Part shown: piece by piece, positions 1-64,000 of the stretch
How positions within the stretch are numbered: position 1 is the stretch's first letter
Layout of the letters: each line of letters starts with the position of its first letter
Assembly: GCA_948468385.1 (NCBI GenBank)
Contig: CAOKHZ010000010.1
Location: forward strand, 1-64,000
DNA from: an uncultured Faecalicatena sp.
Lineage (GTDB): Bacteria; Bacillota; Clostridia; Lachnospirales; Lachnospiraceae
DNA length: 64,000 nt
Direction: 5' to 3'
Translations under genes and position numbers: made by a program
Notes under the pieces: model-generated
Told to the model about the DNA's origin: nothing
What the model saw: only the letters and a program-made list of their open reading frames with translations
Database searches by the model: none

Positions 1-321
1 ATCAACCACCTTTCTTGGAATTCCTTATATTTGTATTATACAAGAAGCTCCTTTCCTCTACAATTGTAGCAAAAATAAAACACAAAATATATTTTATTCG
101 CAAAAAGAGTTGCTATTCATGGAGAAGTGTTTTAATTGTCCGGGCAGTGGCTTGTGAAGGGTAACGAATCTTTCGTGAAACGGCCCTACACAGCTAGAAA
201 TTTTTCTGGATTTTTCGTTGTCACTGTGCTATGATAAAAACAAATTTCAAGACTGTTCCTGCTTGAAAATTAGGACGTTTTACGTTACTATTCACGGAGC
301 CGTGCGCCGGGAGGGAAAGAG
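1..321. other. Upstream region of the first operon, no gene seen
   Basis: AT-rich leader with no supported reading frame. A possible minus-10 TATGAT lies at 230-235, with only a weak CTGGAT-like box 18 bases upstream. A copy of a short dispersed motif, GTTACTATTCAC, is at 284-295. The ribosome site for the first gene, GGGAGGG, lies at the end. Earlier genes of this operon may lie outside the window. Confidence 0.4.
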
Positions 322-759
322 ATGGGTGAAAATCTTGTAGAATTGCAAAAGCAAGCCGCCTCCACCGTAGATTCACTCCTACACATTACCGAGGACATTG
401 GCAAATATATCATCGCCCCCTATGGGACTAAGGACGGAGCTTTCGTGGAGATTCAATGTCAGATTTTCCTAAAGCGTTGCCAATATCTGGAAAAAGAACT
501 TCTACAGCTTCAAGAGAATTTGGCGTTTTCTCAAAATATGGCATCGCCAATTTCCCAGAACGAAACTTCGTCCCTTGACATTACCCGGCAGATTATCATT
601 CAGAATCTCCAGATTGTGCAGGAAAAGCAGCTTTTGCTCCAGAGTTTCCTCACACATTCCCGGGAGCATGATGCCGTCTCCCAAGAATCCAGGCTGTTGC
701 AAGAACAAACCAAGCTGTTGGAGTTTCAGCGCATCCTTGGGGCTGAAAAAAAACGTTAG
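322..759 (+). CDS. Small coiled-coil protein, first gene of a VWA operon
   Basis: Protein of 145 residues with no signal peptide or membrane segment. Most of it is glutamine-, glutamate- and leucine-rich and should form long helices or a coiled coil, notably around residues 45-65 and 95-140. GGGAGGG precedes the ATG by six bases. The next two genes follow on the same strand after gaps of 48 and 43 bases, so co-transcription is likely. I do not recognise a family. Being cytoplasmic and helical next to a membrane protein and a lipoprotein, it may be a partner of those two; that is inference. Confidence 0.7.
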   Translation: MGENLVELQKQAASTVDSLLHITEDIGKYIIAPYGTKDGAFVEIQCQIFLKRCQYLEKELLQLQENLAFSQNMASPISQNETSSLDITRQIIIQNLQIVQEKQLLLQSFLTHSREHDAVSQESRLLQEQTKLLEFQRILGAEKKR

Positions 760-807
760 AAACCTTGTTTATTCACTACAATTTATATACAGAAAGGATA
801 CATTCAT

Positions 808-1584
808 ATGGAAGATAAAAACCGAATGCCTTCTCCGATCCCGCTTTTGATCGCGACAGTGCTCTATTTGGGACTCACCTTGATTCTGCGGCTTACAAGG
901 GACGACATCATCATCCAACAAGGAATACGGTTCTACCGTACGCTGAACAACGCCGTCTTAATCGTGGGTGCGCCCGTCACGGCCGGCTTCCTGGTTCATT
1001 TCCTGCTGAACTGGAGCAAGCAGCAGAAGCACAAACGCGCACAGGACGAGGAAACCGCCAAACAGCAAGCCGCCCTGGAGGAAGAGGCCTTGGAAAAAGA
1101 ACGGCACCGTGAAATATTGTCCGTCTCGAAAAAGATGGACGCGATGCGGCTCAAGGAAGTGTTGTCCACATACGAGGCAGGAGCCTGGATCCGGCTGGCC
1201 AGACCCATTGCCAAGATCAGGATGCAACTGGACATCATGGACGAATATCAAGAAAAGCTGGTACACCTATTGGAAAACAACGGCGCGGACAGCCTTTCCA
1301 ACACGAACGAGGTTCTCGACCAGGTGGAACAATACCTCTGTAAGAACGTGCGCAAGGTTCTAAATTACATGGACGTCGCGGACGAGGACAATGAACGAGA
1401 CGTGGAACAAGTAAGCCTGCGCCTCGCCGCTTGTCACGAGGAAGGACAGAAATTGCTGCAACAAGTGCAGGAATTCCTCTTTGCCCTGGCGGAATTTTTG
1501 AACAAGCAGGGGGACGATGATAACAGCATGGATATGCTGAACATTTACAAGTCCACGATTCTTTCATCCATCCAGAACGACTAA
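808..1584 (+). CDS. Two-TM membrane protein with long coiled coil
   Basis: Protein of 258 residues. Two hydrophobic segments at about 10-28 and 48-68 form an N-terminal hairpin. A highly charged coiled coil (about 70-125) and a helical C-terminal domain follow. The size and layout loosely recall the XpaC-like proteins found beside TelA and VWA genes in Firmicutes, but I see no decisive motif. The ATG has AAAGGA nine bases upstream. The gene lies between the small coiled-coil protein and the VWA lipoprotein. The topology suggests an inner-membrane anchor with its bulk in the cytoplasm. Confidence 0.7.
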   Translation: MEDKNRMPSPIPLLIATVLYLGLTLILRLTRDDIIIQQGIRFYRTLNNAVLIVGAPVTAGFLVHFLLNWSKQQKHKRAQDEETAKQQAALEEEALEKERHREILSVSKKMDAMRLKEVLSTYEAGAWIRLARPIAKIRMQLDIMDEYQEKLVHLLENNGADSLSNTNEVLDQVEQYLCKNVRKVLNYMDVADEDNERDVEQVSLRLAACHEEGQKLLQQVQEFLFALAEFLNKQGDDDNSMDMLNIYKSTILSSIQND

Positions 1585-1627
1585 AATTTAACACTGGCGC
1601 GGCAAGCGCGCCGAAAAGGAGGAAATT

Positions 1628-3322
1628 ATGTTTGTACGAAAAAGAAAAACGTTACGGGTTCTTGCCATTCTTGCCTCATCCATGCTATTACTGGCCGGAT
1701 GCGGGGGAGACGGCCCGGTCCGAACCGAACGTGACACCGGAAACTTAAGCTACGAAGACGCAAGCACGGAAATAGACTCCATGCTAAAGAAGGTCGATGT
1801 TTCCACCGTGTCCAATCCGAACCTGGACATTTACTCTGACGACCTCTCCGAGGCGGAAGCCCTGGCCGACATTGACACCTTCCCCCTGACGGTGGAAGGA
1901 AACGGGGAAATCAACATTGAAATCGCGGCGGCAACCGAGCTTTCCGCCGAGGCACCCGACGACTGGATCAACATCGTGGCGCAAAATTTTAACAAATCCG
2001 GCCAGACGGTAAACGGAAAGCGTGTTTCCGTCTCCGTCCGCAAGATTACCTCCGGAGAGGTGGTCACTTACATGACCGCTGACGCGTATCACCCCGAAGT
2101 GTACATTCCTTCCAACGCGGCCTGGGGCATGATGCTGAAATCCTCTGGCATTGGCGTGGAGACCCTTTCCGACCGGATTGCTGGCAACACCGCCGGCATG
2201 CTGATCAAGGGCGACGTTTACGATGAATTTTTAGAGAAATACAAGGAGGCCACCGTGGGAAATGTCCTGGAAGCCACGCTGGCCGGGGACTTGACATTTG
2301 CCTACACCAATCCCTACACCTCCAGCACGGGCTTGAACATCCTGACCGCTATGCTGCACTCCTTTGATCCTTCCAACCCGCTCTCGGACACGGCCCAGAG
2401 TAAACTATTGGAATACCAGCGAGAATCCCCGCCGGTAGCTTATACGACCGCTGTTCTGCGCAATCAGGCCTCAAAGGGAATCATCAATGCGATGGTCATG
2501 GAGGAGCAAGCTTATATTAACACGCCGGAACTGGCAAACTACGAGTACATTCCCGCGGGAATCCGCCATGACCACCCAGTATACACGTTCGACTACTGTA
2601 CAGATGAGGAGAAGCAGGCGGCCGCGTTGTTCACGGATTATTGCCTCTCGGATGAAAACCAGAAGCTTGCCACCGAGAAGGGCTTCAACCGTCACGACGA
2701 CTACGAGGCCCAGGATCCGGGGCTGGACGGGACGGGTTACCTCACGGCCCAGAAGGTATGGAAACAAAACAAAAGCGGCGGCAAGCCCATTATCGCCGTG
2801 TTCGTGGCCGACGTGTCCGGTTCCATGGCCGGGGAGCCGCTAAATTCCCTGAAGACCTCCCTCGTGAGTGGTGCCTCGTACATCGGCTCCGAACATTACG
2901 TGGGTCTGGTAAGCTATGCCAACGATGTCACCGTCCACCTACCCATCGAGCAGTTTGACGCCACCCAGAAGGCCTACTTTACCGGCGAGGTAAAGAACCT
3001 GGCGGAAGGCGGCAGTACCGCCACCTATGACGCAGTTTTGGTGGCCCTCGACATGCTTGCCAAGAAAGCCGAGGAAGTTCCCGATGCCAAGCTGATGATG
3101 TTCGTCCTCTCCGACGGGGAGCAGAACGAAGGCTACAGCTTAAGCCGAATCACGCCAATCGTGTCCGGCATGCAGGTTCCCATTTACACCATCAGTTACA
3201 ACTATTATGATGAAAACGGCGAACTTAAGCAACTTTCCGACATTAACGAGGCGGCTTCACTAAATGCCACCAGCGATGATATTTCCAACCAGCTGCGGAA
3301 CTTGTTTAACGCGTCGATTTAA
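1628..3322 (+). CDS. Lipoprotein with solute-binding-like region and VWA domain
   Basis: Protein of 564 residues. A signal peptide ends in the lipobox LLAGC (Cys25), so the protein should be exported and lipid-anchored. Residues about 90-360 resemble an extracellular solute-binding fold (SBP_bac_11-like). Residues about 386-560 are a von Willebrand A domain with an intact MIDAS: DVSGS at 395-399, a Thr near 464 and Asp in LSDGEQ near 496. The fusion suggests a metal-dependent adhesion or scaffolding module on the cell surface rather than transport, because no permease is nearby. AAAGGAGG lies five bases before the ATG. It is the last gene of the three-gene operon, followed by a strong hairpin. 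Ligand and partner are unknown. Confidence 0.85.
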   Translation: MFVRKRKTLRVLAILASSMLLLAGCGGDGPVRTERDTGNLSYEDASTEIDSMLKKVDVSTVSNPNLDIYSDDLSEAEALADIDTFPLTVEGNGEINIEIAAATELSAEAPDDWINIVAQNFNKSGQTVNGKRVSVSVRKITSGEVVTYMTADAYHPEVYIPSNAAWGMMLKSSGIGVETLSDRIAGNTAGMLIKGDVYDEFLEKYKEATVGNVLEATLAGDLTFAYTNPYTSSTGLNILTAMLHSFDPSNPLSDTAQSKLLEYQRESPPVAYTTAVLRNQASKGIINAMVMEEQAYINTPELANYEYIPAGIRHDHPVYTFDYCTDEEKQAAALFTDYCLSDENQKLATEKGFNRHDDYEAQDPGLDGTGYLTAQKVWKQNKSGGKPIIAVFVADVSGSMAGEPLNSLKTSLVSGASYIGSEHYVGLVSYANDVTVHLPIEQFDATQKAYFTGEVKNLAEGGSTATYDAVLVALDMLAKKAEEVPDAKLMMFVLSDGEQNEGYSLSRITPIVSGMQVPIYTISYNYYDENGELKQLSDINEAASLNATSDDISNQLRNLFNASI

Positions 3323-3337
3323 AGATGGTAAAAGTCT

Positions 3338-3370
3338 GGCGGGGATGCAACGCATCCCCGCCTTATTTCA
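3338..3370. terminator. Terminator after the VWA gene
   Basis: Perfect 11-bp GC-rich stem (GGCGGGGATGC with GCATCCCCGCC), three-base loop, then TTATTT. It lies between two convergent genes and may serve both. Confidence 0.8.
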
Positions 3371-3394
3371 TATAAGCATTTCAAGCTACAGACA

Positions 3395-4927
3395 TTACTC
3401 CGTGACCAGGAAATACCAGCTCGTATTGGCACTGCCGCCATCCGCCGTCTGGACGCACCATGCCCCGTCATCGGTGGACGAATTGGATATGCCAAGATAC
3501 AGACCGCTCCATCTGTTTTTAATCTTGTACTGTCCCGTGGAATCCGTGACAATCTCCCACATCTGATTCCATCCGCCATTATATTCATACTGCGAGCAAA
3601 CCGCTCCTTCCTCGGTCGAAAGGGAACCGATTTCCAACACTTTGCCGCTATTGACGTTCGTAATCTTGTAGTATGAGCCGTCCACCTTCTCAAACGTCCA
3701 CCTCTGGCTGTCCCAGTCGTCATACGGGTACTGCTCGATAACGGCCGAATTTTCCACGGATCCGCTTGCGACGTTCAACGATTTTTTGCTGTTACAATTA
3801 TATATCGCAAATGCATTTTCATCACTTAAAAACTTCGGAGCCGTACTGAAAGCATTTAACGCCGAAGTGAATTTCAGCATATTCGTGCCGACCACTTCCG
3901 TCGCGCCCAATATGTACGAATCCGGCAATAACGTGGAGTTTGCCTCCGGCTCCCAATAGAAAATGGCCACGCCCTTGCCGTTTGGAATCGACTTCAAAAC
4001 GTTAATTTCCTTTCTCAACAATTCATAGGCCTTTCCCGGTTCGCTTTCCTTTTCTCCAGTTTCACAAATCATGACCTCTTTCCCGTAACGCTGCACCATG
4101 TCATTCAACGTCACCGACACGCCGTCAATGTCATATCCCAACCAGTAGGGATAATATGACATTCCAATCACGTCCGTCTTGCCCCCGTAAGTATTCAAAA
4201 AATTATCAAAGAACCATGTAAAGTCCGTAACGCTGATGGACGTATGGTTACCCAAATTGGCCAAATGCGTGACCACCTTGGTATTCGGGCTTACCGCCTT
4301 TACCGCGTCATATCCACTGTTCAGATATGCCGTCATCTGCTCCATGTTCGTCGTGCTGTCGCCATACGGATATAACAAGCCGCCGTTTATTTCATTTCCC
4401 ACTTCCACCCATTTCGGGTAAATTCCCTTGTTGGCAAGCTCCGTCATAACATAATATGTATAGTCATATACGTACTTCTCCAATTCTTTTGCCGTGGCAT
4501 CCTTCCACTGCTCCGGAATATCCTGATACTGCGGGTCGGCAAAATGGTCACTATAATGCAACACCAAATTAATGTCCATACCCAGTTCATTTGCACGTTC
4601 CGCAGTATATAAGACACCGGCTATATCCGCATAGCCCAAATAACAAGTCTGCCCGTTATCCTTCGTCCATTGGAAACTTGGATCAGGATTTACAAAAGCC
4701 CTTATCCGCACCGCCTCGACACCCTTGTCCTTCAGCAATTGCAGCGCGTCTTTCTGTACGCCATTATCGTCAACCCATACCACGCCCTGATTTTCCAACT
4801 GGTTCAACCAGCCTACATCCGCGCCATATGTAACGCCGTCACTAGCTTCCACAGTCTGACAGTGAATCCCCAAAACAGCCACGATTGTCAGTAAAAATGC
4901 CGTAAACATCATCCTTAATTTTTTCAT
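3395..4927 (-). CDS. Secreted GH53 endo-beta-1,4-galactanase with ricin-type lectin domain
   Basis: Protein of 510 residues. The signal peptide (about 1-28) has no lipobox, so the enzyme should be released or cell-associated. Residues about 33-360 are a GH53 barrel with the two expected catalytic glutamates: E179 in VGNE (acid/base) and E289 in ICETG (nucleophile). Residues about 370-508 form a ricin B/CBM13-like domain with QxW-type repeats (QRW, NQMW, TSW). GH53 enzymes cut beta-1,4-galactan of type I arabinogalactan. This is the last gene of the galactan operon and the only one for an extracellular enzyme, so it probably supplies oligosaccharides to the transporter upstream. Confidence 0.93.
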   Translation of the reverse strand: MKKLRMMFTAFLLTIVAVLGIHCQTVEASDGVTYGADVGWLNQLENQGVVWVDDNGVQKDALQLLKDKGVEAVRIRAFVNPDPSFQWTKDNGQTCYLGYADIAGVLYTAERANELGMDINLVLHYSDHFADPQYQDIPEQWKDATAKELEKYVYDYTYYVMTELANKGIYPKWVEVGNEINGGLLYPYGDSTTNMEQMTAYLNSGYDAVKAVSPNTKVVTHLANLGNHTSISVTDFTWFFDNFLNTYGGKTDVIGMSYYPYWLGYDIDGVSVTLNDMVQRYGKEVMICETGEKESEPGKAYELLRKEINVLKSIPNGKGVAIFYWEPEANSTLLPDSYILGATEVVGTNMLKFTSALNAFSTAPKFLSDENAFAIYNCNSKKSLNVASGSVENSAVIEQYPYDDWDSQRWTFEKVDGSYYKITNVNSGKVLEIGSLSTEEGAVCSQYEYNGGWNQMWEIVTDSTGQYKIKNRWSGLYLGISNSSTDDGAWCVQTADGGSANTSWYFLVTE

Positions 4928-4964
4928 TTTAGCACCTCCTGCATCATTTTCAATTCAGCATTTC

Positions 4965-5186
4965 TCAGCCGTCCATTTCCTCAAATCGAAACCGTTTTCC
5001 CATAGCACGGTAACGAAACCGCACCATTTCGTTTTTCTTCAGTACGTCTTCCTCGCTGCCGCAATACTGGCACCGAATGCAGTAAAATTCTTCTTTTTCC
5101 GCGTCATAAAACATGTCGATGTCCAAATCCCGCATGAAGCAGGACGGGCAACGGTAGTTTAATCTGCCTTTTCCAGCCTGAGCCAT
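4965..5186 (-). CDS. Small zinc-ribbon protein
   Basis: Protein of 73 residues with CPSC near the N-terminus and CIRCQYC about 20 residues later, a probable zinc ribbon. I chose the ATG at 5186 because GGAGGTG lies about eight bases upstream; this start overlaps the end of the DUF3863-like gene by 28 bases and implies translational coupling. Function is unknown. It is embedded in the galactan operon, but such small ribbons are often nucleic-acid or protein-binding accessory factors, so a link to sugar use is not established. Confidence 0.75.
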   Translation of the reverse strand: MAQAGKGRLNYRCPSCFMRDLDIDMFYDAEKEEFYCIRCQYCGSEEDVLKKNEMVRFRYRAMGKRFRFEEMDG

Positions 5187-6991
5187 GTGGTAAACACCTC
5201 CTTCTCGCGCAGCACGCCAGTATATCCCAACGTGAACATGGGACTGAAAGCATATCCTTCCTTCACGTAACCAAATTTGTCCCTTCCTTCGGCCTCCATG
5301 GACACGCGGGTGCAAATTGGCGGCAACACGCAGGCCACCTCCTCCGCCCCGACGGCTGACAGCTCGCGGCACTTGTATTCATAGGCAATCTCTTTCGTCC
5401 CTTTTTCATTCGTAACGGACAACGATAGCGACGTCATGTCCTCGGCATATTCCGTCGTCCCGTAGCATCCCACCATGTACTCATTGATGGTGACGCACAC
5501 GTCCGGGTTTGACATTTCCAAAATCTCCCGGTCACAGCGAATCACGACGCTGCCTTCCTCAAACGTAAAACGCGTTTGTAATTTCACGCTTACGTCTGAA
5601 AACTCGACATCTACCGCGTCCAACGTCAACACGACGCGTCCTTTTTGCCTCTCGCATCGTGCCTTTGTCCGGCATAGGCACAAGTCCACCTCCTCCCTGC
5701 CATAAATGACTTTGGCACTGCGGACGGTTCCTTCCCCCGCATAGTGCGTGAAATACCCCGCCCTATATTTTTCCTGGATCAAGAACGGATACGACGCGTC
5801 CGTGACATGCGCCGTGCCTATCCCTACCGGCCAGTTTAACTTTGCCACGTAAGGACGCAAGTCCACGATGGCACCGCCCTGGTCCATGTTGACGCCAACC
5901 CGCATATAGGGATCCGTATACCAGAACAACTGCTTGTCACTTCCGTACAAAATGTCCCGCCACAAAGCCACCTCGGGAGCCGTGTAGGTTTTCTTCTCCC
6001 GATAGTAATCGGCAAACTCCGCCATGGTCATGTCCACAAGCTTCCCCTGCTTTTTTAATTCTCCATAATATTTGCAGCCGTCGTCATACGACTTTAACAG
6101 CAACTCATACGGAGCCTCCCAGCGTCCCATCTTGTTCATCCAGCCGGGTCCGACGAACATCATGTTGTAGGAATACCCTTCGTTGAACCTCGCCTGATAC
6201 CGATACTGGTCAATCAGATTATATAAATACGGATACTCCCAGGTCTTGCTGTCATAAATCATGCCCCGCAGGACGTTTTGCGGATGCGTCCCGAAATTCG
6301 AGCCGTTTCCGTCATAACAAGCCAACAAGTCCCGGCTCAAGTGCGGTATCGCGACAATTCCGGAGTCCTCCTCCTCGCTCGCCGCCGGGGCGTGCGTGTT
6401 GGCCTTCGATGGAATCCATGGTGCCCACGGGCCGCCGTCCATAAACGTATACCACGAATTATTGCAGGTGTGGTACGCCTTTGGTCCTTCCTCCCAGCAA
6501 GTGGCCACCGCACATTTCACGCCCGGATACTGTTCCTTAATATAATTTATCAACTCCGCGTCCATGTAGTAGGAACCCGTTGACTGCGGATAAAACCCGA
6601 AAATGTCATGGAATTTTTCAAACACGTCGCCTACGATGGCCTTTTTGTCCTCCATCGAAAACATCCAGATACAAAAATCTTTCGTCTTATATTTGTCCCT
6701 GAACTCCTCGCAAGGCAAGCCTAACAAGGACAAGGCAATCTCATCGCCGTAAACCTCGTGATGCTCTTTTGCCAAGGACACCGCCTCCTCGTTAAAAAGC
6801 GAGGCGTACGTCATCTGTATCGTGGTCTTCAGGCCATATTTGTGGGCGCACTCCTGCTGCGTCTTAAAAATGTCCAGGCTTTCCGTCAAAAGCCCCTCGT
6901 CCTTCATGTCCTCGGCCTTCCCCTGCCCGGTCACCTTTTGGGAATATTCCGGCACCATCTCCGGCCGATGTATGATATTTAAAGCAAACAC
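5159..6991 (-). CDS. DUF3863/DUF3864-like carbohydrate-operon protein
   Basis: Protein of 610 residues without signal peptide. The N-terminal two-thirds reads like a beta/alpha-barrel of the polysaccharide-deacetylase or glycoside-hydrolase type: it has HYS/YMD-type strand ends, a Trp-rich MDGGPWAPW segment and GPGWMNKMGRWEAPYELL. The last third is beta-rich. The pattern matches the DUF3863/DUF3864 proteins known from gut Bacteroidetes and Firmicutes carbohydrate loci, as far as I can recall. The start is GTG with AAAGGAG five to six bases upstream. It lies between the permease gene and a zinc-ribbon gene in the galactan operon. The substrate and reaction are not known; an intracellular role on a galactan-derived oligosaccharide is inferred. 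Confidence 0.65.
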   Translation of the reverse strand: MFALNIIHRPEMVPEYSQKVTGQGKAEDMKDEGLLTESLDIFKTQQECAHKYGLKTTIQMTYASLFNEEAVSLAKEHHEVYGDEIALSLLGLPCEEFRDKYKTKDFCIWMFSMEDKKAIVGDVFEKFHDIFGFYPQSTGSYYMDAELINYIKEQYPGVKCAVATCWEEGPKAYHTCNNSWYTFMDGGPWAPWIPSKANTHAPAASEEEDSGIVAIPHLSRDLLACYDGNGSNFGTHPQNVLRGMIYDSKTWEYPYLYNLIDQYRYQARFNEGYSYNMMFVGPGWMNKMGRWEAPYELLLKSYDDGCKYYGELKKQGKLVDMTMAEFADYYREKKTYTAPEVALWRDILYGSDKQLFWYTDPYMRVGVNMDQGGAIVDLRPYVAKLNWPVGIGTAHVTDASYPFLIQEKYRAGYFTHYAGEGTVRSAKVIYGREEVDLCLCRTKARCERQKGRVVLTLDAVDVEFSDVSVKLQTRFTFEEGSVVIRCDREILEMSNPDVCVTINEYMVGCYGTTEYAEDMTSLSLSVTNEKGTKEIAYEYKCRELSAVGAEEVACVLPPICTRVSMEAEGRDKFGYVKEGYAFSPMFTLGYTGVLREKEVFTTWLRLEKAD

Positions 6992-7041
6992 AATTCTCCT
7001 TTCCGGGGAAGTGACTGCGAATCACAAACCCTCTCGCCTTC

Positions 7042-7863
7042 TCACCCTTTCACCGCGCCCGTCATGCCTTGCACGAAGCTCTTCTGCAATGCGAAAAACA
7101 CAACAAGTGTCGGCAGCGTAGAAATCAGAACGGCCATCATCAGCATGCCATAATCAATGTAATGTCCCGTAATCATGTTGGAAATCATCATCGGCAATGT
7201 CTGGGCACGATTGTCAGACATAATCAATCTCGCCCACATATAGTTATTCCACGCATTCATAAAGGTAATGGTGGCTCCCGCCGCATAAGTCGCCTTCATC
7301 GTCGGCACGTACATTTTAAAGAAAATGCCAAGCTCCGACTCCCCGTCAATCCGCGCCGCCTCGATGATGTCCTTTGGGAACGTCCGGCTGTTCTGCCGAA
7401 ACAGCATGATTAAAAACACGGTGGACACGGATGGCAGGATGAATCCCAACGTCGTGTTCAAAAGTCCCAGCTTCGCATAAGACTGATAGAGCGGCAGCAT
7501 CGTCGCCACGAAGGGAATCATCATGGTCAGCATCAAAAGTCCAAACAGCCGGTCCTTTACCTTGTCATGGTAAATCTCAAATCCATATCCCGCAATCGAA
7601 CACACGATGATGGATGCAATCGTGCAGACAACGGAATATTTCACCGTGTTCCAGCTTGCGCCAAACACGTCATAGTGCTCGGCAAGCGTGCGAAAATTCT
7701 CGACCATGTTCTTCCCCGGCAACAGTACGCCGCTTACGATGTCAACGCTGGTATTGGTGGCCGCGATCAACACCCAAAATAACGGGAACACGCAAAACAA
7801 ACTGAAAATTGTCAGTATCACATTTTTAATTCCTCGGCCTACCCAGTATTTTGTTTTATTCAC
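7042..7863 (-). CDS. CUT1 sugar ABC permease (MalG/GanQ type)
   Basis: Inner-membrane permease of about 273 residues with six hydrophobic segments and the EAA-type coupling loop (EAARIDGESELGIFFKMYVP), which contacts the ATPase. Two GTG codons are possible starts. I chose 7863, with AGGTG six bases upstream; it overlaps the preceding permease gene by eight bases. It forms the transporter with the next permease and binding protein, presumably for galacto-oligosaccharides because GH53 genes flank it. No ATPase is encoded here; CUT1 systems in Firmicutes commonly share an MsmX-type ATPase. Confidence 0.92.
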   Translation of the reverse strand: MNKTKYWVGRGIKNVILTIFSLFCVFPLFWVLIAATNTSVDIVSGVLLPGKNMVENFRTLAEHYDVFGASWNTVKYSVVCTIASIIVCSIAGYGFEIYHDKVKDRLFGLLMLTMMIPFVATMLPLYQSYAKLGLLNTTLGFILPSVSTVFLIMLFRQNSRTFPKDIIEAARIDGESELGIFFKMYVPTMKATYAAGATITFMNAWNNYMWARLIMSDNRAQTLPMMISNMITGHYIDYGMLMMAVLISTLPTLVVFFALQKSFVQGMTGAVKG

Positions 7864-8734
7864 GCCGGTCACCTACTTTCATCTGTATCATGGCCATCGC
7901 TCCCACCACAATCAAAATCACCATGGAAAGCGCACATGCGTAGCCAAAATTAGGCACGCCGTTGAACGCAAGGCCATAGATATAATGGGCAATTGGCATC
8001 GTCGCGTTTCCTGGTCCGCCGTTTGTCAGGTTGACAGACTCATCATAGACCTGAATCGCTGCATTAACGGACATGACGATTGTAAACACCATGGTCGGTT
8101 TGAGCATCGGAAGCGTGATTTGAAAGAATTGCTGCAGTCCCGTCGCCCCATCAATCTTGGCCGCCTCGTAAATCGTCGAATCAATGGACTGTAATGCCGC
8201 CAGATAAAAAATCATCTGGTATCCAAGCATCTTCCATACCCTGACCATCATCAGTATGATCCTCGCGCTGCTCGGGTGACCGAGGAAATTATAGCCGTTT
8301 TCTAAAATTCCCAGATTCATTAAGACCGAATTCACAAATCCGTCCGCGGCAAACAAGGAACGGAAAATAACCGCGCTCGCCACCATGGACACCGCTGCCG
8401 GGACGAAAATGCATGTGCGGTAAATTCCTTTCAATTTCAGCTTTGGATCATTTAAAAGCACCGCCATGATAACGGCAAGTGCCAAAATTAAAGGCACCGT
8501 GACAACCACGTATTCCAATGTTATTTTTAAAGCGTCAATACAGCGGGAATCCCGAATGATCCGTGTAAAATTGGTAAGTCCCGTAAACGTCATATTTCCG
8601 GTTCGCCCGGACTGAAACGACATAATCATCGCCTGTATGATTGGCACAAAATTCATAATGACAATGAGAACCACGGCGGGTGCCAAAAACGCCCAGCCGA
8701 CCAGATTCTCTTTCTTTCTCATAGTAAGCTTCAT
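7856..8734 (-). CDS. CUT1 sugar ABC permease (MalF/GanP type)
   Basis: Permease of about 292 residues with six hydrophobic segments and the EAA loop EAAKIDGATGLQQFFQITLP. The ATG at 8734 has GGAG eight bases upstream; an upstream GTG at 8740 overlaps the stop of the binding-protein gene and is too close to that site. It overlaps the next permease by eight bases. Its partner is the MalG-type protein, with the lipoprotein at 8737-10095 delivering the sugar. Confidence 0.92.
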   Translation of the reverse strand: MKLTMRKKENLVGWAFLAPAVVLIVIMNFVPIIQAMIMSFQSGRTGNMTFTGLTNFTRIIRDSRCIDALKITLEYVVVTVPLILALAVIMAVLLNDPKLKLKGIYRTCIFVPAAVSMVASAVIFRSLFAADGFVNSVLMNLGILENGYNFLGHPSSARIILMMVRVWKMLGYQMIFYLAALQSIDSTIYEAAKIDGATGLQQFFQITLPMLKPTMVFTIVMSVNAAIQVYDESVNLTNGGPGNATMPIAHYIYGLAFNGVPNFGYACALSMVILIVVGAMAMIQMKVGDRRE

Positions 8735-8736
8735 AA

Positions 8737-10095
8737 TCACTGCTCCATTTCAAATGACACGGTTTCCTCCGCAGCCACCAGTTCCTCGTCCAAATCCGCA
8801 CCAGAAAAGGCCACGTTGGTAATCGCCGTACATACCGCCTGCCTTGCGGAGGCATCATACGCGTTAATCACGCTGACGGGAATCTTTGCCGTATAATCGA
8901 CAATCGTCGCATACACGGACTGATTTCCATAAAATTCCACTTCTTCCGTATAGGCTTCTGATTCTCCCGCCGGAATCCATGTAGAAATCGCACATGTCGA
9001 AAGGATGGTATCATACAATTCCTTGCTGCCCGCAAAGGTCGAGTTAAAGAAGTCAATTACCAAATCGACATTTTTACACTCATTGGTAATGGTCCATGTA
9101 GAACCGCCCTGGCTGGAGTAGTTGGTCGCGTCGTCCACCCCATCCACGCTCGGCACGTTGGTAATCGCCCAAAGGCCCGACTGGTCTGATGCCGCCTGAA
9201 TACTGGACATAATCCAACAACCGTTCATCGCGCCGGCAACATTACCGTTGTTGATGTTTCCGATATAAGTATCCCAGCCTACCTCTTCCTGATAGACGCC
9301 TGCCTCCAGCATTTCCAAATACAACTCGCAAACCCTCTTTATTTTCTTATTTCCGGCAATGTCAATGTTCCCATCCTCGTCAAAATAAGAACCGCCGCAG
9401 GATTTCAGCATGACCGTGACCTGATTATAGGAAGACTGCCCGTTTATCAACGCCTTTCCCGTCTTTTCCTTTACAACCTTCGCCTTTTCAATCCACTCGC
9501 TCCAGGTAATGTCCGTGAAATCATCAATGGTATATCCCGCGTCCTTCAAAACGTCCGTGCGGTATGCCGCGATGGCCGCGCCGGAGTCAAACGGAATCCC
9601 GTAGTTCTTGCCGTCCACGACGGAGCATGCCACCTTTCCTTCGGAAAACTCGGAAAAATCGATTCCCGCATCGGTCAAATCCATAAATACTTCCGGATAA
9701 GACACGACTTCTTGCGCCACGAGGGAATCATCAAACAAAATAACGTCCGGCAGCACGTCAGCCGTATTTCCGGCGGAAGTGGAGGTCGCAAGCTTCTGAA
9801 CAATGTCACCTGCTGATATTTCCGTGACTTCCAGTTCGAACTCCGGATGATCCTTTTTATAAATTTCCGCCGCCACGTTCATCGCGTTGATATTAAACGT
9901 CGGATCCCAGCACCATACGGTCATCTTCTGCACGCCCGTGCTCGCGTTGTTTACGCTTTCACTTCCCGTGTCGTTTTCCACCTTCGCCCCGTCACCATTC
10001 TTTTCGCCGTCACTTGAACCGCCGCCCGTACAGCCGGCCAACGCTCCCAACACCATTGCCATCGTAAGCAATAACACAATCCATTTCTTTTTCAT
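8737..10095 (-). CDS. Sugar-binding lipoprotein of CUT1 ABC transporter
   Basis: Protein of 452 residues. The signal peptide ends in LAGC (Cys22), giving a lipid-anchored extracellular receptor. A low-complexity Gly/Ser/Asn linker (about 24-50) precedes the solute-binding fold, with the typical N-terminal MTVWCWDPTF strand. AAAGGAGG-type site upstream. It lies directly before two permeases and after an intracellular GH53 gene, so beta-1,4-galacto-oligosaccharides are the likely ligand. Assignment to the GanS-like group is by context. Confidence 0.9.
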   Translation of the reverse strand: MKKKWIVLLLTMAMVLGALAGCTGGGSSDGEKNGDGAKVENDTGSESVNNASTGVQKMTVWCWDPTFNINAMNVAAEIYKKDHPEFELEVTEISAGDIVQKLATSTSAGNTADVLPDVILFDDSLVAQEVVSYPEVFMDLTDAGIDFSEFSEGKVACSVVDGKNYGIPFDSGAAIAAYRTDVLKDAGYTIDDFTDITWSEWIEKAKVVKEKTGKALINGQSSYNQVTVMLKSCGGSYFDEDGNIDIAGNKKIKRVCELYLEMLEAGVYQEEVGWDTYIGNINNGNVAGAMNGCWIMSSIQAASDQSGLWAITNVPSVDGVDDATNYSSQGGSTWTITNECKNVDLVIDFFNSTFAGSKELYDTILSTCAISTWIPAGESEAYTEEVEFYGNQSVYATIVDYTAKIPVSVINAYDASARQAVCTAITNVAFSGADLDEELVAAEETVSFEMEQ

Positions 10096-10113
10096 TTTCC
10101 TTTTCCTCCTTTA

Positions 10114-11184
10114 CTATGAGCACTTAACATCCGTTTTTTGACAACCATCTCCGGTTTCTACATAATCCCGATACGCGCTCAGTGCCTTCGTGTACTGCAG
10201 TTTCTTTTTGCCTGCCAATCTTGCCGCCCCCAGCGGATAGGCATCCGGCATGACCGCCCGGTTGGTTTCCGGCTCCCAGTAAACCATTCCCTTCAGCCCT
10301 GCGCCTTCTACTCTTTTCACTAGCGTGAGCGTGTCTGAAAGCAGTTTGTAGGTTTCCTCTTCCTCGTTGTCGCATCCGCCGATTTCACTGAGTACGAGGG
10401 GTTTTCCGTATAACCGGGAAACCTGATTCAACACGTCAAGAAATCCTTCCGTGTCATGCTTTTCCTGGAACCATGCCGGGTAATAGGAAAGCCCTATCAT
10501 GTCCGTTTTTCCGTCGTGTGCGAAAAATACGTCAAAAAACCCCTGCACTTGATCCAAAATATGTCCCATGGAAATGTGGGTGACCACGCACGTTTGCGGG
10601 CACACCTCCTTCACGGCCATATAACCGGCATTCAAAAATTGCATCAACTCGGCCGGATGCTCCGCCTTGCTCCCCACCGGAAGCAAAAGTCCCGTATTGA
10701 TTTCATTTCCTACCTGAACATATTCCGGAGCCGCCCCCGCCTCCCTAAGCGCCGTGAGCACCTCCCTGGTGTGGGCGGCCACCTTCTCCGTCATTTCCTT
10801 GATGTCCAAGTCTGCCCACGCATCGGGAATGTCCTGAAACATCGGGTCTGCAAAATGGTCACTATAATGAAAATCAATCATCAGCCGCATCCCGTTCGCC
10901 TTTACCCTCTTTGCCACTTCCGTCACGCCGTCCTTATCGCAAAACCCCAGCATCACCAGGCCGCCTTTCACCTCATGTCCGCGAAATTCCTTTGACGGCT
11001 TTACCCAGAAGCCATACTCGGGCGGGTTTACGAACACGCGCAGGCGCACCGTATTCGCCCCCAATTCCTTTGCCGCCGCTATCGGGTCGACCAGTCGTTC
11101 GTCCCCGTCCACCCATCGGTATCCGATTGACTCAAGTTGGGACACCCAGCCTAAGTCAACTCCTAAAATTGTATCATCAATCAC
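10114..11184 (-). CDS. Intracellular GH53 endo-beta-1,4-galactanase
   Basis: Protein of 356 residues with no signal peptide and no lectin domain, only the GH53 barrel. Catalytic glutamates are E161 in VGNE and E267 in LSEIGG. The start is GTG at 11184 with AAAGGA seven to eight bases upstream. It is the first gene of the minus-strand operon and should act on oligosaccharides after uptake. A cytoplasmic GH53 paired with a secreted one in one operon is uncommon; usually a GH42 or GH2 beta-galactosidase finishes the job, and none is seen here. Confidence 0.9.
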   Translation of the reverse strand: MIDDTILGVDLGWVSQLESIGYRWVDGDERLVDPIAAAKELGANTVRLRVFVNPPEYGFWVKPSKEFRGHEVKGGLVMLGFCDKDGVTEVAKRVKANGMRLMIDFHYSDHFADPMFQDIPDAWADLDIKEMTEKVAAHTREVLTALREAGAAPEYVQVGNEINTGLLLPVGSKAEHPAELMQFLNAGYMAVKEVCPQTCVVTHISMGHILDQVQGFFDVFFAHDGKTDMIGLSYYPAWFQEKHDTEGFLDVLNQVSRLYGKPLVLSEIGGCDNEEEETYKLLSDTLTLVKRVEGAGLKGMVYWEPETNRAVMPDAYPLGAARLAGKKKLQYTKALSAYRDYVETGDGCQKTDVKCS

Positions 11185-11230
11185 TTTTTTATCCTTTCCA
11201 TCAGTTGCGCACCCGATCTCTTTTTTATAT

Positions 11231-11261
11231 AGTTACTTTTCCATCTCCATGGAAAGTAACT
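11231..11261. promoter_or_regulatory. Dyad in the galactan operon leader, candidate operator
   Basis: AGTTACTTTTCCAT and ATGGAAAGTAACT form a near-perfect inverted repeat around CTCC. It lies just downstream of the predicted minus-strand start point, so it could be an operator or a leader hairpin. Confidence 0.5.
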
Positions 11262-11271
11262 TTATAAAATC

Positions 11272-11300
11272 ATTATATTTTGCAAATCAAAAAATTACAA
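11272..11300 (-). promoter_or_regulatory. Promoter of the galactan operon
   Basis: Minus-strand TTGTAA, 17-base spacer, TATAAT. It shares its minus-35 bases with the divergent promoter of the AraC gene. Confidence 0.65.
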
Positions 11301-11328
11301 TGACACCAAGAGACAATTATGATACAAT
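11300..11328 (+). promoter_or_regulatory. Promoter of the AraC regulator gene
   Basis: ATGACA, 17-base spacer, TACAAT, about 40 bases before the start codon and back-to-back with the operon promoter. Confidence 0.55.
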
Positions 11329-11367
11329 TTATAACAGATATGGGAATCATTTTTAGGAGGTGTAAAC

Positions 11368-12441
11368 ATGTTTTACGAACATACCCACATGGTAGCTCCT
11401 GCCAATAGCAGCAACAACTCCATCCACATAGAAATGACTGAAAACAATTCCAGCCTTTACCAAATCAAGGCTCCCTTTCAGATTACCTTTATTTCCTACA
11501 ACGGAAGTTCCAACAAGGATTTTCTAAACATCACCACGCTTTCCGGGCAGCACAGCTGCCACTATCAGCAGATGCTTTCTGACCATCACAAACAATACAA
11601 CGCAAAAAATTTACATATTCATGACTATTTTGAGTTGCTGATTGTATTAGAAGGGACGGTCAGCCAGATGATTGAGGATAAAGAATATTTTTATACGCCG
11701 GGCTCCTGCTGCCTGATTAACCGCAGTTTGTATCATTTAGAGGACTACTCTGGTTCCGCCCGGGTTTTATTCGTTGGTTTTTCCGTGGATTTTATCAAAG
11801 AATTGTTTGACCATTGTTCGGTAGCGGACTTTCCGCAGGAAAAAGAAATTTTAGACAGCGACTTTTATCATTTTATCATGGATGACATAAAAAATCCCGG
11901 CTCCAAGGCGTACCTGGACTTCATTCCCTCCCTCGGGAACCAGACCAGCGTGCAAATGCTGCATAACATCAACACGTCCATCATGGAAGTCATGTTACAT
12001 CCGACTTTCGGGGCGACGCACCAGATTAAGGGACTGTTTTCCCTCCTGATTGCCAGCCTTTCCAACCCGGAGTATTTTCATTGCAGCAAAATCCTCCTGG
12101 AAGAAAACTCCGACATCTTGATTTTTGCCCGCATCAGCCACCTGATTGAAGAAAAAAACGGCCGCATCACCCGCAGCGAGCTCGCGCGGCAGCTCAACTA
12201 CAGCGGGGACTACATCAACCGCATCATCAACAAGTTTACCGGGCTGTGCCTTTTTGATTATTCCATGAATTTCTGCATGAAAAAAGCCGCCGATGAATTG
12301 ATTCACAGCGACCGGACCATCGGAGAAATCGCCACCAAACTGCAATTCTCAAATAGGACGCATTTTTATAAATTATTCAAGAAACGATACGGCGTAACCC
12401 CAAAGGAATATCGTTTTAAAAACAAGGAAGCGGGCTCCTAA
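11368..12441 (+). CDS. AraC-family regulator of the galactan operon
   Basis: Protein of 357 residues. The N-terminal half contains a cupin-like sensor region (HIHDYFELLIVLEGTV, about residues 87-130). The C-terminal 100 residues carry two helix-turn-helix motifs, ending in the family signature FSNRTHFYKLFKKRYGVTPKEYR. AGGAGGTG lies six bases before the ATG. It is divergent from the galactan operon with overlapping promoters, so it most likely activates that operon in response to a galactan-derived sugar; this is inferred from position. Confidence 0.9.
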   Translation: MFYEHTHMVAPANSSNNSIHIEMTENNSSLYQIKAPFQITFISYNGSSNKDFLNITTLSGQHSCHYQQMLSDHHKQYNAKNLHIHDYFELLIVLEGTVSQMIEDKEYFYTPGSCCLINRSLYHLEDYSGSARVLFVGFSVDFIKELFDHCSVADFPQEKEILDSDFYHFIMDDIKNPGSKAYLDFIPSLGNQTSVQMLHNINTSIMEVMLHPTFGATHQIKGLFSLLIASLSNPEYFHCSKILLEENSDILIFARISHLIEEKNGRITRSELARQLNYSGDYINRIINKFTGLCLFDYSMNFCMKKAADELIHSDRTIGEIATKLQFSNRTHFYKLFKKRYGVTPKEYRFKNKEAGS

Positions 12442-12456
12442 TGGATCCCGCTTTTT
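12430..12456 (+). terminator. Terminator overlapping the AraC stop codon
   Basis: GCGGGCTCC and GGATCCCGC pair with one mismatch around TAAT, followed by five T. The stop codon is inside the loop. Confidence 0.75.
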
Positions 12457-12481
12457 CATATCATAGGAAACCCTTGTATCA

Positions 12482-13021
12482 TCATTTTATTTCAAATTCA
12501 AACTTGTCATTCAAAAGTGCTCCCATTTGGTTCGCACGTTCCACGATGTCAAACGACATATCATGGTTAATCCAGTCAATAATCAGGCCGAACAGTTCAT
12601 ATTTCAAAAGATCGGCATATAACGCTTCCGTCTCCCCCTTTGCCGTTTCCTCGCCTAACCTCTTGATAAATCTTCTAGAAATATAATCACAAATCTTCAT
12701 CAGGTGCATTTCATAAAATTCCCTAGTCGAGGAATTCCAGATATGCCCCACTTTCTTTTTGTTTTTTACCAGATAGGACAACAATGTCTGCGCGCCCTCA
12801 ATCAGGGAAAAATTTTCCGGAAGTTGATCAGCAATAGCGTTAATCTCGTCTTCGATTACCTTTTCCAGCAACATCGGAATATCCTCAAAATGATAATAAA
12901 ACGTATTTCGGTTGATACCGCAATCCAACACGATCATTTTCACCGTGATTTTGGAAAGCGGGTATTGTTCCAATAGTTTTAAAAAGGATTGTTTGATGGC
13001 TGCCTGTGTAAACGACGGCAT
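12482..13021 (-). CDS. TetR-family regulator
   Basis: Protein of 179 residues. The N-terminal helix-turn-helix spans about 1-55 (KITVKMIVLDCGINRNTFYYHF), typical of TetR proteins, followed by a helical ligand domain of the TetR_C_8 kind. The ATG at 13021 has AAAGGAG seven bases upstream. It is only 19 bases after the HdeD-like gene and on the same strand as the radical SAM gene, so the three are probably one operon under its own control. The ligand is unknown. Confidence 0.88.
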   Translation of the reverse strand: MPSFTQAAIKQSFLKLLEQYPLSKITVKMIVLDCGINRNTFYYHFEDIPMLLEKVIEDEINAIADQLPENFSLIEGAQTLLSYLVKNKKKVGHIWNSSTREFYEMHLMKICDYISRRFIKRLGEETAKGETEALYADLLKYELFGLIIDWINHDMSFDIVERANQMGALLNDKFEFEIK

Positions 13022-13040
13022 ATTTTCCACTCCTTTGTAG

Positions 13041-13610
13041 TCATCTCTCCGTGTCAAAACGTTGATGCCGAGCGACCTTAACCACCGACATCGCCACGTC
13101 AAGACACAACGCACCCTCAAACAAGGAAGCCAGTCCCAAAAGAATCATGGCCGTGCGCACCTCAAGCGGCAACCATACAATCAGGAGCATTCCGCATACG
13201 CCCGTGACGACGGCCAGACCCAAAATCAGATACCACCGCTCGATGCCAAAGCGTCTGGAGTCAATGGCCACTTGCACCTTGTAAAGGCTGTCGGTGAGAA
13301 GCATTGTCCCATAAATGGTATGCGCTTGTTCTTGAATCCCCCACGCCTGAAATATCATCACGATGCCAAGCGCAATCGTCAAAATTCCAAAGGCCAAATC
13401 GTACTGGAATGCCAGCCGGTACAAATCTCTCGAACAATACCCCATGATACGAATCACGCCATAGGCAATCGACATTCCGCCCAACATGTAATACACAAAA
13501 TCCATGTCAAGACTTGGACTGCACAACAGTCTTACCCCGATAATGATGAGTATGACGGAGGTTATGATATATCCGTATTTTGCCAGTTTCACATATGTTA
13601 TCGGCTTCAC
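13041..13610 (-). CDS. HdeD/DUF308-like membrane protein
   Basis: About 189 residues with six hydrophobic segments and short loops, the layout of HdeD-type (DUF308) membrane proteins. I chose the GTG at 13610, one base after the stop of the radical SAM gene; an ATG further upstream at 13679 would overlap that gene by 68 bases. The start is uncertain. It is the second gene of the radical SAM-HdeD-TetR unit. HdeD in enterobacteria is linked to acid resistance, but a function here cannot be read from sequence. Confidence 0.75.
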   Translation of the reverse strand: MKPITYVKLAKYGYIITSVILIIIGVRLLCSPSLDMDFVYYMLGGMSIAYGVIRIMGYCSRDLYRLAFQYDLAFGILTIALGIVMIFQAWGIQEQAHTIYGTMLLTDSLYKVQVAIDSRRFGIERWYLILGLAVVTGVCGMLLIVWLPLEVRTAMILLGLASLFEGALCLDVAMSVVKVARHQRFDTER

Positions 13611-13611
13611 T

Positions 13612-14952
13612 CTACCGCCCACTTTCTTCCTCCCACAGTTTTTCTGCCGTGGGTTGCCAACATCTTGCATAGCTGTCACATTTCCCGCAGAGGTGTTCTA
13701 CCGTCTCCGGCGACTGCAAATCCGTCGAATGCGCCCCCGTCTTAGCCACCATCTCCCGCAATTTTTCTGGATTCTCCAGCATCGGGCATGGCCGCAGCAT
13801 GTTCTCGTTAAACGGCTGCCCGTCGTGGTAAGCCATCAGCATCGGCGACTTTAACGCTTCCAAAAGAGTCTTTTCCCGAATGTTCGAATCCGAATAATGA
13901 ACGAACACGCACGGGTCGATATCGCCATTGGCATTGATATGCAAATAACGCCGCCCGCCGGCGATACATCCTTCCACGTACTGCGCGTCATTCTGGAAAT
14001 CCATGGCGAACAACGGCTTCTCGGCGCGCAGCCTGCGAATCCTTCGATATACCTCCAGACGTTGCTCTGGTGTCGGCAAAAGTTCCACCGACGCGTCATT
14101 TCCCACGGGCATATAGTGGAAATACCAAATGAAATACGCACCCAGGTCAATCAGCTTATCATAATACTCGTCCGAAGTGATGGAATCGTAATTGGCACTG
14201 GTGTAGCAAGAAGAAATCCCATAAACCAGTTTCTTCTCGTGCAAAAGCTCCATCGCCTTGATGACCTTCTGATACACGCCCGCGCCGCGCCGTCCGTCTG
14301 TCGCTTCTTCCGAACCTTCCAGCGAAATGGCCGGCACGAAGTTGCCCACGCGAAGCATTTCATCGGCAAATGCCTCGTCTATCAAAGTGGCATTGGTAAA
14401 GCACAAAAACACGCAGTCCGAATGCTTCTCGCATAGGCGGATGATGTCCTTCTTACGTACCATCGGCTCGCCGCCCGTATAAATGTATAAGTAAACTCCC
14501 AGTTCCTTCCCCTGCTCGATGATAGAATCAATTTCCTCATAGCTTAGGTTCAGCTTATTTCCGTACTCGGCCGCCCAACAGCCGGTACAATGCAGGTTGC
14601 AGGCACTCGTCGGATCCAAAAGGATTGCCCACGGAATGTTGCACTGATATTTCTCCCGCATTTCCTCCTGCTTCGGCCAGCCAATCAGCGACGCGTTAAT
14701 AAAGAAATTAACCGCCACCGTCTGCATCACGTGCGGATCCACGTCCGAAAGCACCCGTCGTATATATCCATAATACGGATGATTCGAATCTGTAATCGCC
14801 TCGCGAAACACCTTCCGCTGCGTAACAAACTCGTCTCCGGCAAATTTGTCCGCCCAGTCCATGATCTTGACCATGTTTTTTTCCGGATCCTTGTACAAAT
14901 ACTTAAAAGCCTGCTCCAGTCCAAATTTTTTCATTGTTGCAGAAACGTTCAT
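13612..14952 (-). CDS. Radical SAM protein with SPASM-like C-terminus
   Basis: Protein of 446 residues. The radical SAM cluster motif CNLHCTGC lies near residue 120, followed by YTGGEP. The C-terminus has further cysteines (CIAGG, DPCVF, RPCPM, CGKCDSYARC) that suggest auxiliary Fe-S clusters of the SPASM type. The ATG at 14952 has GGGGGT seven bases upstream. No precursor peptide gene is obvious next to it, so it may act on a small molecule or lipid rather than a RiPP. It leads an operon with an HdeD-like and a TetR gene. Confidence 0.88.
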   Translation of the reverse strand: MNVSATMKKFGLEQAFKYLYKDPEKNMVKIMDWADKFAGDEFVTQRKVFREAITDSNHPYYGYIRRVLSDVDPHVMQTVAVNFFINASLIGWPKQEEMREKYQCNIPWAILLDPTSACNLHCTGCWAAEYGNKLNLSYEEIDSIIEQGKELGVYLYIYTGGEPMVRKKDIIRLCEKHSDCVFLCFTNATLIDEAFADEMLRVGNFVPAISLEGSEEATDGRRGAGVYQKVIKAMELLHEKKLVYGISSCYTSANYDSITSDEYYDKLIDLGAYFIWYFHYMPVGNDASVELLPTPEQRLEVYRRIRRLRAEKPLFAMDFQNDAQYVEGCIAGGRRYLHINANGDIDPCVFVHYSDSNIREKTLLEALKSPMLMAYHDGQPFNENMLRPCPMLENPEKLREMVAKTGAHSTDLQSPETVEHLCGKCDSYARCWQPTAEKLWEEESGR

Positions 14953-15111
14953 CTTGCGTACCCCCAATAGTTTTTAATATTATATGAAGCAATTTGTAAT
15001 TGCTATCTTTACAATGGAGTTTACGCAATTTTTCGTGATTCCACAATGGACAAACCAAAGGCGGATGTGTAAAATTTAGGCAACTCAAGATGTTTGCCCA
15101 AAAATTTTTCC

Positions 15112-15137
15112 AAAAACACGCCTAACCTAAGGCGTGC
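15112..15137 (-). terminator. Terminator of the uronate operon
   Basis: On the minus strand GCACGCCT and AGGCGTGT form a stem followed by TTTTTGG, about 30 bases after the kdgK stop. Confidence 0.7.
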
Positions 15138-15165
15138 AACTTTCCATTCTTATTTTTTTAATGAC

Positions 15166-16194
15166 CTACCTTTTCATCTCGCTTTTATATCCCGTGTTAT
15201 AATGGTCCTCGATAATCCCTTCAATTTCCGCCTTGTTCAAAGATGGCATGTCGCCGGGAATCGTGTTTTTCGCCGCACTGCAGGCATCGCCGAACCGAAG
15301 CGCCCGCTCGCAGTCCCCTTTCGAGGACAGAAGTCCGTACAACACGCCGCCGCAGTACGCGTCCCCGCTGCCAATGCGGTCCACGACCTCGATATTTTGA
15401 TATGGCTTCTCCTCATAATACTTGTCTTCCCTCGCATTGTAAATGACGGAAGTGAAGCTGTGCACCTTCGGGCTGTGCACCGTCCGCCGCGTGGCTGCCA
15501 CGACGGAAATGTCATAGTCGTCCGTAAAGCTTTTCATCATCGTCTTCACGTCGCCCTCCTTGCCGAACGTCAGGCGTGCCGTATCCTCGGAGCAGAAGAA
15601 AATGTCCACGTAAGGCAATATCGTCTCAATGCACGCCCGTGCCTCTTCCCCGCTCCAAAGATTTCCCCGGAAATTCACGTCAAAGGATATTACCGTCCCA
15701 TGCTCCTTAAATCTCTTGATCATTTCCACCGCCGTCTCCCGGCACTGCCGACTCAACGCCAGCGTGATGCCAGACGTGTGGAAACATCGCGTGGAGGCGT
15801 AAATGCTTTCTGGCAATTCCTCCGCCTTAAGGCGCGTCATAGACGAATTACGCCGGTCATAGACGACCTCCGGCTTGCGCGGGTATGCGCCGTTTTCATA
15901 ATAATACACGCCCAGCCGGGCTTCGTCGTCATCGTCATATACTAAGTAATCATCGCTCACGCCGATAAAACGCAGCTTGTTCTTGGCGTAAATGCCGATG
16001 CTCGTGTTCGGGATACGGCTAATCACGCCGGAACGAAGCCCCATCAGGGACACGACCGAGGCCACGTTCAGTTCCGCCCCGCCCACCTGCCGCTCCAGCA
16101 CGCTGTCACGCACGATGCGCTCGTTCGACGGCGGCGAAAGACGCAGCAAAATCTCACCTAAAGTCAACAAATCAAAATCTTTTTTTTGTTCCAT
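15166..16194 (-). CDS. kdgK: 2-keto-3-deoxygluconate kinase (PfkB family)
   Basis: Protein of 342 residues of the PfkB/ribokinase fold. The signature GSGDAY near residue 270 holds the catalytic Asp, and the N-terminal GEILLRLSPP matches KDG kinases. It phosphorylates 2-keto-3-deoxygluconate to KDPG. The ATG at 16194 follows GGAGG by eight bases; an upstream in-frame start lacks such a site. It is the last gene of uxuA-uxuB-uxaC-eda-kdgK, providing the kinase step before Eda. Specificity is set mainly by this context. Confidence 0.92.
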   Translation of the reverse strand: MEQKKDFDLLTLGEILLRLSPPSNERIVRDSVLERQVGGAELNVASVVSLMGLRSGVISRIPNTSIGIYAKNKLRFIGVSDDYLVYDDDDEARLGVYYYENGAYPRKPEVVYDRRNSSMTRLKAEELPESIYASTRCFHTSGITLALSRQCRETAVEMIKRFKEHGTVISFDVNFRGNLWSGEEARACIETILPYVDIFFCSEDTARLTFGKEGDVKTMMKSFTDDYDISVVAATRRTVHSPKVHSFTSVIYNAREDKYYEEKPYQNIEVVDRIGSGDAYCGGVLYGLLSSKGDCERALRFGDACSAAKNTIPGDMPSLNKAEIEGIIEDHYNTGYKSEMKR

Positions 16195-16311
16195 GATTTT
16201 ACCTCCATATTTGGAACAAAGCTGCCACATATGTGACAGCTTTATTCCTTTTCATGGCAGTCCGCTCTCGCGGACAAAAATAGGGTTTATATTAGTATCT
16301 GCCTAAGGATA
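16195..16311. other. Spacer between eda and kdgK with two hairpins
   Basis: Contains an AAGCTG/CAGCTT stem around a CACATATGTG palindrome (16217-16242) and a GTCCGC/GCGGAC hairpin (16261-16276). Either could partly terminate or stabilise the mRNA between eda and kdgK. No gene is seen. Confidence 0.45.
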
Positions 16312-16950
16312 TTATCCCCGGCACTCTTTCACGATTTGTACGGCCTCGGCGGTCATTTCCTTAATCTTGTCAAAGTCGCCCGCGTCAACCAAGCTTCCTT
16401 TTACCATCCAGCTTCCGCCGCATGCCCAAATCTTGTCACATGCCAGGTATTCCTTGACATTCTTCGGGCTAATGCCACCGGTGGGCATGAACTTCATGTT
16501 CACGTACGGTGCTGCCATCGCCTTGATCATGTTAAGACCGCCCGCCGGTTCCGCCGGGAAGAACTTCACGATTTCCAATCCCAACTCGATGGCCTGCTCC
16601 ACCTCGCTCGGCGTCACGACACCAGGCGTAATCGGGATGTTCTTATCCAGACAATATTTTACCACCTTCGGGTTCAGACCCGGGCTTACGATAAACTTCG
16701 CGCCCGCCGCCACGGCCCTGTCAACCTGCTCCGTCGTAAGAACGGTACCCGCCCCTACGAACATGTCCGGATACTCGCTCGTCATGATGCGGATGGACTC
16801 TTCCGCAGCCGCCGTCCGAAACGTCACTTCCGCGCATGGCAGCCCGCCCTCGCACAACGCCTTCGCAAGCGGTGCCGCGTCCTTCGCGTCATTTAATACC
16901 ACGACCGGGATGATGCCGGTCTCATGAATTTTCTGCAATACTTCATTCAT
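16312..16950 (-). CDS. eda: KDPG/KHG aldolase
   Basis: Protein of 212 residues, normal for Eda. EVTFRT near residue 39 and the Schiff-base lysine in EIVKFFPAE (about residue 127) are present. It splits 2-keto-3-deoxy-6-phosphogluconate into pyruvate and glyceraldehyde 3-phosphate, closing the glucuronate pathway. It lies between uxaC and kdgK on the minus strand, 117 bases before kdgK. Confidence 0.95.
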   Translation of the reverse strand: MNEVLQKIHETGIIPVVVLNDAKDAAPLAKALCEGGLPCAEVTFRTAAAEESIRIMTSEYPDMFVGAGTVLTTEQVDRAVAAGAKFIVSPGLNPKVVKYCLDKNIPITPGVVTPSEVEQAIELGLEIVKFFPAEPAGGLNMIKAMAAPYVNMKFMPTGGISPKNVKEYLACDKIWACGGSWMVKGSLVDAGDFDKIKEMTAEAVQIVKECRG

Positions 16951-17081
16951 TTTTTATTCTTCCTTTCTTAAATTAAGTATTTATAAGTCGATCGCTCCGT
17001 GCCACGCACTCCCGCAATCGCTCCCCCATTCGCAATCCGTCCTACCGGACTACTTGCTCATGAGTGGGGAGCCCGTCTAAT

Positions 17082-17122
17082 GGAGAAACGAACGTTCAAA
17101 CAAGCTTGACCTTCGTTTCTCC
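17082..17122. repeat. Inverted repeat between uxaC and eda
   Basis: GGAGAAACGAA and TTCGTTTCTCC form a perfect 11-bp stem with a 19-base loop. There is no T-run, so processing or mRNA stabilisation is as likely as termination. The same 184-base gap also holds a GTCC/GGAC hairpin and a sequence block (17028-17061) that recurs near 31223-31251. Confidence 0.6.
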
Positions 17123-17134
17123 GCCGTCCGGGAT

Positions 17135-18538
17135 TTATAAATCAAACTCAAAGTACCTCACCGCATTATTATAAGATATTCCTTTGACAATTTTCTTCAA
17201 CGTCTTATAATCTGCCGGATACTCGCCATTTTCCACCCAGCCGCCAATCAGCTCGCACATGATCCTGCGGAAATACTCATGCCTCGTGTATGACAAGAAA
17301 CTCCGTGAATCGGTCAGCATGCCGACAAAGTTGCCCAGCAGTCCGAGGTTCGCAAGCGACGTCATCTGCTCGATCATACCCGTCTTATTGTCATTGAACC
17401 ACCATGCGCTTCCCTGCTGTACCTTGCCGACGGCATCCGCATTCTGGAAGCAACCAATCACGGTGCCAATTGCCGCGTTGTCAATCGGGTTGAGCGAATA
17501 AATAATCGTTTTCGGCAATTCGTCCGTCACCGCCAGGGCGTTTAAGAAATCCGCCAGTTCCGCGGACGGCGTATGGTTGCTGATGCAGTCCACGCCCGTG
17601 TCCGGCCCCAACTTGGTAAAGACGCTTACGTTGTTGTCCCGCTTCACGCCGTAATGCAGCTGCATGACCCAGCCCTTCTTCGCGTATTCCCTGCCAAGCG
17701 TCACCATGCAGGCCGTCTTGAACTTCAATTCTTCCTCACGGCTCACCGTTTCGCCAGCCAGCCTTTTGGCAAAAATCGCTTCCACCTCTTCGGCACTTGC
17801 CGGATTGTACATCACATATTCCAACCCATGATCGGACACAGAGCAACCATTTTCTGCAAAATAATCCATTCGATTTTTCAGTGCCGCCATCAGGTTTTCA
17901 AAGCTGTCAACCTTTATCCCGCTCACTTCGCCAAGCTTCGCCAGATAATCAAGGTAGTCCTTCTTTTCCAAGGCGACCGCCTTGTCCGGCCGCCACGCGG
18001 GGAGCACTTGCACGTCGAAGCTTTCGTCGGCCTTGATTTTCTGGTGCCACTCCAGAGAATCCACCGGATCGTCCGTCGTGCACACCAGTGTCACGTTTGA
18101 CATTTTAATCAAGCTGCGGGCACTTAATCCCGCCTGCAATTTCGCGTTGCAAAGATTCCAGACTTCCTCCGCGGTGTCTCCGCTCAAATACCCGTCATAA
18201 CCGAAATACCGCTTCAACTCCAAATGGCTCCAGTGATAAAGCGGATTGCCAATCGCCATCTCCAACGTCTCGGCCCATTTCTGGAATTTCTCCCGGTCGG
18301 AAGCGTCGCCGGTAATATACTTCTCCTCCACGCCGTTCGAGCGCATCTGCCGCCATTTGTAATGGTCGCCGCCCAACCAGACCTGCGTGATATTTTCAAA
18401 TTTGCGGTCTTCGTAAATCTCCTGCGGGTTCAAATGACAGTGGTAGTCCAAAATCGGCATCACGGCCGCATATTCATGATATAACTTTTTCGCCGTCTTG
18501 GTAGACAGTAGAAAATCTTCATCCATAAAACGTTTCAT
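17135..18538 (-). CDS. uxaC: Glucuronate isomerase
   Basis: Protein of 467 residues, the usual length. N-terminal FMDEDFLL and the metal site DYHCHL (about 31-36) are hallmarks of UxaC in the amidohydrolase superfamily. It converts D-glucuronate to D-fructuronate. It follows uxuB by 53 bases in the uronate operon. No transporter for glucuronate is in the operon itself; GPH-type symporters are found 20-27 kb away. Confidence 0.96.
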   Translation of the reverse strand: MKRFMDEDFLLSTKTAKKLYHEYAAVMPILDYHCHLNPQEIYEDRKFENITQVWLGGDHYKWRQMRSNGVEEKYITGDASDREKFQKWAETLEMAIGNPLYHWSHLELKRYFGYDGYLSGDTAEEVWNLCNAKLQAGLSARSLIKMSNVTLVCTTDDPVDSLEWHQKIKADESFDVQVLPAWRPDKAVALEKKDYLDYLAKLGEVSGIKVDSFENLMAALKNRMDYFAENGCSVSDHGLEYVMYNPASAEEVEAIFAKRLAGETVSREEELKFKTACMVTLGREYAKKGWVMQLHYGVKRDNNVSVFTKLGPDTGVDCISNHTPSAELADFLNALAVTDELPKTIIYSLNPIDNAAIGTVIGCFQNADAVGKVQQGSAWWFNDNKTGMIEQMTSLANLGLLGNFVGMLTDSRSFLSYTRHEYFRRIMCELIGGWVENGEYPADYKTLKKIVKGISYNNAVRYFEFDL

Positions 18539-18556
18539 AATGAAATCCTCCGATAC

Positions 18557-18575
18557 CTATTCAGTTCCTGAATAG
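18557..18575. repeat. Short palindrome between uxuB and uxaC
   Basis: CTATTCAG and CTGAATAG around TTC, followed by TTAC. It resembles the dispersed GTTACTATTCA motif seen near 284 and 49012. Confidence 0.45.
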
Positions 18576-18591
18576 TTACATCCTCCGCCTA

Positions 18592-20202
18592 TTATACATG
18601 TCTCTCCAACGCCCTGCGCACCGCGCCGGTTCCGGCAATCATTTCTTTGAAATAAGCGCACACCTTGTCGGCCAGACCTACCTCGTAGAGATTCACGCCG
18701 AAAATCTTGGCATTTTCCAACACCGGTTTCAAGGCGCCTTCCACGTCCGCCTCCTCGCCCAGTTTGAAGCCCGCCACGTAAGGGCATACCGTGTCCAGAA
18801 GCGGGTCGGGGCTTAGTTCAAACTTGTTGCCCTCATCGTCCACCGCCATCAAATACCTAAGCCACCCAGCGAACACCAACGGAATCCTCTTCAAGTCGGC
18901 TACGTCCAGCTTGTCGGAAGCCGCATAGGCCTTGATGGTTTCACCAAAACGAATGGCCAACTTCTGGGACGTATCCGTCGCAATCCGCTGCGGGGTGTCC
19001 GGCATGAATGGATTGGGAATCCGCACGTTCAACACGGTGTCAATAAACTCCTTCGGATCGAGCACGCCCGGATTTACCACCACTGGCAATCCTTCCTCAT
19101 AGCCAATGATTTCCACCAGCTTTTTCAACGTCGCGTCCTTCATCTCCTTGGAAATCAGGTCGTAGCCAAGCACGCAGCCGAACACTGCCAACGTCGTGTG
19201 CAACGGATTTAAGCAAGTACAAACCTTCATCTTCTCCACCTTGTCCACCGTCTCGCGCTCGGTAAACATCAGTCCGCCCTTTTCCAATTCCGGCCTGCCG
19301 TTCGGGAACGCGTCCTCAATCACGAGGTACTCGCACTCTTCCGCATTGACGAACGGTGCCACGTAAGTGTTTTTCGAGGTGATGACCGGTTCCAGCTCGT
19401 CAATGTTGTCACCATTTAATATCTTCTCTACGGACGCGTCTGGACGGGGCGTGATTTTGTCAATCATGCTCCACGGGAAACTTACCTTGTCCTTGGAATT
19501 GACGTAGGTTAAAAATCCCTTGTCGGCCACGCCGTTCTCGGTCCATTTCTCGGCAAACGCATTGATCGCGGCATACAATTTGTCACCATTATGCGAGCAG
19601 TTGTCCATGCTGACCATGGCCACCGGCTTCTCTCCCGCCTGATAACGGGTATACAAAAGGGAGGCCACCTTGCCGATATAGCTCGCCGGCTTGGCCGGCC
19701 CGTTTGCAAAATCTTCCACGACGGAAGGAAGAAGCTCGCCCTTGCCGTTTACCAGGCTGTAGCCCTTTTCCGTAATCGTGAATGACACCATCTGCAGGGA
19801 ATCCTTCTCAAAAATCTCTTTCAAGCGGCCAAACTCCGCGTCGTTTTCCGAATCCACGATACAAGACTCGACCACGCTGCCGACCACGGTCTTGTCAATC
19901 GTCCCGTCCGCTTTCAGCGTTACCAGTACGGAATAATTGTCGTGCGGACGATACATTTTTTCGATAATCTCATAGTCGAAGCCCTCCGCCACGACCAGGC
20001 CACGGTCAATCACGCCGTCATTTAACAAGTTCTGCACGACGTTTGCCTGGAACGCGCGGAAAATGTTTCCCGCCCCAAAATGAACCCAGAACGGGTTTTC
20101 CTTCGTCGCCTTTGTTACCGCCTCGCGGTCAAACTTCGGCAAATCGTACCCGGCCGCTTCCCACTGTGCCTTTTCCTGCAATCCTTGTGAACTTAATTTC
20201 AT
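18592..20202 (-). CDS. uxuB: Fructuronate reductase (mannitol dehydrogenase family)
   Basis: Protein of 536 residues. The N-terminal Rossmann region contains the family segment WVHFGAGNIFRAFQ (about 38-51), and the C-terminal half has the mannitol-dehydrogenase signature (STSKLAIRFGETI-like, residues about 410-425). It reduces D-fructuronate to D-mannonate with NADH. The start overlaps the uxuA stop by four bases (ATGA), showing translational coupling. It belongs to the polyol-specific long-chain dehydrogenases. Confidence 0.94.
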   Translation of the reverse strand: MKLSSQGLQEKAQWEAAGYDLPKFDREAVTKATKENPFWVHFGAGNIFRAFQANVVQNLLNDGVIDRGLVVAEGFDYEIIEKMYRPHDNYSVLVTLKADGTIDKTVVGSVVESCIVDSENDAEFGRLKEIFEKDSLQMVSFTITEKGYSLVNGKGELLPSVVEDFANGPAKPASYIGKVASLLYTRYQAGEKPVAMVSMDNCSHNGDKLYAAINAFAEKWTENGVADKGFLTYVNSKDKVSFPWSMIDKITPRPDASVEKILNGDNIDELEPVITSKNTYVAPFVNAEECEYLVIEDAFPNGRPELEKGGLMFTERETVDKVEKMKVCTCLNPLHTTLAVFGCVLGYDLISKEMKDATLKKLVEIIGYEEGLPVVVNPGVLDPKEFIDTVLNVRIPNPFMPDTPQRIATDTSQKLAIRFGETIKAYAASDKLDVADLKRIPLVFAGWLRYLMAVDDEGNKFELSPDPLLDTVCPYVAGFKLGEEADVEGALKPVLENAKIFGVNLYEVGLADKVCAYFKEMIAGTGAVRRALERHV

Positions 20203-21272
20203 GACCTTTTTGCTCCTTTCTCAATCGCTTCCCAAAGTCCGTTCAAATACGTCGCGCCTAACGCCCTATCGTACAAACCATATCCCGGCATCGCCACCTC
20301 GTCCCAAATCATACGTCCATGGTCGGGGCGAATCGGGCCGTCAAAGCCAATTTCATACAAGGCCTTCATGATTTCGTACATGTCGAACGTTCCGTCGGAG
20401 GACAAATGAGCTGCCTCCTCAAAGTTGGTCGGCGTAATGAATTTCAGGTTACGCACATGGGCAAAATGGATCCTGCCCTTCAGGGAACGAATCATGTCCG
20501 GCAGGTCATTGTTCAAGTTCGTGCCATAAGAACCGGAACAGAACGTCACGCCGTTATGCGGGTTGTCCACCATCTTCATCATGCGCAAAATGTTTTCCTT
20601 GTTGATGATGATGCGCGGGAGTCCGAACACGCTCCACGCCGGGTCATCCGGGTGAATCGCCATGTTGATGTCGCATTTGTCACAAGTCGGCATAATCTTC
20701 TCAAGGAAATATTTTAAATTTTCAAACAATTTTTCATCATCGATGTCCTTGTACATCTCGAACAGTTCTTTTACCTTCGCCATGCGCTCCGGCTCCCAGC
20801 CCGGCATCACGGTTCCGTTCATGTCACCGGAAATGGACTCGAACATCTTCTCCGGGTCGAGATTGTCGACCGCCTCCTGGGTGTAGGCAAGCACGGTAGA
20901 ACCATCCGGCCTCATGCGCGCCAATTCGGTACGCGTCCAGTCAAATACCGGCATGAAGTTGTAACATACCAGGTGCAGCCCCTCGGCAGCCAGGTTTTCC
21001 AACGTTTCGATATAATTCGCGATGTACTGGTCACGCTCCGGCGCGCCCGTCTTAATCGCGTCATGAATGTTCACGCTCTCGATGCCTGCAATGTGCAGTC
21101 CCGCCGCCTCGACCTCGTCAATCATGGCACGGATACGCTCGCGGCTCCACACTTCGCCCGGCTGGGTGTCATACAACGTCGTGATAACCCCCGTCACGCC
21201 CGGAATCTGCCGAATCTGCTTCAAGGTAACCGTGTCAAACTTGGAGCCATACCACCTTAATGTCATTTCCAT
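20199..21272 (-). CDS. uxuA: Mannonate dehydratase
   Basis: Protein of 357 residues of the UxuA TIM-barrel family. Conserved segments include MTLRWYG at the start, GVTFCSGSYG, and IRPDHGRMIWDE near residue 317. It dehydrates D-mannonate to 2-keto-3-deoxygluconate. It is the first gene of the operon, coupled to uxuB by a four-base overlap. A promoter, a dyad and a divergent AraC gene lie upstream. Confidence 0.96.
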   Translation of the reverse strand: MEMTLRWYGSKFDTVTLKQIRQIPGVTGVITTLYDTQPGEVWSRERIRAMIDEVEAAGLHIAGIESVNIHDAIKTGAPERDQYIANYIETLENLAAEGLHLVCYNFMPVFDWTRTELARMRPDGSTVLAYTQEAVDNLDPEKMFESISGDMNGTVMPGWEPERMAKVKELFEMYKDIDDEKLFENLKYFLEKIMPTCDKCDINMAIHPDDPAWSVFGLPRIIINKENILRMMKMVDNPHNGVTFCSGSYGTNLNNDLPDMIRSLKGRIHFAHVRNLKFITPTNFEEAAHLSSDGTFDMYEIMKALYEIGFDGPIRPDHGRMIWDEVAMPGYGLYDRALGATYLNGLWEAIEKGAKRS

Positions 21273-21368
21273 AATACTTGTCCTCGCTTTCCTAATTTTT
21301 CTCTGTCACCATTCACGACCAAATGAAAACGCAAACAGTAACTTTTTCTCTCCGTCTCTCTTTTATCT

Positions 21369-21391
21369 TACTGTCGCCCATGTCAACAGTA
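21369..21391. promoter_or_regulatory. Dyad upstream of uxuA, candidate operator
   Basis: TACTGT and ACAGTA flank an 11-base centre that on the minus strand begins with TTGACA. It lies between the predicted operon promoter and uxuA. Confidence 0.45.
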
Positions 21392-21408
21392 TTTCGTGCA
21401 CTGATTTT

Positions 21409-21436
21409 ATTATACTTTTTTTACCAAAAAATCCAA
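21409..21436 (-). promoter_or_regulatory. Candidate promoter of the uxu operon
   Basis: Minus-strand TTGGAT, 16-base spacer, TATAAT. The leader to uxuA would be about 130 bases and contains the 21369 dyad. Confidence 0.5.
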
Positions 21437-21457
21437 TTGGCAGGATTGTTGTTTACA

Positions 21458-21486
21458 TTGCAAAAGTTGCGGTTTCTTGCTATAAT
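21458..21486 (+). promoter_or_regulatory. Promoter of the uronate AraC regulator
   Basis: TTGCAA, exactly 17 bases, TATAAT, divergent from the uxu promoter. The untranslated leader to the chosen start is about 155 bases. Confidence 0.65.
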
Positions 21487-21646
21487 GCAAGAAGGGCAGA
21501 GTCAAACGGACAAAAAAGCAGACATGCAAGCTTGCTTGGGCGGCGGTTTCTCTATCCATTCGACAAGCAAAGCCGCCTCGAAAAACCACAAGTTTTTCGG
21601 GGTACTCTGCCCGCACTCTCGCAGAATACGGAAAGGATTTCTTTTT

Positions 21647-22528
21647 ATGAAAAAAAATTTACAAACCACTTTCAACACCCGCCAGTACATGCTGGAAAAG
21701 CATTTCGAAATCTATTATTATAGCGACAGCCATTTTTCCGGTGTAAAAGACCATACGCATGACTATTATGAATTTTATTTTTTCCTCGAAGGGGACATTT
21801 CTATGTATATACAAGGCAAATTATATGAATTAAGGCCGGGAGACGTGATTTTAATTCCCCCCGGCGTTGCCCATCATACCCTTCTCCATAGCGAAAACGC
21901 ACCCTACCGTCGTTTTGTTTTCTGGATTTCACAAGAATATTGCAACCTGCTTTTAAACCTTTCACCCGACTACGTCTACCTGATGCAGCATGTCGCGGTC
22001 ACAAAGCATTATATCCACCACTATGACGCACTTGCCTTAAACGCCTTACAATCCAAGGCCTTTCAGCTGATTGAAGAACAGCACTCCAACCGCTTTGGCA
22101 AAAGCGCGAAGATTTCACTCTGCGTCAACGACCTGATTCTCCATCTAAACCGCACGATTTACGAGATGGAGCACCCGAGCGCCCCCCGTGAGGAACAAAG
22201 TTTGTATCAGGAGATCATGCTATATATTGAAGGACACCTGGATGAAGAATTATCATTAGATCAGCTTGCAGGGATTTTTTATGTCAACAAATATCACATT
22301 GCCCATGTATTTAAGGAAAACCTCGGCATGTCCATCCATCAGTTTATTACGAAAAAGCGGCTTTCCACGTGCCGCGACGCCATACTTAGCCAAACCAGCA
22401 TCAGCGATGCCTACCTGATGTGTGGGTTCAAGGACTACTCCAGTTTTTTTCGGGCGTTTAAAAAAGAATACGGACTGTCCCCAAAGGAATACCGGGAACA
22501 AGTCCGCAAACAAACCAGGGCAAACTAA
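21647..22528 (+). CDS. AraC-family regulator next to the uronate operon
   Basis: Protein of 293 residues. N-terminal cupin (HDYYEFYFFLEGDISMYIQG, about 34-53) and C-terminal double helix-turn-helix ending in YSSFFRAFKKEYGLSPKEYR. I chose the ATG at 21647 with AAAGGA ten bases upstream; the longer frame has no ribosome site and would start before the TATAAT box. It is divergent from uxuA and therefore the probable glucuronate- or fructuronate-responsive regulator. Confidence 0.9.
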   Translation: MKKNLQTTFNTRQYMLEKHFEIYYYSDSHFSGVKDHTHDYYEFYFFLEGDISMYIQGKLYELRPGDVILIPPGVAHHTLLHSENAPYRRFVFWISQEYCNLLLNLSPDYVYLMQHVAVTKHYIHHYDALALNALQSKAFQLIEEQHSNRFGKSAKISLCVNDLILHLNRTIYEMEHPSAPREEQSLYQEIMLYIEGHLDEELSLDQLAGIFYVNKYHIAHVFKENLGMSIHQFITKKRLSTCRDAILSQTSISDAYLMCGFKDYSSFFRAFKKEYGLSPKEYREQVRKQTRAN

Positions 22529-22553
22529 TTGGACACACTTTTACGATTCACAG

Positions 22554-23129
22554 TCAATCAGTGAACACCTTGCCCAGTTCGATGAAGCACCCGTCAAGCA
22601 AGTTGACTTTTGCCACTTCGTCTTGTTTATAGACTTCATGGATCTGCAAAATGCCGGCATCCGTCCGAAGCATGACGCGAACCGTCCTATTTTCGGGATC
22701 CACGATCCAGTATTCCCGTACCCCGGCCCGCTGGTAGAGATTTAGTTTTACCAGCTGATCCTGCCGCTGCGTGGAAGGGGAGAGGACTTCCGCAATGAAG
22801 TCCGGCGCGCCCTTGCACCCGCGTTTATCCAATTTGCTTCTATCACACACGATGGAAATATCAGGCTCGACCACCGTATCCACGTCTTCCGGCCTATCTC
22901 CCTCCCGCTCAAATAGGCGGACTCCAAACGGTGCCAGATAGACCCCGCACTGCTTCCCTTCCAGATAATTACCAAGCTGCCGCCCGATTTCGAAGCAGAT
23001 TTCCTGGTGCCTCCTGGATGGCGTTGCCATCATAAACGCCTCGCCATTGATAATTTCCACATGCTCATCTTCATTCCATGTGAGACAGTCCCGAAATGTA
23101 TACCGCGCTTGTCCTACCGGCAATGCCAT
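22554..23129 (-). CDS. Uma2-family (DUF820) nuclease-like protein
   Basis: Protein of 191 residues with the Uma2/DUF820 restriction-endonuclease-like fold: EPDISIVCDR, then GAPDFIAEVLSPST and REYWIVDP. The Asp in EPD and the Glu/Ser strand of FIAEVLS fit the PD-(D/E)XK core. The ATG at 23129 has GGGAGG eight bases upstream. These proteins are common in cyanobacteria and scattered in Firmicutes, usually as isolated genes; their role is unknown, possibly linked to mobile elements. Confidence 0.85.
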   Translation of the reverse strand: MALPVGQARYTFRDCLTWNEDEHVEIINGEAFMMATPSRRHQEICFEIGRQLGNYLEGKQCGVYLAPFGVRLFEREGDRPEDVDTVVEPDISIVCDRSKLDKRGCKGAPDFIAEVLSPSTQRQDQLVKLNLYQRAGVREYWIVDPENRTVRVMLRTDAGILQIHEVYKQDEVAKVNLLDGCFIELGKVFTD

Positions 23130-23184
23130 AACCAATACCTCCCTTTTTGTAATCGTTTGGTCAAGGCCATATTATCACCCTTTT

Positions 23185-25332
23185 TCACATCCGCATCGTA
23201 AGCTGAATTCTTTTTTTCTTCATGTCCACGCTCATGACCTTCACGTCCACGATGTCGCCGACGCTCACCACCTCCAACGGGTGCTTAATATAGCGGTCGG
23301 TAATCTGGGAAATGTGTACCAGTCCGTCTTGGTGCACGCCGATATCCACGAATACGCCGAAGTCGATGACGTTGCGCACCGTGCCCTTTAATACCATGCC
23401 CTCTTTCAAATCCTTCATCTCCAGCACGTCCGTGCGCAGGATGGGACGCGGCATCTCGTCGCGCGGGTCGCGGGCCGGTTTTTCCAGCTCCTTCACGATA
23501 TCACGCAAGGTAATCTCGCCGACTCCCAGTTCTTCCGCCAACTTCTTATAATCCTTGATGGTCAAGGACAATCCCACCAGCTTGCCGCCGCTCAAGTCCT
23601 CCGGGGCAAATCCCTGCTTTTTCAATAATTTTTCCGCCGCCGCATAAGACTCCGGATGCACGCCCGTCGCGTCCAAAGGATTGTCCCCGCCCGAAATGCG
23701 CATGAAGCCCGCGCACTGCTCAAATGCTTTCGGCCCGAGTTTCGGCACCTTCAAAAGCTGCCTGCGGTTTGCAAAACGGCCGTTTTCCTCACGGTAGGCC
23801 ACGATATTTTTTGCCAGCGTGCTGCTGATGCCGGAAATATAGGCCAAAAGCGGAGCGGAAGCGGTATTTAAATCCACGCCGACCTTATTTACACAATCCT
23901 CCACCACGCCGCCTAACGACTCGCCAAGCTTCTTTTGGTTCATGTCGTGCTGGTACTGTCCCACGCCGATGGACTTCGGATCAATCTTAACCAACTCGGC
24001 CAACGGATCCTGCAACCTTCTGGCAATCGACGTGGCACTCCTTTGTCCCACGTCAAATTTCGGAAATTCCTCAGTTGCCAATTTGCTGGCCGAATACACC
24101 GAAGCCCCGGCCTCATTGACAATGACGTACTGCACCTTCTGCGGAATTTCCTTTAATAATTCCACGATAAACTGCTCGGACTCACGCGAGGCCGTTCCGT
24201 TTCCCAATGAAATCAAGGATATATTATATTTCGGAATAATCTTTTTGAGCAAATCCTTGGCTGCCTTAATCTTCGCCTCGGAAGTCGGGGCCGTCGGATA
24301 AATGACGGTTGTCCCCAGCACCTTGCCGGTGGCATCCACCACCGCCAGCTTGCATCCGGTACGGAAGGCCGGATCCCAGCCCAACACCACGCGGCCGCTA
24401 ATCGGCGGCTGCATCAAAAGCTGGTGCAGGTTTTTTCCGAAAACCTCGATGGCGCCGTCCTCCGCCTTCTCGGTCAGTTCGTTGCGAATCTCGCGCTCGA
24501 TTGCCGGCCCAATCAGCCGATGGTAACTATCCTCGACCACCTCTTTTAACACCGGCGAGGTATATGGGTTGTCCTTGTGAATGACCTTCTTCTCCAGATA
24601 ACGCAGGACGTCTTCCTCGGGAGCCTCCACCTTCACGGTCAAAAACTTCTCCTTCTCGCCCCGGTTCAACGCCAGAATCCGATGCCCGGCCAGCTTCTTT
24701 AACGGCTCCTCGAACTCGTAATACATCTCGTAAACGGACTCCGCTTTCTCGTCCTTCGCTGCTGAGACAAGCATCCCTTTTTGCATCGTGATGCTTCGTA
24801 TATAGCTTCGGTACGCGGCCTCGTCGGAAACGGACTCCGCGATAATGTCCATCGCCCCGGCAATCGCCTCCTCGGCCGTTTTCACTTCCTTTTCCTCGGA
24901 AATATATTTGGCCGCCTCATTTTCAAGCGGCTCGGAAATTTGCTGCAGGGTAATCACCGCCGCCAACGGCTCCAATCCCTTTTCCTTCGCGACCGTCGCC
25001 CTGGTTCTTCGCTTCGGACGGTAAGGGCGGTAAAGATCCTCCACGACCACCAACGTTTCCGCCGCCAGAATCTGCGCCTTCAGCTCCTCCGTCAACTTTC
25101 CCTGCTCCTCTATGCTGGACAAGACCTGCTCCTTCTTCTCTTCCAGATTGCGCAAATACAAGAGCCGCTCATGGAGCTTGCGAAGCTGCTCGTCGTCGAG
25201 CGAACCCGTCACTTCCTTTCGATAACGGGAAATGAAGGGAATCGTGTTTCCCTCGTCAATCAGTTTCACGGCCGCGTCAATCTGCCAACGCTGTACGCCA
25301 AGTTCTTCCGTCAGCTTTTGATTAATGTCCAT
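23185..25332 (-). CDS. tex: Tex-family RNA-binding transcription accessory protein
   Basis: Protein of 715 residues with the full Tex layout: N-terminal helical Tex domain with IPFISRYRKEVTGSLDDEQL, a YqgF-like RNase H fold (about 315-420, VVLGWDPAFRTGCKLAVVD), helix-hairpin-helix domains (about 485-550) and a C-terminal S1 domain (about 645-715, GVFVDIGVHQDGLVHIS). It binds nucleic acid in the cytoplasm and influences transcription. It appears to be a single housekeeping gene. Confidence 0.96.
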   Translation of the reverse strand: MDINQKLTEELGVQRWQIDAAVKLIDEGNTIPFISRYRKEVTGSLDDEQLRKLHERLLYLRNLEEKKEQVLSSIEEQGKLTEELKAQILAAETLVVVEDLYRPYRPKRRTRATVAKEKGLEPLAAVITLQQISEPLENEAAKYISEEKEVKTAEEAIAGAMDIIAESVSDEAAYRSYIRSITMQKGMLVSAAKDEKAESVYEMYYEFEEPLKKLAGHRILALNRGEKEKFLTVKVEAPEEDVLRYLEKKVIHKDNPYTSPVLKEVVEDSYHRLIGPAIEREIRNELTEKAEDGAIEVFGKNLHQLLMQPPISGRVVLGWDPAFRTGCKLAVVDATGKVLGTTVIYPTAPTSEAKIKAAKDLLKKIIPKYNISLISLGNGTASRESEQFIVELLKEIPQKVQYVIVNEAGASVYSASKLATEEFPKFDVGQRSATSIARRLQDPLAELVKIDPKSIGVGQYQHDMNQKKLGESLGGVVEDCVNKVGVDLNTASAPLLAYISGISSTLAKNIVAYREENGRFANRRQLLKVPKLGPKAFEQCAGFMRISGGDNPLDATGVHPESYAAAEKLLKKQGFAPEDLSGGKLVGLSLTIKDYKKLAEELGVGEITLRDIVKELEKPARDPRDEMPRPILRTDVLEMKDLKEGMVLKGTVRNVIDFGVFVDIGVHQDGLVHISQITDRYIKHPLEVVSVGDIVDVKVMSVDMKKKRIQLTMRM

Positions 25333-25413
25333 CTCTTAAATCTCCCTCTCTCTTTCGTCTCGTTATGATTCTTTTATATACAAGCTTTGCTAAAAATACC
25401 ACTTTTGCTCTCA

Positions 25414-27108
25414 TTATACTTCCACTTTCACCACGCAGCTTTTCTTGCAAAAACAGATTCCATAATTTAAAATTATCTCATAACCTTCCTCCCGCGCCTC
25501 GGCAGCATAGTCCAGATTTTTTATCTGTTCCAACGCTCTTTTGCATCCTTCTTCCATTTGATTCAATTTTTCCACACTTTTTATTTCAATAACGATAACC
25601 GGCCGCGTCTCGTCATATGGCATCAAGAAAAGATCCGGCCGGCCATCTCCCTGCTCCCGGTTTGAGCGAATGCGATAATCTGGAAGACCGCTTAACACCC
25701 CAACCAAAAATCCATGATAGAAAGCCTCCCCGCCATCATAGTAACTAATGGTTTTTCGTAATTGCTGTCTGAGGATGTTTTGCACCTTGTCAACTTCTTG
25801 CCGCATCAACCCCTGGTACAAATCCGAAAAATCGCGCCCTTTTATTTGAGAATCAAACCATTCCTCAATTGTATTCTCATAAATGTATTTCACTTCCTCA
25901 TTCGGTATGGTCATGGTCAGATAAATCTTATTCTTTTCAAATCGTTGCGACGCCATCTTTAAATAACCGGTGAAAAACAAAAAATTCCACAAATTATCCT
26001 GGCTTTTATAGATTTCGCCATAAGTAATCTCCTCGTGAACCGGCTTTTCAATCGTCCCCCCGGCAACCAGTTCCTCCAGCTCATCTTTCACACCGCCATC
26101 CGCTTTTTCCACCAGTTCCCGAATAATACCGTTAGAAGACGTGTTCGACCAATACGGACGAGGAAATGCATCAGGATTACCGACTCCCGCACTTACATAT
26201 TTGATAATGCTCCACGGGTTGTAAACCTCCGTCTTTCCAAATAAATAGCCGTCATACCACTCTTTTGCCTCTTGGACACGCGAACCCAGCTCATAAAAAT
26301 CCAACATCGCCTCCACTTCCTGTTGGGTAAAACCAAAATACTCGGAAAACTGATTCTCTAAAACAGAATAAATGTCAAGGTTATTCAAACCGGTGAAAAC
26401 ACTCTCCCGACTAATCCGTAAGCATCCGGTCACAACCGCAAATTGTAAGCAATCATTCGTCTTCAACGTGGACTCGAACAAAGAACGGATAAAGTCTACC
26501 ATCTGCTCATAAAATCCTCTGAAAAAAGCATTTTCCAAAGGCACGTCATACTCATCCAGCAAAATAATGACATTGCTGTCATGATACCTTTTCAAACATT
26601 CGGACAAGAACTTCAACGCATCCGCATATAAACTTTTATCATCTTCCAAATCAAGAATTGCCTGATAGCGTTGTTTTTCCATTTCAGACAAGGCGTTTCC
26701 TTGAAGCACATATCTATGCCGATCGTATTCCCTTGCAATCTGCCGGCGCAAAAGTGTATACGCCAAATAATAATCCGGTTGTTTTGCAGACTTTAACGAC
26801 ATGGAAATAACCGGATAACACCCCATATGCTGCAGGTACTCATCTCCGGCCTCCATAATCTTCATTCCGTCAAAATAATGACGGTTGTCGACCACGCCTC
26901 CATCCGCCGCAATTTCTTTCTCGAAAAAGGTTCTTATCATGCTAAGCGTAAGTGTCTTTCCGAATCGCCGTGGACGGGTAAACAGCCCCGCTTTCACGCG
27001 ATAATCCAACAATTCTTTTATCATCAATGTCTTGTCCACGTAATAATAAGAATTGTCAATCATCTCTTTATAATTCTCTATCCCAATACCGATCGGCCTT
27101 TTCAGCAT
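25414..27108 (-). CDS. AAA-ATPase-like protein with PD-(D/E)XK C-terminus (intact copy)
   Basis: Protein of 564 residues from the ATG at 27108, which has GAGGTG six bases upstream. The N-terminal AAA-ATPase-like domain has the P-loop TRPRRFGKT (about 44-52) and Walker B VIILLDEYD (about 180-188). The C-terminal domain has the nuclease-like core D492 and E508-x-K510 (GRPDLFLM, VIVIEIKS). This family (PF09820 with PDDEXK_9) is often multicopy in gut Clostridia and Bacteroidetes and suspected to be selfish or defence-related; its activity is undemonstrated. A degenerate paralog follows directly at 27220-28456. Confidence 0.9.
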   Translation of the reverse strand: MLKRPIGIGIENYKEMIDNSYYYVDKTLMIKELLDYRVKAGLFTRPRRFGKTLTLSMIRTFFEKEIAADGGVVDNRHYFDGMKIMEAGDEYLQHMGCYPVISMSLKSAKQPDYYLAYTLLRRQIAREYDRHRYVLQGNALSEMEKQRYQAILDLEDDKSLYADALKFLSECLKRYHDSNVIILLDEYDVPLENAFFRGFYEQMVDFIRSLFESTLKTNDCLQFAVVTGCLRISRESVFTGLNNLDIYSVLENQFSEYFGFTQQEVEAMLDFYELGSRVQEAKEWYDGYLFGKTEVYNPWSIIKYVSAGVGNPDAFPRPYWSNTSSNGIIRELVEKADGGVKDELEELVAGGTIEKPVHEEITYGEIYKSQDNLWNFLFFTGYLKMASQRFEKNKIYLTMTIPNEEVKYIYENTIEEWFDSQIKGRDFSDLYQGLMRQEVDKVQNILRQQLRKTISYYDGGEAFYHGFLVGVLSGLPDYRIRSNREQGDGRPDLFLMPYDETRPVIVIEIKSVEKLNQMEEGCKRALEQIKNLDYAAEAREEGYEIILNYGICFCKKSCVVKVEV

Positions 27109-27219
27109 AAAAGCACCTCGCTTCCATTCAAACATAGCGATTATAACATGTAAGATACAAACAACGCAACCTTAAAATTCACATGAACTTACCAATGTCG
27201 CCGTCAAACTACATGTCGG

Positions 27220-28456
27220 TTACCGGCCATCTCCCTTTTTTCCACACCGCACTTCACAGTCCTTTCGGAAAAATGAAATTCCATAACAATCAATCTTCCG
27301 ATATCCTTCCATGCGCAACTCATCCATATATCGCTTCTCATCTATCTGCCGAAACGCTTTTTTGCATCATCTTCCAAATCGTCAATGGACTTTGACACTT
27401 TTAATTCCAAAACAAATGCCCTGCCCCGCAGTGAAGGGCTTTTCACCATGATGTCCGAACGGCCATTTCCAGACTCGCGATTTGATTTCACCAGATAATC
27501 CTCGCTTTGGCTTAAAATACCGGTAAGGAAACCATGATAAAAATTTTCCGCGCTGTCATAAAAACTGATTGCATGAAAAAGCTGCACGTTCAAAATATCC
27601 TGCATCCGCTTCGCGTCCCCGTTTTCCATCGCCTGGTACAAATCCCGAAAATCCTCTTTTTTAATTTTTTCCCTGAACCAATTCAAAATCGTGTTCTGAT
27701 AAATCGTCTTCACTTCCACGTTCGGAATCCGCACTCTTAAAAAAATGGATGATTCCTTAAAATACTCGCTTTCCTTTGTCAGATACCTGGTAAAATAAAG
27801 GAAGTTCCACAGATTTTCCCCATTTCCATGCATGTCCTCACATGTGACCTCTTCATGCACCTAAATGTCCAAACCCTCCCCGTGCAATAGCCCTTCGATC
27901 TGCCCCTTGGTTTCCCGGTCAGCCCTGACAATTAAATCCTTGATAATGTCATTTGAACTGGTATTAATCCAATATGGAAACTTTTATCCGCCTCTTCATC
28001 CGCAATGGCAAAATATTGTTCATATTCCTTTTTCGTAAGCCGCTCTTTTCCCTGCTCGACCATGTCCCTATGCCGGTCAAATTCCGACGCGATTTCGGCT
28101 CGCATCGTATAATATGCAATTTCAAAGCTTTCCCGCTTTGCCGATTTTAGCGTCAGGTTCAGCACCTGATATTGCCCCATCTGGCCAGTATAAACTTCCC
28201 CTGCATCCATGATTTTCATTCCTTGGAAAAGTTCCTTGTTCTGTTTATTTTTCTCCACAGAACCGGTATCTTCAAAAAAATATCGGAGCATGCTTAAATT
28301 CAGGGTCTTTCCAAACCGTCTCGGACGTGTGAACAGATTCACCTTCCCCTTTAAATCCAACAATTCTTTTATGAGCATCGTTTTGTCTACATAATAATAC
28401 CCAGACTTCACCATGTCCTCAAAATTTTCCACGCCGATTGGTAATGCTTTTTTCAT
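27220..28456 (-). pseudogene. Degenerate copy of the AAA-ATPase/PD-(D/E)XK gene
   Basis: Paralog of the neighbour at 25414-27108 with three lesions. The N-terminal part (P-loop FTRPRRFGKT) is intact up to a DKS residue matching about 160 of the intact copy. Near 27976-27985 the sequence jumps, out of frame, to the PYWINTSSND segment matching about residue 318, so roughly 158 codons including Walker B are gone. A TAG at 27861-27863 interrupts the rest in frame. Near the six-T run at 27358-27363 a frameshift moves the last 40 residues ([11 protein letters not shown] onward) to another frame. The nuclease core ([15 protein letters not shown]) is still legible. Not expected to be functional. Confidence 0.88.
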
Positions 28457-28550
28457 CGTAATACCTCCCTACACCCATTCACGGCGGGATCCCTCCGTGC
28501 TGATACATGTCAAAAATCGTCCGCAGGATTTTCACATTTTCATATACCAA

Positions 28551-28590
28551 GAGCACTTGGTTTAAAAAACTCCATCTCCCAAGTGCCCTC
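28551..28590. terminator. Hairpin at the end of the sulfatase relic
   Basis: GAGCACTTGG pairs with CCAAGTGCCCTC, with one mismatch, around an A-rich loop. No strong T-run, so termination is uncertain. Confidence 0.35.
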
Positions 28591-29255
28591 ATTTTACCAT
28601 AACTATATAGAATGTGCCAACCATTTCTGCAAATCCACAAATACTATATTTATTATAATTGCGCAAGGTGGCCCAGATGCGCTCCTCCGAAAAACGATTG
28701 TCATATTTTTTTGGAATCACGTCGCACGTCTCCTGGTACCAGCGCAAAAGCTCCGTCTGCATGCGCCACATCACACCCTGCAACGCGCCGTCTTTGAACG
28801 TGCCGTCCGCGTTCTTCGGCTTTGTCGCGTACAAATTGTTCAGTTCTTGCGGGTCATCATCCAAGCAGTACAGCTCATGCTCCCCGTTCAAATGTTGCAC
28901 AAATTTATAGTGCCCGTCCGTCACCATCGTGGTCTTGCAATGTGCCTCGTCATCCAACTGTGCCGTCTTTTTCGCCCAGTAGTCGTCCCGTCCCGGCTTT
29001 GGCGGCTCGGAATGCCACTCGTCACATTGCTCCTCATATGCCAGCCGCGACCCCCGCATCGCACGGATACAGTTCTAGGCCTCTCTCGTTCCTCATCTTC
29101 GGTGGCTTTATCAAAAGCGGCACGCGGGAAAGCACGTCCTCGTATGTGTTTTGCGCCTTCTCCGCCAGATGATAATCTCTGGCAAAGTCCCCGTGGTCGG
29201 AAAGGAAAAAGATGGCCAAATCGTCATACATGCCCCCGCAAATAGTGACTCGCAT
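28589..29255 (-). pseudogene. Sulfatase gene remnant
   Basis: Only the C-terminal half of a type I sulfatase-like protein remains. One frame (29034-29255) reads MYDDLAIFFLSDHGDFARDYHL and the following LSRVPLLIKPPK. Another frame (28589-29059) continues from RLAYEEQCDEWH to DGHYKFVQHLNGEHELYCL. The roughly 45 residues that normally join these parts are missing and the frame changes between them. The N-terminal half with the CxPxR formylglycine site is absent. The relic lies between the broken AAA copy and the CorC-type gene. Confidence 0.85.
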
Positions 29256-29421
29256 GGTTTTGCCATGGCCTTAAAACAACTCTTGCAAAGTGCTGGCAAA
29301 TGTTGTATGATTAAGAACGTATACACGCAAATCACCGGTTAACCGGCGGCTTGCAACACTCGATATCCATCTGCGCCATACAAACGCGGAAATATATTAT
29401 CAAAAAGGAGTTGAACTTTCA

Positions 29422-30762
29422 TTGGACCCGAGTGACGCCATACAACTTGGCATATTACTTATCTTATTTTTTATGTCTGCTTTTTTCTCATCGGCAGAGA
29501 CCGCGCTGACGACCGTCAACAAGATACGGATGCGCTCTCTGGCAGACGAAGGAAACAAAAAGGCGGAGGTCGTTCTTGACACAATTGAAAATCACAAGCC
29601 AAAGATGCTGAGCGCGATTCTGATTGGCAACAACATCGTCAATCTTTACGCCGCATCCCTGACCACGACGATTGCCTACCGTTTCGGAGGAGGCATGGTC
29701 GGTTTGGCAACCGGCATACTGACATTGGCGATTCTGGTATTCGGCGAGATTACGCCAAAGAATATCGCCACGCTTCAGTCTGAAAAACTGTCACTTTCCT
29801 ATATCCGGATAATCCGGGTACTGATGACGGTTCTTACACCGGTCATTTTTATTATCAATTCCTTCGCACGGGGAATGCTCTTCCTCATGCGCATCGACCC
29901 GGACGCGGCGAACGACACCATGACCGAGGACGAATTACGTACCATCGTGGACGTAAGCCACGAGGACGGGGTGATTGAATCCGAGGAAAAGGAAATGATT
30001 TACAACGTGTTTGATTTGGGCGATGCCAAGGCGAAAGATGTCATGGTTCCCCGCGTCAACGTCACGTTTGCAAACGTGAACTGTACGTTCCAGGAATTGA
30101 TTAATATTTTCAAAGAAGACAAGTACACGCGCCTTCCGGTTTATGAGGACACGACCGACAACGTGATTGGCACCATCAACATGAAAGATCTCCTGCTGTT
30201 TGCCAATAGGGAGAACTTCCACGTACGCGACATTTTACGCGAAGCCTATTTTACGTATGAATACAAGAGCATTTCCGAGCTTCTTGTGGAAATGCGCCAT
30301 GCCTCCTACAATATCGCCATCGTGCTTGACGAGTACGGCGAAACTGCCGGCCTGATTACGTTGGAAGACATTCTGGAGGAAATTGTCGGCGAGATTCATG
30401 ACGAATATGATGAAAATGAAGAAGAATTCATAAAAAAGGTGGATGAGCAGGAATATATCGTCGAGGGGTCTTTAAGCCTGGATGACATAAACGACCGTCT
30501 CGAATTGGAATTGGAGTCGAAAGATTACGATTCGCTTGGCGGATATTTTATCGAACACCTCGACCGTCTGCCGGAGGTCGGAGACGAGATTGTTCTGGAA
30601 GACGGCATTCGCATGGTCGTGGAAAAGATGGACAAGAACCGGCTGGAATTGGTACACGTCTACCTGCCGGAGACGGAGGCGGACATCGCGGACGACTCTT
30701 CAGAAGATTCCACGAAGGAGATTGGCAAAAAAGAGGACAAGCAGGAGAAAACACGGGAATAG
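29422..30762 (+). CDS. CorC/HlyC-type membrane protein with DUF21 and CBS domains
   Basis: Protein of 446 residues. The N-terminal DUF21 membrane domain (about 1-160) has three to four hydrophobic segments with SAFFSSAETALTTVNKIR. A CBS pair spans about 205-335 (DKYTRLPVYEDTTDNVIG, VLDEYGETAGLITLEDILEEIVGEI), and a CorC_HlyC domain about 345-425. The start appears to be TTG at 29422 with AAGGAG eleven bases upstream. Family members are linked to magnesium or cobalt transport or resistance; haemolysin is only a historical name. The acidic/basic tail after residue 425 is unstructured. Confidence 0.92.
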   Translation: MDPSDAIQLGILLILFFMSAFFSSAETALTTVNKIRMRSLADEGNKKAEVVLDTIENHKPKMLSAILIGNNIVNLYAASLTTTIAYRFGGGMVGLATGILTLAILVFGEITPKNIATLQSEKLSLSYIRIIRVLMTVLTPVIFIINSFARGMLFLMRIDPDAANDTMTEDELRTIVDVSHEDGVIESEEKEMIYNVFDLGDAKAKDVMVPRVNVTFANVNCTFQELINIFKEDKYTRLPVYEDTTDNVIGTINMKDLLLFANRENFHVRDILREAYFTYEYKSISELLVEMRHASYNIAIVLDEYGETAGLITLEDILEEIVGEIHDEYDENEEEFIKKVDEQEYIVEGSLSLDDINDRLELELESKDYDSLGGYFIEHLDRLPEVGDEIVLEDGIRMVVEKMDKNRLELVHVYLPETEADIADDSSEDSTKEIGKKEDKQEKTRE

Positions 30763-30865
30763 GCCGGAAACGAACCAGAAATAAGTCAGAATAAACCAGG
30801 TTTGAAACGATTTTTTAATGAATTTCATTTTTCTCTTGCCATTTTGCAAAAAATGCATTAAAATA

Positions 30866-30940
30866 GAACACGGAGTTTTGAGATGGACATGCTTGCAAGT
30901 ATATATGGCATTCCAAAAGGAGATGCAAAGCTCCGTGTTC
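30866..30940. repeat. Inverted repeat with large loop before tRNA-Ser
   Basis: GAACACGGAG and CTCCGTGTTC, perfect 10-bp arms 55 bases apart, followed by an AT-rich stretch. It could be the terminator region of the CorC-type gene or a small structured RNA. No coding frame is seen in 30763-31035. Confidence 0.5.
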
Positions 30941-31035
30941 TGCCCTAATATCTTTTAATTTATTTTAACCGTTGCCGTTCATGAAGTCGTGCACTTGTTG
31001 GTTTACGCCCATGGATTGTAACAAAGTATTTTTAT

Positions 31036-31125
31036 GGAGACGTATCGAAGTGGCCATAACGAGAGCGACTCGAAATCGCTTTGCCGCCTGAAAGCGGCAC
31101 GAGGGTTCGAATCCCTCCGTCTCCG
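31036..31125 (+). tRNA. tRNA-Ser (anticodon CGA)
   Basis: Class II tRNA. Acceptor arms GGAGACG and CGTCTCC pair fully; the anticodon stem AGCGA/TCGCT holds the loop CTCGAAA; the long variable arm is GCCGC-CTGAAA-GCGGC; the T arm contains GGTTCGAATCC. Discriminator is G and CCA is not encoded. Confidence 0.97.
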
Positions 31126-31133
31126 CTCAAAGG

Positions 31134-31173
31134 AAGGACTGCCGCACCAATTAAAATGCGGCAGTCCTTTTTT
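31134..31173 (+). terminator. Terminator of tRNA-Ser
   Basis: AAGGACTGCCGCA and TGCGGCAGTCCTT form a perfect 13-bp stem with a 10-base loop, then four T. Confidence 0.92.
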
Positions 31174-31216
31174 ATCCTCCCAAGTGACAAAGCAAAGGAT
31201 TCTTTTCCCTTGTCAA

Positions 31217-31301
31217 GCGGATATTCGCAATCCGCTTCGCTACTTGCTCATAACCTCATTGCCGCTTCGCGACATTTCAGTGGGAGTCTGTACTCCCACT
31301 G
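31217..31301. repeat. Two palindromes downstream of tRNA-Ser
   Basis: AGCGGAT/ATCCGCT hairpin at 31217-31235 and a perfect CAGTGGGAGT/ACTCCCACTG hairpin at 31278-31301. Between them lies a block shared with 17028-17061 (ATTCGCAATCCG, then CTACTTGCTCAT). Confidence 0.6.
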
Positions 31302-31312
31302 AAACAGGAAAG

Positions 31313-31940
31313 TCACCCCCGCTTTAAAAAGCGGGGAACTTCCCTGATGGGGTTAAAATATGCATACTTGCGCATTTGCTGCCGCATCACGTCCAAGACC
31401 CTATTGACAATCTCTGCCCCATATGCCTCTTTTGCGCCCGACAACAACCTTTCCACATCCTTTTCCATAAACCAATAGTAAAAATGAACGCCATAAAGTT
31501 CCTCTGCCACGTCCATTTGCTCGTCAAAGGAACGGTTGAACGGCTTTGCCTCGATTCGCTCATAACATGTTTCCAAAGTCAATTCCCCACTCCAGGCGGA
31601 ACAGTTTCTCCAATGTCAAAACCTCCTGCCCCTCCTGCAAAAAATCGGTGCAACGACACCCTTTATAAATGGTGTCCTGATACGATATTTCGTCAAGCTC
31701 ATAAGACACGCGGGGAATCACGGTGCTTTTTTCTAGCAAATGCGAGATGAGGTATTCGGCCAATCCTTCATATCCCAAATAATCGGCCTTATACCAGTTT
31801 CCGGCATCAAACCATTTTAGCTGATTCCCCTTGGAAGAGTTTCGATTCATGTTGATCTGCTTCGACTGCGTCATTGTAATCATCCAACCATCGCTCCTAG
31901 ATTCCAAATTTATTCCATACTTATTCCGAAATGATTTCAA
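31313..31940 (-). pseudogene. HipA/CtkA-like kinase gene with core deleted
   Basis: Two frames together read as the two ends of a HipA-like kinase. The N-terminal part (31560-31940) has KQINMNRNSSKGNQLKWFD and YLGYEGLAEYLISHLL. The C-terminal part (31313-31582) has RIEAKPFNRSFDEQMDVAEE and ends KYAYFNP. The middle, about 100 residues that in relatives carries the catalytic Asn-Glu-Asp-Arg-His and metal-binding Asp-Gln-Gly motifs, is absent, and the frame changes at the junction near 31575. The product cannot be an active kinase. The upstream gene is the usual small partner of this family and overlaps it by 20 bases. Confidence 0.75.
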
Positions 31941-32229
31941 TCCACTGCGTGTCCTCCGCCATCCTCCCCTGCGTCTTGCGAATGATGGTCAGCGGGTCAT
32001 AATGATCCACCCCCACGTCCTTGAGCACCAGCTTTAACTTATCGCGGGTACGCGGGAAACAGCGGTCTTCCAAAAAGAACTCAAAATCCGCCCAGGTAGG
32101 ATTATCCTTCACTCCAAACGCACGATGGAGATTGTCATCCGTGCAGTTTTCTATCTTGACCGTCTCGGTCTGAAAATCCGCGTCAATAATCGTGCAGATT
32201 CCCTTCTTGTCCATGAAATGTAAAATCAT
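31921..32229 (-). CDS. Small partner protein of a HipA-like kinase
   Basis: Protein of 102 residues from the ATG at 32229, which has GGGGGT five bases upstream. FEFFLEDRCFPRTRDKLKLV and the C-terminal QGRMAEDTQWIE match the short proteins that precede HipA/CtkA-like kinases in Firmicutes and look like a detached HipA N-terminal domain. It overlaps the broken kinase gene by 20 bases. It is itself intact. As the kinase has lost its core, the pair should no longer act as a toxin system. Confidence 0.65.
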   Translation of the reverse strand: MILHFMDKKGICTIIDADFQTETVKIENCTDDNLHRAFGVKDNPTWADFEFFLEDRCFPRTRDKLKLVLKDVGVDHYDPLTIIRKTQGRMAEDTQWIEIISE

Positions 32230-32264
32230 ATGATACCCCCTTAAAGACCCATGAGTCCCACACT

Positions 32265-33245
32265 TCAAACACTTACAAGTTCTCTCTCTTCCACGATGCC
32301 CCGGACTTCCTCGACGCTCTTTTCCGCCACGTCCGCTATCTGTTCCAAGGTATAACCTTTTCCGTACATGTTCAAGATGAATTTTCTCTCTCTTTTCGCC
32401 TCCCCTTGAACTTCCCCAATGGCTTTTCCTCTGGCTTCCGCCTTCTCCCGGATTCCTTCTCCCAAGTTGCACATGACCTTCATTTCCTCCTTTCCCTCTT
32501 CCTCCATCGGAATTTCATACTCCGTCTCAAGGATGTCTAATTTTTCTTCGATGGGCAGTTCCGCAGACAACAACGCCCCAAGCAAGCGGTGCAATTCATA
32601 GCACTCATCCTGCTCTGGCAACTCATCCGACACTCCAATCAAGACGATGTTGAGCAAATCCATCTCGCCTTCCCATACATAGTCGCCCAACAGCTTGTCA
32701 TTGGTCAAGTGCACATAGTCCAGACTGTCTTCGTCCATGCTCATGCATATCCAAATGCTAAACACGCGCTTTATGTCGTCATAGTTCGTTTTTTCAAAGT
32801 CCCGCTCCTTCTGCGAGGACACCAAACGGCTTACATAAAAGATGGCCCGGTTCAGTATCTTGTATTTTGTAGGATTATCCTTTTGCATTTCTATATTCAC
32901 GATAATCTGCGAAATTCCATCCCTCATCCGTACGTAGAACACGACGTCAAACCGCACCAACCCCTCATGAGCCTCCACGTTCTCCGTATTGAAGCCGACC
33001 ACCCGTTGACCTTTCTCCTCCCTCGCCACATTCGTCATGCCCGGTTCCATTGGAACGATGCCTATCATCGGTTCACCCTCAATGTACGATACGACATCTT
33101 TCGGGTTCATTCCCTTGAACTCATCCACCGTCCTTGCCAATATATGGGCAAGGATATGTTTGTTCCCCAACAAACGTTTCGCACTTTCATCATATTGTGC
33201 CTCTTTGTCCGTTGTTATTACCGCATTCTTTATCTCCCTATTCAC
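32265..33245 (-). CDS. Rpn/PD-(D/E)XK transposase-like protein
   Basis: Protein of about 326 residues, family of Rpn-type recombination-promoting nucleases (PDDEXK_2). Conserved segments are KEAQYDESAKRLLGNK at the start, RFDVVFYVRMRDG and QIIVNIEMQKDN, giving the D...ExQ nuclease core. The C-terminus ends in a helix-turn-helix-like GKGYTLEQIADVAEKSVEEV. I chose the GTG at 33245 because relatives start at NREIKNA; another GTG lies seven codons upstream. A relic of a second copy lies at 39934-40008. Confidence 0.85.
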   Translation of the reverse strand: MNREIKNAVITTDKEAQYDESAKRLLGNKHILAHILARTVDEFKGMNPKDVVSYIEGEPMIGIVPMEPGMTNVAREEKGQRVVGFNTENVEAHEGLVRFDVVFYVRMRDGISQIIVNIEMQKDNPTKYKILNRAIFYVSRLVSSQKERDFEKTNYDDIKRVFSIWICMSMDEDSLDYVHLTNDKLLGDYVWEGEMDLLNIVLIGVSDELPEQDECYELHRLLGALLSAELPIEEKLDILETEYEIPMEEEGKEEMKVMCNLGEGIREKAEARGKAIGEVQGEAKRERKFILNMYGKGYTLEQIADVAEKSVEEVRGIVEERELVSV

Positions 33246-33417
33246 AAAACTTCCTTTCTTCCGCACTTCCCCCTTATGTCCGATGCAAAAACATCATAGC
33301 ATATTGCACCAAAAAAACGCAAGAGTCAAAAACTCAATTGCGTTTTTTTGTGAATTTTGTATACTTAAGGCAAACCTTTCTATACGAATTAACATCCCTT
33401 ATACTTTTTAGCGTCCT

Positions 33418-33648
33418 TCATTCATTTATTGAAATACACTTTTGCAAATACTCCAGAATGTCCCCCACACAAACGAAACGTTCCATGTCACGGTCCGAAA
33501 TCTCAATGTCAAACACCTCTTCAAATTCCGTCACGATGGCAGCCAGGTCAAAAGATGACAAGTCCAAGTCCGTAGTCAGTACGGATTCCGGCATTATTAC
33601 TGAAACCTCCGTGTATTCCGACAAAATGTTCCTTACTTGCTCCAACAT
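33418..33648 (-). CDS. Stand-alone acyl carrier protein of the NRPS operon
   Basis: Protein of 76 residues with the four-helix ACP pattern. The segment DLSSFDLAAIVTEFEEVF holds the probable phosphopantetheine serine (the second Ser, matching the Ser of the usual DSLDL). The ATG at 33648 has GGAGG nine bases upstream and is five bases after the reductase reading frame. With the AMP ligase at the head of the operon it probably carries the acyl chain that the condensation domain receives. Confidence 0.85.
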   Translation of the reverse strand: MLEQVRNILSEYTEVSVIMPESVLTTDLDLSSFDLAAIVTEFEEVFDIEISDRDMERFVCVGDILEYLQKCISINE

Positions 33649-33652
33649 AACC

Positions 33653-35197
33653 CTATACCTCCAAATAATTGATTTTTCTAAAATATGTAATGTACTTTTT
33701 AAGATACTCCATGCCAATATCCGGCCACTCGAAGTCCAACCGCCTCAGATATTCAACCGTGAACTCATTTTCAATACGAATTTTGCTGTCATAATTTAGT
33801 CGATCGTCGTCATCCATGTCATTAATGAAGGTTTCAAAGATATACTCCTGCCCCTTTTGCTCCATTGTCTTTCGCAGGGCATCGGTAAACGCCTCGCCAC
33901 TGACCACTTCCAATGGGCACCCCAACTCTCTGAAATATGACATCATTTTATCCATATAAACGACTTTCGTACTGTTAATATGGAACACCGTCCGCTCCAC
34001 GGTAAAATGCCGCGCTATCGTCATGATGGCCTCTGCCGCCGCGTCAATCGGCGTAAATTCCAAATACAAATCCATCAAATAGTCAGGGAACAAGCCCATT
34101 TCCAAAATAGCCTTTATGCGCATCAAAAATGCGTTTGTCTCATGATTTTTTTGAAACGCCCCGTCACGGAACCGATTGGTTAAATTCCCCAGACGCATAA
34201 TATTGGCACGCAATCCTTTCTGTACGCTCTCCAAAACAAGCTTTTCCGCCTCAAACTTGCTGCGCGCATAGACATTGTCCAACGGCTGTCCAATATACAA
34301 GTCGCTTTCATAAAAATGTTTTTCCGTCTCGCTCACATAACCCTCAAAAGTGTCCGCAAAACTATTACCCGACACGCTCATCCTTGACGTATGAATTAAT
34401 TTTGCGCCCGACTCCAGACAAAATTCTATCAGCCGTCTCACCGCTTCCACGTTTATTTCGTAAAAATATTGATAAGACCCATAATGCTTGACGCTGGCCG
34501 CGGCATTGACAACCGTATCCACGGCAGAGAGCAACCGAGAATATTCCGATTTGGACAAGCCAAAATAATCTTTCTGCAAATCCGCACAAACCACCTTGAT
34601 ACGGGACGCTTCCTTGTATTTATCACCGAAATAGAATTCGAGTAACTCTTCAAACCGTTTTTTACTGTCTACTTGATTTTTTCCCCGCACAAGACAATAC
34701 GCGATGCCATCGTCATGTTCCAAAAAATCATCAAGAATGTGAATGCCGAGATAGCCGGTCGCACCAGCCAGCAAAAGAGAACCAACATTTTCCTTTCGCG
34801 GCGTTGCCATATACTCCATCTTGTTCTTTTCAAGAATATGATTCACGCTCGTAAAGTCCATGTCTCCCAATGAAACCGCTAGGTGATTGTCCGTTTTAAT
34901 ATATTCGGCCAGCCCTCTCACCGTCGGGTGATCATACACGTTTTGCAACGTAAAATAAATTCCGTCACCATGCATTTTGGAAACAAATTCAATTGCTTTT
35001 AAACTGTCGCCTCCCAAGTCGAAAAAATCATCCTCACGCCCAATAGGCGCGAAGCCGAGCACTTGTTCCATGATCAGGACAATTCTCTTTTCCATCTCGT
35101 CTTCCGGCTTCTCATATGCCACGCCTTTTTCATTTTGATTTAGCACCACGTCCGGTAAAAGCCCGCGGTTTATTTTCCCATTCGCCATCAACGGCAT
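33653..35197 (-). CDS. NRPS 3' part: carrier and thioester reductase domains
   Basis: Downstream half of a disrupted NRPS. It opens with the end of an adenylation domain (MPLMANGKINR, the A10 motif with its Lys). A carrier domain follows with GGDSL, then a thioester-reductase domain with the NAD(P) motif GATGYLGIH and the YARSK catalytic Tyr/Lys pair. Such reductase domains release the product as aldehyde or alcohol. The frame is different from the upstream half; the ATG at 35197 is the first plausible internal start but has no clear ribosome site. Intact relatives would be one C-A-T-R protein. Confidence 0.8.
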   Translation of the reverse strand: MPLMANGKINRGLLPDVVLNQNEKGVAYEKPEDEMEKRIVLIMEQVLGFAPIGREDDFFDLGGDSLKAIEFVSKMHGDGIYFTLQNVYDHPTVRGLAEYIKTDNHLAVSLGDMDFTSVNHILEKNKMEYMATPRKENVGSLLLAGATGYLGIHILDDFLEHDDGIAYCLVRGKNQVDSKKRFEELLEFYFGDKYKEASRIKVVCADLQKDYFGLSKSEYSRLLSAVDTVVNAAASVKHYGSYQYFYEINVEAVRRLIEFCLESGAKLIHTSRMSVSGNSFADTFEGYVSETEKHFYESDLYIGQPLDNVYARSKFEAEKLVLESVQKGLRANIMRLGNLTNRFRDGAFQKNHETNAFLMRIKAILEMGLFPDYLMDLYLEFTPIDAAAEAIMTIARHFTVERTVFHINSTKVVYMDKMMSYFRELGCPLEVVSGEAFTDALRKTMEQKGQEYIFETFINDMDDDDRLNYDSKIRIENEFTVEYLRRLDFEWPDIGMEYLKKYITYFRKINYLEV

Positions 35198-37671
35198 TTG
35201 CGGAAGACGTTCCGTCCCACGTAAACGACATTTCCATCTTCCCGCCAATAGGCCAAGTCCCCCGTCTTGTAAAGCTTCCCGTCGCCAAACGGATTGTCGA
35301 CGAACCTTTCGGCGGTCAGATCCGGCCGATTCAGGTAACCCGCACCGACTCCGGCACCGGCCACGCAAAGCTCGCCCGTCACGCCAATCGGCACCGGACG
35401 CAGAAACTTATCCACGATATAAATCTGCGTGTTGGCAATCGGCTTCCCGATATATATGTCTTCCGAGTCAATTTTTCCGATGGATACCCCGACAGTCGTC
35501 TCACTGGGGCCGTAACCGTTAAAGATCTCCGCTTCCGTCATGGTTCGCAGGTATCCATACAACCCCGATGAAAATTTTTCTGCCGCCAAAATCAAAACCT
35601 TGATCCGCCCAAGCATTTTGGCATATGCATCATTCGTACATAGCGCCTTGATTGCGGACGGCGTGGATTGAAGCACTTCCACGTTATGCTTCTTTGCCAA
35701 ATCTGCCAGTTTCGTCCCATCCATCAAGTCGCTGTCATCCGCCAACACGATGGTTTTTCCATTCAATAAAAACAGCGCATAATCAATCGCAAACGCGTCA
35801 AAACAACATTTTGCCGTTGACAGCAATGCCTTGTCTTGTAAAAGTGCCAAAGTCTGGTAACAGTTCTTTTCATTTGCGGTACATAAATTGACGAGGTTAC
35901 GATGCCGGATAAGAACGCCCTTTGGTCTTCCCGTGCTTCCCGAGGTATAAATACAATAACATAAGTTTTCGCTTGTCATCGCGACGACCGGATTTTGCAA
36001 GTCGGTCCAAACACCATTTCCCAATGATAATTCTTCCAACGTTTCCACTGTGATGCACAATTTCGCGTCGCTGTCTTTTAACATGTACGAAATCCGCTCA
36101 TCCGGCAGGTCAATGTCAATTGGCAAATAAGCCGCTCCCGCTTTTAAAATGCCAAATATGACGGCAAGCAAATAACTTTGTCTCGGCAACACGAAGGCAA
36201 CCATGTCACCCACGCCAATCCCCCGTTCCATCAGGCCACGGGCGATTTGATTGGCCTGCTTGTTCAATTCTTCATAAGTCAATGTCTTGTCTCGGGCGAT
36301 AACCGCCACTTTGTCCGGCGTTTTTTTCACTTGTTCCTCAAACAACTGGTGCACACATTTGTCATGTGGATATTCCACCCTGGTGAGATTAAAATCTCTC
36401 AATATCTTTTTGCGCTCGACATCAGAAAGCATCTCCAACTCATATGGCTTCTTGCCATCATTGGCCATGGCATCATACAACAAGTGCATCATTTGACCAT
36501 GCATTCGTACAATTTCTTTCTCCCTAAACTTTTCGACCTGATAGTCATAATGCATCCGAAAAGTCCCTTCCTCATCCCGGTCGTCAATATGTATTTGCAG
36601 GCTTTCCATCTGCATGCCGTTATGATACCATGTGGTTTCCACTTCCTCGCCACCACCAAAAACCGTGGCATTTTGATAACTCAGAACCACGTCGTATAGC
36701 TTTTCATTAAAATGATACGCCTCACGAATATCTTTCAAAACTTCGCTATAACCATACCGCTGATGACGAAGCACGGAAAACGATTCCTGCCTAATTTGCA
36801 ACAAATTATCCAAGAATGACTTTTCATTATCAAGGCCTATTAGCATCGGCACGCTGTTGACGAACAATCCCACCGTGTTTTTATCGTGCCTGCCTGCACG
36901 GTTGAGAGCCGCCGTGCCAATATAAAACTTGTCAACGTTCATTTTTGTGCGATTCATGTAAACGGCTAACGCCGCCATGAACAAAACAAACAAAGAAACA
37001 TTCCGCTCCTTGGCATATGCCGCGATTTGGCCGCTCTTCCCCGCATCCAATACGAACGTCTTGCGTGTGGAACAAAATGACTTGCCCTCTTTTTCAGAAA
37101 GATAGGTAACCTCGTCACATTCCTTAAACCGTTCCAGGAAAAACGCCTTGTCCTTCCCCTGGCCATTGCTCTTAGTATAGAATTTTTCCTTATCCAGATA
37201 TTCGACATAAGAATAGGCCTTCGGAATTTCACCAGATAAAATGGCGTTAAATTGTGAACAAATCAAAGATAACGCCCATGCGTCCCCAATGATATGGTGG
37301 ATTTTGATTAAAATGCCATACCTGTCTTCCAGCAAAACAATTTTAATTATGCAGAGCAAGCCGTAAAAATCTAACGGCTCTTTTGCATACCTATCGGCAT
37401 AACGGTCAAACTCCTCCTTTGTCTTAAGTCCCAACACTTCGGCATCTTGTTCCACAAATTCCTCTACTTTTTGTTGCACGCCATGTTCCGTTTTGACAAT
37501 ACAAAGACGCAACGCGTCATTCATCTCGTATATCTTGTTCACGGCATTTTGTAATTCCTCCAAGCTTCTCGTTCCCTTTAGGAACATGCTGCCGCAGACG
37601 ACGGAAATAGAACCGCCCGCATATGTTTCCATCTCATAAACCGACCTTTGTGGTTTGGACAAATCGTACAT
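35188..37671 (-). CDS. NRPS 5' part: condensation and truncated adenylation domains
   Basis: Protein of 827 residues. Condensation domain (about 1-430) has HHIIGDAW at 125-132, with Ala where HHxxxDG has Gly. The adenylation domain (about 440-827) has YTSGSTGRPKG (A3), GYGPSETT (A5), GELCVAGAGVGAGYLN (A6) and YKTGDLAY (A7). It stops right after VYVGR (A8), where the sequence jumps to the A9-A10 region in another frame near 35206-35216. The whole mobile C-terminal subdomain, about 85 residues, is missing, so amino-acid activation and transfer should be impaired. The start has GGGGG about eight bases upstream. Confidence 0.88.
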   Translation of the reverse strand: MYDLSKPQRSVYEMETYAGGSISVVCGSMFLKGTRSLEELQNAVNKIYEMNDALRLCIVKTEHGVQQKVEEFVEQDAEVLGLKTKEEFDRYADRYAKEPLDFYGLLCIIKIVLLEDRYGILIKIHHIIGDAWALSLICSQFNAILSGEIPKAYSYVEYLDKEKFYTKSNGQGKDKAFFLERFKECDEVTYLSEKEGKSFCSTRKTFVLDAGKSGQIAAYAKERNVSLFVLFMAALAVYMNRTKMNVDKFYIGTAALNRAGRHDKNTVGLFVNSVPMLIGLDNEKSFLDNLLQIRQESFSVLRHQRYGYSEVLKDIREAYHFNEKLYDVVLSYQNATVFGGGEEVETTWYHNGMQMESLQIHIDDRDEEGTFRMHYDYQVEKFREKEIVRMHGQMMHLLYDAMANDGKKPYELEMLSDVERKKILRDFNLTRVEYPHDKCVHQLFEEQVKKTPDKVAVIARDKTLTYEELNKQANQIARGLMERGIGVGDMVAFVLPRQSYLLAVIFGILKAGAAYLPIDIDLPDERISYMLKDSDAKLCITVETLEELSLGNGVWTDLQNPVVAMTSENLCYCIYTSGSTGRPKGVLIRHRNLVNLCTANEKNCYQTLALLQDKALLSTAKCCFDAFAIDYALFLLNGKTIVLADDSDLMDGTKLADLAKKHNVEVLQSTPSAIKALCTNDAYAKMLGRIKVLILAAEKFSSGLYGYLRTMTEAEIFNGYGPSETTVGVSIGKIDSEDIYIGKPIANTQIYIVDKFLRPVPIGVTGELCVAGAGVGAGYLNRPDLTAERFVDNPFGDGKLYKTGDLAYWREDGNVVYVGRNVFRKCR

Positions 37672-37712
37672 GTTTCATTCCCCCTCTATCGATGGTAAAA
37701 ACACCAAAAAAT

Positions 37713-39353
37713 TTACCGTTTTATTTTTTTCGTGGTCGTTTTTTCAAATTCAAATTTGCGGAAAATGACCTTTTGTACGCGCTTATACGTAGGCAGCCCC
37801 CTATTCATCTCTGCAATTTTTTCTTCGATTCCTATCTGAATTCTTTCCTGAATCTCCTCCCGGGTCTTTTCTTGGCTTTCTTCCCAAATCCCATCCTCTG
37901 CATAAATTTCAGCCGCGATGGAACCCTCTTTTTCATAGACGAGGACTTCCCTCACGTTTTCAATGTTTTGAATCTTTTCCTCCAACTCCTCCGGCGAAAC
38001 GTTTTCTCCATTGCCGAGAATGATAAGATTCTTCTTACGCCCCGTGACATATAAAAAACCTTTTTCATCCAAATACCCCAGGTCGCCGGTCTTGAACCAT
38101 CCTTCCATCAATACCTCTCGTGTCGCGGCTTCGTCGTGATAGTAGCCCTGCATAATGTTCGGCCCTTTTACCCAAATCTCGCCATCCTGAATCTTGATCT
38201 CGCAACACGCCAGCGGAAGCCCCACGCTGTTTTTTCGATAATATTCATTTCGATTTACCGCGATGACCGGGGAGCACTCCGTAATCCCATACCCGTTCAA
38301 AACCTGAATCCCAATGGCCTCCATTCCATCTGCAAAATTAGCGGGAAGTGGGGCTCCGCCAGAAATAATCAGTTCCAGATTCCCGCCAAATTGCTCCAAA
38401 ATGGAATGGAACAGCTTTTTTCGCAAATCCAACCCGCACTTTCTGGCCAAGTCACTAAAAAATATCAAGACTTTCAATGCGCTTTCCTTCTTTTGCCTCC
38501 TTGCGTTTTCCCATACCGACTTGTACAAAGTTTCCACGTAAAGAGGCACCAGGAACATGTGATGCGGCTTGAACACCTGCATGTCGGACTTAAATGTCCG
38601 CAAATTTTTGCTAATACAAATTGGCAGACGATAAATCAGCATCATTATTATCCCCGCCGTCAGTGCAAACGTATGATGAAGGGGGAGCGTGAACAATGAC
38701 GCCCCGGAAAAACAGACGTTTTTACAACTATTCGTGGCATCCACCATCAGATTCCTTTGTGACAACATGACCCCTTTCGGCTTGCCGGTCGTGCCGGACG
38801 TAAATATAATTGAACATACCGCGTCTGCGTCCACCTCGCCATTTCGAAATGAATCCTTTTCGGCCTGCGATACCGCGCCTCCTTCTTTCAAAAGCGAAGG
38901 ATAATCCTTCATATTAAACGTCTCCCACACCCGTCCCTCACCAAGCAATTTTCTTCCAATATCCGCATACATGTCAGAATGAATCAAGACGGACGCGTCA
39001 CAAAACGCCAGCAAGCCGTCCAACTCGTCATCCGGCAACATCCGATCCATCGGCACGATGACGTTGCCACTTAAGACGACCGCGAAATAGGATAAAATCC
39101 ACTCATAACTGTTTTCCCCCAGCAAGGCAATCTTGATATCCCGAAACCCTTTCTGACGCAGAAAAAGACTAAAATTCATGACATCCTCATAAAATTGTCC
39201 ATATGTAACATTCTCAATCCGCTTTTGAGCTAAATACTGAAATGCGCTTTTGTCAGGAACACAAATCGCATTTTCAACGACAAGCTGCTTCAAATTGATA
39301 AAATCCGGGTGCTCGTATAATGGATAATTTTTTGAATTTTTCTTTCTTTCCAT
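37713..39353 (-). CDS. AMP-dependent acyl ligase of the NRPS operon
   Basis: Protein of 546 residues of the ANL superfamily. It has FTSGTTGKPKGVMLSQ (A3), NGYGITECSPV (A5), WFKTGDLGYLDEKGFLYVTGR (A7-A8, here named by position) and the terminal Lys near TTTKK. The ATG at 39353 has AAAGGAG five bases upstream. It is the first gene of the operon and probably activates a fatty acid and loads it on the ACP at 33418-33648; it could alternatively make acyl-CoA. A promoter matching consensus lies 50 bases upstream. Confidence 0.85.
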   Translation of the reverse strand: MERKKNSKNYPLYEHPDFINLKQLVVENAICVPDKSAFQYLAQKRIENVTYGQFYEDVMNFSLFLRQKGFRDIKIALLGENSYEWILSYFAVVLSGNVIVPMDRMLPDDELDGLLAFCDASVLIHSDMYADIGRKLLGEGRVWETFNMKDYPSLLKEGGAVSQAEKDSFRNGEVDADAVCSIIFTSGTTGKPKGVMLSQRNLMVDATNSCKNVCFSGASLFTLPLHHTFALTAGIIMMLIYRLPICISKNLRTFKSDMQVFKPHHMFLVPLYVETLYKSVWENARRQKKESALKVLIFFSDLARKCGLDLRKKLFHSILEQFGGNLELIISGGAPLPANFADGMEAIGIQVLNGYGITECSPVIAVNRNEYYRKNSVGLPLACCEIKIQDGEIWVKGPNIMQGYYHDEAATREVLMEGWFKTGDLGYLDEKGFLYVTGRKKNLIILGNGENVSPEELEEKIQNIENVREVLVYEKEGSIAAEIYAEDGIWEESQEKTREEIQERIQIGIEEKIAEMNRGLPTYKRVQKVIFRKFEFEKTTTKKIKR

Positions 39354-39402
39354 GTTCACTCCTTTTATCATATTATTTTTAATATCATTTTAGATATTTG
39401 AA

Positions 39403-39431
39403 ATTATACATATTTTCACTAACTATTTCAA
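39403..39431 (-). promoter_or_regulatory. Promoter of the NRPS operon
   Basis: TTGAAA, 17 bases, TATAAT on the minus strand. On the plus strand another TATAAT lies at 39434-39439, directly beside this minus-35 box, and could serve the divergent small gene. Confidence 0.7.
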
Positions 39432-39559
39432 CCTATAATTTAAAACATGGGGAAAATTTCAGCAAAATCAGCCACTTCGCATGGGCAAAAACCATGCAAG
39501 TAGCACAAAATTTACGCGAAACACACAAAATCTATCCGAAAGAGGGGAGAGGACATTCC

Positions 39560-39733
39560 ATGGAAAAGAACATTTTCAAAATAGAATCTGAAGAATATAT
39601 CGTCAAAAATCTGCGTTTAAAAAAAGCACTGGTGGAACAAGGGGCAAAAATTGCACAAACGAAAAACATTTCTTTCAACAAGTTTGTAAATATCGCCCTT
39701 GAATTCGCCATCAACCACTATGAGGAAGATTGA
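39560..39733 (+). CDS. Small ribbon-helix-helix-like protein
   Basis: Protein of 57 residues from the ATG at 39560, preceded by a GAGGGGAGAGG-rich site. It has a short basic strand (NIFKIES), then two helices with KNISFNKFVNIALEFAINHY, which resembles an Arc/MetJ-type ribbon-helix-helix DNA-binding fold. It is divergent from the NRPS operon across an AT-rich shared region, so it may repress that operon or its own promoter. It could instead be an orphan antitoxin. Confidence 0.65.
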   Translation: MEKNIFKIESEEYIVKNLRLKKALVEQGAKIAQTKNISFNKFVNIALEFAINHYEED

Positions 39734-39894
39734 CCGTTAAAATGATGGGCAAAAACACCGCTTTTCCTTCACAAGGGCATTATATAGCCTGACTTACATC
39801 ATGGCAATACAGTAAATATACGCTTGACAAAGCCAACTTTATGATATTCTATTCCGTTAGTCATGCATTGATTATGAAACCTAAAACAAATACC
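39734..39894. other. AT-rich gap, no gene seen
   Basis: A TTGACA at 39824-39829 with TATTCT 15 bases later is a possible plus-strand promoter with a short spacer, leading into relics only. Confidence 0.3.
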
Positions 39895-39932
39895 GGGGCA
39901 AAACCCTATCAAACAAAATAGAGTTCTGCCCC
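39895..39932. repeat. Hairpin at the edge of gene relics
   Basis: GGGGCA and TGCCCC close a hairpin with partly paired interior (CCCTAT/ATAGAGTT). Its 3' side, GAGTTCTGC, also appears in the hairpin at 45095-45140. Confidence 0.5.
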
Positions 39933-39933
39933 G

Positions 39934-40008
39934 CTCTTTTCCGCCACGTCCGCTATCTGCTCCAGCGTGTAACCCTTACGATACATACTCAAAATAACTT
40001 TCTTTTCT
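39934..40008 (-). pseudogene. C-terminal relic of an Rpn-like gene
   Basis: Minus-strand translation gives KKVILSMYRKGYTLEQIADV followed by AEKS, nearly the same as the C-terminus of the Rpn-like protein at 32265-33245. Only about 25 codons survive, fused to an IS66 relic. Confidence 0.7.
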
Positions 40009-40430
40009 TTAATACGGAATCCTATCAGAAGGTTCCAACTTTCCAAGTTTTGTCTTGATTGGTTTTTTCCTTTTGAAAATATTTTTTACAGATTGGTAAA
40101 GATTGTCTGCATTTTCTGTTGCGAAATGATCAAGCACACTTAAATATTCACAGAAATAGGTTAGATGCTCGAAACTCCGCATGGAGATGGCCTGGTTGAT
40201 TTTTCCTTTTAGGACCCTGACCTTACGTTCGCAGAGATTGTTGTCGGGTGCCACAAGCGGGTTTGACAGAAACGGAAGATGGTTATGTCTGTATTTCGCC
40301 ATCCGCAAGTGCAGGTTGTACCCATCCTTATAACAATCCGATGGCGGATCCTCTTCATATTCTTTCGCGGCTGTTTTGACTATGGTGTCGTATCTTGCTT
40401 CAAATTCGGCAATCTTTGTAACCTTTTAAA
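40009..40430 (-). pseudogene. IS66-family transposase C-terminal relic
   Basis: An open frame of about 140 codons ending at 40009, with the IS66 DDE C-terminal signature: FLSNPLVAPDNNLCERKVR and KGKINQAISMRSFEHLTYF. The upstream part (FEARYDTIVKTAAKEYEEDP) is in the same frame back to about 40430, where homology stops. The N-terminus, the first catalytic Asp and any terminal repeats are absent, so it is immobile. Confidence 0.82.
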
Positions 40431-40445
40431 TGACTCAATTCCTCA

Positions 40446-40474
40446 TTGACAAATGCCTCGCATGTCATTATGCT
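40446..40474 (+). promoter_or_regulatory. Promoter of the asparaginase gene
   Basis: TTGACA, 17 bases, TATGCT, 34 bases before the start codon. Confidence 0.65.
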
Positions 40475-40508
40475 TTAGATAGATCATTCTATGAAAGGAA
40501 CGATACTT

Positions 40509-41510
40509 ATGAAACACATTTTGATGTTGGCCACGGGCGGCACCATCGCCTCCCGCGAGGACGGGCACGGCCTCTCTCCTTGTATCACCTCGGAAGAGAT
40601 TTTGCGCCACGTTCCCGAAATCGGCTCTTTTTGCCAGGTAGACACGCTACAGCTGATGAATCTAGACAGCACGAACATAAGCCCCGCGCATTGGCTGGAA
40701 ATCCGCGCCGCCATCGAAAAACATTATGACCGGTATAACGGCTTTGTCATCACGCATGGCACGGACACGATGGCCTACACGGCCGCGGCTCTTTCCTATC
40801 TCATACAAAATTCGCCAAAGCCCGTCGTCATCACGGGTTCACAAAAGTCAATCTCGTTAAACGACACGGATGCACGGATGAACTTGTTAAACAGTTTTCT
40901 CTATGCGACGGATGATGATTCACACGACGTCAGCCTTGTGTTTGACGGGAAGGTGATACTCGGGACGCGCGCGCGGAAAGAGCGGACGAAAAGCTACAAC
41001 GCCTTCTCCAGTGTCGATTACCCGGAAATCGCCGTCATCCGCGACGGCCGGATGATTCGTTACCTGGCCACGAAACCTTACTCTTACGGCGCGAAGCCAC
41101 TGTTTTTTGACAACTTGGAAGACCGGGTTCTTTTGCTCACGCTGGTTCCCGGAATGGAGCCCCATGCCCTACACAAGTTAAAAGACGACTATCGAGCCGT
41201 CATTTGTCAGTCGTTCGGGGTGGGCGGATTGCCGGGCGGCGGCGACGGGGAATTCGCCCAGGCGATTGGCGAGTGGATAGATAGCGGAAGGGCATTCGTG
41301 ATGATGACGCAAGTGCCTTACGAAGGCAGCGACATGTCGGTCTACCAAGTAGGCAAGCAGGTGAAAGAACGCTATCCCATCATCGAGGCGTACAACATGA
41401 CCTTGGAGGCAGTCGTCACGAAACTGATGTGGGTTCTCGGACAAACGGAGGATCTGGAAGAAATCCAACGGTTGTTTTACCAACCGGTACAAAATGATTT
41501 GATTCGATGA
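40509..41510 (+). CDS. L-asparaginase
   Basis: Protein of 333 residues without signal peptide, so cytoplasmic. Both family signatures are present: LATGGTIAS near the start with the nucleophilic Thr, and HGTDTMAYTA near residue 86. It hydrolyses asparagine to aspartate and ammonia. I chose the ATG at 40509, nine bases after a GGA-containing site. It has its own promoter and a strong terminator, so it is monocistronic. Confidence 0.93.
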   Translation: MKHILMLATGGTIASREDGHGLSPCITSEEILRHVPEIGSFCQVDTLQLMNLDSTNISPAHWLEIRAAIEKHYDRYNGFVITHGTDTMAYTAAALSYLIQNSPKPVVITGSQKSISLNDTDARMNLLNSFLYATDDDSHDVSLVFDGKVILGTRARKERTKSYNAFSSVDYPEIAVIRDGRMIRYLATKPYSYGAKPLFFDNLEDRVLLLTLVPGMEPHALHKLKDDYRAVICQSFGVGGLPGGGDGEFAQAIGEWIDSGRAFVMMTQVPYEGSDMSVYQVGKQVKERYPIIEAYNMTLEAVVTKLMWVLGQTEDLEEIQRLFYQPVQNDLIR

Positions 41511-41532
41511 AACATGGATTTTTAAGAAAGAC

Positions 41533-41578
41533 GGGATCGTCGCACCGACGAACGAAAACCGGTGCACGACCCCTTTTT
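41533..41578 (+). terminator. Terminator of the asparaginase gene
   Basis: GGGATCGTCGCACCG pairs with CGGTGCACGACCCC, with two mismatches, followed by five T. Confidence 0.85.
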
Positions 41579-41615
41579 CCGCTTATAATACACGGATTAT
41601 TTCCCATCCATTATC

Positions 41616-42494
41616 TTACTTTTCGCGTCCCTTATGGTACGCGCTGGGCATCCACGGATATTTTTTCTCGTTTTCCAGACCGTATTGCTCCAGCTTTCGC
41701 AATTGCTCCGCGACATGCGGCATGTCAAGCCTCCTGACCAATTCCTCGATTAATTCCTGCCCTTTGTCGGCCATTTCCTTTCGGGTCTCTTCATCCGGAA
41801 TGGCCGTGGTGGGCGCGTGATCCGTGTTTTCCCCAAAGCAATATCCAACCGCCGAGCTCTGGTAGGCCAGATTCAGGATGTCGTTAAAGGGGGCGCAGGT
41901 CTGGCCGACGGGGACATCGTACTCCGTTGTCAGCGGAACGTCGTCAAGCCGCCCCATGATTTGGTACGCGCCCACGAACATGGAATCCAACAGCTTCATA
42001 AAGGCCTTTGGATCCTTTCCAAGCGAATCGGCCTGAAACAAATCTTTCGCATGGTCAAACATTTGCATCGTCATGTCCAGATACAAAATCGGCACGCCCG
42101 TCTCGTCATAAAAATCTCGCACCATGGGACCGACCGTCATGTGGGCGGGGCCGTGGAGGCTCAAATAAATTTGCCGCTTGAATCCCTGGCGCAAAAGGCT
42201 TCTGGCAATGGCTCCCAAGTAATCAATTCCCTGACGAACGGACACCTGGACGGTGCCCCGGCCTGACGCGGTCGCCCCCGCGTAAAAGTAGGGCAGGCCG
42301 GTCAGCAACAATCCGTCGCAGGCCTCCGCCATTTTCAAACCCACCGCCTCGCTGATGTTCGTTTCAACGTCCAACGGCAGGCCCCCGTGCATTTCCACCG
42401 TGCCCACGGGCACGATGATGATGTCATTTTGCTTTAAATACTCCTGCACCTCGCCATTTAGCATTTTCGGCAGGATACGAGTACGCAGTTTCAT
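41616..42494 (-). CDS. Creatininase-family amidohydrolase
   Basis: Protein of 292 residues. The VPVGTVEMHGGLPLDVE segment (about 29-45) has the metal-binding Glu/His/Asp pattern of the creatininase superfamily, and LHGPAH (about 116) replaces the usual HGGN. The ATG has AAAGGAG upstream. It is 18 bases downstream of a GPH symporter gene and so probably works on what that symporter imports. Family members act on creatinine, formamides in cofactor synthesis, or cyclic amides; the substrate here is unknown. Confidence 0.85.
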   Translation of the reverse strand: MKLRTRILPKMLNGEVQEYLKQNDIIIVPVGTVEMHGGLPLDVETNISEAVGLKMAEACDGLLLTGLPYFYAGATASGRGTVQVSVRQGIDYLGAIARSLLRQGFKRQIYLSLHGPAHMTVGPMVRDFYDETGVPILYLDMTMQMFDHAKDLFQADSLGKDPKAFMKLLDSMFVGAYQIMGRLDDVPLTTEYDVPVGQTCAPFNDILNLAYQSSAVGYCFGENTDHAPTTAIPDEETRKEMADKGQELIEELVRRLDMPHVAEQLRKLEQYGLENEKKYPWMPSAYHKGREK

Positions 42495-42512
42495 ATGACG
42501 TCACTCCTTTCA

Positions 42513-43937
42513 TTATGAGTTTTCCACCGGATTTTTCTTCGCCTCATAAAAGGCGGAAACCTTCTCGCGAACTTCCGGGGTGATGTTCCAGACAAATTTA
42601 AACGCCGCCCAACTGCCCAGGGAGAAAATCGCGGGCAACAACACGCACAGTACCTTGATGCCGGTGATGACGGAAGCCGTCTGCACGCCCCCGGCACTTG
42701 CCAGGGCGGTGTCATAGCCAATCCATCCCAGCATCAGAACGGCGGCCGAGTTGCCGATGGTCTGGCCGATACGGCGGCTTAGGTTGAACGTGCCGTAAAT
42801 AGAACCTTCGGTGCGCTTACCGGTCAGATACTCATTGTAATCAATAGCCTCGCCCACGAGTCCCCACTGCATGTAAATGGAAACGCTCGAAAAGGCCGAA
42901 GCGATGCTCACCCAAATCATATGCACGAGTGCCGGCACCGTAAACAACATGTGCATGCAGAACAAGGCAAAGCTGGACAGGCAGCCAAGCAGCAAGCCGA
43001 TACGAATCATGTTCTCGAGGCCGATTTTCTTGGCAATCTTCGGCGAAACAATCAACGTGATAAACATAATCGGCATTGTCAGCATGGACGCCAGGCTCAT
43101 CATGCCGATATTTCCAAGCACGTCGGCGTACATGTAGCTTCCCAGCGTCTGGCTCACGTATTGGTTGGTACAGATGCAGATGCCATGGATGCAAAGTGCC
43201 AGAAACGCGCGGTTCTTCCGAAATACTTGGAAAATGTCGCCAAGCTTGATACTTTTCGCTTCCTCGGACGTGCTTTCTACAATGTTTCGTTCCGTCGTCC
43301 ACCGATAATGTAAAAAGCAGAACACGGCTCCTATCAGCGCGCAGACGGTCGCCCCGGCACTATAACCGACGGAATTGCTGTCGCCGAATATTTGTAGCAA
43401 AATCGGAAACAATATCATCGGAATCATGTTGCCAATCGTACCGCCAAAGCCTCGGGCCGAGGAAAGCGCAGCACGCTCTTCATCGGTATTGGCCATGGCG
43501 GAGAGCAACGCGCCCATGGGAATGTTAAACATCGTGTAACACCCCTCGTACAAAATCTTGCAGATGAACAAGACGCAAATCATGGCCGTCCCTTCAAAGA
43601 AAGTGGGCACGGTCCAAAATACAATGGAGGTTATGGCCAGCATCGGCGTCGCGCGAAGCAGCCACGGGCGGAACTTCCCCTGCGGATGTTGCTTTTTGGC
43701 GAACATCTTGTCCATCAGTGCTCCCATCATTGGGTCATTGACGGCATCCCAGATGTTCCACACGGCCAACAAAATGGCCAGAACGAACGTGTCAACCTTC
43801 AGCACGTTGGTGTAGTATCGGGTGACCATGGCTCCCATCAAAGCAAAAGTCATGCATCCTCCCATGTCGCCAAAAGCATAACCTACCAGGTGCTTCTTTG
43901 TCAATCCGCCAGAAGAATTTTTTTTGATTTTTTTCAT
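42513..43937 (-). CDS. GPH-family cation-coupled sugar symporter
   Basis: Inner-membrane protein of 474 residues with about 12 hydrophobic segments. It shows the GPH/MelB features near the N-terminus (YAFGDMGGCMTFALMG and the WDAVNDPMMGALMDK loop). The ATG at 43937 has AAGGAAG eight bases upstream. It heads an operon with the creatininase-family gene and is divergent from an AraC regulator. Cargo may be a glucuronide or a modified sugar with an amide group. Confidence 0.88.
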   Translation of the reverse strand: MKKIKKNSSGGLTKKHLVGYAFGDMGGCMTFALMGAMVTRYYTNVLKVDTFVLAILLAVWNIWDAVNDPMMGALMDKMFAKKQHPQGKFRPWLLRATPMLAITSIVFWTVPTFFEGTAMICVLFICKILYEGCYTMFNIPMGALLSAMANTDEERAALSSARGFGGTIGNMIPMILFPILLQIFGDSNSVGYSAGATVCALIGAVFCFLHYRWTTERNIVESTSEEAKSIKLGDIFQVFRKNRAFLALCIHGICICTNQYVSQTLGSYMYADVLGNIGMMSLASMLTMPIMFITLIVSPKIAKKIGLENMIRIGLLLGCLSSFALFCMHMLFTVPALVHMIWVSIASAFSSVSIYMQWGLVGEAIDYNEYLTGKRTEGSIYGTFNLSRRIGQTIGNSAAVLMLGWIGYDTALASAGGVQTASVITGIKVLCVLLPAIFSLGSWAAFKFVWNITPEVREKVSAFYEAKKNPVENS

Positions 43938-43975
43938 TGGTGTATCTTCCTTTCGCACATTTTTTATTTATTGCT

Positions 43976-44004
43976 ATTTTACACAAAATCTTATCGAAAT
44001 GTAA
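43976..44004 (-). promoter_or_regulatory. Promoter of the symporter-creatininase operon
   Basis: TTACAT, 17 bases, TAAAAT on the minus strand, about 40 bases before the start. Confidence 0.5.
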
Positions 44005-44025
44005 TTGAGATTTCAGCAATTTTTA

Positions 44026-44054
44026 TTGCAAATCCGGCATGCATGTGTTACGCT
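44026..44054 (+). promoter_or_regulatory. Promoter of the divergent AraC gene
   Basis: TTGCAA, 17 bases, TACGCT, 26 bases before the start codon. Confidence 0.45.
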
Positions 44055-44080
44055 ACATATAGGAAAGCGAGGGAAAAACA

Positions 44081-44995
44081 ATGAAAAGGAGCGAGATGGT
44101 TCGGTGTTTCACACCTGGCATGTCCAGGGACGAAATGCGAAAAAAATCCTATTCCATGGGCTTCGGGAACATTTATCAGGAAACAGAAATGGATTCCGCC
44201 ATGGTAGATTGCCATCAGGATATCAGTTATCTGGCGGATTACATGGAACAGCACAGCCATATGTTTTACGAGATTATCTATTGCGTTCAAGGAACTCTAA
44301 CATATCTGTTGGGAGTTCGCAGATATCAGGTCAGCGTCGGCGACGTTATCATCATCCCGCCGGGAATCATCCACAGTCCCATCCTGAAAAACCCGCTGGA
44401 TGTCCCATATGAACGTTATGTCGTCTGGATCAGTGCCGCCTTTGCAAGCATCTTGAATCAGGCGAATTCCGTGCTGGCAGATTTTCAAGAGGCGACCGTC
44501 CTCCATACCGCAGGTACGAAATGGGAATATCTTTCCCGCTACTTTTACACGGGAATCAAGGAAGCGGAAACGCAGGCCCCCGGCTGGGAAGTGTGCCTTG
44601 GTGGAAATACGGCGCAGCTCGTCGCGCATCTGGCAAGGGCGACGCACGATTTGAACACGGTACGCCCCTCGCAAAACGAAGAGCTATTGAAAAAAGTGCT
44701 TGAGTATATTCAAAATAATCTGGCCGACAAACTATCTGTCAGGACGACAGCGCAGCACTTCCACGTCAGCGAAAGCACCCTTACCCATCTTTTCCGCCGG
44801 GAACTGAAAACAGGCTTTTACAAGTGTGTAACGCAGCGCCGGATGGCAGAGGCGAAAAATTTGATTCACAAGGGGTATTCGATGGAGCTGGTAAGCCAGT
44901 CAGTGGGATTTTCAGAATACTCGGCCTTTTACCGCGCGTTCAAGTCGGAATATGGAGTTTCCCCTTTGGAATACCAGAAAATGACGCGGCGATAG
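44081..44995 (+). CDS. AraC-family regulator beside the symporter-creatininase operon
   Basis: Protein of 304 residues. Cupin-like N-terminal part (HSHMFYEIIYCVQGTLTYLLG, then VGDVIIIPPGIIHSP). The C-terminal helix-turn-helix pair ends with VGFSEYSAFYRAFKSEYGVSP. Divergent from the GPH symporter gene, so it should control that operon. Confidence 0.9.
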   Translation: MKRSEMVRCFTPGMSRDEMRKKSYSMGFGNIYQETEMDSAMVDCHQDISYLADYMEQHSHMFYEIIYCVQGTLTYLLGVRRYQVSVGDVIIIPPGIIHSPILKNPLDVPYERYVVWISAAFASILNQANSVLADFQEATVLHTAGTKWEYLSRYFYTGIKEAETQAPGWEVCLGGNTAQLVAHLARATHDLNTVRPSQNEELLKKVLEYIQNNLADKLSVRTTAQHFHVSESTLTHLFRRELKTGFYKCVTQRRMAEAKNLIHKGYSMELVSQSVGFSEYSAFYRAFKSEYGVSPLEYQKMTRR

Positions 44996-45036
44996 AAATG
45001 GTTTACCCCATTTCTACCCCATTTTTATACCAGGAC

Positions 45037-45077
45037 AAAAAAACACCAGAAACCGCTCTATTTACGGTATCTGGTGC
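45037..45077 (-). terminator. Terminator downstream of tRNA-Leu
   Basis: On the minus strand GCACCAGATACCG and CGGTTTCTGGTGT pair with small mismatches, then seven T. It lies about 65 bases after the tRNA. Confidence 0.85.
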
Positions 45078-45094
45078 TCTTGGTACAATGCGTA

Positions 45095-45140
45095 AAATGG
45101 CGCGAAACCTGAACCAACTGAGTTCTGCTTCGCGCCATTT
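45095..45140. repeat. Inverted repeat next to tRNA-Leu
   Basis: AAATGGCGCGAA and TTCGCGCCATTT are perfect 12-bp arms 22 bases apart, starting two bases from the mature tRNA 3' end. It may be a processing signal or part of a small repeat family. Confidence 0.6.
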
Positions 45141-45142
45141 GA

Positions 45143-45226
45143 TGCGGAAGAAGAGACTTGAACTCTCACAGGATAAACTCCCACTAGAACCTGAATCTAG
45201 CGCGTCTGCCATTCCGCCACTTCCGC
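45143..45226 (-). tRNA. tRNA-Leu (anticodon CAG)
   Basis: Class II tRNA. Acceptor arms GCGGAAG and CTTCCGC on the minus strand; anticodon stem GCTAGA/TCTAGT with loop TTCAGGT; long variable arm; T loop GTTCAAG. Discriminator A, CCA not encoded. Confidence 0.95.
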
Positions 45227-45353
45227 TCGACAAATGATATCTTACCACAAATACATACCATTTGTAAAGCCCTAATTTCATATTTTAGCAAAAATTCTTC
45301 CCGTTCCGAGTTTTCTAAAATCTAACTTCATTTTACGCTGTTTTCGTGCATTA

Positions 45354-46148
45354 TCAAGTCGCATCCTCCGTCCAATGCTCATACGGCATCATGTGGTAAA
45401 GTTTGCGAAATGTCGCCCTCTGGCTTTTGTACAGTTTCGCGATTTCCCGCTTTTCATTATAAACGGACTTCTCCATCTCCTCCAAGTCGTAGGGAACCTT
45501 GTCAAACACATAATATTTGCCAAACCAATATAGTTTGGCCGAACAGCCTGTCTCCTGATATTCCTTCGCAACGCTTTCGTGGGTCATGACGTGTTGCTGA
45601 TGTCCGTATTCACCTTTCTCGTTGTGGCTGACCACCAGTTCCCACTCCTTATACTGCAAAACGGTGGCAATGTCCGCCTCGATGTCCTCCCGCCAAGGCT
45701 TCCAATCACTTCGCTTATGTCCAATCTTGTCAGGGTAAGACAGAATCAAGCCCTTGTCCCCCGTCGCCACGAGCACCGCTTCAAACTCTGCCCGCCGCAC
45801 GTTGTCATTTCCCCGGGTAATGCACACCACCAGATAATCATCTTCAATCAAATGCTGCCCGCCCCAGAGCAATTCATCGTCTGGATGCGCCACGATCATC
45901 ACCTTGTCATACCCATCCAACTCAAGCGCGTCCAAGTCCTCCGTCGTCACATGCGGCAGATTCTGGTACGGGCGAAGCAATAGAAGGGCGCGAACGCCCA
46001 ACGCGACCCCCACGAGCACTGCCACGATTCCCACCGTCAACATCACTCGATGGAACACGCGCCGCTTTTGGCACTTTGGCCTATTTTTTAGAGCCACGGA
46101 TTCCTTTTCCAAATCCACGGACTTTATTTTCAAATCTTGGAACCCCAT
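45354..46148 (-). CDS. Membrane-anchored PIG-L family deacetylase
   Basis: Protein of 264 residues. One TM segment at about 35-57 after a basic N-terminus, then the PIG-L/LmbE fold with the zinc motif AHPDDE (about 86-91) and HNEKGEYGHQQH (second metal and catalytic His). Likely an N-acetyl-sugar deacetylase facing outside. AAGGA lies eight bases upstream of the ATG. No partner enzyme is adjacent, so the substrate is open. Confidence 0.88.
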   Translation of the reverse strand: MGFQDLKIKSVDLEKESVALKNRPKCQKRRVFHRVMLTVGIVAVLVGVALGVRALLLLRPYQNLPHVTTEDLDALELDGYDKVMIVAHPDDELLWGGQHLIEDDYLVVCITRGNDNVRRAEFEAVLVATGDKGLILSYPDKIGHKRSDWKPWREDIEADIATVLQYKEWELVVSHNEKGEYGHQQHVMTHESVAKEYQETGCSAKLYWFGKYYVFDKVPYDLEEMEKSVYNEKREIAKLYKSQRATFRKLYHMMPYEHWTEDAT

Positions 46149-46201
46149 TTTTCAAATCCTTCGTATCCTAATGTAATCCAAACGAATCCGTCCGTACCAT
46201 G

Positions 46202-46948
46202 CTATATGCACACCACCGGGCAGAAACATCCTCCGCCGAAGCAATTACAAAGCGTCATCATCAAGCAGAGCTGGGAACATTGCCTGCTGTCGCCGACCGG
46301 GAAGCCATACCCGTACATCCCCTGCCGATTTTGGTAGACACTGCCGCCGCCCTGCAGACGGTTTAACAAAATCTGATACTGGTAGTTATTCGGCTCCAAG
46401 CGAACCGCTTCTTTGGCGTGCTCCAACGCCGTCACGTTATTTCCCACGCCGGAATTGGCCGAGGCACTGTAAAAATACCACAACGCGCCCCGTTCTTTTA
46501 TCCCGTCCAACACGTTCAATGCTTCCTTGTAGCGGCCTCCCTGAATATAATTTGCCGCCGCCCTAAGATGCATGTCCGTCTCGCTTTCCGCGCCGGACGC
46601 GCCCCTTGCGCGCCCTCCAAACGACCCAAAGCTTCCAAACGGCCCGAAGCCGCCAAAACCGCCGAACGAACCAAACGGGCCATATCCGCCTTCGTCCCCA
46701 TGGCCCTGGCCGTAAGAACCACCGCTTCCGCCATAGCCCGATTCCGACGAATATCCCCGCTCCCTATCGTCCATGATTTTCTGATACGCCTGCTGTATTT
46801 CCTTAAACTTCGCCTCCGCCTCGTCCTTGAGCGGATTGTTAATATTTGCATCAGGATGGTATTTCCTACTCAGTGACCGGTACGCCTTCTTGATTTCCTC
46901 GTCCGAGGCGTTCCTGGCCACGCCCAATATCTGATATGGATCTTGCAT
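46202..46948 (-). CDS. J-domain protein with Gly-rich middle
   Basis: Protein of 248 residues. The N-terminal J domain (1-68) has the HPD motif in [10 protein letters not shown] Gly/Phe/Ser-rich stretch (about 75-115) is followed by a TPR-like helical part (about 120-195) and a Cys-rich hydrophobic tail ([14 protein letters not shown]). It lacks the DnaJ zinc and substrate domains, so it is a specialised DnaK co-chaperone. Confidence 0.88.
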
Positions 46949-47027
46949 ACTTCTCTCCTATTGTTTTCATCTTACTACGTCTTGCGCTCCCGCACTATTA
47001 CCTATTTGTGTACTCTATCTTCTTCAT

Positions 47028-47435
47028 TCAACTCTTCTTGATAAACTTCGTCTGACACTTCGGGCATCGGATTTCAATCCGCCCTTTGCCGCGCGGGACA
47101 CGAATCTTCTGCTGACACCCCGGGCAACGATAAATATGATGCGTCTTAAGCTGTCCCAGCAAATTCATCTGCCGTGCAAAAAGGGCACGAATCTTCGCCG
47201 TCTTCGTTAAAAACACTTGATTTTCCGCATATCGCTTGCTAATATTCCGAGAAAACCGGCGAAAATCATCATAAACCCATACCGCAATTCCAAAAATCCA
47301 GAAAAAATGCGATAGTCCAATCGGCAGAACCACGATTGACAATGCCAGCAAAATAACCCCCGTCAGCCATAGGAAACGGCCAAACTCATCCAAACCGTAT
47401 CTTCCCTGCATAAACCGCTCATATCTTTCTCTCAT
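47028..47435 (-). CDS. Two-TM protein with C-terminal zinc ribbon
   Basis: Protein of 135 residues from the ATG at 47435, with GAGG five bases upstream. Two hydrophobic segments at about 20-60 are followed by a basic linker, then CPGC and CPKC flanking a ribbon with KIRVPRGKG. Function is unknown; it may pair with the J-domain gene downstream. Confidence 0.7.
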   Translation of the reverse strand: MRERYERFMQGRYGLDEFGRFLWLTGVILLALSIVVLPIGLSHFFWIFGIAVWVYDDFRRFSRNISKRYAENQVFLTKTAKIRALFARQMNLLGQLKTHHIYRCPGCQQKIRVPRGKGRIEIRCPKCQTKFIKKS

Positions 47436-47603
47436 AAAAACCTCGCCCCTTTTCCAGTTTCGAAGCATACCTGTTTGCTAACGCAACCATCACCATGAGT
47501 AAAAATCGCTTGCTTCGTGTTCCTCCTATTTTCCTCTTAATTTCCGACTTTGTCAATAAACTGGCAATAAAATTCATAAAATATACAAAATCAGGGTTAT
47601 ATT

Positions 47604-48980
47604 TCACATCGCCTTACGGCGTTTTTCCAACTCTTCCATAATTGCCGGATAGCGTTTATCCAAATCATAAAAACACAAAATCACCACGTTGATTCCGCTG
47701 ATGATAATGGACGGGTATAGAAACAGTGCCTGAATCATGTCCCGGGCCGCCTTGGGCTGAACCGAGAGCGCGCCGTCAAAGGCCACCGTTCCCAGCAAGA
47801 TTCCTACGATTGCCAGGCCAAGCCCTCCAGCAATTTTTCCCGACATGCTGCTCGCACTATATGTGATACCCTCCGCCCGGATTTTCGTTTTCCACTGCCC
47901 GTACTCGATGGTATCGGCCAGCATGGCGTGGCTCACCATGCCGGTCAGCGTGACCGTCATTCCCTTCAAGCCAATCATCACAAGTAAAAACGGGATGTTC
48001 GTGGGTGCAATCAATCGTATCGAGCAAAATATCAAAGAAAGAACGTGTCCCAAAAGCATCGCATTTCTTTTTCCCTTTTTCTGAATATATTTCGCCGCAA
48101 AAGGTAATGCAACGAGTGCGGGAAGCGTCACCACCACGGTTAAAAGCGTCATCAGATTGCTGTCGCCCAATATGTAATCGGCATAGTACACATTAATCGT
48201 GTTGCCGATCGAAGTGCCGACGCCGTCAAAAACCGCCAATGCCAAAATCATCCACCAATAACGATTTTGTACGACGCTGCCAAGTGCCCTGAGTACCGGA
48301 ACGTCATCATACTGTCCCGTCACTTCCGCCGTCACGCGTTCTTTCGTACCAAAAAAGCATACTAAAAACAATATGCATGCGAGAACGGCATAAAACCTGA
48401 CCACGGTAATCCACGCCTTTTGCGTTCCTCCCATCGAGTTGACCAACGGCATGGTCGCCGCATTTACAATAAACACGCCCACGGCCGCCATTATCATGCG
48501 TATCATATTCAGAACCGCGCGCTGATCCCTATCGCGGGTAATCAACGAATTCAAAACGCCATAAGGCAAATTGATGGCTGTATACAACACCGTCGTGGTA
48601 AGGTTGTAGGTCAAAAAGACATAAACGCCCTTGGCCGTCTGCCCCCATCCCTTTGGTACAAGCATCATCAATACCGCGCTGACGGAAAATGGAATAGCCA
48701 GCCATAGAATCCAGGAGCGAGCCTTGCCATGTCTGCCCCTTACCTTGTCAATGACAATCCCCATCACCAAATCCGATATCCCGTCAAAAATCCGCGACAC
48801 AAGAAAAATAATTCCCGTCATTTCCGTCGGCAATCCCAGTGCCTTCGAATAAAAGTACGAACTATAAGCCGTGACAAACGCCAAAATCAAGTTCGAGGCC
48901 ACGTCGCCGCTCCCATATGCCATTTTTTCCTTAACCGATATTTTTTCATAAGCCTTGTCGACCGCTTCCTTTACAGACAT
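47604..48980 (-). CDS. GPH-family cation-coupled sugar symporter (second)
   Basis: About 458 residues with 12 hydrophobic segments, GPH family: KMAYGSGDVASNLILAF at the N-terminus and IFDGISDLVMGIVIDKVRG in the first cytoplasmic loop. I chose the ATG at 48980 with AGGTG six bases upstream; a GTG three codons earlier is the alternative. It lies downstream of an alpha/beta hydrolase gene on the same strand, with a perfect palindrome just before it. Confidence 0.88.
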   Translation of the reverse strand: MSVKEAVDKAYEKISVKEKMAYGSGDVASNLILAFVTAYSSYFYSKALGLPTEMTGIIFLVSRIFDGISDLVMGIVIDKVRGRHGKARSWILWLAIPFSVSAVLMMLVPKGWGQTAKGVYVFLTYNLTTTVLYTAINLPYGVLNSLITRDRDQRAVLNMIRMIMAAVGVFIVNAATMPLVNSMGGTQKAWITVVRFYAVLACILFLVCFFGTKERVTAEVTGQYDDVPVLRALGSVVQNRYWWMILALAVFDGVGTSIGNTINVYYADYILGDSNLMTLLTVVVTLPALVALPFAAKYIQKKGKRNAMLLGHVLSLIFCSIRLIAPTNIPFLLVMIGLKGMTVTLTGMVSHAMLADTIEYGQWKTKIRAEGITYSASSMSGKIAGGLGLAIVGILLGTVAFDGALSVQPKAARDMIQALFLYPSIIISGINVVILCFYDLDKRYPAIMEELEKRRKAM

Positions 48981-49011
48981 TCCATTCACCTATTCCTTTC
49001 TTGTGACCATT

Positions 49012-49045
49012 CGGTTACTATTCACAGCCGGATGAATAGTAACCG
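49012..49045. repeat. Perfect palindrome upstream of the second symporter
   Basis: CGGTTACTATTCA and TGAATAGTAACCG are 13-bp arms 8 bases apart, in the gap between the hydrolase and symporter genes. It could be an operator or a member of a dispersed repeat family; a third partial arm, AATAGTTAC, follows. Confidence 0.7.
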
Positions 49046-49060
49046 AATAGTTACCCTATC

Positions 49061-50035
49061 TTAATTTGTAACGTCCGCCAAAAATTCCAACGTTTTTTGA
49101 TAGCACGACCTTCCTGCCGTCCCGGACAAATCATATTGGAACTCATGTCCGATTTCTCCCGCCGACGCTTCAAAAAACAATTCCGACACCTTGACTTCGC
49201 ATGCTTTTAGATGTTTTACAAGCTCTCGCCCATCCCTCTCAAAAGATCCCGTATTTCCATCCGTAAGAAAAACGGGCGGGAAATCCGGCGTGATATAATC
49301 TTTAATCACCGTGGTTTTTAAAAGAGAACTTTTTCTCCAGTTATGCGTGCCAAACAACCCCCATCCGATTTTTCCCATGACAAAACGCCCCGCCATGTTA
49401 TCCGTGTCCAAAACGGATTCCACGTTGTACGGGCCACAATACAAAAGCACCGCCTTTAAATTTTCCAAAGGCAGCTCCGGCTTGATTTTCGCCTCCTGCG
49501 CAAATCGAGGATTTGCAACCGCCAATGCACATTGTGCGGCCATGTGTGCTCCGGCCGAATCCCCTGCCAGACAGACACAATGCATGTCAATCGGCATCCC
49601 CTCCTTCTCCTGCCGCTTGAGCTCACCAATCAATTCCTGCATCTGCCTCGGCTGATTCGGGTACACGGCCTCCGGTGCATATTCATAATCAGGTGCTACG
49701 ACGGCATATCCCTCACGCGCCAGCATCATTCCCCAGTTTTTCACTCCGCCTTTTCCGCCCGCAATAAATCCGCCCCCATGAATCCATATGATGACCGGGG
49801 CCTTTTTCTTTCCTTTTTGCGGCAAATACAAATCGTACCGATTTCTTCCGCTCTCCGACCGGTACACAAGGTCGGTTCGGACAAGGACGCTTCCGTCCTC
49901 CTCGTAATCCGGCGAATATTTCAAGTCCGCCTCCCCGCTCAACTTTTTTCTGAGCAATAAAATCAGAGGACGCGGACTTATGACCAGATATAGAAAAACA
50001 AGTGCAATTCCCAGCAAACATACGACGACAAACAT
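49061..50035 (-). CDS. Membrane-anchored alpha/beta hydrolase (esterase)
   Basis: Protein of 324 residues. One N-terminal TM segment (about 2-25). The hydrolase domain has the oxyanion motif HGGGF (about 86-90), the nucleophile elbow GDSAGA (about 157-162), an Asp in FLTDGNTGSF and a His in EIGHEF. This fits the hormone-sensitive-lipase-like esterases. It precedes a GPH symporter gene and is divergent from an AraC gene, so it may deacylate a sugar ester before uptake; this is inference. Confidence 0.85.
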   Translation of the reverse strand: MFVVVCLLGIALVFLYLVISPRPLILLLRKKLSGEADLKYSPDYEEDGSVLVRTDLVYRSESGRNRYDLYLPQKGKKKAPVIIWIHGGGFIAGGKGGVKNWGMMLAREGYAVVAPDYEYAPEAVYPNQPRQMQELIGELKRQEKEGMPIDMHCVCLAGDSAGAHMAAQCALAVANPRFAQEAKIKPELPLENLKAVLLYCGPYNVESVLDTDNMAGRFVMGKIGWGLFGTHNWRKSSLLKTTVIKDYITPDFPPVFLTDGNTGSFERDGRELVKHLKACEVKVSELFFEASAGEIGHEFQYDLSGTAGRSCYQKTLEFLADVTN

Positions 50036-50255
50036 TTCCTCTCACCCCTTCTTTCGCATGTTCCAAAGTCATGTGTTGACATGCCCTAAAGGACTAGCTT
50101 CGCGTCGCAAACATGCCATACATGACCTTTTGACCCTGGTATCATCTTCATTTTAATAAAATCATGAAATCATGTATATCGTTTTTATGCTATTTATGTT
50201 AAAATACAATCACATCTTAGAAACCTATTTTTAATATTGCGGGAGAACACCTACG

Positions 50256-51455
50256 ATGAACATTGCAGAAAAACAAGGCCTTTTATTAGATGCTTATTAT
50301 GACACCAATCGAGTGGGGGTTTGGATTTTCGATGAAAAAAACGAGCTTTCTTACGGCTCGTTCCCCTATTCCACGCTATTTTTTCAGTCACGCATTTCTC
50401 CCTTGCACATGATGGCACAAGAAAATAATCATGAGTTATTCTTCCTTGCCAGCGACAACGAACTTTATGCCACCTTTCATTTTTCGGAAAATGACGTAAA
50501 AAAAACAGTCTTTATCGGCCCCGTTTTTTTCAGTCGTCCCCAGATATGGCGGGACTTTGAACGACTCAGTTTCTGCCGCACCTTTCCGCATGGTATCCTA
50601 TTGGAAATTTGCGACGCGATTCCCGTCATCGGACTGATGAATTTTGTGTCGCTGACCCGTTTTCTCATGCTCGCTTTTACGGAAGCCGCACCCTCGCGCG
50701 TCGAAATGGAAGGACAAATTCAAAGTTTGTCCACACACAAACAACAGATTCCGCCTCTGCCAGACAACGAGCAGCCTGAAGAGGACTGTCTCAACACATA
50801 CCGAACCGAACAGCTATTTTTAAACCATGTCAAGCACGGTGAAATTGAAAAGGTCAAGGCCATCCTTTCCGGCACGAAAAAAGTACGTTCTGGAAAAATG
50901 TCCGATGACACGGCCACCCAACGGCTTTTTGACATGATCTGCAGTACGACGCTCGTGACCCGCACGGCACTCCAAGGGGGCTTGAACCCCACTACCGCAT
51001 TTTCACTGAGTGATTTTTATATCCAAAAGGCCAGCCGTATCACCCAACCGTCCGAGCTTACGATGCTCTCCCACCAAATGCTGTTAGACTTCACACGGCG
51101 TATGGCCGCCTTGCGCAAACAGCAAGACATTTATAGTCTGCCCGTGCAAAAAACCATGGACTATGTATCCCTGCATTTTCACGAAAAAATCACGGTCGGA
51201 CAACTGGCAAAGCACGCGCATGTTTCCGCCTCGCATCTTTCGCGGATTTTTAAGAAAGAAACCAATACCAGTATTCAAAATTTCATCCGGGATGTTCGCG
51301 TCAACGAGGCAAAGGAACTGCTCCTGACTACGGATTATACGTTTTCCACCATCAGCAGCATGCTCAGCTTCAGTTCTCAGAGCTACTTCATTTCCGTATT
51401 CAAAGCGCAAACCGGGCGCACACCGGGGGAATACCGCCGCCGACATGGAAAGTAA
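50256..51455 (+). CDS. AraC-family regulator
   Basis: Protein of 399 residues, longer than the three other AraC proteins here. The N-terminal 150 residues form a sensor without the cupin histidine pattern. The C-terminal helix-turn-helix pair (about 300-395) has VGQLAKHAHVSASHLSRIFK and FSSQSYFISVFKAQTGRTPG. GGGAGA upstream of the ATG. Divergent from the hydrolase-symporter pair, which it may control. Confidence 0.9.
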   Translation: MNIAEKQGLLLDAYYDTNRVGVWIFDEKNELSYGSFPYSTLFFQSRISPLHMMAQENNHELFFLASDNELYATFHFSENDVKKTVFIGPVFFSRPQIWRDFERLSFCRTFPHGILLEICDAIPVIGLMNFVSLTRFLMLAFTEAAPSRVEMEGQIQSLSTHKQQIPPLPDNEQPEEDCLNTYRTEQLFLNHVKHGEIEKVKAILSGTKKVRSGKMSDDTATQRLFDMICSTTLVTRTALQGGLNPTTAFSLSDFYIQKASRITQPSELTMLSHQMLLDFTRRMAALRKQQDIYSLPVQKTMDYVSLHFHEKITVGQLAKHAHVSASHLSRIFKKETNTSIQNFIRDVRVNEAKELLLTTDYTFSTISSMLSFSSQSYFISVFKAQTGRTPGEYRRRHGK

Positions 51456-51515
51456 ATCGCCCTACACGGCCAGACATGCAAAACGGCAGGTGCCATATGC
51501 CCGCCGTCACTTTTA

Positions 51516-51669
51516 GGAACTGTCGTGAAATAAAATGTGCCAAATATCGCAGGATAAATCCACATAGCCTAGGCGGAAGAAAGAGCCATAGCGGGCTACG
51601 GCGATTGATGACAACAACGGCTATGTGGATTTAGACAAGATAGTGCACGATTTATTTCGCGACAGTTCC
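51516..51669. mobile_element. MITE-like element with long inverted repeats
   Basis: Imperfect inverted arms of about 54 bp. The left begins GGAACTGTCGTGAAATAAA; the right ends TTTATTTCGCGACAGTTCC, and the inner arms share AAATCCACATAGCC and its complement. TTA flanks both ends (51513-51515 and 51670-51672), a likely 3-bp target duplication. There is no coding capacity. The right TTA is the stop codon of the minus-strand gene at 51670-52821. Confidence 0.82.
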
Positions 51670-52821
51670 TTAGCGTATTTGAATTTTTATTATCGGACGC
51701 ACGCCGATTGTATCTGTAGTGGCATCCACGCTACCGACATCGTAAAAAAAGTACTGACATTCTCCATTGTTATCCTCAATCCACCAATAACACCCTGCCG
51801 TGCCGTCTTCCGTCATCACGCCCTTTGCCTTAGCATAAGGCGTCGCCTCGCATATTGCTCCGCCGTCTAAGGAAAAGATGCTGCGGGCATCGTGCAAATT
51901 TAGCAAATACACTTTGGGAGCCCCTTCTTCTTGTGTCTGTATCATCCGCGACCCCTCCCATTCATTAAACGCCTCGTTATAAAACGAATCATTCAACCAC
52001 GCATTCAAAGAACAGTCCTCCCAATCCGTATCTGTCCCATCCACGTCATACGGCTGGCAGTCGAGAACGTATTTGCTTGCCAAATACATGCTGTCCCCGC
52101 CTCTCCAATACACAATCCATTCAATGTCTTCCTTGCCATTCTGCACGTTATTGTCCTGCTCATACCTGCCGAACTTGATACAGTCTCCCACTTGTGCCAC
52201 CGACGGGTAGTCCTTCAGAATGTCCTCTATCATTTTCTTGCTGTCATCATCATCCAGCTCTTTAAATTTCACATAAGCCTCTTCATAATTCCCCATCTTG
52301 TACAATCTCATGGCAACATTATATGGCTTATTTGCCCACATCACCCAATTCCCCAGTGCCGGCCCCACCAGAGCCGATATCACGACAGTGATGATAAGCT
52401 TTCGATTTTTTCGTTTTTGCCTCTCCTTCGCTTCCTTCTTTAATTCGTCAATCCTTTGAATGCAATACGCCCGTCTTTCATTTGCATCCCGCCACCCGGG
52501 AATCATCCCGAGCAATTCCGCCGCCCGCTCATATGCAGGTATGCTCACTGTCGACATACAATTCACGGCCGCCGCATAAGTCTCTTCCCGCCACGCCATT
52601 TCACTTTGTTGACGATATAGCACTACCTTTTCACGGCATATCCGTGCCAGATTTTCAGAATCTTCATACGGATTGATGGATTCAAACATTCGTGCCGCCT
52701 CTTCATACTGCTCCGGCATTATCGCCCGCCGCATCAAATCAACCGCGGCGGTGTATGCCATCCGCTTTCGCTCCTGCTCGTCGCCTCCGCCCATATAGGA
52801 GCCGTATTTCATTTCTTCCAC
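51670..52821 (-). CDS. TPR-TM-DUF6273 protein, TIR-less derivative
   Basis: Protein of 383 residues: helical repeats (about 15-140), a TM segment (about 143-163), then a DUF6273-like domain with FGRYEQDNN, EDIEWIVYW, LDCQPYD, SLNAWLND and GVRPIIKI. It aligns along its length with the last 380 residues of the TIR protein at 53010-55367. The start is GTG with GGAGG seven bases upstream; that GTG corresponds to a Val codon inside the intact paralog, so the gene is a truncated derivative. The DUF6273 domain is probably extracellular. Its stop codon coincides with a MITE target site. Confidence 0.78.
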   Translation of the reverse strand: MEEMKYGSYMGGGDEQERKRMAYTAAVDLMRRAIMPEQYEEAARMFESINPYEDSENLARICREKVVLYRQQSEMAWREETYAAAVNCMSTVSIPAYERAAELLGMIPGWRDANERRAYCIQRIDELKKEAKERQKRKNRKLIITVVISALVGPALGNWVMWANKPYNVAMRLYKMGNYEEAYVKFKELDDDDSKKMIEDILKDYPSVAQVGDCIKFGRYEQDNNVQNGKEDIEWIVYWRGGDSMYLASKYVLDCQPYDVDGTDTDWEDCSLNAWLNDSFYNEAFNEWEGSRMIQTQEEGAPKVYLLNLHDARSIFSLDGGAICEATPYAKAKGVMTEDGTAGCYWWIEDNNGECQYFFYDVGSVDATTDTIGVRPIIKIQIR

Positions 52822-52835
52822 TCTTCATCCTCCTC

Positions 52836-52958
52836 GTATCAACAAAGCACGATGAACCAATAGACTTCTGCATCCGTCTTGTCCTCGCTCAAAATCTGCC
52901 CATAAATCCCCATCGCTAATTTCCAACTCGCCCCGATCATTTTACATTTGTAGACAAA
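52836..52958 (-). pseudogene. N-terminal relic of the TIR-type gene
   Basis: The minus strand reads YKCKM, then, after a short deletion, AMGIYGQILSEDKTDAEVYW and FIVLC, then a stop. This is the zinc ribbon and TPR start of the TIR genes at 55367 and 58340. The relic runs directly into the start of the 383-residue frame, so that frame is what remains after loss of the TIR half. Confidence 0.78.
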
Positions 52959-53009
52959 CCTCCCTCTCCCCAACTATTCTCCTTCCTACATACCGCTTTT
53001 TCCAGTCAA

Positions 53010-55367
53010 TTATTTTCCAAAATTGCTAATTCTTATAGCAGGTCGCACGCCAATATAATCTGCAGTTCCAACAACGCTATATTCATCATCAAAAGGCATA
53101 AACCGACAGTCGCCCCGATCATCTACAATCCACCATCGGTACGCTCCCATCTCCTCGTCCAGCCTCAACCCATTTGCCTGCGCATAAGGCGTTGCTTCAC
53201 AGATTTTTTCCTCGCCCGACACAAAGCTCTTGCCAGCATCGAACAAGTTTAATAAAAATATTTTTTCTTCATCATGCCCTAGTATTAATTTCTGCTCCTC
53301 TTCAGTAAATGCCTCGTTAATAAACGTATTATTCAGCCATTGATTAAGAGAACATTTTTCCCACCATATCCTTGTGCTATGCATGTCATACGGCTGACAA
53401 TCAAGGATATCTTTACTCACCAAAAACAGCTCGTTTCCACTTCTCCAATATACCAACCATTCAATGTCTTCCTTGCCGTCTCCCATGTCATTGTTCTGCT
53501 CATATTTACCAAAAGTGATACAATCGCCTACTTGCGCCACTGCTGGATGTTCACTCAAAATATTTTGCGCCATCTCTTCGCTGTTTTTATATGAAAGGCT
53601 TTTGAATGCGACATATGCCTCTTCGTATTTCTCCGCCTCGTACAAGTCCATGGCAGAATTGTATGCGGAAGACAACTTCAACCAAGGTTCCGCCAAAGAC
53701 CACACAGCAATAAACAAAGGGATTGTCAACACGGCCACCGCTACGCCAACATACATTTTGCGTTTCTTCCGCTTTTGTTCCTCCGCCCTCTGCTTTCTAA
53801 GTTCATATAGTTTTTGGCCACAATATTCTCGTTTTTCATCCGCGTCCCTCCAGCCCGGAATAGACCCAAATTTTTCCATCGCCATTTCATACGATGCCAC
53901 ACTCGCCGCAGCCATGTAACTTATACCAGAATCATATATCTGCTCTCTCTCTTTCCTTTCTTTTTCTTCACGATATATCCTTGCTTTTTCGCGGCATTCC
54001 TTTGCCAACTCTTCTGAATCCTCATATGTCCCAATAGTTCCAAACAGTTTTGCCGCCTCCTGATATCCCTCCGCATTTGCCGCACTTCTCATTATACTAA
54101 TTGCAGTACCATAAATTTTCTTTTTTTGCTCTAGCTCATTACGTTCCACAATGTAATTGTTATATCCTACCACTTCCGCAACTAATTTTTCATCCCCGAA
54201 CCGTAGAATTTTCTTGTAATTGCCACTACCGTCAAACGGTTCCGCCAAATCTGCCAGTTCTTCCCGCGTATTCACTTCCAACTCAACCATCAGCTTGCCA
54301 AGATAAGCCTCACCACACTCCGGCTCGATGTCAAGCACCCGTTCACAGTATTCTTCAGCACTTTCGAAATCATCATCTTCCAAAAATAAGAACACCCGCT
54401 TCAGCAAAGATGTAATTTTCACGTCACCGCCAGAATTAACAACCTCCTTCACCACCACCGGCTTTTCCTCTTCCACCTGCGCGATTTTCTTAATTCCCCG
54501 CACCAGATCCTGCATGAAGCCTAGCTTCGACATGTCCTGCGCCTGCAAATGCGAAAATTCCTCCGGCAAGTCATACGGATCCATGTCACGGTAAGCCGGA
54601 ATAAGCATCTTTTTCTCACCATTCCGAATCAATGCAAGATAACGGCTCCACTCATTTTTCACCCATGCAGCCTGAAAATACTCCCCCCTCGTACCAAGAA
54701 CCACCATCACCTTCGCACTGTTCAACGCAGAAAATATGTACGGCTCATAGGCCGTCCCAATCTTATCCTCCAGCGTAATACGTGCATAAAATACCTTGAA
54801 GCCTTCCTCCGTCAATTCATGATACAACTCATTTGCCAAAACCGAGTCCGGCGTCCTGCGGCCGCCATTGTCGCTCTCCTTGTAACAAATGAACACGTCA
54901 AACGGCTCTTCCTGCTGTGAAATGGCCAAAATGCCTTTCTGAATTTTATCAATAACCTTCGCCTGCTCCTCATAGATGGACTTTTGATATCCATCCGCAT
55001 ACTCCAACGCGGACTTGTAGTCCTCGTCCGAAAAAATCGACGCGAACTGGGTACGGTTCACGGTCGGCACGCGCTTATGCGTGGCCGGGTCTTCCACATA
55101 CTCGACCCCGTATCGGCAAAGCACGATGGACCAGTAAGCTTCCGCGTCCGTCTTGTCCTCGCTCAAAATCTGCTCGTAAATACCCATCGCCTTGTCAAAC
55201 TCGTCATTGCGGAAAAAATGATTCGCCCGATCATATAAATTCGCCCGCTTTTCATCGTCAAGCCTCGGCACGGTCTGTTTTGTGCCGCAATATTCGCACA
55301 CCGCAACGCTCTCGCCACCACTGATTTCCAACGCGCCCCCGCACATTTTACATTTGTAAATAGACAT
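53010..55367 (-). CDS. Zinc ribbon-TPR-TIR-TPR-TM-DUF6273 protein
   Basis: Protein of 785 residues. Order: zinc ribbon (CKMC at 6-9, CEYC at 24-27), TPR-like helices (40-150), TIR domain (about 153-260, FDVFICYKESDNGG to AAWVKNEWSRYLAL) with E208 in TAYEPY as the probable NADase glutamate, more TPR-like repeats (320-535), one TM segment (537-557) and DUF6273 (610-783). The ATG at 55367 has GGGAGG eight bases upstream. The TIR side should be cytoplasmic and DUF6273 outside, so the protein could signal across the membrane. Preceded by a promoter shared with the SPFH operon. Bacterial TIR proteins are often NAD-consuming defence effectors, but no phage link is shown here. Confidence 0.88.
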   Translation of the reverse strand: MSIYKCKMCGGALEISGGESVAVCEYCGTKQTVPRLDDEKRANLYDRANHFFRNDEFDKAMGIYEQILSEDKTDAEAYWSIVLCRYGVEYVEDPATHKRVPTVNRTQFASIFSDEDYKSALEYADGYQKSIYEEQAKVIDKIQKGILAISQQEEPFDVFICYKESDNGGRRTPDSVLANELYHELTEEGFKVFYARITLEDKIGTAYEPYIFSALNSAKVMVVLGTRGEYFQAAWVKNEWSRYLALIRNGEKKMLIPAYRDMDPYDLPEEFSHLQAQDMSKLGFMQDLVRGIKKIAQVEEEKPVVVKEVVNSGGDVKITSLLKRVFLFLEDDDFESAEEYCERVLDIEPECGEAYLGKLMVELEVNTREELADLAEPFDGSGNYKKILRFGDEKLVAEVVGYNNYIVERNELEQKKKIYGTAISIMRSAANAEGYQEAAKLFGTIGTYEDSEELAKECREKARIYREEKERKEREQIYDSGISYMAAASVASYEMAMEKFGSIPGWRDADEKREYCGQKLYELRKQRAEEQKRKKRKMYVGVAVAVLTIPLFIAVWSLAEPWLKLSSAYNSAMDLYEAEKYEEAYVAFKSLSYKNSEEMAQNILSEHPAVAQVGDCITFGKYEQNNDMGDGKEDIEWLVYWRSGNELFLVSKDILDCQPYDMHSTRIWWEKCSLNQWLNNTFINEAFTEEEQKLILGHDEEKIFLLNLFDAGKSFVSGEEKICEATPYAQANGLRLDEEMGAYRWWIVDDRGDCRFMPFDDEYSVVGTADYIGVRPAIRISNFGK

Positions 55368-55472
55368 CACAATTCCCTCCCACATCATTTTTCCTTAGTA
55401 AATAGCAATAAACTCTCGAAATCACGCCATCTCTTATAAGCTCAAAACGTATCACCTTTTTCCCTAATATTT

Positions 55473-55514
55473 ATTATATTATAGTCAAAAAACAAAAACA
55501 ATCCTTTTGTCCAA
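55473..55514 (-). promoter_or_regulatory. Promoter of the TIR gene with Spo0A-box-like site
   Basis: Minus-strand TTGTTT, 17 bases, TATAAT. Six bases upstream of the minus-35 lies TGTCCAA on the plus strand (55508-55514), one mismatch from the Spo0A box TGTCGAA. Nearly the same block occurs at 60540-60582. Confidence 0.65.
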
Positions 55515-55526
55515 AAATAGCCGAAT

Positions 55527-55551
55527 CGTTACTATCCAGCGTTACTATCCA
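55527..55551. repeat. Tandem 12-bp repeat
   Basis: CGTTACTATCCA occurs at 55527-55538 and again at 55540-55551. It resembles the dispersed GTTACTATTCA motif at 284, 18557 and 49012. Confidence 0.65.
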
Positions 55552-55590
55552 ATCCGCGCCAGCGCAATGCCAAATGTTAACATCAAATCT

Positions 55591-55625
55591 AAAAAGCCGG
55601 GAATCCAAGCGAACTCCCGGCTTTT
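55591..55625. terminator. Bidirectional terminator after the SDR gene
   Basis: AAAAAGCCGGGA and TCCCGGCTTTT form a stem with A/T flanks on both sides, so it can stop transcription on either strand. Confidence 0.82.
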
Positions 55626-55675
55626 GCTATCACAACAGCAATCTTTACATACACTACGACTTGTTACTACACCCC

Positions 55676-56506
55676 TTACTGTGCCCTATCTTCCATCATG
55701 GCATTCATCGCCGCCACGGAACCACCATCATAAAGCACGTCCACGCCGCAGAGGTAACTGCACTCGTCACTGACCATGAACGCCATCATTTTCGCGATTT
55801 CCTCCGGCTCGCCGAGTCTTCCCATCGCACCCTGCTTCGCAAAGGCCGCCGCCTGCTCCCCTTCGACCTCTCCCATCGGAGTCTTAAACGTTCCCGGGGA
55901 AATGGAAACGACGCGGATGCCTTTCTTACCCAACTTTACGGCTTCCCTTGCCGTATACCATACGACGAAATTCTTTGACATCGTGTAAGCCATGCCCGAA
56001 CGTTGTTCTTCCGGCACGCCCGCGATAATCTGATTTACCGCGCCCTCAAACGCCGCAACATCGGAAAGAGCCATTTTATAAACCTGCTTCGGCACACGAT
56101 CAGCAGGCATCATGTACGCCGACATGGAAGACACATTCAAAATGCAACTTCCGGCTTCCATCACTTCCGCAAACTCTTCATCAATATTGATAGTACCAAC
56201 CGCGTTGATTTTGAAAATCTTCTCTCCATCCGCCATGTGCGGGGACACGCCCGCCGCATGAATCACAGTCTTTACCGTTCCCTGCGAAGCCGCATACGCC
56301 GCCAACTTCTTCATGGACTCACGGTCAGATGCATCGCCCGGATAAGCTTCCGCGTCAATTCCTAAGGCTTTCAACTCTGCAATTGCATTTTCCAACTTGG
56401 AAACCGTACGTCCGACAAGGATGATTTTCTGCTCCTTGCCCAGAATCTTGGCCGTTTCCAATCCCATTCCGCTACCGCCGCCGGTTACAACACAAACATT
56501 TCCCAT
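55676..56506 (-). CDS. SDR-family oxidoreductase
   Basis: Protein of 276 residues, classical short-chain dehydrogenase. Cofactor motif TGGGSGMG near residue 9, a Ser in NVSSMSAYMM and the YTMSK catalytic Tyr/Lys. C-terminal CGVDVLYDGG is typical. I chose the second ATG (56506) since the GAGGT site directly abuts the first. It sits between the two TIR genes but has its own terminator, so a functional link is uncertain. Substrate unknown, perhaps a 3-alpha-hydroxysteroid or sugar alcohol by resemblance only. Confidence 0.88.
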   Translation of the reverse strand: MGNVCVVTGGGSGMGLETAKILGKEQKIILVGRTVSKLENAIAELKALGIDAEAYPGDASDRESMKKLAAYAASQGTVKTVIHAAGVSPHMADGEKIFKINAVGTINIDEEFAEVMEAGSCILNVSSMSAYMMPADRVPKQVYKMALSDVAAFEGAVNQIIAGVPEEQRSGMAYTMSKNFVVWYTAREAVKLGKKGIRVVSISPGTFKTPMGEVEGEQAAAFAKQGAMGRLGEPEEIAKMMAFMVSDECSYLCGVDVLYDGGSVAAMNAMMEDRAQ

Positions 56507-56669
56507 TGCTTTCATACCTCTCTTTTTACTTTTTGATTGGACAATTTTACTTTGTCATTTTTCTAACAATCTATTTATTATTGTAACATTAGATGTATGC
56601 ACATTGCAACCGACAATTTCAATACAGTTGTAGAGATATTCAAAAACTTATATCCCGCATTTATCATTC

Positions 56670-58340
56670 TCATATAAATGATACCAAAACAAAAATCAAC
56701 ACCACTACCACTATTGAAATCAACATAAAAATAACAGGAAACCAATTCTCAAATCTCTGTTCGGCCGCTTCTTTTACTCGCAATGTCTCAAGGCTTTGAC
56801 GACAAGCATTTAACAGTTCATCTGCATCTCTCCAGCCCGGAATGATTTCTAATTGTTTTATGGCCTCCTCACAAGCGTCCGCTCTGTTCTCAGACATTTT
56901 CTTCCTTGCTATGGTATACGCCGTCTCTCTCCAAGCAATTTCCGCTTTTTCATGACATTCTCCGGCCAATGCAACAGCATCCTCATATGTGCTAATAGAC
57001 TCGAACGCTACTGCAGCCTCCTCAAATTTCTTCTGAGTATTCGCCTCCCTCATGATACTAATGGCAGTATCATAAACCTCTTTCTGACGTTCCAACTCAT
57101 TATTCCTGATAATCTGCTCATTGTACGCTTTCACAGTCGCAATTAATTTTGCATTTCCAAAGCGAAGGATTTTCTCATAATTACTGCTATCATCAAACGT
57201 AATACCGTAATCTACAATATCTTCCTGCTTCTCTGCCTCAAGTTCCACCATCAACTTGCCAAGATACGCCTCACCGCATTCCGGGTCCATATCAAGCACC
57301 CTCTCACAATATTCATCCGCGCTTTCAAAATCTCCATCCTCAAGGAATAGAAATACTCGCTTTAATAATGGCTCAATCTCCTGGCTCTTCTTGGATGATT
57401 TAATTTCTTTCCCTTTCTCCTCTGCTCTTGGTCGTTCCTCTTCCCCCGGCTCCGCGATTTTCTTAATTCCCCGCACCAGGTCCTGCATAAAACCCAATTT
57501 CGACATGTCCTGCGCCTGCAAATGGGAAAACTCCTCCGGCAAGTCATACGGATCCATGTCACGGTAAGCAGGAATGAGCATCTTCTTCTCTCCGTTTCGA
57601 ATCAACGCGAGGTAACGGCTCCACTCATTTTTGACCCACGCCGCCTGAAAATATTCCGGCCTCGTACCAAGGACCACCATCACCTTCGCGCTATTTAACG
57701 CGGAAAAGATATACGGTTCATACGCCGTGCCAATCTTGTCCTCCAACGTGATGCGGGAAAAGAACACCTTAAATCCTTCCTCGGTCAACTCATGGTAAAG
57801 CTCGTTGGCCAAAACCGAATCCGGTGTCCTGCGGCCGCCGTTGTCCGTCTCCTTATAGCAAATGAACACGTCAAACGGCTCCTCCTGCTGCGAGATGGCC
57901 AAAATGTCCTTCTGGATTTTGTCAATGATTTTGGCTTGTTCCTCATAAACGGATTTCTGATATCCATCCGCATACTCCAACGCGGACTTGTAGTCCTCAT
58001 CCGAAAAAATTGACGCAAACTGGGTGCGGTTCACGGTCGGCATGCGCTTGTGCGTGGACGGGTCTTCCACGTATTCCACCCCGTATCGGCAAAGCACGAT
58101 GGACCAGTAGGCTTCCGCGTCCGTCCTATCCTCGCTCAAAATCTGCTCGTAAATTCCCATCGCCTTGTCAAACTCATCATTGCGGAAAAAATGATTCGCC
58201 CGGTCATATAAATTCGCTCTCTTTTCGCTATCAAGCCTCGGCACCGTCTGCTTCGTGCCGCAATATTCACACACCGCGACGCTATCACCATCACCGATTT
58301 CCAACGCGCCCCCGCACATTTTACACTTGTAGATAGACAT
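56670..58340 (-). CDS. Zinc ribbon-TPR-TIR-TPR-TM protein without DUF6273
   Basis: Protein of 556 residues. The first 295 residues are nearly identical to the TIR protein at 53010-55367, including the ribbon cysteines, the TIR domain and AYEPY with its glutamate. Differences such as FFSRIT for FYARIT and RPEY for RGEY are few. After an acidic/basic linker (about 300-320) the TPR region diverges, and the protein ends with a C-terminal TM segment (about 535-555), with no DUF6273. GGGAGG lies about nine bases upstream. It is 137 bases after the four-TM gene and probably the third gene of the SPFH operon. Confidence 0.87.
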   Translation of the reverse strand: MSIYKCKMCGGALEIGDGDSVAVCEYCGTKQTVPRLDSEKRANLYDRANHFFRNDEFDKAMGIYEQILSEDRTDAEAYWSIVLCRYGVEYVEDPSTHKRMPTVNRTQFASIFSDEDYKSALEYADGYQKSVYEEQAKIIDKIQKDILAISQQEEPFDVFICYKETDNGGRRTPDSVLANELYHELTEEGFKVFFSRITLEDKIGTAYEPYIFSALNSAKVMVVLGTRPEYFQAAWVKNEWSRYLALIRNGEKKMLIPAYRDMDPYDLPEEFSHLQAQDMSKLGFMQDLVRGIKKIAEPGEEERPRAEEKGKEIKSSKKSQEIEPLLKRVFLFLEDGDFESADEYCERVLDMDPECGEAYLGKLMVELEAEKQEDIVDYGITFDDSSNYEKILRFGNAKLIATVKAYNEQIIRNNELERQKEVYDTAISIMREANTQKKFEEAAVAFESISTYEDAVALAGECHEKAEIAWRETAYTIARKKMSENRADACEEAIKQLEIIPGWRDADELLNACRQSLETLRVKEAAEQRFENWFPVIFMLISIVVVVLIFVLVSFI

Positions 58341-58397
58341 TACAACTTCCTCCCTGCGTTCTTTCCTTTTGTAAATGGGCACTTCCGTAACAGATTT

Positions 58398-58430
58398 ATA
58401 CTCACGACAAATTTTATCTGCCGTGAGTAT
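58398..58430. repeat. Inverted repeat between the four-TM gene and TIR gene
   Basis: ATACTCACG and CGTGAGTAT, perfect 9-bp arms with a 15-base AT-rich loop. No T-run, so readthrough into the TIR gene is possible. Confidence 0.55.
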
Positions 58431-58477
58431 CGCTCCGGTTGTTGCCCGCGAAAATACACTTCCCCTATTTTGACAAC

Positions 58478-59182
58478 TTACACTTTTAGCAACTTACACT
58501 TTTTATTTCTGTCATCAAGCAAAACGACGACTTCCTCGCCTACACTTTTCGCCGTTTCCGCGTCATCAGCCGCAACCGCCTTGCCAAAAACAGAAAAACG
58601 AAGCGTGATCTGCGTTTCCATTTCTGCCAGCGCGTCACTGCTCATCGGGTCTGAATAGCGAACGGCCTCATACACCTTTTTGCATTCCACCTTCACGGCA
58701 TCCGATTTCGCCCGCGCCATCAAAGATTCGGCATCGACCGTCAGCGACTTGACAAACAACGTCTTTTCTTTTACCTTGTCATCGATCTCGCCCACGATTT
58801 CCCCCGCGGCAACGGCCTTTATCACCAAAATGGCATAGAAGCAGAGAAATACAAAGCAAAGAATGAAGCCCAGCCAGGCCGGGAAGCGCGGCACCAGCAT
58901 GCAGACGGTGCCACAGACAAGCGTCAAAACCAGTCCCGTCCAACTGACCTGCAGAAGCGGTATCCTATAAAAAAACTTGTCCAGCCTTTCCGGCTTAAAC
59001 GCATAGGATGATACGCCAAGCTGTACCGCAAAGGCAATCACGATAAAAATATATCCCGGCCAAAATAACCTATCAAACCGCTCCGTACCGGGCACGCGCC
59101 CCGACACCGTAAACGCCACCACATTGAAAATGACGAACAATACGACCCAAGCAGCCAAATAATACTTGAAATTCTTCTTCAT
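58478..59182 (-). CDS. Four-TM protein with C-terminal helical domain
   Basis: Protein of 234 residues. Hydrophobic segments at about 7-27, 42-62, 80-100 and 103-123, then a soluble helical domain with charged residues. It starts three bases after the SPFH gene stop, clearly in one operon. I do not recognise the family. As SPFH proteins commonly pair with a membrane partner, it may anchor or regulate the SPFH protein. Confidence 0.78.
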   Translation of the reverse strand: MKKNFKYYLAAWVVLFVIFNVVAFTVSGRVPGTERFDRLFWPGYIFIVIAFAVQLGVSSYAFKPERLDKFFYRIPLLQVSWTGLVLTLVCGTVCMLVPRFPAWLGFILCFVFLCFYAILVIKAVAAGEIVGEIDDKVKEKTLFVKSLTVDAESLMARAKSDAVKVECKKVYEAVRYSDPMSSDALAEMETQITLRFSVFGKAVAADDAETAKSVGEEVVVLLDDRNKKCKLLKV

Positions 59183-59185
59183 CTT

Positions 59186-60475
59186 TTAGCCCTCCCTCTT
59201 CGTGCCACATTTCGGGCAAAATTTCCCGGCACGCTCAAATTTGTAGCCACAATTCCGACAAACGCCGCTATTTACCACCGGTTCTCCGCATTCCTCGCAA
59301 AAGGAAGCACCCGCCGCCAGCTTCGCGCCACAGTTTTCGCAAAAGCCACCCTCCTGCTGCCCCGCCGCTGGAACTTGCCCTGATGCCATCCCTACTGTCA
59401 TCGGATTTTGACCCGACATGTCCGTCCGCCCTCCGGGCATCACCAAATTTTGTTCCGCCGCAAAATTCTGTCCGGGCGGCACGGGAGCCTGCGCGGTATT
59501 TATGGCGTCGCTCATCATGCCGCCGACCATGCCGCCAACGGCACCGCCGACTCCCGCCATGGTTCCAAAACCGACACCCATGTTCGTAAACTGACCAACC
59601 GCTTCATTTTCCGCCACCCGTTCGGCAACGTCAAAACCTCTCTCCTGCTGGTAGCTGTAGCCCTCCTGCGCGCGCTTGGCAGCAATGGCCTTGGACTCGA
59701 TCACCACCTTCTGCGCCTCCGTCTGGGCATAAATGAGATCCGTCTGTTGGCGCAGCTTTGCCTCTGCAATATCCGCATACTGGCGGAAATGCAGTTCCTT
59801 GAACTTCTCATATTGCTTATCACCGTCAGGCCGCAAAACATTTGTGACAAAAAAACGCTCCAAAGAAACGCCGTAATCCGCAAAATCCGCAGTCAAAAGA
59901 CCCTTCACGGAATCGGAAAACAACGTAAGGTTTTCATCAATCTCAAAAATATTAATCGCATTATTCTTCATAACCTGCGCGATGTATGTCTTCACCCTCG
60001 TCATGAGGAAGGCGCGGAAAAAGCCGACCAGTTTCTGCTGGTTCAACAAATTCTCCGTACCGACCAGCTTTAAAAGCAACTTACGGCTATCTTCGACGCG
60101 AAGGCTCATCTCACCGGACGCGCCAATCGAAATCGGGAATCCATATGTAGGCTCGATGTACTGCACCTTGCTGTCCGTCCCCCACTTGATTGACATTTGC
60201 TCCGTCTTATTGATAAAATAGACCTCACAATGAAACGGAGTGTCACCGCCGGTTACACGGTTCAATAATTTCCCCAGCATCGGCACGTTCTGTGTCTCCA
60301 ACGTGTATCTGCCCGGGCCGAACAAGTCAAGAGCCTGCCCGTTTAGAAAGAAAATGGCCTCCTGGTTTTCATGCACGATCAATTGTGTCAGACTGTTGAA
60401 GTCCTCCAATGGATGCTTCCAGATAAATGTAGTGTTGTCTCCCTCATACTTGATAATCTCTGCAATCTTCGCCAC
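59186..60475 (-). CDS. SPFH-domain protein with C-terminal double zinc ribbon
   Basis: Protein of 429 residues. SPFH/band-7 domain at about 25-235 (VHENQEAIFFLNGQALDLFGPGRY without the run-on), coiled coil about 235-285, a Gly/Met-rich hydrophobic patch (about 300-325) that may insert in membrane, a Pro/Gln linker and two zinc ribbons (CENC...CEEC and CRNC...CPKC). This matches the YdjI-type or virion-core-like SPFH proteins. The start is GTG with AAGGAGG seven bases upstream. It heads the SPFH, four-TM, TIR operon under the promoter at 60540. Confidence 0.88.
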   Translation of the reverse strand: MAKIAEIIKYEGDNTTFIWKHPLEDFNSLTQLIVHENQEAIFFLNGQALDLFGPGRYTLETQNVPMLGKLLNRVTGGDTPFHCEVYFINKTEQMSIKWGTDSKVQYIEPTYGFPISIGASGEMSLRVEDSRKLLLKLVGTENLLNQQKLVGFFRAFLMTRVKTYIAQVMKNNAINIFEIDENLTLFSDSVKGLLTADFADYGVSLERFFVTNVLRPDGDKQYEKFKELHFRQYADIAEAKLRQQTDLIYAQTEAQKVVIESKAIAAKRAQEGYSYQQERGFDVAERVAENEAVGQFTNMGVGFGTMAGVGGAVGGMVGGMMSDAINTAQAPVPPGQNFAAEQNLVMPGGRTDMSGQNPMTVGMASGQVPAAGQQEGGFCENCGAKLAAGASFCEECGEPVVNSGVCRNCGYKFERAGKFCPKCGTKREG

Positions 60476-60539
60476 GACACTTCCTCCTTTTCAAACACTG
60501 TAATTCTCACCCTTGAAAGACGTGATGTATCTGCTTTTA

Positions 60540-60582
60540 ATTATATTATAGCGTAAAACTAAAAACAATCCCCTTTGTCGAA
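60540..60582 (-). promoter_or_regulatory. Promoter of the SPFH operon with Spo0A-box-like site
   Basis: Minus-strand TTGTTT, 17 bases, TATAAT. A perfect TGTCGAA (Spo0A-box core) is at 60576-60582, seven bases upstream of the minus-35. The block is almost the same as that before the TIR gene (55473-55514). Confidence 0.68.
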
Positions 60583-60674
60583 AAATAGGTCATGAGAAAT
60601 GAGGTAATATGTTATCCGTTTTTTCATTTTTCTCAAATATCAATATATTTTTATTGAGAATCAATAATTTCATC

Positions 60675-60703
60675 TTGAAAAAGGATATATTATATGTTAT
60701 CAT
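60675..60703 (+). promoter_or_regulatory. Promoter of the small exported-protein gene
   Basis: TTGAAA, 17 bases, TATCAT. Between it and the start codon, a CTTCT/AGAAG hairpin followed by five T (60748-60775) could act as an attenuator. Confidence 0.5.
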
Positions 60704-60795
60704 ACCACATATAAGTTAAACATCGGGTTGCTTATTGGTATCTAAACTTCTAACTGGCGTACCAGAAGTTTTTAGTAATGATAATGGAGGTTCTC

Positions 60796-61242
60796 ATGAA
60801 AAGCAGAAAAATAGTATTCACAGTATCCGGCATCCTACTCATCATCTTATTGGCAGGGATTATTTACTTTTTCACGGGCGGAAGGTCTTACGAACTTCAT
60901 TTGCCGCTGGCAGAAAATTTGAAAAGTATTTCCCTCGAACAGAATAACATCCAAACCACCATTGATGACAGCAAAAAGATAGAAGAGATATTGGATATCA
61001 TCGGTGGAGAAAAAAGAACCACCAAGGAAGAGAGCATACAAGATGCTCCCGTAAATGCAGAAGGTGAAATCAAAATTGATTTCCATTTTTCAGAAACCGG
61101 AATTTCCACTTTATTTATTTACAAGAAAAATAATAGGTACTATATTGAACAGCCCTACAATGGCATCTATCAGATAAACGAGGAAGAATATCATTCCATT
61201 GAGCATTATGTCACCATGAATACGGAAGTTACACTGCACTAG
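60796..61242 (+). CDS. Small membrane-anchored exported protein, DUF5301-like
   Basis: Protein of 148 residues from the ATG at 60796 with GGAGG five bases upstream. One N-terminal TM segment (about 6-26), then a beta-rich extracellular domain (LHLPLAENLKSISLEQNN, YYIEQPYNGIYQI). The form recalls DUF5301 proteins of Firmicutes, but this is from memory. A different small lipoprotein gene follows; the two may respond together to an envelope signal. Confidence 0.65.
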   Translation: MKSRKIVFTVSGILLIILLAGIIYFFTGGRSYELHLPLAENLKSISLEQNNIQTTIDDSKKIEEILDIIGGEKRTTKEESIQDAPVNAEGEIKIDFHFSETGISTLFIYKKNNRYYIEQPYNGIYQINEEEYHSIEHYVTMNTEVTLH

Positions 61243-61258
61243 GCTCGAAAAATTAGAA

Positions 61259-61341
61259 ACTCCGTGAAGCTAAGCTCGATAAATCTCGCCAAGATTCACG
61301 GAGTGCATTCACACTAAGCTCGTGTGAAAACTCGCCAAGTG
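61259..61341. repeat. Two related palindromic units
   Basis: Unit one is closed by ACTCCGTGAA/TTCACGGAGT; unit two by CACT/AGTG. Each contains CTAAGCTCG, a spacer of six or eight bases, then CTCGCCAAG. No gene is seen in 61243-61428. Confidence 0.65.
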
Positions 61342-61428
61342 TTCATTGCAAGTTGCAGGTAACTACATTCGCACATAATTGACCAAAGAACGGTCACTAA
61401 GTGCTCATAGTAAGGAGCGTGTATTTCC

Positions 61429-61800
61429 ATGAAGAAAACATCATTAATCACATTAACCATTTATGTATTAACGCTAACTCTTGTATTTCTTGCGTCCTGC
61501 GCCAAGAAATCCCCCAAGGAGTTACTGGATTTTCAACTTCCAAATGACCAAAATATGATTCTCTACCAAGATATCGAATACCTCCCCTACGGACTTCCCA
61601 ACAAGTCTGACATGAAGGAACAAATCGGCATTTTAAACAATGATGAGAAATACAAGGTTTATAGCTTTCAAGATTACCCCCTGGAGGAATTTATCATCGA
61701 ATATTACGAGTCCGGTTTAATGGATAATCCGGTTCTCTTCCGAGCCAGCGACTGCGACACAGAAATCGAAGACATGTATCTCCTTGGCGAGGAAGAATAA
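61429..61800 (+). CDS. Small lipoprotein of unknown function
   Basis: Protein of 123 residues. The signal peptide ends in LASC (Cys about 24), giving a lipid-anchored protein. The mature part is short and acidic (EDMYLLGEEE at the end) with aromatic-rich strands. GGAG-like site upstream. No recognisable family. Confidence 0.72.
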   Translation: MKKTSLITLTIYVLTLTLVFLASCAKKSPKELLDFQLPNDQNMILYQDIEYLPYGLPNKSDMKEQIGILNNDEKYKVYSFQDYPLEEFIIEYYESGLMDNPVLFRASDCDTEIEDMYLLGEEE

Positions 61801-61804
61801 CAAT

Positions 61805-61834
61805 GTTACGGTTCAGCCAAGGCTGAACCGTAAC
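61805..61834. terminator. Perfect hairpin after the lipoprotein gene
   Basis: GTTACGGTTCAGCC and GGCTGAACCGTAAC are perfect 14-bp arms with a two-base loop. There is no T-run, so termination is not certain. Confidence 0.5.
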
Positions 61835-61952
61835 AGCATATGACCATTAAAATCGCTTCGCGATGAGCCATATGCCTTCTCCCCATCACGTTTTCGTACG
61901 GTCTGCGCAATAAATGCGCAGACCTGGCCGAACCAGCCACCGTTTTCTTATT

Positions 61953-63665
61953 TTATAACACCAGTCCCCGATAGCGATTGATGCAGGCGAACATTTCCTG
62001 CCTCCTCGGCGCGGCCAACGCCGCCACGCTCGACGTGCTTTCGCACAAGCCCGCCATGCCGTCCTTCGCAATCTTTTCCTCCAGCTTTCGCACCACGTCC
62101 TGCACGCTTGTGCGCCCGCCAAAAAGATGCTTCTCCGCATAGCGCACACAATATCCCAACGCCGAAACCTGCTCGCTGTCCACGAGTTGTTCCACGTAAC
62201 GCAAGTCAATCGTCTCACGGTTAATCTGCACCGCCTCGCGTCCCAGCGTCTTCATCTTAATCCGGTCATTGCCCCTAAACTCCTTGCTCTGTCCCGGACA
62301 TCTCGTAAACACCGGGTTTTCCGCCGGTTTCTCCAGCCCTGACAATGCCGGGAAATCCTCCGCCTCGTGCTTGGCCATCCCGGTAATCTCCCTCGGCACG
62401 TAACGGTCCATCTGCACGATGTGGTCGGCGATATGGAAATACGCGCCCGAACTGCCCGCCACGATGACCGTGGAAACGCCATATTCTTCATACAATTCGC
62501 GGATGCGGTCGATAAACGGCGTGATTGGCTCCATGTCCCGGTGAATGACCCGCTGCATCAATTCGTCGCGAATCATGAAATTGGTCGCGCTCGTGTCCTC
62601 GTCAATCAAGAGCGTTTTTGCCCCCGCCTCCATGCTCTCAATCACGTTCGCCGCCTGGGACGTGCTACCGCTGGCATCCTCGGTATAAAACCCGCGCGTG
62701 TCCTTTCCATTTGGCAAGTCATTGATAAACATGGAAATGTCCGTCTTCTTGATGCTGCGCCCGTCTTCCGCGCGAATCTTCATGGCGGACGCGTCCGTAA
62801 TCACATACTCGCGCCCGTCCCCGGCAACGTGGTTGTACACGCCCAACTCCAACGCCTTAAGAAGCGTTGACTTTCCATGATAACCGCCGCCCACGATGAG
62901 CGTGATGCCTTTCGGGATTCCCATGCCCTTAAGCGCGCCCCTATGCGGAAGGTTCATCGTCACTTCCATCTCCTTTGGCGACTCGAACGCCACCGCGCCC
63001 TTCATCGGCTTTGCGGAAATGCCGGATTCCCTCGGCAAAATCGCGCCGTTGGCCACGAATGCCACCAGCCCCATCTCATCAAGCTGCTCGCGAATATACT
63101 GCTGGTCCTCGGCCAGGTCACAAATCTTACGCAGACGCGCCTTGTCACAATTCTTATAAAACAAGGCCTGCTGCACGCAGCGCGGCAAAAAGTCAAACAA
63201 AATTTTCTCCAACTCTCTTGCGTTAATCGTCCGCCCATTGGCCGGGAAACCGATTTCCATGCGTAAAATCACGTCCCCTGTTTCCGCATTAATCTGACAC
63301 GCCGTCCGCTCCAACACCTCTTGTCCGCAACGACTGACGGAAATCAACCCGCTCTTTCCCGAACCTTTCGCCTGAAACGCATACTTTCCGGCCTCGCGCC
63401 CGAACTGCCGGTTCAATTCATCCTGCAAGGCAATCCGCTGATGCGCCCCACAATACAATTCCGGCAAAAATCCCGCCTGTGCCCCCTTCACATGGACGCT
63501 CACCTTCGACGGCGCGGCAAACGGGTCGCCCTGCACGTGGTCGATGGAAAGCACGTAGCCCGGAAACTGGTACATGCCCTTCGTGTCCTTGTACGCCGGA
63601 TATCCCCTATGGTCAATCCGATTCAATAAGTTTCTCAAATCCGTTGATGTCTGCATCACTGTCAC
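61953..63665 (-). CDS. Predicted ABC-class ATPase (ABC_ATPase family)
   Basis: Protein of 570 residues without membrane segments. P-loop GGGYHGKSTLLKAL (about 258-271), an ABC-type signature-like region with DASGSTSQAANVIE (about 330-343) and Walker B TLLIDEDTSATN (about 350-361). This matches the stand-alone ABC_ATPase proteins (PF09818), whose function is unknown but probably in RNA or translation-linked processes. GTG start at 63665 with GGAAGG six bases upstream; an ATG three codons later is the alternative. Confidence 0.88.
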   Translation of the reverse strand: MTVMQTSTDLRNLLNRIDHRGYPAYKDTKGMYQFPGYVLSIDHVQGDPFAAPSKVSVHVKGAQAGFLPELYCGAHQRIALQDELNRQFGREAGKYAFQAKGSGKSGLISVSRCGQEVLERTACQINAETGDVILRMEIGFPANGRTINARELEKILFDFLPRCVQQALFYKNCDKARLRKICDLAEDQQYIREQLDEMGLVAFVANGAILPRESGISAKPMKGAVAFESPKEMEVTMNLPHRGALKGMGIPKGITLIVGGGYHGKSTLLKALELGVYNHVAGDGREYVITDASAMKIRAEDGRSIKKTDISMFINDLPNGKDTRGFYTEDASGSTSQAANVIESMEAGAKTLLIDEDTSATNFMIRDELMQRVIHRDMEPITPFIDRIRELYEEYGVSTVIVAGSSGAYFHIADHIVQMDRYVPREITGMAKHEAEDFPALSGLEKPAENPVFTRCPGQSKEFRGNDRIKMKTLGREAVQINRETIDLRYVEQLVDSEQVSALGYCVRYAEKHLFGGRTSVQDVVRKLEEKIAKDGMAGLCESTSSVAALAAPRRQEMFACINRYRGLVL

Positions 63666-63742
63666 CCAAAACCTTCCTAAAATTCATTTTTACCTTTTCG
63701 TGGTATTTTTCGCAACACACATGTCACCTTTTCAACAACCTT

Positions 63743-64000
63743 TTACCACCGATTTACTGCATGTTCGATAAACGCCAGAAGGTCGTGGAATTCCACCTTT
63801 CCCTCGTCCGTCATTACAAATCCGTCGAACATGCCGTACACCTGGTCGCAATGCGTATCCACGACCACCAGCTTATTTTGCGTGTAATTGTCATAAACGG
63901 GAGTGAAATGTAACTCCATCTTCCCCTCGCCGTCCTTTAAGTGCCATGGTTCCATGTAGCCGCCATCGCGCTTCACTTCAAGAACCCCCACCTTATAAGC
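63743..64000 (-). CDS. C-terminal end of a DUF2804-like protein (cut by window)
   Basis: About 85 codons run off the end of the window with no stop. The end reads EPWHLKDGEGKMELHFTPVY and VYGMFDGFVMTDEGKVEFHD, which resembles DUF2804 proteins: the Trp-His near the break, the FTP strand and the final acidic domain. The rest of the gene lies outside. Role unknown. Confidence 0.65.
   Translation of the reverse strand, partial: AYKVGVLEVKRDGGYMEPWHLKDGEGKMELHFTPVYDNYTQNKLVVVDTHCDQVYGMFDGFVMTDEGKVEFHDLLAFIEHAVNRW

Follow-up and report, generated by a model that had tools for sequence, protein, structure and literature searches.

A clostridial gene cluster that couples candidate transmembrane TIR receptors to an SPFH protein

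The window analyzed here is a 64,000-nucleotide stretch of contig CAOKHZ010000010.1 (assembly GCA_948468385.1) from an uncultured Faecalicatena sp. of the Lachnospiraceae. Between positions 51670 and 60475, it carries a cluster of genes that all lie on the minus strand in the order SPFH, four-TM, C, SDR, B, and A (Table 1). The four-TM gene starts 3 bp past the SPFH stop codon, and translation probably begins at 58340 in C and at 55367 in B (the ATG preceding IYKCKMC). The first-pass annotation of this DNA had set the SPFH boundary at 60582, which we correct, as the listed open reading frame (ORF) starts at 60475 instead. It had also proposed that three genes of the cluster derive from one design, and this is right given that B and C are 74% identical across 552 aligned residues. 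Pfam matched TIR_2 in B (9.2e-12) and in C (1.7e-12), together with TPR repeats, and DUF6273 in A (8.2e-8) and B (1.3e-11). B has the complete architecture ascribed to it, and C, said to be without DUF6273, does stop just after its TM segment. The description of A as a gene lacking TIR holds insofar as no TIR is present, but this is not a simple absence. Judged from its sequence, A is a truncated copy of a TIR gene, since the relic just upstream retains a portion of the N-terminal TPR with an internal stop. The set was described as three related TIR-type genes; the shared design stands, but a better description is a receptor (B), a membrane TIR protein without an ectodomain (C), and a truncated copy (A). 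No further copies besides these three and the relic were found in the genome's own 4.25-Mb assembly (94.4% complete). The SDR gene between C and B is loosely spaced and may be unrelated cargo.

Table 1. Features of the cluster in the window
Feature	Position	Strand	Description
SPFH/zinc-ribbon gene	59186..60475	-	429 aa; Band_7_1 2.9e-38 and C-terminal DZR 4e-9 (Pfam); proposed scaffold
Four-TM gene	58478..59182	-	234 aa, C-terminal part helical; proposed to anchor the SPFH protein in the membrane
Gene C	56670..58340	-	Zinc ribbon-TPR-TIR-TPR-TM; 556 aa from the likely ATG; stops just past the TM, without ectodomain
SDR-family oxidoreductase	55676..56515	-	Pfam adh_short_C2 3e-30; between C and B
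Gene B	53010..55367	-	Zinc ribbon-TPR-TIR (154-300, Glu239)-TPR-TM (540-558)-DUF6273 ectodomain; 785 aa
Gene B, subdivision			Codons 1-360, constant part; codons 361-785, variable part
Relic, N-terminal TPR of a TIR gene	52833..52922	-	In-frame TGA; just upstream of A
Gene A	51670..52821	-	TPR-TM-DUF6273 half without TIR; 383 aa; 47% aa identity to B

The TIR domain has a fold in common with NAD-processing TIRs, and its PDB matches include SPARTA and SARM1. When a TIR profile was compared with PDB sequences, the sole match at 0.01 was the TIR of a Toll-like receptor. The first-pass annotation had staked its proposal on conservation of the TIR glutamate in relatives, and this residue (E239 in B numbering) is indeed Glu in 112 of 115 proteins, with two gaps and one Lys in the rest. 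The search pattern AAWVKNEW biases the relatives toward Glu, yet all 15 proteins from a sample of the window's family carry Glu too. Conservation across the alignment is among the highest at the putative catalytic Glu and around it; the equivalence of this residue to SARM1 E642 and RUN1 E100 was judged by chain order alone rather than by residue-by-residue mapping. Across 60 aligned proteins, the zinc ribbon keeps C9, C24, and C27 without exception and C6 almost always. Alignment A1 comprised 59 of the 64 complete relatives and the window protein, and alignment A7 comprised 25 hand-picked relatives and the window protein. By charge bias, 84 of 85 single-TM proteins have the TIR on the inner side, a predicted N-inside/C-outside topology that supports the earlier placement of DUF6273 outside the membrane; a predicted TM is absent from 15 of 91 complete relatives. 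Against NCBIfam release 20.0, B and C fell below every cut-off (the best model, ThcB4, gave 29 bits versus a cut-off of 220), and PADLOC 2.0.0 gave weak partial matches only, among them the candidate TIR model PDC-S66 at 25.5 to 25.8 bits. We therefore dropped names from either collection for the window proteins.

The arrangement recurs in relatives. Scanning a single genome for each species gave 372 related stretches among 386 candidates, and the best 80 led to 79 loci, with record titles naming Clostridia, Lachnospiraceae, Oscillospiraceae, Ruminococcaceae, Erysipelotrichaceae, and similar groups, many from gut or rumen. Neighbors were counted at the 59 loci whose sequence extends 5 kb or more ahead of the TIR gene (same strand, within 6 kb, tblastn at 1e-4). 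The SPFH gene was present in 42 of the 59, the four-TM gene in 39, and both in 38, which bears out the expectation that SPFH and these TIR genes would be found together elsewhere. No SPFH match lay on the opposite strand at any of the 59 loci, and neither gene was nearby in 16. In 4 of the 79 loci, SPFH comes after the TIR gene. Of 200 genomes sampled from the window's family, 27 matched the TIR protein at 1e-3 and 15, own genome included, at 1e-40. Among the matches listed, SPFH lay within 3 kb of the strong TIR match in at least 9 of these 15 genomes; of the six others, at least one (G163) breaks off where its contig ends. The four-TM gene was found in 17 of the 200 genomes, at least 14 of them with an SPFH match within 2 kb. 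Within the genus, 2 of 12 genomes had a match, own included. No match was obtained at 1e-10 in collections of plasmids (72,556) and phages (50,697), and viral contigs gave one matching locus.

Forty-six loci, window included, show a four-TM gene and a following TIR gene, and the interval between the two behaves as an exchangeable slot. It holds an unrelated ORF of at least 110 residues in 22 loci, is empty in 21 (the window among these), and contains a zinc-ribbon relative of the TIR proteins in 2 and an 81-residue ORF in 1. All gaps are 33 bp or less in 17 of the 22 slot-bearing loci, and the slot genes therefore look like operon members. Slot ORFs and ORFs between TIR genes numbered 45 at a length of at least 110 residues and fell into 30 groups without mutual similarity (blastp at 1e-4). 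A Pfam scan covered 40 proteins, comprising 39 of the 50 ORFs between module genes and L124:1462, which lies just before an array; the window SDR and L119:5412 were scanned outside this set. Twenty-three of the 40 matched families known from phage defense, toxin-antitoxin, or conflict loci; 5 matched other families, and 12 had no match at 0.01. The 23 consist of HEPN proteins (two HEPN_RiboL-PSP and four HEPN pEK499_p136, the latter under the curated cut-off), four SIR2_2 proteins (three under the curated cut-off), three DUF2971, two DUF4365, two FRG, and one each of TIR, RES, HipA_C, ParE, DUF4760, and RVT_1. The SIR2-matching L124:7771 groups with L038 and L103, which have no Pfam match, and with L106, which has a weak MobC_2 match. 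PADLOC families matched numbered 47 in 32 slot ORFs (25 listed, several redundant per protein) versus 24 in 59 flank ORFs, where they were mainly RmrA, Control_protein, PDC-S09, and HTH models; this contrast counts families rather than members matched and runs in the same direction as Pfam, but it is no formal test and is given no weight here. Set A5 comprised 59 of the 60 sampled flank ORFs; L061:11943, itself a TIR-family member, was excluded. One further ORF, L107:11458, looks LRR-like by eye.

In part of the pairs compared, the TIR proteins themselves combine a constant inner half with a variable outer half. The closest relative of the window cluster is L035, from a Lachnospiraceae metagenome assembly of the same genus (also G210), where the order is SPFH, four-TM, ParE-like, SDR, and TIR. 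The SPFH protein is 100% identical between the two over 356 residues (98% for DNA), the four-TM gene is 93% identical in DNA, and the SDR, which in L035 sits between the four-TM and TIR genes, is 97% identical in amino acids and 92% in DNA. The 308 bp 5' of the TIR gene are about 95% identical save one 13-base gap, and the first 1080 bases of gene B, up to codon 360, contain 36 mismatches (96.7% identity). Past this codon, DNA identity falls abruptly to about 58% (48 to 67% per 60-codon block), and the reading frame stays open across the drop. Identity at third codon positions is 77 to 97% in the twelve 30-codon bins that precede codon 361 and 37 to 63% in the scorable 30-codon bins after it. 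The drop may reflect a metagenome chimera, but an open frame across the change and the same pattern in in-array pairs on single contigs speak against this. Within the window, protein identity between B and C is 93 to 97% to residue 300, 70% over residues 301 to 360, and 32 to 50% thereafter. Among same-locus paralogue pairs, which are not independent when drawn from one array, third-position identity drops by at least 15 points between residues 1 to 300 and residues 411 to 545 in 18 of 32; the other 14 show no such drop, with L039, L052, and L076 among reversed cases. Both halves share a nearest neighbor in 21 of 111 cases, and the ectodomain is the most discordant part, but this test is weakened as proof of recombination by its own control, in which agreement between two quarters taken from the constant half reaches only 29 of 110.

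Outer domains often evolve faster, and another account holds that the pattern is merely faster protein evolution of the outer half with no exchange, consistent with the low neighbor agreement even within the constant half and with the pairs that lack a drop. Set against this is the contrast in third codon positions between B and L035 on either side of codon 361, with a well-preserved 5' flank and an unbroken frame. Protein-level rate differences alone should not suffice for so sharp a change in synonymous identity, and we consider this account very improbable. The outer half is probably ligand-binding. Among 84 C-terminal pieces, Pfam matched DUF6273, a C-type-lectin-like domain, in 55, RCC1 in 12, and LRR_5 in 4, and relatives include paralogue arrays with differing C-terminal halves.

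The SPFH and four-TM genes form a close pair, with a spacing of 20 bp or less, often overlapping, in 44 of 46 cases. The four-TM protein has no Pfam match; its AlphaFold model is entirely helical (mean pLDDT 82.4) and found no PDB match in Foldseek at E<=0.001, and a PDB sequence search with the SPFH and four-TM proteins returned nothing useful. Alignment A3 contained 36 of 40 SPFH proteins and the window protein. The pair might serve the envelope in a more general way, because it also occurs without a TIR gene, beside zinc-ribbon, AAA, or ADP-ribosylglycohydrolase genes. The window SPFH protein resembles the PspA-YdjGHI system of Bacillus subtilis in its C-terminal zinc ribbon and in the neighboring gene for an integral membrane protein, and Band_7_1 is also matched in the B. 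subtilis control genome. In B. subtilis, the SPFH protein YdjI recruits PspA (PMC8581546, PMC11237479) and requires YdjG/H to reach the membrane (PMC8581546). The system in the window differs in its apparent client, a TIR receptor, and in that none of the ten window genes scanned matched PspA/ESCRT-III or the TPM domain of YdjH in Pfam. In the portions of these sources that we used, the "Tir" of PMC11237479 is a CesT/Tir chaperone rather than a TIR domain, and SPFH is confined to the reference list of PMC7159879; both were set aside.

This resemblance raises the alternative that the module serves envelope stress or membrane repair, with SPFH and four-TM as a Psp-like platform, the TIR-TPR protein as a receptor that reports cell wall damage by noncatalytic TIR-TIR scaffolding, and no immune function. 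The B. subtilis precedent fits, as do the SPFH-four-TM pairs without TIR, one of which adjoins an AAA ATPase that matches MIT and Vps4_C. The many slot genes of defense and toxin types, the conservation around the putative catalytic Glu, the patchy distribution, and the variable C-terminal domains all argue the other way, and we regard a repair function as rather unlikely.

We instead favor, at about even confidence, a membrane-anchored, outward-sensing TIR conflict system of immune type on an SPFH scaffold, whose trigger, NAD chemistry, and antiphage effect we infer. The sequences themselves establish the gene set and its order, the domain fusion, conservation of the Glu, exchange at the slot, a charge-based topology, and the mosaic in some pairs; most of the TIR proteins carry TIR and TPRs ahead of a single TM and an exchangeable domain behind it. 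The first-pass annotation had likewise suggested that the set could sense an envelope event and activate the TIR, which stays an inference; the effector slot, the mosaic, and the lectin-like character of DUF6273 emerged only from relatives. A fuller form of this proposal, a surface-receptor immune system, is offered tentatively, as less likely than not. It would comprise arrays of outward TIR receptors with a constant signaling half and ligand-binding halves swapped by recombination (lectin-like, RCC1, or LRR), clustered on an SPFH/four-TM membrane scaffold, and an operon slot for unrelated effectors (SIR2, HEPN, TIR, RES, and reverse transcriptase). In the favored reading, by analogy with YdjG/H and YdjI, the four-TM protein would anchor an SPFH assembly beneath the membrane, where zinc ribbons and TPRs could dock the TIR proteins. 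Binding of an outside ligand (a phage or rival-cell factor, or damaged envelope) to the ectodomain would cluster the TIRs, which might then cleave NAD or make a nucleotide signal, and the product would harm the attacked cell or drive the slot effector. Within the window, the receptor would be B, and C, lacking an ectodomain, would serve as a membrane-bound amplifier; recombination between conserved TIR halves could renew the sensing half. Several observations count against the immune reading: the slot of the window is empty, with the loosely spaced SDR as the sole extra gene; some loci have neither SPFH nor four-TM close by (16/59) and some TIR proteins lack a predicted TM (15/91); 12 of the 40 slot-type proteins have no Pfam family and 5 have nondefense ones; the mosaic is not universal; and plasmid and phage collections gave no matches and PADLOC and NCBIfam weak ones.

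The same outside-in TIR signaling might instead serve contact or kin recognition against neighboring bacteria (toxins, bacteriocins, or predators) rather than phage. Lectin-like, RCC1, and LRR_5 domains fit carbohydrate or protein ligands on cells, and both the paralogue arrays and the many gut and rumen records suit such a role. The RT_UG26, SIR2, HEPN, and TIR slot genes, however, belong to families typical of phage defense, and we judge recognition of neighbors to be improbable.

To our knowledge, the known bacterial TIR systems sense invaders inside the cell. Thoeris (ThsB/ThsA) and other TIR-based antiphage systems such as SPARTA (TIR-APAZ) share with the cluster a TIR fold found in NAD-processing TIRs and, in several relatives in which SIR2-type genes adjoin TIR genes, that neighborhood as well. 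Here, in contrast, a TM segment links the TIR to a domain that is probably outside, and SPFH and four-TM genes accompany the TIR gene. The Thoeris ThsB model in PADLOC matched C at 13.3 bits (E 0.0081) and did not match B, ThsA had no match among the six window proteins scanned, and the cluster does not qualify as Thoeris. The single parts are known, and their combination would, on present sequence evidence, constitute a variant of TIR-based conflict systems; no description of TIR combined with SPFH or with DUF6273 was found in open-access full text.

If the outward-sensing immune reading is true, bacterial TIR immunity would also recognize a trigger outside the cell, as a functional analogue of Toll-like receptors, and many unannotated TIR, DUF6273, and SPFH genes would gain a role, with slot occupants as a guide to new effectors. 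The operon that recurs in Clostridia, many of them from gut and rumen, would then couple a TIR to an exchangeable outside binding domain and an SPFH scaffold. Toll-like receptors likewise carry a ligand-type domain and a TIR on either side of one TM, a topology that is predicted here, and LRR_5 occurs in the few C-terminal pieces of relatives noted above (4/84); the window ectodomain is DUF6273 rather than LRR. They differ from the cluster, in which the TIR is N-terminal (reversed polarity) and likely enzymatic, the ectodomains are mostly lectin-like, and SPFH is the proposed scaffold, and we claim no descent. Phage C-type-lectin proteins diversified by diversity-generating retroelements (DGRs), the DUF6273 proteins or tentaclins, are unlike the cluster in that the Pfam scan of ten window genes contained no reverse transcriptase. 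With repeats compared in L123, a DGR seems unlikely: the sole reverse transcriptase noticed in a relative's array, the RVT_1 slot protein of L123, is RT_UG26 (1.2e-139 in PADLOC) and not a DGR reverse transcriptase.

Downstream of the TIR genes, the window carries two further genes, one encoding a DnaJ-TPR protein and the other a TM/zinc-ribbon protein (46202-47468), and counterparts of both are present in the same order in the closest relative, the same-genus locus L035 (12563-13793). A blastn comparison of the DNA between this gene pair and the TIR genes with L035 returned no match at 1e-5.

SPFH-four-TM pairs that lack a TIR gene have neighbors of other kinds. At one such locus, L116 (G152 contig 11, 6497-11124), which belongs to a genome of the window's family, Lachnospiraceae, the pair is followed by two uncharacterized genes and then an AAA ATPase that matches the Pfam families MIT and Vps4_C, possibly making up an ESCRT-like set. 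In L118 (G104 contig 1, 9459-12135), an ADP-ribosylglycohydrolase (PF03747, 1.8e-34) lies behind the pair, a possible further link to NAD/ADP-ribose.

In three relatives, the slot between the four-TM and TIR genes or a TIR array contains a zinc-ribbon protein that is related to the TIR proteins but has no clear TIR domain (see table). The start of the one in L067 is similar to the zinc-ribbon protein adjoining the TIR-less SPFH-four-TM pair of L114. The genome that the window comes from (G000) has two more Band_7_1 SPFH genes; the one on contig 1 is flanked by zinc-ribbon genes, and no TIR-family match was found in its surroundings.

TIR-related zinc-ribbon proteins in relatives and further SPFH genes of the source genome
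Feature	Locus or contig	Position
Zinc-ribbon protein, TIR-family relative	L067	8342-9973
Zinc-ribbon protein, TIR-family relative	L100	9451-9975
Zinc-ribbon protein, TIR-family relative	L082	3784-5709
Band_7_1 SPFH gene	G000 contig 1	27922
Band_7_1 SPFH gene	G000 contig 8	86682

The array of L123 (G180 contig 9, 2936-19054) is a compact, defense-like island: between its TIR copies lie genes of the FRG and RES families and one for an RT_UG26 reverse transcriptase. In L107 (10001-12588), a stretch judged by eye to be BspA-like leucine-rich repeats follows a TIR-TM gene in a different frame, as if a TIR-TM-LRR gene had undergone frame loss.
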